Positions 1 through 23,840 of a stretch of DNA of 23,840 bases are shown one piece after another. This stretch comes from a virus: positions 1 to 23,840 of IMG/VR virus record IMGVR_UViG_3300037189_003128; one strand, 5' to 3'. Every line of letters starts with the position of its first letter. Position 1 is the stretch's first letter. A program made the position numbers and the translations under genes. The notes under the pieces are model-generated. The model searched no databases and was not told where the DNA came from. It saw only the letters and a list, made by a program, of their open reading frames with translations.

Positions 1-553
1 CAATTTCTGTACAGAAGATTCGCCACTTCGTCCTATTTCAAAATATGCTATTGATAAAGTTGCAGTTGAACAAGAATTGATGCAGCGTGAGAATGCAATC
101 AGCTATCGGCTTGCTACAGTTTTTGGTATGTCACCACGTATGCGTACTGATTTGTTAGTCAACGATTTGACATATCGTGCAGTCAATGATGGTTGTGTCG
201 TTATCTTTGAAGGACATTTCAAACGTAATTACATTCATGTTCGTGATGTATGCGAAGCATTTTTACATGCGGTTCAACTATTTGATTACATGAAGAGTAA
301 TATCTACAACGTGGGTCTTTCTTCTGCAAATGTTTCTAAATTGGATTTATGTGAGATAATCAAGAAACATATTCCAAGCTTTACAATTGTAGAAGGTGAT
401 ATCAAGAAAGATCCTGATCAACGTAACTACATTGTTTCAAACGAAAAGCTAGAAGCAACTGGATGGATGCCATACCATACACTTGATGATGGTGTTGAAG
501 AACTCATCAAAGGCTATACGTATTTGAAGAATAACATTCATGGTAATGTATAA
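1..553 (+). CDS. NAD-dependent sugar epimerase/dehydratase (5' truncated)
   Basis: This is the C-terminal part of an extended short-chain dehydrogenase/reductase; the gene starts before the window and the reading frame is open from base 2. About 15 codons in, the sequence SKYAIDK contains the YxxxK catalytic pair of the family, and the following segment (SYRLATVFGMSPRMR, then FKRNYIHVRDV) is typical of nucleotide-sugar epimerases and dehydratases. The Rossmann glycine motif must lie upstream. Family knowledge: these enzymes convert NDP-sugars using tightly bound NAD(P). The precise substrate cannot be read here. It fits with the glycosyltransferases elsewhere in the window and probably supplies a sugar donor, which is an inference. 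Its TAA stop shares a base with the next start codon, so it is the upstream member of the gp55 operon. Confidence 0.85.
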   Translation, partial: NFCTEDSPLRPISKYAIDKVAVEQELMQRENAISYRLATVFGMSPRMRTDLLVNDLTYRAVNDGCVVIFEGHFKRNYIHVRDVCEAFLHAVQLFDYMKSNIYNVGLSSANVSKLDLCEIIKKHIPSFTIVEGDIKKDPDQRNYIVSNEKLEATGWMPYHTLDDGVEELIKGYTYLKNNIHGNV

Positions 554-1095
554 TGTCTACAGAAAAACATTACGTAAACAATGCAGACTTTCTTGCGGCA
601 CTTATCAAGTATCGGGCTGATTGTGAAGATGCACAAAAGAATAATACAGCAGAACCAAAAATACCAAACTATATTGGCGAATGTTTTCTAAAAATTGCAG
701 AGCATCTATCTAGAAAACCAAACTTCATTTCTTACACGTATCGTGATGAGATGATATCTGATGGCGTAGAAAATTGTTTGATGTATTTCCGCAATTTTGA
801 TCCAGCTAAATCAAAGAATCCATTTGCATACTTTACACAGATAATTTATTATGCTTTCTTGCGTAGAATCATGCGTGAGAAGAAACAGTTGTATGTAAAA
901 TATAAAGCGACACAACAGTTTGGTTTGTTGGATGAAGGTGAGATGTACGAAGATGAAAATGGAAACATGAAACAGTTTGAACTGTACGACAACATTTCAG
1001 AGTTCATTCATAACTTTGAAGAGAACAAGAAGAAAAAAAGCACCAAAAAAGCAACTGGGATTGAGCAGTTTATAGACGAAGAATCGGATAGCTGA
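553..1095 (+). CDS. 55: Late transcription sigma factor, T4 gp55-like
   Basis: This 180-residue protein matches T4 gp55 as I remember it: an N-terminal HYVNNADFLAAL segment, then SYTYRDEMISDGVENCLMYF, then NFDPAKSKNPFAYFTQIIYY, a minimal sigma region 2. gp55 directs host RNA polymerase core to late promoters, and T4 gp55 contacts the gp45 sliding clamp through a short hydrophobic C-terminal motif. Here the acidic C-terminus has GIEQFIDEE after a lysine-rich linker (KKKKSTKK), a plausible clamp-binding peptide. The start overlaps the preceding stop (TAATG) and the stop overlaps the gp47 start, so the three genes are translationally coupled. No T4-type late promoter octamer (TATAAATA) was noticed in this early/middle region, as expected if its targets are virion genes elsewhere. 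Confidence 0.92.
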   Translation: MSTEKHYVNNADFLAALIKYRADCEDAQKNNTAEPKIPNYIGECFLKIAEHLSRKPNFISYTYRDEMISDGVENCLMYFRNFDPAKSKNPFAYFTQIIYYAFLRRIMREKKQLYVKYKATQQFGLLDEGEMYEDENGNMKQFELYDNISEFIHNFEENKKKKSTKKATGIEQFIDEESDS

Positions 1096-2162
1096 TGAAA
1101 TTATGTATACTTGGTGATACGCATTTTGGTATGCGTAATGACTCATTGGAATTTCATAAATATGCAGAGAAGTTCTATACGAACACGTTCTTTCCATATC
1201 TAAAAGAAAATGGTATTACAACCATTATACAACTTGGCGATCTATTTGACCGCCGTAAATTTATCAACTTCAATTCACTTTATTTGTGTCGTAAATATTT
1301 CTTTGATAAACTCAAACAGAATAACATCACGTTCATTACACTGCTTGGCAATCATGATGTTGCATTCAAAAACACCCTACAGATTAATTCCTCAGAATTA
1401 CTTCTAAAAGAATATGATAACGTTACTGTATATAATTCTTTTAGTACAGTTAGTTTTGACGGTATTGATGTTGACATCGTACCTTGGTTATGTGATGATA
1501 ATGAAAGTGAAATCCTTTCTCAAATAAAAAATTCAAAGGCACAAATCTGCTTAGGTCATTTTGAACTTGCTGGTTTTGAAATGGACAGAGGTAATATCTG
1601 TCATGAAGGTCTAGATAAAAATAAACTAGACAAATATGATGTAGTTCTCACTGGTCATTTTCACCACAAGTCAACTGATGGTACAATTACATACGTCGGT
1701 ACTCCATATGAGATTACTTGGTCTGATTACAATGATCCAAGAGGTTTTCATATCTTTGATACGAACACAAGAGAACTTGAGTTTATACAAAATCCTCACA
1801 GAATGTTCTACAAGTTGAATTACAAAGATGACTTGGAACATTTTGCTGAACAGTACAAGACATTTGACTATTCAATCTATCAAGGTTGTTATGTAAAAGT
1901 TGTTGTACTCTGTAAACAAAATCCGTTTCTGTTTGACATTGTGATAGATAGTCTTTATAAAGCTGGAGTAGCCGATATTTCAATCGTAGAAGACTTCGGT
2001 GATATAGAAACCATCAATGATGATGTGATTGATGAAGCGGAAGATACGATGACAATTCTTTCCAAGTACATAGATAACTTGACACTTGACGTTGAATCTG
2101 CTAAACTAAAAAATATTATGCACGAACTTTACATTGAAGCGTTAAGCACCGAGACTGAATGA
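1095..2162 (+). CDS. 47: Recombination nuclease subunit gp47 (SbcD/Mre11-like)
   Basis: This 355-residue calcineurin-type metallophosphoesterase has the full set of metal-binding motifs: GDTH at residues 7-10, GDLFDRR at 48-54, GNHD at 85-88, GHFE at 154-157 and GHFH at 187-190. Family knowledge: gp47 pairs with gp46 to form the phage Mre11/Rad50 (SbcCD) complex, which resects DNA ends for recombination-dependent replication and helps degrade host DNA. The partner gene follows at once with an ATGA overlap, supporting stoichiometric expression. Length and motif spacing are as expected for T4 gp47, with no sign of truncation. Confidence 0.96.
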   Translation: MKLCILGDTHFGMRNDSLEFHKYAEKFYTNTFFPYLKENGITTIIQLGDLFDRRKFINFNSLYLCRKYFFDKLKQNNITFITLLGNHDVAFKNTLQINSSELLLKEYDNVTVYNSFSTVSFDGIDVDIVPWLCDDNESEILSQIKNSKAQICLGHFELAGFEMDRGNICHEGLDKNKLDKYDVVLTGHFHHKSTDGTITYVGTPYEITWSDYNDPRGFHIFDTNTRELEFIQNPHRMFYKLNYKDDLEHFAEQYKTFDYSIYQGCYVKVVVLCKQNPFLFDIVIDSLYKAGVADISIVEDFGDIETINDDVIDEAEDTMTILSKYIDNLTLDVESAKLKNIMHELYIEALSTETE

Positions 2163-3868
2163 TATTATTCAAAAAACTACGTTGGAAAAATCTACTATCT
2201 ACTGGCAACCATTTTACAGAAATTCAACTGAATGGTAATTCCAACACACTAATTGTAGGTTCAAATGGTTCAGGTAAATCTACGATGCTTGATGCATTGT
2301 GCTTTGCCCTGTTTGGTAAACCGTTTAGAAACGTCAACAAACCAAATCTTCTAAATAGCATTAATGGCAGAGATTGTGTTGTTGAGATTGAGTTTTCTAT
2401 TGGTAATAAAGAATATAAGATTATTCGTGGTATAAAACCAAATACGTTTGAGATATACCAAGATCAAGTTTTGCTGAACCAAGATGCGGCTGTAAGAGAT
2501 TACCAAGACTATCTAGAGAAAGTTATTCTCAAGCTAAACTATAAGTCTTTCACGCAGATCGTAATTCTTGGTTCAGCATCCTTCACTCCTTTCATGCAGT
2601 TGTCTGCTGCTGACCGTCGTGCAATCATTGAAGACTTGCTTGACATTCAAATCTTTTCTACAATGAATAGTCTGGTAAAAGACAGACTTGCGAACAATAA
2701 AGATTTGATGGTGCAGAAGAAGAATGAAATTGAACTGTACAAACAGCGTTATGATTTGAAGAAAGAACATCTAGACAAACTCAATCAGAACAATGAAGAA
2801 AAGATAAAAGAATATGAGAAAGAGATACAGAGTAGTAGAGAAACCATTGTCTCCTTATCAAATGAAATTGACTTGTTGGGCAAACAAAGCGCCAAGCTGG
2901 ATGTCAACGTGGCAAAAGCACCTGAAATTGAGAAGAAGATTGCTGCGTTTAGAAAAATTGAGTCGCAAATTGAAAGCAAGATATCAAAAGTGGAACATGA
3001 TAGACATTTCTACGAACATAATCCTGATTGCCCAACATGTAGGCAAGCCATTACCCTGGAGTTTAAAGAGGGGCAGCTTTCAGAACTTCAATCTAAAGAA
3101 CAAGAACTGTCTGGTGGTATAGAAGAACTTCGAACAAAGATTTCTGAACAAGATTCTCAGTTGACAATCATTCGTACAGATGAGAAGAAGTTGAACACAA
3201 TCAAGATTGAAGTTGCGACAAAACAAACTGGTATTCAAGGTCTAAACACTGCAATCAAGAAGTTGGAAAAACAGATCAAAGATTTGCAGATAACCGAAAA
3301 AGAAGATTCTAATTCTAATGAACTGACTACAATTCAAGAACAAATCAAACAAGCGCAGAGTGAACTGAAGCAGTTAATTGATGACAAAGCATATTATGAT
3401 GCAGCATCTACGTTACTCAAAGATACTGGTATCAAAACAAATATTGTCAAACAGTATTTACCAGTCATCAATAAATTAGTCAATAAGTATTTGTCCAGTA
3501 TGGACTTCTTTGTCAATTTTAATTTGGATGAATCTTTCAAAGAAACAATCAAGTCAAGACACCGCGATGACTTCAGTTATCACAATTTCTCAGAGGGTGA
3601 GAAGCAGCGTATTGATATGTCATTGATGTTGACTTGGAGAGCAGTTGCAAAACTGAAGAACTCCATCAATACAAACTTATTGATACTTGATGAAGTATTT
3701 GATTCAAGTCTTGACGTTGGTGGCACAGAAGACTTGATGAAGATATTGCACACACTAAACGATGTAAATCTTTTTGTGATAAGTCATAAAGGTGATATAC
3801 TACAAGATAAATTTGCCAATACAATTCGATTTGAGAAATCAAAGAACTTTTCGAGGATAATGAAATGA
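2159..3868 (+). CDS. 46: Recombination nuclease ATPase subunit gp46 (SbcC/Rad50-like)
   Basis: This 569-residue protein has a split ABC ATPase architecture. Walker A is GSNGSGKS at residues 34-41; a long charged coiled coil covers about 180-410, interrupted by a CPTC zinc hook at 291-294. The ABC signature FSEGEKQR is at 477-484, Walker B NLLILDEVFD at about 506-515, and the switch histidine is in ISHK at 541-544. Family knowledge: gp46 clamps DNA and controls the gp47 nuclease, and the zinc hook dimerises two coiled coils. The gene overlaps gp47 by an ATGA junction and the deformylase by the same type of junction. The coiled coil is short compared with cellular Rad50, as is normal for phage versions. 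Confidence 0.96.
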   Translation: MILFKKLRWKNLLSTGNHFTEIQLNGNSNTLIVGSNGSGKSTMLDALCFALFGKPFRNVNKPNLLNSINGRDCVVEIEFSIGNKEYKIIRGIKPNTFEIYQDQVLLNQDAAVRDYQDYLEKVILKLNYKSFTQIVILGSASFTPFMQLSAADRRAIIEDLLDIQIFSTMNSLVKDRLANNKDLMVQKKNEIELYKQRYDLKKEHLDKLNQNNEEKIKEYEKEIQSSRETIVSLSNEIDLLGKQSAKLDVNVAKAPEIEKKIAAFRKIESQIESKISKVEHDRHFYEHNPDCPTCRQAITLEFKEGQLSELQSKEQELSGGIEELRTKISEQDSQLTIIRTDEKKLNTIKIEVATKQTGIQGLNTAIKKLEKQIKDLQITEKEDSNSNELTTIQEQIKQAQSELKQLIDDKAYYDAASTLLKDTGIKTNIVKQYLPVINKLVNKYLSSMDFFVNFNLDESFKETIKSRHRDDFSYHNFSEGEKQRIDMSLMLTWRAVAKLKNSINTNLLILDEVFDSSLDVGGTEDLMKILHTLNDVNLFVISHKGDILQDKFANTIRFEKSKNFSRIMK

Positions 3869-4443
3869 GTGAAATTCTAACTATTGATACGTCTGCTGGT
3901 GTACAAACAACCGAAAGAATCGAACCGCTACGTGTATACGGAGAAGACTTTCATATGCTTGGGAAAAAGATACCAGAATATACTGGATCATTTCCGGCAC
4001 CAGCATTAGTCACATTAGGTAAAAGACTGAAGATGACTATGAAACTTTATGCTGGTTTAGGTCTTTCTGCAAATCAATGTGGTGTTGCTGAAAGAATGTT
4101 CGTAATTGGTACCGAAGAATTTCAATTAGTGTGTATCAATCCAAAAATTACCGCAGCTGGTCCTTTTGTAAAAGACAAAGAGGGTTGTCTTTCTTTTCCT
4201 GCGTTGTTTTTAAATGTTGACCGTCCATCTTGGATTGAAGCCGAGTTTTTGGATGAAAATGGTGAAACAAAACAAGTGAGATTGGAAGGACTTTCTGCAC
4301 GTTGTTTCCTACATGAACTTGACCATCTCGATGGAATACGTTATACTGAGTATGTGAAACCGCTTGCATTGAAAATGGCAAGACAGAAAGCTAATAAAAT
4401 GGTAAAGAAAATTATTAGAGGAAAGAAAAATGAAAACTTCTGA
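3865..4443 (+). CDS. def: Peptide deformylase
   Basis: This 192-residue protein has all three deformylase motifs: GLGLSANQ at residues 64-71, EGCLS at 106-110 with the metal-ligand cysteine 108, and HELDH at 150-154 (HExxH). Family knowledge: the enzyme removes the N-formyl group from nascent proteins. Phage copies are common in marine T4-like phages and are thought to process host photosystem or phage proteins during infection; that specific role is not shown here. The N-terminus has about 40 residues before the conserved core, somewhat long for a phage deformylase, but the ATGA overlap with gp46 supports this start. The end overlaps the next gene by 14 bases. The lysine-rich tail (MVKKIIRGKKNENF) has no recognised role. 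Confidence 0.96.
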   Translation: MSEILTIDTSAGVQTTERIEPLRVYGEDFHMLGKKIPEYTGSFPAPALVTLGKRLKMTMKLYAGLGLSANQCGVAERMFVIGTEEFQLVCINPKITAAGPFVKDKEGCLSFPALFLNVDRPSWIEAEFLDENGETKQVRLEGLSARCFLHELDHLDGIRYTEYVKPLALKMARQKANKMVKKIIRGKKNENF

Positions 4444-4780
4444 AACTAAAGAATCTACTTCATATGAAAATTGTATGGAGTTGTTGACTGATGAATATCA
4501 ACCACCAACTCTGAACCGCTTTTTTGGTGATAGTGATGATGAAGATGATGGCGTTGATGTTCAGAATGCGGAATGGCAAAAACATTGGATTGGTATGCCA
4601 GCGTTTGAACAAAACGATAAGAAAACATACAAGACAATCTACCTTCACTTCCGAAATAAAGAAGACTACGAAGCGTTTGCAAAATTGGTGGACCAGAATC
4701 TCACAGAAAAAACAAAGTCAATCTGGTATCCAAAATTGGAAAGAGATGAGAATTCTCTGAAGAGATGGATTGAAGAGTGA
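4430..4780 (+). CDS. Small conserved phage protein, acidic, unknown function
   Basis: This 116-residue protein starts inside the deformylase end after a GAGGA ribosome site. Residues about 30-45 hold an acidic run (GDSDDEDDGVD). The second half has a compact alpha/beta pattern, with WIGMPAF followed by TIYLHFRNKEDYEAFAKLV and then TEKTKSIWYP. From memory, the WxGMPxF...FRNxEDxxxFAxLxxQxxTxKTKSIWYP pattern recurs in small proteins of many phages near DNA-modification, methylase and glycosyltransferase genes; I cannot verify this here and know no function. Its stop overlaps the GTG start of the methyltransferase, so the two are co-translated and probably act together. Confidence 0.75.
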   Translation: MKTSETKESTSYENCMELLTDEYQPPTLNRFFGDSDDEDDGVDVQNAEWQKHWIGMPAFEQNDKKTYKTIYLHFRNKEDYEAFAKLVDQNLTEKTKSIWYPKLERDENSLKRWIEE

Positions 4781-5577
4781 ATTCAATAGACTTTCTCAAA
4801 GAGAAACCTCAAGTATTGTTTGAGTATTTTCTTAAAGATTATGGCAATCTATTTTCAATAGATGCTGAAGAATGTCGAGCAATTCGAAAGACTGATAAAA
4901 TCTTTCAAGAGTTGTCTGCGAAATGGTATGATGACCTAGCAAATACAGATACTGGAAACATCTATGAGGTTTACAATCATGATTACTACTTTATAGATAT
5001 TTTTAATTGCTTTGTAGAATATAGTAGAGATTACATCAAACGAGTTATTAAGTCATCTCATTTTGAAGAACTCAAAACTGCCAAAGTTATCGTTGACATT
5101 GGTTGTGGTATAAGTTATAGTACAAGTTTATTGAAACAGTTATTTCCTGAAGCCAAAGTTTACGCAATCAATCTAAGAGATACTAAACAATGGAAGTTCT
5201 GTGAAATAATGGCAGAAAGAATGAACTTCAATCTAGTTGGCTCAATTACGGAGATTGGCGAATCTGTTGATATATTATTTGCTTCAGAATACTTTGAACA
5301 CATCTATAGTCCGATTGAACATGTTGACGATATTATTGGTACTCTAAAACCGAAACATATGATCATTGCAAACTCATTCAACACATGGGGAATGGGACAC
5401 TTTACACAGTATGATGTTTATGGTACAATGGTGAGTCAAGAAAAAATAAGTAAGATGTTTAATCAGCATTTGAAAAGAAGACACTATGATAACATCAAAT
5501 GTAAAATATGGAATAACAAACCTTTGATATGGAAAAGAAATGACGAATCCGAGACATCCAGTTTATATCGTTTCTAA
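4777..5577 (+). CDS. Class I SAM-dependent methyltransferase-like protein
   Basis: This 266-residue protein begins with GTG in a GTGA overlap with the preceding stop; no suitable ATG lies nearby, so the GTG start is well supported. The core is a class I Rossmann methyltransferase: VIVDIGCGISYST at about residues 104-116 is the SAM-binding motif I, KVYAINL at 127-133 matches the motif II strand, and ASEYFEHIYSPIEHV at 169-183 resembles the motif IV region of small-molecule or sugar methyltransferases. It lacks the DPPY of N6-adenine/N4-cytosine DNA methylases and the PCQ of C5-cytosine methylases, so a DNA base is not the obvious substrate. The N-terminal 90 residues are not recognised. It overlaps the following glycosyltransferase by 38 bases, so a joint role such as methylating a transferred sugar is an inference. 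Confidence 0.75.
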   Translation: MNSIDFLKEKPQVLFEYFLKDYGNLFSIDAEECRAIRKTDKIFQELSAKWYDDLANTDTGNIYEVYNHDYYFIDIFNCFVEYSRDYIKRVIKSSHFEELKTAKVIVDIGCGISYSTSLLKQLFPEAKVYAINLRDTKQWKFCEIMAERMNFNLVGSITEIGESVDILFASEYFEHIYSPIEHVDDIIGTLKPKHMIIANSFNTWGMGHFTQYDVYGTMVSQEKISKMFNQHLKRRHYDNIKCKIWNNKPLIWKRNDESETSSLYRF

Positions 5578-6436
5578 GGGTCGTTCTGACACAATGATTA
5601 CATCAAAGTCATTGTCCAGAATGAAAGTACCTCATTATATTGTGATTGAACCACAAGATGAAGAACCCTATGATAAAGCATTAGATAAATTCAACATCCG
5701 TGATTATGTCACATTGATTGTTGCGCCATTCAGTAATCATGGTGATGGTCCTGGTCGTGCAAGAAACTTTGCATGGGATCATTCTATCTCCATTGGTGCA
5801 GAGAAGCATTGGGTACTTGATGATAATATTTCTGATTTCTACAGACTACACCAAAACTATCGTATTCGTGTAGAGTCTGGTGTTATCTTCAAAGCAGCAG
5901 AAGATTTCATTGACCGATTTGAAAATGTGCCTATCTCTGGCTTTCAGTATCGGTTCTTTATTGCACCCAATCAAAGTTATCCACCCTACGTGAAGAACAC
6001 ACGAATCTATTCCACACTGTTGATAGATAATAATTGTAAACACCGTTGGCGTGGTAGATACAATGAAGATACTGATATCTGTCTTCGTGTTTTGAAAGAT
6101 GGCGATTGCACAATTCAGTTCAATTCATTCTTGCAGGGCAAAGCAGCAACACAAACCGTCAAGGGTGGTAACACTGAAGAATTTTATCACAAAGAAGGTA
6201 TTGAAAAGAATATCTGGATTGATGGTGTAAATGCTGAAGGCACAAGAAACAAATCTGAGATGCTAGTAAGAATGCATCCTGATGTTGCACGAATGGTCTG
6301 GCGATACAAACGCTGGCATCATTATGTTGACTATTCACCATTCAAGAAGAATGAATTGCGTTACAAAAAAGACATCGTTTTACCAAAAGAGCCAAACGAA
6401 TATGGTATGAAACTTGTAACGAATTTCAAAGCTTGA
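5540..6436 (+). CDS. GT-A glycosyltransferase resembling the TET-associated (TAGT) family
   Basis: This 298-residue protein begins PVYIVSKGRSDTMITSKSL, followed by VPHYIVIEPQDEEPY at about 30-44, GDGPGRARNFAWDHS at 68-82 and HWVLDDN at 90-96, with a later GRYNEDTDICLRVL segment. The order 'YIxSKGR...VEPQ...GPGRARN...DDN' matches what I remember of phage TAGT glycosyltransferases, named for linkage to TET/JBP dioxygenases that hypermodify 5-methylcytosine. DD94-95 would be the metal/donor-binding acidic pair. No TET dioxygenase and no C5-cytosine methylase lie in the window, so DNA glycosylation is only a hypothesis; capsule, virion or small-molecule substrates are possible. It starts inside the methyltransferase gene, and its TGA stop sits within the TTGACA of promoter P1. 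Confidence 0.72.
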   Translation: MTNPRHPVYIVSKGRSDTMITSKSLSRMKVPHYIVIEPQDEEPYDKALDKFNIRDYVTLIVAPFSNHGDGPGRARNFAWDHSISIGAEKHWVLDDNISDFYRLHQNYRIRVESGVIFKAAEDFIDRFENVPISGFQYRFFIAPNQSYPPYVKNTRIYSTLLIDNNCKHRWRGRYNEDTDICLRVLKDGDCTIQFNSFLQGKAATQTVKGGNTEEFYHKEGIEKNIWIDGVNAEGTRNKSEMLVRMHPDVARMVWRYKRWHHYVDYSPFKKNELRYKKDIVLPKEPNEYGMKLVTNFKA

Positions 6437-6461
6437 CAGTCTTTTTTCTCCATGATATCAT
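6433..6461 (+). promoter_or_regulatory. Sigma70-type promoter P1
   Basis: TTGACA at 6433-6438, a 17-base spacer and TATCAT at 6456-6461. The -35 box contains the glycosyltransferase stop codon. The expected start near 6468 would yield a transcript beginning just before the well-placed GGAG ribosome site of the 23-codon ORF. The -10 overlaps a perfect dyad. Confidence 0.75.
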
Positions 6462-6472
6462 TACCTAATGAT
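6457..6472. promoter_or_regulatory. Operator-like dyad over the P1 -10 and start site
   Basis: ATCATTA, CC, TAATGAT is a perfect 7-bp inverted repeat with a 2-bp centre. It covers most of the P1 -10 box and the predicted transcription start, a position where a bound dimer would block initiation. No regulator is known; the winged-helix protein at 10236 is one candidate (inference). Confidence 0.4.
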
Positions 6473-6490
6473 GATTGATTGGAGAAAAAC

Positions 6491-6562
6491 ATGTCAACTT
6501 TGCAACAAACTATGGGCTGCTTGACAAAGCCCATTGGCTCATATATAATGATTGTTCAATGA
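6491..6562 (+). CDS. Possible 23-residue leader peptide
   Basis: ATG at 6491 follows GGAG at 6481-6484 with ideal spacing, very like the Hsp20 ribosome site (GGAGAAAAACTATG). The frame reads MSTLQQTMGCLTKPIGSYIM plus three residues and ends in TGA at 6560-6562, 16 bases before the next gene. P1 lies just upstream and P2 lies inside it. It could be a real leader peptide, a decayed gene start duplicated from the following gene, or chance. There is no codon-level evidence beyond the strong ribosome site. Confidence 0.35.
   Translation: MSTLQQTMGCLTKPIGSYIMIVQ
6512..6534. promoter_or_regulatory. Dyad enclosing the P2 -35 box
   Basis: ATGGGCT (6512-6518) and AGCCCAT (6528-6534) are perfect inverted arms around a 9-base centre that contains TTGACA. 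As DNA it could bind a dimeric regulator; as RNA from P1 it would form a hairpin inside the 23-codon ORF. There is no T-tract after it, so it is not a terminator. Confidence 0.5.
6521..6549 (+). promoter_or_regulatory. Perfect-consensus sigma70 promoter P2
   Basis: TTGACA at 6521-6526, a 17-base spacer and TATAAT at 6544-6549, an exact match to the housekeeping consensus. The start near 6556 gives a leader of about 23 bases ending in a GAGGTT ribosome site before the ATG at 6579. It should drive the peptidase/VWA gene strongly and early. Confidence 0.85.
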
Positions 6563-6578
6563 TGATTGAGGTTATCTA

Positions 6579-8864
6579 ATGAGCAACATTCAAAATCAAA
6601 AATCTGGTCTTGCCAAACTGATGGCAACCGAGAATCTCACAGTTCAACATGCCAAAGTACCAACGGCATCGTTTGATCCTAAAAATCGTGTTCTTACTTG
6701 CCCTATCTGGGAACAAATGTCTGGTGATCTTTATGACTTGCTAATGGGTCATGAAGTCGGTCATGCTATTGACACACCTGCCGAAGGTTGGCATGGTGCC
6801 GTTCACGACCGTGGTGCAAACTACAAAGGCTTTTTGAATGTAGTTGAAGATGCACGAATTGAAAAACGACAAAAACGCCGTTACCCTGGTCTACGCCGTT
6901 CATTTACAAACGGCTTCAATGAACTCATGGCTAAAGACTTTTTTGGTCTACGTGGTCGTGTTGTTGATACACTACCATTCATTGATCGTTTGAATATCTA
7001 CACTAAATCAAGTTACTCTTTGCCTGTTGCATTCAATGCAAAAGAACAGGACTTTGTTGACCGTGTTCAGGCTTGTGAATCTTTTGAAGATGCCTTGAAA
7101 TTGACCGATGAGATTTGGGACTATTCAAAAGAAGAACAGTCTCAGACTAACACACCTCAAGATAACTTTGAGTACGGTGATGACGGTGACGAATACGAAA
7201 CCGAATCTGGTTCAAATGAAGGTGATACCGAAACTGATGGTGAAGGTGATGAGCCATCTAAGTCTACGCAAAAAGGCGAAGATGGTGATCAAGAAAAAGA
7301 AACAACCTCAAATTCTGGTAAAGAATCAGATGAAGATGGTAATGAAGATGGTAATGATGAAGATGAAACAAAGAATGATATTAGCCGATTCAAAGAATCA
7401 CAAAGTGTAAAGGAAGATCAAACTCCTGAACCACGGTGTGAGACTGACGAAAACTTCCGTCAGAACGAAAGTAAACTCATTGCAAAACATGCACGTGAGT
7501 ATGTGTATGTAGATATACCAAAACCTAATCTGAAAAAGATTGTCACGCCTGCAAAACGTGTTCAAGAAATTCTTACCAAAGAATTCACTGAACAAACAGC
7601 CGGTTACGAACAAATCGCTAGTAATTTGTATAACGATTTCCGTCGTAAGAATGAACGATTCATTTCATTGTTGGCAAAAGAATTTGAAATGCGTAAGGCT
7701 GCTGATAAGTTTTCAAAAGCTAAAGTGTCATCAACGGGTGATATTGATGTTAGTCGTGTTTTCAAATATCAAATTGATGATAGCATTTTCAAAAAAGTGA
7801 TGCGTGTGCCTAAAGGTAAATCTCACGGTTTGATTCTGTTGCTAGACAAGTCTGGTTCAATGTCGGATAATCTGTCTGCATCATATGAACAGATTCTCAT
7901 TCTGGCTATGTTTTGCCGTAAAGTAAACATACCATTTTCTGCGTATGGTTTCGGTAACGCGGATCACATTCGTGAGAAAGATTTTCCTGAACAAATTGAT
8001 TTGGATCCTACACAAACTTACGGTTGCTTTAGTGAAAATGAACGTGAACTGTGGGTATCGTCGGTGTATTTACGTGAACTGATCAATTCAAAAATGAGTA
8101 ACTCAGATTTTTCAAAAGCTGTTAAGAATATTCTGTGTCTCATGAATGCATGGTCTGCCCGTTATGGTAGCCGTAGTATCTTCTATCGGCCACCTTCAGA
8201 TTCGTTGTCTAACACACCGTTATCTGAGGCAATGATTGCTTGTCAACCATTGATCAACGAATTCAAAACTGTAAACAATCTTGACATTGTAAATCTGTGT
8301 GTTGTACATGACGGTGATGCTGATGAAATTGCTTCGTTTGTAGCGAAAGATGGAACAACTAGCCGAACGTATTTCGGCACAAACTATCAAAATGTTTTTC
8401 TGTGTGACAAGAAAAATAAAATACAACAGGAAGTTTCTGATGGTGGTGATGGTGTGCGAATTGCTATCGGTAACTGGTTGACAAAAACAACTGGTGTAAA
8501 AATCATTGGCTTCTATCTTGCAACAAACTCAGCAATGAGAGGTGCATTACGCCGCCGTCTGTTCAATACTGAACTAGATGAATTACGCAAAGATGAACGT
8601 AAAAATTGGTATCAATTGAAAGATGCATATTCAAAGTACAATAAGATTTTGCGTAAAGAAAAGTTTCTAGAATCAAAAAATCCTGGCTATGAATCATTCT
8701 TTATTTTGCCAGGTGGTGCTGACCTCAATATAGAAGATGATGATTTTGAAGCACCAGAAAAAGTTACTACCGCTTCATTGACAAAAGCTTTTGGTAAGTA
8801 TAACAAAAATCGTCAAGTCAATCGGGTTTTAGTATCACGATTTATTGGTATGATTGCTGCTTGA
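6579..8864 (+). CDS. Metallopeptidase-like/VWA protein (CobT-like)
   Basis: This 761-residue protein has two recognisable parts. Near the N-terminus, HEVGH at residues 58-62 with NVVEDARIEK at 87-96 looks like a gluzincin zinc site (HExxH plus a downstream glutamate). Residues about 190-265 form a highly acidic, low-complexity linker rich in D, E, G, N and S. The C-terminal half starts with LILLLDKSGSMSDN, where DKSGSMS at 422-428 is the MIDAS metal site of a von Willebrand A domain; NTPLSEAM and HDGDADE supply further MIDAS-like residues. Family knowledge: CobT-like VWA proteins act with CobS/MoxR-type AAA+ ATPases, in cobaltochelatase or in protein maturation. The ATPase follows directly. 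No CobN subunit is seen, so cobalt insertion is unlikely to be complete here. Its TGA stop lies inside the P3 -35 box. Confidence 0.85.
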   Translation: MSNIQNQKSGLAKLMATENLTVQHAKVPTASFDPKNRVLTCPIWEQMSGDLYDLLMGHEVGHAIDTPAEGWHGAVHDRGANYKGFLNVVEDARIEKRQKRRYPGLRRSFTNGFNELMAKDFFGLRGRVVDTLPFIDRLNIYTKSSYSLPVAFNAKEQDFVDRVQACESFEDALKLTDEIWDYSKEEQSQTNTPQDNFEYGDDGDEYETESGSNEGDTETDGEGDEPSKSTQKGEDGDQEKETTSNSGKESDEDGNEDGNDEDETKNDISRFKESQSVKEDQTPEPRCETDENFRQNESKLIAKHAREYVYVDIPKPNLKKIVTPAKRVQEILTKEFTEQTAGYEQIASNLYNDFRRKNERFISLLAKEFEMRKAADKFSKAKVSSTGDIDVSRVFKYQIDDSIFKKVMRVPKGKSHGLILLLDKSGSMSDNLSASYEQILILAMFCRKVNIPFSAYGFGNADHIREKDFPEQIDLDPTQTYGCFSENERELWVSSVYLRELINSKMSNSDFSKAVKNILCLMNAWSARYGSRSIFYRPPSDSLSNTPLSEAMIACQPLINEFKTVNNLDIVNLCVVHDGDADEIASFVAKDGTTSRTYFGTNYQNVFLCDKKNKIQQEVSDGGDGVRIAIGNWLTKTTGVKIIGFYLATNSAMRGALRRRLFNTELDELRKDERKNWYQLKDAYSKYNKILRKEKFLESKNPGYESFFILPGGADLNIEDDDFEAPEKVTTASLTKAFGKYNKNRQVNRVLVSRFIGMIAA

Positions 8865-8889
8865 CAAAGTGTGGAATTTTCTTTATAAT
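8861..8889 (+). promoter_or_regulatory. Perfect-consensus sigma70 promoter P3
   Basis: TTGACA at 8861-8866, a 17-base spacer and TATAAT at 8884-8889. The preceding GCTGC and following AAAG match P2, so 14 bases around the -35 are shared (GCTGCTTGACAAAG). The leader ends in an AGGAG ribosome site 8 bases before the ATG at 8922. Confidence 0.87.
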
Positions 8890-8921
8890 GTATTTTCTAC
8901 TGTGAATTAGGAGTTTATATT

Positions 8922-10103
8922 ATGGCAAGTCGATCTGCTAAACGTCAGTTCTTTATTGATGCTCTTATTGCAACTGGCAAATCTGAAGTTACAAAAGTTG
9001 ATGTTGTTGCAATTGCTGAAAAGCTAAGTATTCCCATTCCTCAGTGGTTCGTGAATGATGAATCTAACAAAGTGAAGCGTGGTGTGTATCGTGTTCCCGC
9101 TTCATCCAACGCCGTACCGGCTGCTTCCGTGGCTATCAATATGGCTGCACAAGTGATCCCACTTGCAAAGCCTGAGCCAGTCTCTGGTAATCGTATTGCA
9201 AATGTGACAACTGATCTAGAAGTTACTGATTTGATACCAACTCAGTATTCAAACTATGTTCCTTTTGGCAACTTTGAAGATGTGTTGTCAATTGTGAAAT
9301 CAAATCAGTTCTTCCCAGTGTTTATTACTGGTCAGTCTGGTAACGGTAAAACAATGTCAATTGAACAAGCTTGTGCAAAAGCAAAACGTAAATTCGTTTG
9401 CGTATCAATGACACCAGAAACCGATGAAGGTGATCTTCTTGGTAACTATGTTCTGATCAACGGTCAGATGGAATGGCGTGATGGTCCTGTTACTGTTGCA
9501 GCCCGTCAGGGTGCGGTGTTGTGTATTGATGAGATTGACTACGGCGCACAAAATCTGTCCTGCCTACAGCGTGTCCTTGAAGGTAAACCATTCTTGCTAA
9601 AGAAAAAGAATGAACTGGTTTATCCTGCTCCCGGCTTTACTGTGTTTGCTACTGCTAACACAAAGGGTAAGGGTTCTGAAGATGGTCGCTATATGTTTAC
9701 CAACGTATTGAACGAGGCGTTTCTTGAACGTTTTCCTAATACGATGGAACAAGAATGGCCACCTGTAAGAGTTGAAGAAAAAATTATCAACAAAGAACTT
9801 GATTCTATCAGTCGTTCCGATGAGGTGTTTGCAAAAAATCTTGTGTCTTGGGCGAATGTAATTCGTAATACTTTTGCCGATGGTGGTTGTGATGAAGTTA
9901 TTTCAACACGCCGCTTGGTTCACATTGTTAAGACTTTCGGTATCTACGGTGATAAGAAAAAAGCGATTGAGTATTGCTTGAATCGTTTTGATGTGGATAC
10001 TAAAGCTACCTTCTTTGATTTGTATACTAAGATTGATGCGGGTATTGATCCTACCGAAAAAGTAGAAGTAGAAACTTCTAACCCAGAAGAAATTCCATTC
10101 TAA
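8922..10103 (+). CDS. MoxR/CobS-like AAA+ ATPase
   Basis: This 393-residue protein has an AAA+ core with Walker A GQSGNGKT at 137-144, Walker B VLCIDEID at 199-206, sensor 1 ATANT at 243-247 and a likely arginine finger in LERF at 268-271. The ETDEGDLLGNY and ARQGAVLCIDEID segments are typical of MoxR/CobS ATPases. The first 60 residues look like a small separate domain, followed by an Ala/Pro-rich linker. Family knowledge: MoxR-type rings remodel or load cofactors onto targets together with a VWA partner; phage copies are often annotated cobS. The VWA partner lies directly upstream but each gene has its own promoter, so the two can be expressed at different levels. The target is unknown. Confidence 0.92.
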   Translation: MASRSAKRQFFIDALIATGKSEVTKVDVVAIAEKLSIPIPQWFVNDESNKVKRGVYRVPASSNAVPAASVAINMAAQVIPLAKPEPVSGNRIANVTTDLEVTDLIPTQYSNYVPFGNFEDVLSIVKSNQFFPVFITGQSGNGKTMSIEQACAKAKRKFVCVSMTPETDEGDLLGNYVLINGQMEWRDGPVTVAARQGAVLCIDEIDYGAQNLSCLQRVLEGKPFLLKKKNELVYPAPGFTVFATANTKGKGSEDGRYMFTNVLNEAFLERFPNTMEQEWPPVRVEEKIINKELDSISRSDEVFAKNLVSWANVIRNTFADGGCDEVISTRRLVHIVKTFGIYGDKKKAIEYCLNRFDVDTKATFFDLYTKIDAGIDPTEKVEVETSNPEEIPF

Positions 10104-10125
10104 GGTAGTAATTCACTTTTACCAG

Positions 10126-10155
10126 AGAGAGTGTTGACACACTCTCTTTTTTTTT
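10126..10155 (+). terminator. Intrinsic terminator after the AAA+ gene, overlapping P4
   Basis: AGAGAGTGT (10126-10134) and ACACTCTCT (10139-10147) form a perfect 9-bp stem with a TGAC loop, followed by an uninterrupted T run to 10155. The loop is part of the TTGACA of P4, and the T-tract is the P4 spacer, so one sequence ends the upstream unit and starts the next. Confidence 0.88.
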
Positions 10156-10162
10156 ATATAAT
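10134..10162 (+). promoter_or_regulatory. Perfect-consensus sigma70 promoter P4
   Basis: TTGACA at 10134-10139, a 17-base spacer consisting largely of the terminator T-tract, and TATAAT at 10157-10162. The expected start near 10169-10170 is immediately before the leader pseudoknot. It drives the winged-helix gene. Confidence 0.87.
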
Positions 10163-10170
10163 GTCAATAT

Positions 10171-10213
10171 GTAGAGAAAAGTCGCCTCTACTATTTTTCC
10201 TATTTGTGCGACT
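10171..10213 (+). promoter_or_regulatory. Predicted H-type pseudoknot in the leader of the winged-helix gene
   Basis: Stem 1 pairs GTAGAG (10171-10176) with CTCTAC (10186-10191). Stem 2 pairs AGTCGC (10180-10185), lying in the stem 1 loop, with GCGACT (10208-10213). Loop 1 is AAA, no base separates the stems, and loop 3 is 16 pyrimidine-rich bases. A T6 run follows, then GGAG at 10224 and the start at 10236. Each stem followed by T-rich sequence could also act alone as a weak attenuator. Confidence 0.5.
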
Positions 10214-10235
10214 ATTTTTTAATGGAGTAAATTGA

Positions 10236-10499
10236 ATGTCTGCTAAACAGAAAATTCTAAACTATCTTTCTAAAGATTCTGGTTACAACACACTCACCGC
10301 GGCACAAATTCGTGCCCGTTTCGGCATCACTAATGTCGGCGCCCGCATTGAAGAACTTCGTTCAGAAGGTCACTGCATCTATACCAACAAGAAAACTCTT
10401 GACAACGGTAAGACAATCACTTACTACCGTCTTGGTAAGCCTAGCCGTGAGATGGTTGCCGCTGCACATGCTGTTTTTGGCGCCGAAGTTTTTGCCTAA
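10236..10499 (+). CDS. Small winged helix-turn-helix protein
   Basis: This 87-residue protein has a winged-helix fold pattern: an initial helix (KQKILNYLSKD), a helix-turn-helix at about 20-46 (LTAAQIRARFGITNVGARIEELRSEG), and a wing at about 47-67 (YTNKKTLDNGKTITYYRLG). The A-x-I-x-x-x-F-G-I...R-I-x-E-L-R-x-E-G arrangement resembles the HTH_39 family of phage HTH proteins as I remember it. A role as DNA-binding regulator is likely, but its sites are unknown; the dyads at P1, P2 and P4 are candidates (inference). It is a monocistronic unit, bounded by P4 with a structured leader and by a strong terminator. Its codon use is somewhat GC-richer than its neighbours' (GCC, CGC, GGC). Confidence 0.82.
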   Translation: MSAKQKILNYLSKDSGYNTLTAAQIRARFGITNVGARIEELRSEGHCIYTNKKTLDNGKTITYYRLGKPSREMVAAAHAVFGAEVFA

Positions 10500-10515
10500 A
10501 AAGTAATGAGTTTTG

Positions 10516-10555
10516 AAGTAGGGATACATATATAATATGTGTCTCTACTTTTTTT
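10516..10555 (+). terminator. Intrinsic terminator after the winged-helix gene
   Basis: Arms 10516-10531 and 10535-10550 form a 16-bp stem with two G-U pairs and an ATA loop, followed by T residues to 10555. The stem happens to contain TATAAT at 10531-10536, but no -35 box is correctly spaced, so a terminator is the better reading. Confidence 0.85.
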
Positions 10556-10566
10556 ATGGATAAATT

Positions 10567-11382
10567 ATGCAAATACAAGTCAACCTTGAAGAACTAAGAA
10601 AAAATAAACTGTTTATTGCAACACCGATGTATGGTGGTATGAATCATGGTTTGTACATGAAATCATGTCTTGACCTACAAACAGTTATGATGAAGTATAA
10701 TATTGAAGTCAAATTCTCATTTCTCTTCAATGAATCACTCATCACAAGAGCAAGAAATTATCTAGTAGATGAATTCTTACGCTCTGGATATTCCCATATG
10801 ATGTTCATTGATTCTGATATTCATTTTGATCCAAATGATGTCATTGCACTGATGGCTCTTGATAAAGATGTTATCGGTGGTCCTTATCCGAAAAAATCTA
10901 TCAATTGGGGTAACATTGCTGACACTGCTCGGCGTCATCCAGATTTGAATCCTCGTGAACTTGAAAATCTTGTTGGCGAATATGTGTTCAATGTTGTGAA
11001 GGGTACGCAACAATTTCAAGTATCTGAGCCACTAGAAGTTATGGAGATTGGCACTGGTCATATGATGATCAAGCGCCATGTATTTGAAAAATTGGCAGAA
11101 GCATTTCCAAAGATTCGGTACAAACCAGATCATGTTGGTCAAGCACACTTTGATGGTTCACGATACATTCATGCGTACTTTGACACTGTGATTGATACTG
11201 CTGATAGTTATACTGGTGGTGGTTCAGATCGTTATCTGTCCGAAGATTATATGTTCTGTCAGATGTGGCGTAAGATTGGTGGTCAAGTCTATCTCTGTCC
11301 ATGGATGAAGACTCAACATATCGGTACATATGCATTCACAGGTAATATGCCTGCTGTTGCACAATACACTGGTAAACTATGA
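10567..11382 (+). CDS. GT-A fold glycosyltransferase
   Basis: This 271-residue protein has the phage glycosyltransferase pattern: LFIATPMYGG at about 15-24, SLITRARNYLVDEFL at 57-71, then MMFIDSDIHF at 78-87, where DSD (82-84) is the metal/donor DxD motif, and DVIGGPYPKK at 101-110. Near the end, LSEDYMFCQMWRKIGG supplies the acidic acceptor-site residues, and the C-terminal QHIGTYAFTGN is also typical. Donor and acceptor cannot be read. It begins just after a terminator, has no obvious nearby promoter or strong ribosome site (TTATGGATAAATTATG), and overlaps the next gene by an ATGA-type junction. Confidence 0.85.
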   Translation: MQIQVNLEELRKNKLFIATPMYGGMNHGLYMKSCLDLQTVMMKYNIEVKFSFLFNESLITRARNYLVDEFLRSGYSHMMFIDSDIHFDPNDVIALMALDKDVIGGPYPKKSINWGNIADTARRHPDLNPRELENLVGEYVFNVVKGTQQFQVSEPLEVMEIGTGHMMIKRHVFEKLAEAFPKIRYKPDHVGQAHFDGSRYIHAYFDTVIDTADSYTGGGSDRYLSEDYMFCQMWRKIGGQVYLCPWMKTQHIGTYAFTGNMPAVAQYTGKL

Positions 11383-11648
11383 TAGATTATAAGTTTAGTG
11401 AAGACCGTATTCTTGAAGATTTGAAACAATATATTGACAAGACATACGGTCAACATTATGCACAAAACAAATTCCAAGCATCGGAATTCATCATTGATAA
11501 TGGACACGGTGATGGATTCTTCATTGGAAACATTATGAAGTATGCACAAAGATATGGTAAAAAGAATGGTCACAATAGAGATGACTTGATGAAAGTCGTT
11601 CACTATGCTATACTTGCAATACATAATCACGATTTGACAAGGAAATAA
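11379..11648 (+). CDS. DUF3310-like small protein
   Basis: This 89-residue protein has FQASEFIIDNGHGDGFFIGNIMKY followed by AQRYGKKNGHNRDDLMKVVHYAILAI. The pattern 'E-x-I-x-x-x-G-x-x-F-x-x-GN-x-x-KY-x-x-R-x-G-x-K...DL-x-K-x-x-x-Y' is that of DUF3310 (SaV-like) proteins, common in phages and sometimes labelled nucleotide kinase-like without biochemical proof. Function unknown. It is translationally coupled to the glycosyltransferase by a TATGATAG overlap and sits three bases ahead of the sliding clamp gene, so it is probably co-transcribed with it. Confidence 0.75.
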   Translation: MIDYKFSEDRILEDLKQYIDKTYGQHYAQNKFQASEFIIDNGHGDGFFIGNIMKYAQRYGKKNGHNRDDLMKVVHYAILAIHNHDLTRK

Positions 11649-11654
11649 ATTATG
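11639..11654 (+). promoter_or_regulatory. gp45 ribosome site, candidate RegA target
   Basis: AAGGAAATAAATTATG combines a good Shine-Dalgarno with an unstructured A/T-rich stretch leading into the start codon. This resembles RegA-regulated T4 initiation sites as I recall them. RegA is encoded about 2.6 kb downstream. Assignment as an operator is an inference. Confidence 0.35.
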
Positions 11655-12329
11655 AAACTCTCTGATAATACACTTACGTTGCTGAAGAACTTTGCAACAA
11701 TCAACCAAGGCATTATGTTCAAAAAAGGTAAAACACTCCGTACAGTGTCTAGCCAAAAGAATGTAATGGCTGAAGCAACAATCAATGAAGAAATTCCAAC
11801 AGACTTTGGTGTATATGATCTGAACAATTTTCTCTCTGTTCTGTCTCTGCACAAAGATGATCCCGTTCTAGACTTTCAAGACAATAATGTTTTGATTTCT
11901 GGTTTACAGGGTCGTAGCAAAATCAAGTATCGTTTCTGTGCGCCGCATATGATTGTTGCTGCACCAGACAAAGCGATTGCGATGCCTGAGCCTGAAATTT
12001 CTCTCACTCTTTCACAAGAAGACTTTGATTGGATTCTCAAAGCAGCATCCGTTCTTTCTTCACCATTCATTGCAGTTGAATCTGATGGCTCAAAACTTTC
12101 TGTCACAACATTTGATCCACAAAATGATTCAGCACACACAGAATCACTTGAGATTACAACCAGCGACAAGAAGTTCAAAATGCTGTTCAAAGTTGAAAAT
12201 CTAAAGATGGTTTCTGGTTCTTATGATGTGAAGATTTCATCAAAAGGTATTTCAAACTTCAAACATAAGACACTCAATCTTCAATACTGGATCGCAACAG
12301 AGACTGGTTCTAAGTATGAGGGGTCCTAA
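11652..12329 (+). CDS. 45: Sliding clamp gp45
   Basis: This 225-residue protein begins MKLSDNTLTLLKNFATINQG, almost the same as T4 gp45 (MKLSKDTTALLKNFATINSG, from memory), and its length matches the T4 protein. Other shared blocks are YDLNNFLSVLSL and APDKAIAMPEPE in the first domain and the VENLKMVSGSYDVKISSKG segment near the end. Family knowledge: gp45 is the trimeric PCNA-like clamp giving processivity to gp43 and activating late transcription through gp55. Start chosen by homology and the AAGGAAAT ribosome site. The end overlaps a 56-codon ORF by TAATG. Confidence 0.95.
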   Translation: MKLSDNTLTLLKNFATINQGIMFKKGKTLRTVSSQKNVMAEATINEEIPTDFGVYDLNNFLSVLSLHKDDPVLDFQDNNVLISGLQGRSKIKYRFCAPHMIVAAPDKAIAMPEPEISLTLSQEDFDWILKAASVLSSPFIAVESDGSKLSVTTFDPQNDSAHTESLEITTSDKKFKMLFKVENLKMVSGSYDVKISSKGISNFKHKTLNLQYWIATETGSKYEGS

Positions 12330-12499
12330 TGTTAGTATGGTTTACTGATAAAGATGATAATTCAATTGCGATTGATAGTCGCCATCTTGTAGCAGTTTTT
12401 ACATCAGATGATGTAACTTCTATTAAAACTGTAGTTGGCACTTACAACGTTAAAGAAAACATTCTTGATGTTGTAAGTCGTTTTAATACTGCTGAATAG
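12329..12499 (+). CDS. Small unknown protein, 56 residues
   Basis: ATG at 12329 overlaps the gp45 stop (TAATG) and follows a GAGGGG ribosome site at 12318-12323. The product begins MLVWFTDKDDNSIAIDSRHL and continues VAVFTSDDVTSIKTVVGTYN, a beta-rich pattern ending VKENILDVVSRFNTAE. It looks like a genuine small phage protein of the 'host- or clamp-associated small beta protein' sort, but I recognise no family. The stop codon lies within the hairpin that follows. Strong ribosome site, coupling and protein-like composition support it as a real gene. Confidence 0.7.
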   Translation: MLVWFTDKDDNSIAIDSRHLVAVFTSDDVTSIKTVVGTYNVKENILDVVSRFNTAE

Positions 12500-12516
12500 T
12501 ATTAATTCTTTTTATT
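12483..12516 (+). terminator. AT-rich hairpin with T-rich tail between the clamp and clamp-loader genes
   Basis: TTAATACT (12483-12490) and AGTATTAA (12498-12505) are perfect 8-bp arms with a 7-base loop, followed by TTCTTTTTATT. The stem has only two G-C pairs, so termination would be weak or partial; an mRNA-stabilising or processing role is also possible. Confidence 0.45.
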
Positions 12517-12529
12517 AAATTATGATTAT

Positions 12530-12546
12530 TGTGAGGAAACAGGATG
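12530..12546 (+). promoter_or_regulatory. gp44 ribosome site, candidate RegA target
   Basis: TTGTGAGGAAACAGGATG closely resembles the T4 gene 44 initiation site (TGAGGAAA...ATG, from memory), a classic RegA operator. Conservation of this ribosome site together with a RegA gene in the same cluster makes translational repression of gp44 likely, though unproven. Confidence 0.45.
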
Positions 12547-13473
12547 GAACATCTTTTGTGGACAGAAAGATACAGACCACAAGTAATAAACGACTGTATT
12601 CTACCAGACCGCCTGAAAGAAGTTTTTCAGGAGTACGTAAATCAGAAGCAGATACCCAATCTGCTTCTGACTGGTGGAGCAGGTGTGGGCAAGACAACAA
12701 TCGCCAAAGCGATGTGCAACGAGATTGGTTGCGACTTCATGATTCTCAATGGTTCTGATGAGAATGGTGTAGACACAATTCGTGTAAAAATCAAAAACTA
12801 TGCATCTGCAATGTCGTTCACTGGTGGTCGCAAAGTTGTTATTCTAGATGAAGCCGACTATCTTACGCCAAATGCACAAGCAATTCTAAGAAATGCCATT
12901 GAAGAGTTTGCAGTAAACTGTTCATTCATTTTCACTTGTAACTTCAAAAGCAGAATCATTGAGCCACTGCATAGTCGGTGTGCTGTAATCGATTTTCGTT
13001 TGCAGAATGGTGAAAAAACAAAAATGGCATCTGCGTTTTTCAAACGCATCACACACATACTAAACACAGAAAAAGTTGAATACGATGAGAAAGTGATTGC
13101 TGAACTTATCAAGAAACACTTTCCAGATTTTCGTCGTGCTATTAATGAACTTCAACGCTACTCTCAACTCGGCAAGATTGATGTAGGCATTCTCTCTCAG
13201 ATTGGTGACATTTCTATTTCACAGATTGTCAAACATCTGAAAGAAAAAGACTTTGCATCCGTCCGTAAATGGGCAGCAACGACAGAAATTGATAGCACGA
13301 CATTCTTTCGTAAACTCTATGATGCTTTGTATGATATTTCAAAGCCTCAGAGTATTCCACAAGCAGTGATCATTCTTGCTGACTACCAATACAAACAAGC
13401 ATTTGTTGCTGATCAAGAGATCAACCTTGTTGCTTGTCTTACTGAATTGATGGCGAATGTGGAGTTTAAATGA
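12544..13473 (+). CDS. 44: Clamp loader large subunit gp44
   Basis: This 309-residue AAA+ protein has Walker A GGAGVGKT at 44-51, Walker B VVILDEAD at 98-105, sensor 1 around FTCNF at 130-134 and the SRC arginine-finger motif at 144-146. The KKHFPDFRRAINELQRYS segment and the DVGILSQIGD block match T4 gp44. Family knowledge: four gp44 subunits with one gp62 open and load the gp45 clamp using ATP. The start follows a TGAGGAAAC ribosome site and agrees with the expected N-terminus (LWTERYRPQVINDCILPD). The stop overlaps the start of the next gene (ATGATG). A GC-richer patch around Walker A reflects conserved codons rather than a visible insertion. Confidence 0.96.
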   Translation: MEHLLWTERYRPQVINDCILPDRLKEVFQEYVNQKQIPNLLLTGGAGVGKTTIAKAMCNEIGCDFMILNGSDENGVDTIRVKIKNYASAMSFTGGRKVVILDEADYLTPNAQAILRNAIEEFAVNCSFIFTCNFKSRIIEPLHSRCAVIDFRLQNGEKTKMASAFFKRITHILNTEKVEYDEKVIAELIKKHFPDFRRAINELQRYSQLGKIDVGILSQIGDISISQIVKHLKEKDFASVRKWAATTEIDSTTFFRKLYDALYDISKPQSIPQAVIILADYQYKQAFVADQEINLVACLTELMANVEFK

Positions 13474-13880
13474 TGTATGATTTATGGGGTGAACCGATAG
13501 TCGAAGAACTCAAAAAATGCGTTAAGTGTGGTGAAGAGAAATTGTTGTCTGCATATACCAAAGCAAGCGGAGGCAATTATCATCGTACATCATGTAAAGA
13601 ATGTGAAACCAAACTCACTAAAGACAGACAAGCATTGAGAGAACAACATAAACATACATATCCAAATGATGAGTATCAATGTCCAATATGTCAGAGAAAA
13701 GAGGAAATAGTCCGTGGTTCTGGTGGTAAGAAAGTAGGTTCATGGTGCTGTGATCATAATCATCGAACCGGAGAGTTTCGTGGTTGGCTATGTCATGATT
13801 GTAATCGGGCACTGGGTAATTTTAAAGAAAATAAACATAATTTGAAACGAGCATTGGAGTGGTTGGAAAAACATGAGTAA
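13470..13880 (+). CDS. Endonuclease VII-like HNH nuclease
   Basis: This 136-residue protein belongs to the endonuclease VII/HNH group. CPIC at 71-74 and CHDC at 108-111 would bind structural zinc; CDHNHRTGEFRGWLCHDCN carries the catalytic D95, H96, H98 and N112. An additional N-terminal zinc ribbon uses CVKC at 17-20 and CKEC at 42-45. Family knowledge: T4 gp49 resolves Holliday junctions and branched DNA before packaging; related small proteins act as free-standing homing endonucleases. Its position between gp44 and gp62, which are adjacent in T4, fits either a relocated gene 49 or a mobile HNH gene. Start may be 13470 or the adjacent ATG at 13473. It overlaps gp62 by 8 bases. Confidence 0.85.
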   Translation: MMYDLWGEPIVEELKKCVKCGEEKLLSAYTKASGGNYHRTSCKECETKLTKDRQALREQHKHTYPNDEYQCPICQRKEEIVRGSGGKKVGSWCCDHNHRTGEFRGWLCHDCNRALGNFKENKHNLKRALEWLEKHE

Positions 13881-14259
13881 TCCATTTGACTATACCACAG
13901 CCATTCTTCAGACCAAGAAGCAACTGATCGTTGATGATTTGACTGAGAAAGAATACCAGCCTTTTCTGGTCAATCGTGCGCTTTCCCAGCACAAAGATTG
14001 TATTTTGTTTGCCAATGAGATGAATCGTCGCCATCATTTAGATAAAAAGATGCAAAATGACTTTTTACTAAATACCGTAAGGTCTATGAAAAGACCATTT
14101 GCGAAGTGGGCAAAAGCAGAAAAAAACGATGATTTGGAATGTATCAAGCTGGCTTTTAGCCTGTCCGACTCCAAAGCAAGGGAAGCCTTGCGTCTACTTA
14201 GCAAAGAACAAATCCAACAATTAAAAGAAGATACCTATAAAGGTGGATTAGGAAAATGA
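13873..14259 (+). CDS. 62: Clamp loader small subunit gp62
   Basis: This 128-residue protein is recognised by DYTTAILQTKKQLIVDD, then EYQPFLVNRALSQHKDCILFANEMN and HHLDKKMQNDFLLNTVRSMKRPFAKWAK, the conserved core of phage gp62. It is shorter than T4 gp62 (about 187 residues), as is usual in marine T4-like phages. It joins the gp44 tetramer to form the clamp loader. Context supports the call: gp45, gp44 and regA lie in the same cluster. It starts inside the endonuclease gene and ends one base before the RegA start codon. Confidence 0.9.
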   Translation: MSNPFDYTTAILQTKKQLIVDDLTEKEYQPFLVNRALSQHKDCILFANEMNRRHHLDKKMQNDFLLNTVRSMKRPFAKWAKAEKNDDLECIKLAFSLSDSKAREALRLLSKEQIQQLKEDTYKGGLGK

Positions 14260-14260
14260 C

Positions 14261-14665
14261 ATGGTTGATCTATCTAAGTTTGTTGAAGTCACTTTAGAAC
14301 ATGAAGATGATTTCTTAAAAGTACGAGAAACACTAACACGTATTGGCGTATCCAGTAGGAAAGAAAAAGTATTATATCAATCTTGCCACATCTTACATAA
14401 ACAGGGCAACTATTACATAGTTCATTTTAAAGAGTTGTTTGCACTAGACGGTAAATTATCTACTATTACTGAAAACGATATACAAAGACGTAACGCAATT
14501 GCCAATTTACTTGAAGAATGGGGTTTACTAAAGATTGTAAACTATGATATACTAAAAGAAAACATGGCGCCCATTCATCAAATCAAAATCATTTCTTTCA
14601 AAGAAAAAGATGATTGGGAACTTATTGCTAAATATAATATAGGTAAAAAAGGTAGAGCAGAGTAA
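14261..14665 (+). CDS. regA: Translational repressor RegA
   Basis: This 134-residue protein is very close to T4 RegA as remembered: EDDFLKVRETLTRIGV, then KVLYQSCHILHKQGNYYIVHFKELFALDG, NAIANLLEEWGLLKIV and KIISFKEKDDWELIAKYNIG. Family knowledge: RegA binds translation-initiation regions of many early mRNAs, including gp44, gp45 and its own, and lowers their translation once replication is established. The N-terminus has about five residues more than T4 (MVDLSKFVEVTLEHE versus MIEITLKKPE). The gene follows gp62 almost directly (TGACATG), so it is coupled to clamp-loader translation. Candidate targets in this window are the ribosome sites at 11639 and 12530. Confidence 0.96.
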   Translation: MVDLSKFVEVTLEHEDDFLKVRETLTRIGVSSRKEKVLYQSCHILHKQGNYYIVHFKELFALDGKLSTITENDIQRRNAIANLLEEWGLLKIVNYDILKENMAPIHQIKIISFKEKDDWELIAKYNIGKKGRAE

Positions 14666-14677
14666 GGACATTTTATC

Positions 14678-14860
14678 ATGAGCAATGTGAAAACAAATCC
14701 TGTGAAACTAATTAATAAGTATACCAAAGAAGAAGTGTATACTAGGGATTATGACGATGTAATCCGCGAAGGAAACAATGAGTTTGTTCGTGTATTTCAA
14801 TTGTCAAATCCACAAAGAACTTATCTTGTCAACCGTACAGCATTTACAGTTGCCAAGTAA
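14678..14860 (+). CDS. Small unknown protein, 60 residues
   Basis: A 60-codon ORF beginning MSNVKTNPVKLINKYTKEEV, with a TAAGGA ribosome site overlapping the RegA stop. The rest (YTRDYDDVIREGNNEFVRVF, then LSNPQRTYLVNRTAFTVAK) reads like a compact beta-rich domain ending in positively charged and aromatic residues. I do not recognise a family. It is the last gene of the gp45-regA cluster and is followed by a hairpin, so it is probably translated from the same transcript. Confidence 0.7.
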   Translation: MSNVKTNPVKLINKYTKEEVYTRDYDDVIREGNNEFVRVFQLSNPQRTYLVNRTAFTVAK

Positions 14861-14862
14861 GT

Positions 14863-14889
14863 AGTGTCGCCTAATGGGACACTTATTTT
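14863..14889 (+). terminator. Candidate terminator before Hsp20
   Basis: AGTGTC, a one-base bulge and CC pair with GG and GACACT around a TAAT loop (14863-14883), followed by TATTTT. The stem is adequate but the T run is interrupted, so termination may be partial. No clear sigma70 promoter is seen for the following gene. Confidence 0.5.
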
Positions 14890-14915
14890 AACTTGCTTAA
14901 TTAAGGAGAAAAACT

Positions 14916-15392
14916 ATGACACGTATTTCATTTGGACCTTTGTTTCATCAAACTCTTGGCTTTGAAAACTTCATTCGTGATGTTGAAAAACTTCTAGATA
15001 CAGAAACTAGACCAACAACATTCCCGCCACATAACATCATCAAAGTAGATGACAATCGTTATATTGTGGAACTTGCTGTTGCTGGCTTCTCAAAAGATGA
15101 AATTGAAATTACAAGACAAGATGGCGTATTGAGAATTACAGGCAATAAAAATAATGAAGACATGGGACAAGCACAGTATCTATATCATGGAATTGCTGCA
15201 CGTTCTTTCACTAAAACAATTACGATTGCTGACACTGTAGAAGTACATAGTTCGGAATTTAAAGATGGCGTTTTGCGTATTGGTCTTATCAATGTTATTC
15301 CAGAAAGTAAGAAACCAAAACGTATTGAAATTGGTAATGAACTAAAGTTCTTCGAACCACAACTTCTACAAGAACAAAAGCAAGCTGCGTAA
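14916..15392 (+). CDS. hsp20: Small heat-shock protein, Hsp20/IbpA-like
   Basis: This 158-residue protein has an alpha-crystallin domain at about 40-135: PHNIIKVDDNRYIVELAVAGF, DEIEITRQDGVLRITG, and the DGVLRIGLINVIPE strand pair near its end. The N-terminus (ISFGPLFHQTLGFENFI) matches IbpA-like proteins. Family knowledge: small heat-shock proteins hold unfolding proteins, and marine T4-like phages commonly carry one, probably to help virion assembly or host proteostasis during infection. The AAGGAG ribosome site is strong. It is bounded by a candidate terminator upstream and a strong one downstream, so it may be expressed as its own unit, from a promoter I could not identify. A short Gln-rich tail (LLQEQKQAA) is unremarkable. 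Confidence 0.94.
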   Translation: MTRISFGPLFHQTLGFENFIRDVEKLLDTETRPTTFPPHNIIKVDDNRYIVELAVAGFSKDEIEITRQDGVLRITGNKNNEDMGQAQYLYHGIAARSFTKTITIADTVEVHSSEFKDGVLRIGLINVIPESKKPKRIEIGNELKFFEPQLLQEQKQAA

Positions 15393-15396
15393 TACT

Positions 15397-15419
15397 GTGG
15401 GGCGCAAGCCCCACTTTTT
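15397..15419 (+). terminator. Strong intrinsic terminator after Hsp20
   Basis: GTGGGGC (15397-15403) and GCCCCAC (15408-15414) form a 7-bp G-C rich stem closed by a GCAA (GNRA) tetraloop, followed by TTTTT. This is the most stable hairpin in the window and marks the end of the Hsp20 unit. Confidence 0.93.
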
Positions 15420-15432
15420 GGATTAATATATT

Positions 15433-16257
15433 ATGAATGATATTTTTGTATTGAGTCACTTTCATAGAGACTTTCCATTCAATCACGCTTCTTCATGGAT
15501 AAAGGCTGGCTATGCTGGCGGCACTGGTCCATATGAGTGGCATCCTCCATCAGACAACGGTAACTTTATTAATGTAACACCAGGCGGTGTCACAGAATAC
15601 AAGCATTATTATAATGGTGTAACCGAACACGATTTTCTTCGTGCGATGGGACAACAAGCATCAGAATATTGGTTGTGGAAAAATTGTCAAACAGATTTCA
15701 TTGGTTGCACAACCTATCGTAGATACCTTATGATTGATGGTAGTGAAAAGTTTGACATGGCACATGCAACTAAAGCTGCAATGAGTCCTACGCAAGAGAG
15801 CGCAGATTTCTTATCATCTGAAGCACAAAAAGAAAAAGCGTTACAGTATCTTGAAAATGTGGATGTCATTACAAACAAACACACGGTATTATCATGTTCA
15901 ATTGAAGAGCAGTATCTTCAATCACAACAACAAGAGTATTGGAATCTATTCTTAACTGGCATTGTAGAATTATTTCCAGACTATCGTAAACATGTTGATT
16001 GGTTCAAAACTAATGTCATCAACTTTGAAACTTGTTATATCATGCGTAAACAAGCATTCAAAAAATATGCGAGTGAATATTTTGAACTGATGGAATACAT
16101 TTGGAAAAATACCAGTAATCCATATCCAACACAGCAAACAACATCTGAACCTTTACCGTGGAGATATCCAGGTTTTTTAGGTGAAAGATTTTTTCCTTTC
16201 TTTTTACATGCTAACGACTTGACTTCTTTGCATGTTCCACTTATAATATTAGAATGA
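15433..16257 (+). CDS. DUF4422-type glycosyltransferase-like protein
   Basis: This 274-residue protein resembles DUF4422 proteins: an early strand with DIFVLSHFHRDF, TDFIGCTTYRRYLMI in the centre, NFETCYIMRKQAFKKYASEYFELM in the second half, and a final RYPGFLGERFFPFFL. DUF4422 members occur in capsule, O-antigen and phage clusters and are regarded as glycosyltransferases by fold; the donor and acceptor are unknown. It follows the strong Hsp20 terminator but no convincing promoter or Shine-Dalgarno is visible (GGATTAATATATTATG). Its 3' end contains promoter P5 and overlaps the deaminase start by ATGA. Confidence 0.78.
   Translation: MNDIFVLSHFHRDFPFNHASSWIKAGYAGGTGPYEWHPPSDNGNFINVTPGGVTEYKHYYNGVTEHDFLRAMGQQASEYWLWKNCQTDFIGCTTYRRYLMIDGSEKFDMAHATKAAMSPTQESADFLSSEAQKEKALQYLENVDVITNKHTVLSCSIEEQYLQSQQQEYWNLFLTGIVELFPDYRKHVDWFKTNVINFETCYIMRKQAFKKYASEYFELMEYIWKNTSNPYPTQQTTSEPLPWRYPGFLGERFFPFFLHANDLTSLHVPLIILE
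16219..16247 (+). promoter_or_regulatory. Sigma70-type promoter P5 inside the DUF4422 gene
   Basis: TTGACT at 16219-16224, a 17-base spacer and TATAAT at 16242-16247, one mismatch from consensus. The -10 box ends only six bases before the deaminase ATG at 16254, so the transcript would start at or next to the start codon and be nearly leaderless. Confidence 0.65.
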
Positions 16258-16745
16258 AAGAAAAATTTATTCAAGCCCATATGAAAGCAGCAGAAGTATA
16301 TGCTGAACTTTCTACCGCAACACGCCTTCACGTTGGCTGTGTTGCGGTAAAAGATAATACAATTATCGGTATTGGTTATAACGGTATGCCAAGTGGTTGG
16401 ACCAATGAGTGTGAAGAGATTTTCTTTATTTCAAATGATGAGACTGATCTGAAACCTATAGACTTAGAAAAACTACAATACACGAAAGTTGCACATGGTT
16501 GGGTAAAAACAAAATCAAAAGCAGAAGTTCTTCATGCAGAAACAAACTGTCTGGCAAAGATTGCTCGGTCAACAAATTCAAGTGACGGTGCTAGTTTATT
16601 TGTTACTCACGCACCATGTTTAGAGTGTGCTAAAATAATATATCAAGCGGGAATAAAGGAGGTTTATTACAAACACAGTTATCGTGAAACAAGTGGTATA
16701 GAATTTCTAAAGAAGTGTAATATAGAAGTTATTCAAGTTCAATAA
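16254..16745 (+). CDS. dCMP deaminase
   Basis: This 163-residue zinc deaminase has HAE at 94-96 (zinc histidine and catalytic glutamate) and PCLEC at 121-125 (two zinc cysteines). The N-terminal STATRLHVGCVAVKDNTIIG and GYNGMPSGWTNECEE segments are typical of phage dCMP deaminases, rather than cytidine or guanine deaminases. Family knowledge: it converts dCMP to dUMP, feeding thymidylate synthesis for an AT-rich genome. It has no Shine-Dalgarno; it may be translated by coupling to the upstream stop (ATGA) or from a near-leaderless P5 transcript. Length is normal for the family. Confidence 0.93.
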   Translation: MKEKFIQAHMKAAEVYAELSTATRLHVGCVAVKDNTIIGIGYNGMPSGWTNECEEIFFISNDETDLKPIDLEKLQYTKVAHGWVKTKSKAEVLHAETNCLAKIARSTNSSDGASLFVTHAPCLECAKIIYQAGIKEVYYKHSYRETSGIEFLKKCNIEVIQVQ

Positions 16746-16761
16746 TAAAAAGGAGAGCGTT

Positions 16762-16992
16762 ATGACCATTATCGCTAAAGTCGCAAAGCAACTTGCTGAA
16801 GCTAATCCAAAACTTCCTAAAGCTTACAAGTATGATCTTTCATTGAGAGAGTTTGACAACAAAGTTGAACTTATTGGTCTAGTTGATGACCCAACATATA
16901 ACATTGAGGACTTTCGTGGACGTGAAATGTTGTTCCCTAAAAAGTGGGTAACACTTGATGTTCTTGAAACTAAAACAAAGGTAACAGTATGA
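16762..16992 (+). CDS. Small unknown protein, 76 residues
   Basis: A 76-codon ORF with a strong AAGGAG ribosome site, starting MTIIAKVAKQLAEANPKLPK. The later FDNKVELIGLVDDPTYNIED and REMLFPKKWVTLDVLETK segments suggest a small mixed alpha/beta protein. I recognise no family. Its stop overlaps the next start by ATGA, linking it to the Sm-like protein and the polymerase. Confidence 0.7.
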   Translation: MTIIAKVAKQLAEANPKLPKAYKYDLSLREFDNKVELIGLVDDPTYNIEDFRGREMLFPKKWVTLDVLETKTKVTV

Positions 16993-17297
16993 CAATTAAA
17001 TGTATTACATTCAAAACACATCAAACTATTATTGGTGAAATTATGGATGAAGGTAATAGTGAAATCTACTTCATCAAAAATCCTGTACAAATAATTTCTG
17101 TACCACCACGCTCTGCAAATGATCCTGGTGGTGTTGGCTTTGCACCATACCTAGCCTTTGTTGAAGAGTTTGATAAGGGCATTCGTATTGAACGTGCTGA
17201 TATGCTTACGATAAACACACCCGTCGTTGATCTGCTTGAAAACTATCGTCGTATGTTCAGTAAAATTGAAATTGCACCAGCAGGACTAAAATTGTAA
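16989..17297 (+). CDS. Small beta-barrel, possibly Sm/LSm-like protein
   Basis: This 102-residue protein begins MTIKCITFKTHQTIIGEIMD and continues with short beta strands (IYFIKNPVQIISVPP, FAPYLAFVEEFDKGIRIERADML) and a C-terminal helix (VVDLLENYRRMF). The arrangement 'G-E-x-I...NP-x-x-I...I-x-I-x-x-x-x-I' resembles small proteins near replication genes in marine T4-like phages that, as I recall, have been proposed as LSm-like. RNA binding is therefore possible but unproven. It overlaps the 76-residue gene by ATGA and the polymerase by TAATG. Confidence 0.65.
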   Translation: MTIKCITFKTHQTIIGEIMDEGNSEIYFIKNPVQIISVPPRSANDPGGVGFAPYLAFVEEFDKGIRIERADMLTINTPVVDLLENYRRMFSKIEIAPAGLKL

Positions 17298-19840
17298 TGT
17301 CAAAATATTACACGAATGTTTGTGTTCACAACAATCATATATTGTTTCGTGGCGTAAACAACGGTCGGAGGGTACGGAGTAAAGTCAAGTATTCTCCGAC
17401 TTTGTTTTTGAAGTCTAACAAACCATCTAAATGGAATTCATTATTCAATGAGCCATTAGAGCCGATGACCTTTGATACTATTAGGGAGGCACGTGATTTT
17501 GTCAAGCGTTATGAAGATGTTTCAAACTTTCAAATCTTTGGCAATACAAGGTATGAATACGCCTTTATTGCTGACAATTTTAGAGGTAACATTGATTGGG
17601 ATATTTCTGATCTCTCTATTGCTTTCATAGACATTGAGGTTGGTTCTGAGAATGGATTCCCTGATCCATACAAAGCAACAGAGCCAATCACTGCAATTGG
17701 CATACATCAATTAAATGGTGGCACTACAGTTTATGGTTGCGGAACTTATGTAAACAATCGTGATGATGTTGACTATATTTTATGTGAAGATGAAATTGAT
17801 CTTTGTGAAAAGTTTCTAAAAGACTGGTCAGATAATTGTCCTGATGTTCTTACTGGTTGGAATATCAAGTTCTTTGATGTTCCTTATCTTATCAATCGGT
17901 TCAAGCGTATACTTGGCGAAGATGATGTAAAGAAACTTTCTCCTTGGGAAATCATTTCTGATCGTGAGATGACTTTCAAAGGTAAGAAACAAATTGCATA
18001 TGAAATCGTCGGTGTTGCTGCACTTGATTATCTTGAGTTGTATCAATGGTATGCTCCTGGTGGTAAGAATGTTGAAAACTACAAACTTGAAACGATTGCA
18101 AGTAATGAGTTGGATGAAACCAAATTATCATATGATGAGTATGATAATCTCCATCAGCTATACAAGTTAGACTATCAAAAGTTTATTGACTATAATATCA
18201 AAGACGTTCATCTGGTTCTTGCTCTTGAAGATAAGTTGAAGTTGATTGAACTTGCACTTACTCTTGCATATGATACGAAATCAAACTTCGGTGATGTGTT
18301 TGCACAAACAAGAATGTGGGATGCGCTGATCTACAACTATTTACTTGATAAAAACATTGTTGTACCACCAAGAAGAGTTTCAAAGAAGAGCGAAGCTTTT
18401 GAGGGCGCATATGTCAAAGATCCACAAGTTGGCTTACACGACTATGTGGCATCGTTTGACTTGAATAGTCTGTATCCTCACTTGATCATGCAGTATAACC
18501 TTAGTCCAGAAACATTGATTGATAATTCAAGTTATTCTCCAGACATGCGTACAATGGCATCTGAGGCATCTGTAGATAGTTTGCTTGGTAAAAAACTTGA
18601 TCTATCGCAATTGACAAACGCAACAATCACGCCAAACGGACAATTCTTTCGTACAGACAAACGTGGCTTTCTTCCTCAGATGATGTCTGAAATGTATGAT
18701 GACAGAAAGAAGTTCAAGAAAGAAATGTTGAAGGCTCAACAAGATTATGAGAATGAGCCAGACAAACAAAAGAAAAAAGAAATAGAAAAACTCATTGCAC
18801 GTTATAACAATCTACAACTTGCAAAGAAGGTTTCATTGAACTCTGCATATGGTATCATGGGTTCACAATACTTCCGTTTCTATGATTTGCGTATTGCTCT
18901 TGCTGTAACACAAACTGGTCAGCTATCAATTCGTTGGATTGAAAACAAACTCAATCAGTATATGAATGATGTACTCAAAACGAACAGTGATTATGTGATT
19001 GCATCAGACACAGATTCAATTTATCTAAATCTTGGTCCTCTTGTGAAGAAAGTATATGGCGTTGATGGTAAAGTAACTTTGTCTGGTGCAAAAGCAATTG
19101 AGTTTATGGACAGAGTTTGTGAACAGAAAATTCAGCCGTATATTGACAAGTCTTATCAAGAACTTGCAGACTACGTTCATGCGTATGAACAGAAGATGCA
19201 GATGAAGCGTGAGGGTCTTTCAGATAAAGGTATCTGGACTGCAAAGAAGCGTTACATTCTGAATGTGTACAACAACGAAGGTGTTCAGTATGCCAAACCA
19301 AAACTCAAAGTCATGGGTCTTGAGATGGTCAAGTCATCAACGCCAACTGTTGTTCGTGACAAGATGTATAAGCTGATTGATTTGGTAGTGAACACAGATG
19401 AAGAAACAGTCCAAAAATTTATTGCAGACTTTAGAGAAGAATTCAAAACATTACCTGTAGAAGCTATATCTTTTCCGCGTGGATGCAATGGTTTATCTGA
19501 ATATTCTGATTCCGTTACAATATATAAAAAGGGAACACCAATTCATGTTAAGGGTGCGATACTTTACAATCACTATTTGAAGCAATACAATCTCACAAAT
19601 AAGTATCCGTTGATAAAAGAAGGTGAGAAACTGAAGTTCACTTATCTAAAAGTTCCAAACCCAATCAAAGATATGGTAATTTCTTTTCCAACGAGATTGC
19701 CAAAAGAGTTTGATCTACAAGAATACATTGATTATGATACGCAGTTTGAAAAAACTTTCCTTGAACCAATCAAATTGATTTTGAATTGCATTGATTGGAA
19801 AACAGAAAAGCAATCTACACTTGAAGACTTTTTCTCATGA
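17297..19840 (+). CDS. 43: DNA polymerase gp43 (family B)
   Basis: This 847-residue protein is a complete family B polymerase with proofreading. The exonuclease motifs are FIDIE at 110-114, GWNIKFFDVPYL at 187-198 and YNIKD at 299-303. The polymerase motifs are DLNSLYP at 388-394 (A), KVSLNSAYG at 511-519 (B) and DTDS at 571-574 (C), with KKRYILN later. The last residues, QSTLEDFFS at 839-847, are a canonical clamp-binding peptide for gp45. Size is slightly below T4 gp43 (898 residues). No intein or intron interrupts it. The start overlaps the preceding stop by TAATG and the end overlaps the oxygenase by ATGA, so it is embedded in a translationally coupled run. Confidence 0.98.
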   Translation: MSKYYTNVCVHNNHILFRGVNNGRRVRSKVKYSPTLFLKSNKPSKWNSLFNEPLEPMTFDTIREARDFVKRYEDVSNFQIFGNTRYEYAFIADNFRGNIDWDISDLSIAFIDIEVGSENGFPDPYKATEPITAIGIHQLNGGTTVYGCGTYVNNRDDVDYILCEDEIDLCEKFLKDWSDNCPDVLTGWNIKFFDVPYLINRFKRILGEDDVKKLSPWEIISDREMTFKGKKQIAYEIVGVAALDYLELYQWYAPGGKNVENYKLETIASNELDETKLSYDEYDNLHQLYKLDYQKFIDYNIKDVHLVLALEDKLKLIELALTLAYDTKSNFGDVFAQTRMWDALIYNYLLDKNIVVPPRRVSKKSEAFEGAYVKDPQVGLHDYVASFDLNSLYPHLIMQYNLSPETLIDNSSYSPDMRTMASEASVDSLLGKKLDLSQLTNATITPNGQFFRTDKRGFLPQMMSEMYDDRKKFKKEMLKAQQDYENEPDKQKKKEIEKLIARYNNLQLAKKVSLNSAYGIMGSQYFRFYDLRIALAVTQTGQLSIRWIENKLNQYMNDVLKTNSDYVIASDTDSIYLNLGPLVKKVYGVDGKVTLSGAKAIEFMDRVCEQKIQPYIDKSYQELADYVHAYEQKMQMKREGLSDKGIWTAKKRYILNVYNNEGVQYAKPKLKVMGLEMVKSSTPTVVRDKMYKLIDLVVNTDEETVQKFIADFREEFKTLPVEAISFPRGCNGLSEYSDSVTIYKKGTPIHVKGAILYNHYLKQYNLTNKYPLIKEGEKLKFTYLKVPNPIKDMVISFPTRLPKEFDLQEYIDYDTQFEKTFLEPIKLILNCIDWKTEKQSTLEDFFS

Positions 19841-20382
19841 AGAATATACGAATAATCAAAACTGGAATCAATGTCTCAAAGATATTGAAAGACTTGGATA
19901 ACAATCCTCAAGATTGGAACTATCAAAAAGATTTATCTGATAGTAAAGTTTTAGACCCGCATGTTTACATAACCACAGCCGCGGTTCTACAACTTGTAAT
20001 CGGTACAATCAGTCATCCTGATGAATATGCTTTTGATTCAGAGGGGTGTATTCCAGCACCAGCATATTATAGACACACTGCTGCTATTGGTTTTTTGAAA
20101 AGAAATTTCAAAGATTTCAAACGCACAGGTTTCTTATTACTGCCTCCTGGTGGTGAAACTGGCGCACACATAGATTTTGGTAAATACTATCTAACAAAAG
20201 ATCGTTATCATCTTTCAATACAAGGCACTTATGAGTATGTTGTTGGTGATGAAAAAATTATTGTTGAACCGGGAACGCTTTTTTGGTTCAACAATAAGCT
20301 AGAACACTCAGCAAAAAATATTGGAACTGTGAATAGAATTGCATTAGTATTTGATGTTCCACACTCTAAAAATAATCCATGA
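19837..20382 (+). CDS. 2-oxoglutarate/Fe(II) oxygenase, Asp/Asn hydroxylase-like
   Basis: This 181-residue protein has the double-stranded beta-helix signature: GFLLLPPGGETGAHIDFG, with H111 and D113 as the HxD iron ligands; HLSIQGTYEYVVGDE in the core; then EPGTLFWFNNKLEHSAKNIG with H157 as the third ligand and R167 in NRIALVFD as the 2-oxoglutarate anchor. This arrangement matches aspartyl/asparaginyl beta-hydroxylase-like proteins, rather than TET/JBP. Substrate unknown; marine T4-like phages often carry several 2OG oxygenases. It overlaps gp43 upstream and the membrane protein downstream by ATGA, so it is expressed with the replisome. Confidence 0.86.
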   Translation: MKNIRIIKTGINVSKILKDLDNNPQDWNYQKDLSDSKVLDPHVYITTAAVLQLVIGTISHPDEYAFDSEGCIPAPAYYRHTAAIGFLKRNFKDFKRTGFLLLPPGGETGAHIDFGKYYLTKDRYHLSIQGTYEYVVGDEKIIVEPGTLFWFNNKLEHSAKNIGTVNRIALVFDVPHSKNNP

Positions 20383-21290
20383 CACAGGTTATATTACCAC
20401 TGTTGACTGCACTTGCTCTGTCTGGTATTGCAGCATACTATTCAGTGATAGGTCTTGCACAGATATTTCCAGGCTCTTATTGGCCAATTATCATCATGGG
20501 ATCTGTACTTGAAGCAGCAAAATTGGTAACTGTATCATGGCTTTACAACAATTGGAAAACAACATTCTCTGCAATGAAAGTATATTTTCTGATTGCTGTA
20601 GTGTTACTCATGGCAATTACTTCAATGGGAATTTTTGGTTATCTGTCAAAAGCACATATTGAACATTCAACCAGCATAGCACCCTTAGTTGAAAAGGTAA
20701 TTATATATGAAGAGAAGATTAAGAGCATCCAAGCGACCATTGAGAGGAATAACAAGAACCTTAGTCAGTATGATGAGGCTGTCGATCAAATTATGGGCAG
20801 GTCGAAAGACGAGAGGGGTGCCGAGAGGGCAAACCAGGTACGCAAAGCCCAACAGAAAGACCGTCAGAGAATCGCTACTGAGAATGCAGAATATCAAAAA
20901 GAGATTCAAAGACTCACGGAAGAGAAACTACCTTTATCCCTGGAAGTTAAGAAGGCTGAATCAGATTTGGGACCTATAAAATATGTTGCTGAAGTTGTAT
21001 ATGGCACACAAGACAGAGACCTTATCGATAAAGCAGTTCGACTGGTAATCTTTATTATTATCATTGTGTTTGACCCACTTGCTGTGTTACTATTGATAGC
21101 AGCAAATCAGACACTTCGTAAGATGAAAGAAGATACTGTTGAGACTGAGCCAGTGAAAAAGTCATCAAAGAAAAAGAAGTTTGAAGCCACTTCAACAAGA
21201 AGCTTAGAGACTTTTTTTGCGGATGACAAACATGAAATTATACCGAAAGAAAAAATAGCAAATATTGGAGATATAAATGAGCGTACTTGA
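20379..21290 (+). CDS. Membrane protein with coiled coil and cytoplasmic-type tail
   Basis: This 303-residue protein has three hydrophobic segments near the N-terminus (about 5-30, 34-57, 68-90), a long charged coiled-coil region (about 100-200), a fourth membrane segment at 220-243 (LVIFIIIIVFDPLAVLLLIA) and a polar tail of about 60 residues with a KKSSKKKK stretch. The tail contains TRSLETFFADD at 273-283, very like the clamp-binding end of gp43 (STLEDFFS). With four helices both ends would be on the same side; the lysine-rich loop predicts the tail is cytoplasmic. The bases from about 20730 to 20860 use AGG arginine codons four times in some thirty codons, unlike the neighbours. Function unknown; a replisome-membrane tether is an inference. 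Confidence 0.8.
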   Translation: MTQVILPLLTALALSGIAAYYSVIGLAQIFPGSYWPIIIMGSVLEAAKLVTVSWLYNNWKTTFSAMKVYFLIAVVLLMAITSMGIFGYLSKAHIEHSTSIAPLVEKVIIYEEKIKSIQATIERNNKNLSQYDEAVDQIMGRSKDERGAERANQVRKAQQKDRQRIATENAEYQKEIQRLTEEKLPLSLEVKKAESDLGPIKYVAEVVYGTQDRDLIDKAVRLVIFIIIIVFDPLAVLLLIAANQTLRKMKEDTVETEPVKKSSKKKKFEATSTRSLETFFADDKHEIIPKEKIANIGDINERT

Positions 21291-22332
21291 TAAACTGAAA
21301 AAGAGTTCAACGATCAAAGAAAGTTCTATACTTTCAAAGTCACAATTCTTTACTGAAAAAGATATGATACAGACAGACGTTCCTATGGTGAACGTTGCGC
21401 TGTCTGGTAATCTTGATGGTGGTTTGACACCAGGGTTGACGATGTTTGCCGGTCCATCTAAGCATTTTAAAACGGCCTTTGCACTTTTGATGGCATCAGC
21501 ATACATGAAGAAGTATAAAGATGCTGTTGTTTTGTTTTATGATTCAGAGTTTGGTACACCACAATCGTATTTTGAAACATTTAATATTGACACTGATCGT
21601 GTACTACACACACCAATTACAGACGTAGAACAGTTGAAGCATGATATCATGAATCAACTTCAGAGTATTGAAAAGAATGATCGTGTAATCATTATTCTTG
21701 ATTCAATTGGTAATCTTGCATCAAAGAAAGAGGTTGACGATGCAACGGAAGGTAAATCTGTTGCTGATATGTCACGTGCAAAACAGATCAAGAGTTTGTT
21801 CCGTATGATCACTCCACACCTGACACTCAAAGATATTCCAATGATTGTTGTCAATCACACATACAAAGAAATTGGTATGTATCCAAAAGACATTGTTGGT
21901 GGTGGTACTGGTTCGTATTACTCAGCCGATACGATTTGGATTCTTGGTCGTCAGCAAGACAAAGATGGCACAGAACTTGTTGGCTATAACTTTATTATCA
22001 ACGTAGAAAAATCAAGATATGTTCGTGAAAAATCTAAAATACCTGTTACCGTATCTTTTGACGGTGGCATTAACAAGTGGTCTGGTCTTATGGATATTGC
22101 ACTCGAAAGCAATTTCGTAACAAAGCCGAGCAATGGTTGGTATGCAAAAGTAGACCAAAGCACAGGTGAAATTTTGAACAAAGTTAGATTTGCTGATACA
22201 CAAACAGAAGAGTTCTGGAAAGATATTCTTCAAAATGATACCTTCAAAGCATACGTGAGAAAAAAATATGAGATCACTTATAGCAACATTATGGGAGAAA
22301 ACGAAGTTTTGGAAGAAGCCGATGCAGCTTGA
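21277..22332 (+). CDS. uvsX: RecA-like recombinase UvsX
   Basis: This 351-residue protein matches T4 UvsX from the first residues (MSVLDKLKKSSTIKES, then SQFFTEKDMIQTDVPMVNVALSG). Walker A is GPSKHFKT at 59-66, with the phage-type SKxFK instead of bacterial GxxGxGKT; YDSEFG with E91 follows, and Walker B is VIIILDSIG at 137-145. The DNA-binding loop region includes VVNHTYKEIG and VGGGTGSYYSAD. Family knowledge: it catalyses strand invasion for recombination-dependent replication and works with gp32, UvsY and gp41. It overlaps the membrane protein gene by 14 bases. The acidic C-terminus (GENEVLEEADAA) is typical of UvsX. Confidence 0.96.
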   Translation: MSVLDKLKKSSTIKESSILSKSQFFTEKDMIQTDVPMVNVALSGNLDGGLTPGLTMFAGPSKHFKTAFALLMASAYMKKYKDAVVLFYDSEFGTPQSYFETFNIDTDRVLHTPITDVEQLKHDIMNQLQSIEKNDRVIIILDSIGNLASKKEVDDATEGKSVADMSRAKQIKSLFRMITPHLTLKDIPMIVVNHTYKEIGMYPKDIVGGGTGSYYSADTIWILGRQQDKDGTELVGYNFIINVEKSRYVREKSKIPVTVSFDGGINKWSGLMDIALESNFVTKPSNGWYAKVDQSTGEILNKVRFADTQTEEFWKDILQNDTFKAYVRKKYEITYSNIMGENEVLEEADAA

Positions 22333-22636
22333 AGAAAATGTAGATTACAAATTTGTGGAATCTAATGATGAAACAGTCACTGGCGTAGGTATTCTGAAAG
22401 GAAAATACGCTGGTGTCTTATATCATTACGGTAAAGCAAGAGTCGTTGAAGATGAAGGATTTGCAAAACTTCAATTCTCTTATGTAATAGATTTTCCTGG
22501 TGATCATGATCCAGATGAATTGACAAATGACCCAGACTTTCATACAATAATGGGTGATCTCCTAACAAAAATTTTATCGGCACAAATCCAAGATGAAAAG
22601 ACTAGAAACTACAATTCTGAAGAATTTGATATTTAA
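22322..22636 (+). CDS. Small conserved protein between uvsX and gp41
   Basis: This 104-residue protein starts at the ATG at 22322, inside the end of uvsX and after a GGAAG ribosome site. An in-frame ATG at 22268 would overlap uvsX much more and adds residues with no protein-like pattern, so it is not preferred. The sequence MQLEENVDYKFVESNDETVT, then GILKGKYAGVLYHYGKARVV, then LQFSYVIDFPGD and FHTIMGDLLTKILSAQI is similar to small proteins I recall between uvsX and gp41 in marine T4-like phages. Function unknown. Its end overlaps gp41 by 44 bases, a strong sign of co-translation. Confidence 0.8.
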   Translation: MQLEENVDYKFVESNDETVTGVGILKGKYAGVLYHYGKARVVEDEGFAKLQFSYVIDFPGDHDPDELTNDPDFHTIMGDLLTKILSAQIQDEKTRNYNSEEFDI

Positions 22637-23840
22637 TGAAGACTTTGCAAGAAAAATCTTACCATTTATCAAAGTTGAATACTTTACCGATGCAATAGAA
22701 AAGACTGTGTTCACTGAGATTGATGATCACATACAAGAATACAAACACCTTCCTACATATGAATCCCTTGTAATTAACTTTACAGAATCAAAAAAACTTT
22801 CAGAAGATCAAGTCAGCGAATCTATTCAAATGATTCGTGAAATCAATGCAGACAAAGATGAACCAACAGACGTTGAATGGTTGATCAATCAAACTGAAAA
22901 GTTTTGTCAAGATCGTGCATTGTATAATGCAATCATGCAGTCGGTTAAGATTCTTGATGACAAGACAAAGAAAGAAGACAAGGGTTCAATTCCAAAACTA
23001 TTGAGTGATGCTCTTGGTGTATCTTTTGATGCATCAGTCGGTCACGATTACATTGACGATTCGTCATCACGATACGACTTCTATCACAGGCACGAATCAA
23101 AAATTCCTTTTGATCTTGATCTGTTCAATAAGATCACAAAGGGTGGTTTGCCTAAAAAGACTTTGAACATTGCACTTGCTGGCACTGGTGTTGGTAAATC
23201 TTTGTTCATGTGTCACGTTGCAGGTTCCTGTTTATCACAGGGTCTAAATGTTTTGTATATCACAATGGAGATGGCTGAAGAAAGAATTGCCGAACGAATT
23301 GATGCAAATCTATTGAATATTGATATTGCTGATTTGAATTCAATCTCAAAGCAAGACTATGACCGTAAGTTTTCTGCTTTGAAAGTCAACACACAGGGTA
23401 AACTCATCATCAAAGAATATCCTACCGCTTCAGCATCAGCACTTCATTTTCGTGCTTTGTTAAATGAATTGCAACTTAAAAAGAGTTTCAAACCTGATAT
23501 CATCTTCATTGACTATCTTAACATTTGTGCAAGTGCCAGAATCAAGCCTGGTGCCAACGTAAATAGTTATTCTTATATTAAGGCAATTGCAGAAGAACTC
23601 CGGGGTCTGGCCGTCGAGTTTGACGTTCCCATCATGTCAGCTACACAGACAACACGAAGCGGCTTCACCAGCTCGGATCCAGGCTTAGAAGATACGTCAG
23701 AATCGTTTGGTCTGCCAGCCACAGCCGACTTTATGTTTGCTTTGATAAGTACCGAAGAGTTAGAACAATTGAATCAGTTAATGGTTAAGCAACTAAAGAA
23801 TCGATACAATGATCCAAATACTTTCAAAAGATTCGTTATA
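22593..23840 (+). CDS. 41: Replicative helicase gp41 (3' truncated by window end)
   Basis: The open frame starts at ATG 22593 inside the previous gene and continues to the window edge (416 codons). Its N-terminus, MKRLETTILKNLIFNEDFAR, matches T4 gp41 (MVEIILSHLIFDQ..., from memory), which decides the start; an ATG at 22636 leads only to a short dead-end frame. Walker A is GTGVGKS at 197-203, the YITMEMAEERIAERIDANLL segment at about 222-241 follows, and Walker B is IIFIDY at 303-308. AIAEELRGLAVEFDVPIM and ESFGLPATADFMFALISTEEL are DnaB-family motifs H3/H4. Family knowledge: gp41 is the hexameric 5'-3' helicase at the fork and partners with the gp61 primase, which is not in the window. Confidence 0.95.
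   Translation, partial: MKRLETTILKNLIFNEDFARKILPFIKVEYFTDAIEKTVFTEIDDHIQEYKHLPTYESLVINFTESKKLSEDQVSESIQMIREINADKDEPTDVEWLINQTEKFCQDRALYNAIMQSVKILDDKTKKEDKGSIPKLLSDALGVSFDASVGHDYIDDSSSRYDFYHRHESKIPFDLDLFNKITKGGLPKKTLNIALAGTGVGKSLFMCHVAGSCLSQGLNVLYITMEMAEERIAERIDANLLNIDIADLNSISKQDYDRKFSALKVNTQGKLIIKEYPTASASALHFRALLNELQLKKSFKPDIIFIDYLNICASARIKPGANVNSYSYIKAIAEELRGLAVEFDVPIMSATQTTRSGFTSSDPGLEDTSESFGLPATADFMFALISTEELEQLNQLMVKQLKNRYNDPNTFKRFVI

Follow-up and report, generated by a model that had tools for sequence, protein, structure and literature searches.

We find that two adjacent genes of a T4-like phage in the window (the whole stretch of viral DNA analysed, 23,840 nucleotides) encode what we regard, at about an even chance, as an AAA+/VWA zincin machine that would be made early and would act catalytically on some protein of phage or plasmid DNA metabolism. 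The first protein, ORF A, is laid out as a zincin-like domain, an acidic linker, a helical segment and a VWA domain, while the second, ORF B, is an ATPase. Both reading frames are open at the coordinates listed here.

6521..6549, + strand: perfect sigma-70 promoter TTGACA-17-TATAAT (12/12) before ORF A
6579..8864, + strand: ORF A, 761 aa; PHROG 459 'peptidase' profile (E=2.5e-183) spanning residues 4-760
6579..7148, + strand: zincin/gluzincin-like domain, residues 1-190 (AlphaFold2 pLDDT 87, pTM 0.83)
6750..6764, + strand: HEVGH, residues 58-62, invariant in the family; H58 and H62 predicted metal ligands, E59 predicted catalytic
6837..6860, + strand: NVVEDARI, residues 87-94; E90 predicted third metal ligand from sequence conservation
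7152..7421, + strand: disordered acidic linker, residues 192-281 (pLDDT <50)
7824..8714, + strand: VWA domain by Foldseek, about residues 416-712, boundaries approximate
7845..7859, + strand: MIDAS DKSGS, residues 423-427, from the alignment of 82 sequences
8861..8889, + strand: perfect sigma-70 promoter (12/12) before ORF B, overlapping the end of ORF A
8922..10103, + strand: ORF B, 393 aa, CobS/NorQ/CbbQ-type AAA+ ATPase; PHROG 249 'porphyrin biosynthesis' profile (E=9e-99) spanning residues 94-376, the ATPase core
9330..9353, + strand: Walker A GQSGNGKT, residues 137-144, in the ORF B sequence
9516..9536, + strand: Walker B VLCIDEI, residues 199-205, in the ORF B sequence
10134..10162, + strand: perfect sigma-70 promoter (12/12) after ORF B, for the next gene (10236-10499)

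The sequence-only reading had placed HEVGH, NVVEDARI and a VWA MIDAS in one polypeptide with an acidic linker between, and this is indeed how ORF A is built. It had also seen in the pair a candidate for an uncharacterised system. That such a system is peculiar to this phage is not supported: the two genes are a core pair of T4-like cyanophages, near-universal there and fixed in position, with 450 cyanophage records holding each gene, and their architecture has been in print since 2021. Two published readings of the partner of cobS are in conflict. Iyer 2021 (PMC7824862) described a MoxR AAA+ / metallopeptidase-vWA pair in T4-like jumbo phages and proposed a role in virion assembly, drawing a parallel to the Acidianus two-tailed virus. 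Compared by published architecture, the jumbo-phage pair shares both proteins, the domain order and the adjacency with ours; here too an AAA+ gene adjoins a gene for a vWA protein with an N-terminal metallopeptidase-like domain. Liu 2021, in contrast, read the pair as CobST, with the CobT 'mistakenly annotated as a peptidase'.

The N-terminal domain of ORF A carries the residues of a zincin. H58, E59, H62 and E90 are invariant, as are N87, V88, E90, D91 and R93 in 42 sequences, and the predicted helices 49-65 and 80-101 present the HExxH followed by the Glu on the second helix. From composition, only about 0.009 HExxH motifs are expected in a protein of this size. Because the IMG/VR loci were retrieved with motif-based patterns, the invariance of the motif among them is partly by construction, and the fair test of its conservation is given by the isolates and the plasmid and phage relatives obtained without such patterns; in that set, T4-like isolates, other phages and conjugative plasmids all retain the HExxH and the Glu that follows it. 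We modelled the N-domain on its own, since the full-length model matched chiefly VWA proteins. The closest PDB folds to this model are ArdC, selecase and PprI, all of them zincins, although the matches are weak (E 0.16-3), and a profile search ranked projannalysin first, which is weak alone. The gluzincin-like domain proposed earlier is supported by conserved ligands, a confident domain model and PDB neighbours that are zincins, if weakly so. We infer that it is a zincin-like metallopeptidase domain, which would bind metal and be catalytic. Searches of Pfam and NCBIfam with ORF A matched nothing, phmmer of ORF A against the PDB gave linker or chance matches only, and a profile built on four full-length sequences retrieved no PDB chain. 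Taken on their own, the matches of the zincin fold to peptidases are not significant (E 0.16 or worse).

Between the zincin-like domain and the rest of the protein, residues 190-281 contain 37% D+E, compared with 16% in ORF A overall. The VWA domain matches VWA proteins in Foldseek, including that of NorD of NorQD, which ranks with the closest structural matches of ORF A. The MIDAS of ORF A is complete, with D423, S425, S427 and D578 present in all 82 sequences and T546 in 96% of them. ORF B scores above the cut-offs for Pfam AAA_5 and CbbQ_C and adjoins this VWA protein with a full MIDAS, in agreement with the proposed CobS/NorQ-type AAA+ partner. The solved CobS, NorQ and CbbQ structures match it by sequence, NorQ and CbbQ being among the best. 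The NorQ-NorD, CbbQ-CbbO and RavA-ViaA systems likewise consist of an AAA+ protein plus a MIDAS-VWA partner and activate or insert into metalloenzymes; none of them is known to have a zincin domain. One could also imagine a pair that works as a NorQD-like chaperone, in which the zincin domain only binds substrate or metal. CobT shows that an N-domain without HExxH can still serve an AAA+/VWA machine. However, the predicted catalytic residues are all kept across very divergent members, and we consider such a non-catalytic remodeller very unlikely.

Marine virus ecology counts cobS (and cobT) of T4-like phages as vitamin-B12 auxiliary metabolic genes and uses cobS as a community marker. On the reading as CobST, the pair would borrow the CobN of the host and boost cobalamin for nucleotide synthesis, and 'peptidase' would be a misannotation. 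Besides Liu 2021 and the papers on cyanophage AMGs, this is supported by the nearest curated family of ORF B, which is CobS, and by a homology that is distant but real: relatives on mobile elements score above the Pfam CobT cut-off and are linked to CobT by profile comparison (E=5.8e-8). This mobile-element bridge is needed, as the direct phage-to-CobT profile comparison is weak (probability 26%, E 7e-4). Judged from the sequences, genuine CobT is a distant homologue of the ORF A N-domain that has no HExxH. CobS-CobT (TIGR01650; PF06213, PF11775) shares the AAA+ class, the VWA partner and a distantly homologous N-domain with our pair, but there are differences. The HExxH is absent from 15 genuine CobT and kept by the phage family, which suggests that the phage partner retains a protease site that genuine CobT lacks. 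The curated models fail as well: ORF A matches none of the CobT models (PF06213, PF11775, NCBIfam) at E up to 1, and ORF B reaches 69 bits against the CobS equivalog TIGR01650, whose cut-off is 558.55. The absence of CobN noted earlier is correct for the window, where it means little in a 23.8 kb fragment; CobN (PF02514) is also missing from 16 complete phage and plasmid records and from 5 long viral contigs. In addition, related pairs do well on E. coli, Klebsiella and Salmonella plasmids, and no CobN-family gene is present in the E. coli control genome. We hence regard a cobaltochelatase function as improbable.

When would the pair act, and on what? Three perfect 12/12 sigma-70 sites exist in the whole window, where shuffling predicts 0.045, and all three flank the module. 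The earlier claim of its own perfect-consensus promoters was therefore correct, even understated. The sites also recur in relatives. The promoter of ORF A scores at least 11/12 in 43/73 relatives (1.4% in shuffles), that of ORF B in 35/62, and that of the gene after ORF B in 11 of 26 relatives, before the same gene. Ahead of both module genes the conservation of early-type promoters is well above that of shuffles and neighbours. A late T4-type TATAAATA site upstream of ORF A was found in only 1 of the loci scanned. Reading the timing from the promoters, these data suggest that both genes would be transcribed early.

Of 60 loci, 53 have ORF A next to ORF B. In the remaining seven, which are fragments and probably one related group, ORF A has no ORF B nearby, a point against the reading that we prefer. 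In T4-like phages the pair is placed between 46/47 and 45/44/62. These clusters are kept as blocks, so that closeness to replication genes is weak evidence in T4-like phages. Unrelated elements, in turn, also carry the pair beside ssb, bet/RecT, exonuclease, SSB, toprim or polymerase genes. IncC and other conjugative plasmids have the CobS-like AAA+ and the HExxH-VWA protein in one cluster, like the phage pair; they differ in that ssb/bet/exo or other genes lie between the two and in having a DUF3150 gene ahead of the VWA gene; no DUF3150 gene was seen in the annotated T4-like loci examined. These plasmid relatives were reached only via a Pseudovibrio intermediate, and ORF A itself as query gave no plasmid match.

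Timing and context bear on the two remaining proposals. Iyer 2021 (PMC7824862) put forward the virion role for the same architecture, and the pair would then be a late chaperone-peptidase that processes structural proteins. The conserved early-type promoters argue against such a late role and, with the relatives, favour an early one for the window pair. T4-like phages group it with replication genes, not structural genes, and conjugative plasmids carry related pairs yet make no virions. We consider assembly quite unlikely. Counter-defence or host takeover, with a machine that degrades host defence or regulatory proteins on entry, is somewhat less unlikely, although we still doubt it. The early promoters fit, the pair is common to phages and conjugative elements, zincin domains recur among early effectors (PMC5512222), and the nearest PDB fold of the N-domain is the antirestriction protein ArdC. 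That fold match is weak, however, and the near-universal, fixed place of the pair in T4-like cyanophages contrasts with the patchy occurrence of counter-defence genes. The PADLOC defence models gave no meaningful match for the pair, only chance-level ATPase matches (E 0.01 or worse). Overall, the genes around the pair speak for DNA replication and recombination no less than for counter-defence.

For the early zincin machine that we prefer, one may envisage an AAA+/VWA assembly of the MoxR/CobS/NorQ type, made early by the host RNA polymerase from the strong sigma-70 promoters. Judging from the NorQD, CobST and RavA-ViaA families, ORF B would form an ATP-driven ring, on which ORF A would dock via its MIDAS-bearing VWA domain, with the long flexible acidic tether carrying the putative metallopeptidase domain. 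The motor could unfold or strip a protein, presumably one of the DNA-metabolism proteins, which the zincin domain would cleave during the replication/recombination phase of infection. More tentatively, and with somewhat less than even confidence, we speculate that this is an old protease machine common to tailed phages and large conjugative elements, working at the DNA replication/recombination stage, and that CobST branched off from it in cells, with loss of the peptidase site from CobT. We do not read the direction of descent from the AAA tree, whose branches are long and which has no outgroup. If true, the phage cobS/cobT genes so often cited as auxiliary metabolic genes for vitamin B12 would be misassigned. 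New here are the conservation of HExxH and Glu as against CobT, the failed CobT and CobS tests together with the missing CobN, the recombination and replication neighbours in unrelated elements, and the early-type promoters. Point mutants make it possible to test directly what this core gene pair, near-universal in marine phages, does. Downstream of ORF B, a terminator-like hairpin (10124-10149) is overlapped by the third promoter.

The window, at 23,840 bases the entire IMG/VR record, is a fragment of a T4-like phage with the gene order gp55, gp47, gp46, def, ORF A, ORF B, gp45, gp44, gp62, regA and hsp20; gp43 and uvsX, assigned by sequence and neighbours, then close the gene list. The two proteins are as the sequence-only reading had described them, with domains and motifs placed as follows:

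6579-8864: ORF A, metallopeptidase-like N-domain, acidic linker and VWA domain
8922-10103: ORF B, CobS/NorQ-type AAA+ ATPase
ORF A residues 58-62: HEVGH
ORF A residues 87-94: NVVEDARI
ORF A residues 423-427: MIDAS (metal site of the VWA domain) DKSGS, completed by T546 and D578

In an alignment of 42 N-domains, which includes three members from non-T4 elements, D53, H58, E59, H62, N87, V88, E90, D91, R93 and G104 are invariant. A fair test of motif conservation needs members that were retrieved without using the motif. Among these, DLP_6, Syn33, OC, P-HM2, S-CRM01 and HTVC008M keep both HExxH and N-[VI]-x-E-D. HExxH is also kept in all nine plasmid and other-phage members (IncC, IncHI, Dyella, Xanthomonas and Azospira; Rhizobium, Gordonia, Brevibacterium and Vibrio), and the Glu-Asp pair in seven of them, the exceptions being IncHI, with NLFDDVQM, and the Vibrio phage, with NMVVDHNI, at an apparently equivalent place. 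The AlphaFold2 model of residues 1-190 (pLDDT 87, pTM 0.83) places HExxH in helix 49-65 and E90 in helix 80-101. Among PDB structures, ArdC, selecase and PprI/IrrE come closest to its fold, followed at lower rank by BlaR1 and an M61 aminopeptidase (E 0.16 to 3); these zincin neighbours of the model are consistent with the assignment and by themselves not significant. Projannalysin came first in an independent profile search (E=0.09), and in the viral library the N-domain has matches to CobT/VWA proteins from many tailed viruses, haloarchaeal ones included. Judged by sequence, the domain assignments of both proteins are well supported.

The window holds three perfect (12/12) sigma-70 promoters, before ORF A, ORF B and the following gene, where 0.045 would be expected by chance. 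Within 150 bases upstream, matches of at least 11/12 precede ORF A at 43 of 73 loci (shuffles 1.4%), mostly 50-60 bases 5' of its start in the relatives, and ORF B at 35 of 62 (shuffles 0%). The same scan, in which the upstream limit for every gene except ORF A was the tblastn match start and not a curated start codon, gave 0-12% for gp47, gp46, def, gp44, gp62, regA and the GT2 gene, 27% for gp45 and 42% for the small gene that follows ORF B. These results support the proposal of a separately promoted, early module, early timing being read from the promoters only. The small ORF immediately 3' of ORF B (10236-10499, PHROG 4973), which has its own perfect promoter and is kept in close relatives, is a possible further member of this module.

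The order 55-47-46-A-B-45-44-62-regA, with small genes interspersed, is seen again in Syn33, P-HM2, HTVC008M and Ochrobactrum phage OC; DLP_6 shows 43-uvsX-41-A-B, and in S-CRM01 the pair is oriented opposite to 45/44. Among the IMG/VR loci that extend at least 1.5 kb downstream, ORF B lies within 1.6 kb of ORF A in 53 of 60, with a median of 129 nt from the end of ORF A to the matched ORF B start. Genes 46/47 are upstream of ORF A in 46 of 60 loci with at least 3 kb upstream, and 45/44 follow the pair in 24 of 41. We take ORF A and ORF B to be, most likely, an early AAA+/VWA machine that bears a metallopeptidase arm and serves phage DNA metabolism; its substrate is a guess.

Seven IMG/VR loci (L050, L051, L052, L054, L056, L059, L074) have ORF A without ORF B inside 1.6 kb; those examined carry ribonucleotide reductase or RNase H-like genes nearby, and as the loci are fragments, ORF B may be elsewhere. 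In four MAG contigs (L100, L107, L108, L105) ORF B is upstream of, or divergent from, ORF A. In Pseudoalteromonas phage XG4, whose record is labelled unverified, the VWA ORF (7851-9065) comes first and the HExxH part (~9347) is in a separate reading frame, so that the two parts may be separable. Within the window, a TET-associated-glycosyltransferase family gene (5540-6436, PF20691, E=9e-43) stands beside a methyltransferase-like ORF without PHROG match (4777-5577); a role in DNA or other glycosylation is possible. The PHROG 1574 gene of unknown function at 10567-11382, glycosyltransferase-like according to the annotation in phage OC, is kept just downstream of ORF B in many T4-like loci.

That the pair is an uncharacterised system, for which it had been named the best candidate, is not supported: it is already present in PHROGs and in the published literature. 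Its PHROG matches are 459, named 'peptidase' (E=2.5e-183), for ORF A, and 249, named 'porphyrin biosynthesis' (E=9e-99), for ORF B; tblastn matched 463 and 532 phage records, respectively, these counts for A and B including 365 Synechococcus, 61 cyanophage and 24 Prochlorococcus records. For T4-like jumbo phages, Iyer et al. 2021 (PMC7824862) described a MoxR-vWA pair whose vWA protein carries a fused metallopeptidase at its N-terminus, and suggested a role in virion assembly. Liu et al. (2021), in contrast, took the pair for CobST and considered the peptidase label of CobT a mistake. cobS is a core gene of cyanophages (PMC3037559), its role in the infected host is given as unknown (PMC9983427), and in pelagimyophages cobS/cobT are counted as nucleotide-biosynthesis AMGs (PMC7029224). 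On this literature, the pair has been described before and what it does is disputed. The papers examined gave no earlier account of the cross-element pattern or of the CobT comparison.

Neither ORF A nor ORF B qualifies for curated CobT/CobS membership, and CobN (PF02514) was not found in 16 complete phage and plasmid records nor in five long viral contigs. The Pfam CobT cut-off is passed by the Pseudovibrio mobile-element protein and the IncC protein; besides the mobile-element copy, the Pseudovibrio genome encodes a genuine CobT and carries a CobN-family gene, both on other contigs. Profile comparison links phage to mobile element (E=6e-13, probability 98%) and mobile element to CobT (E=5.8e-8, 95%); in six controls with its columns shuffled, the combined profile gave E 0.1 or worse against CobT. 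In place of HExxH, fifteen genuine CobT proteins show H[DN]xxxH or a like motif, and they keep VEQARVE or near variants at the site of the phage VEDARIE; on the simplest reading, the CobT N-domain would be a degenerate relative. In the ATPase tree, genuine CobS forms a tight clade (support 100/100) and the T4 'CobS' a separate one (93/95) that is not its sister, with long branches intervening.

Related pairs occur in unrelated elements, and their neighbours are listed here as plain observations. The IncC pair is accompanied by ssb, bet, DUF3150 and a lambda-type exonuclease. Toprim and DUF3150 genes accompany the pairs of the IncHI, Dyella and Xanthomonas plasmids, joined in the latter two by a PD-(D/E)XK nuclease. 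The Azospira plasmid pair has SSB and DUF3150 alongside, and the Pseudovibrio pair RecT-like and YqaJ-like genes (translations inspected). The Rhizobium phage pair sits amid ligase, DNA polymerase III, SSB, exonuclease and RecA, and primase/helicase genes lie a few kilobases from the pair in the Gordonia and Brevibacterium phages. In all five plasmids examined (L123-L127) a DUF3150 gene is directly upstream of the HExxH-VWA gene, and DUF3150 is likely a third component there.
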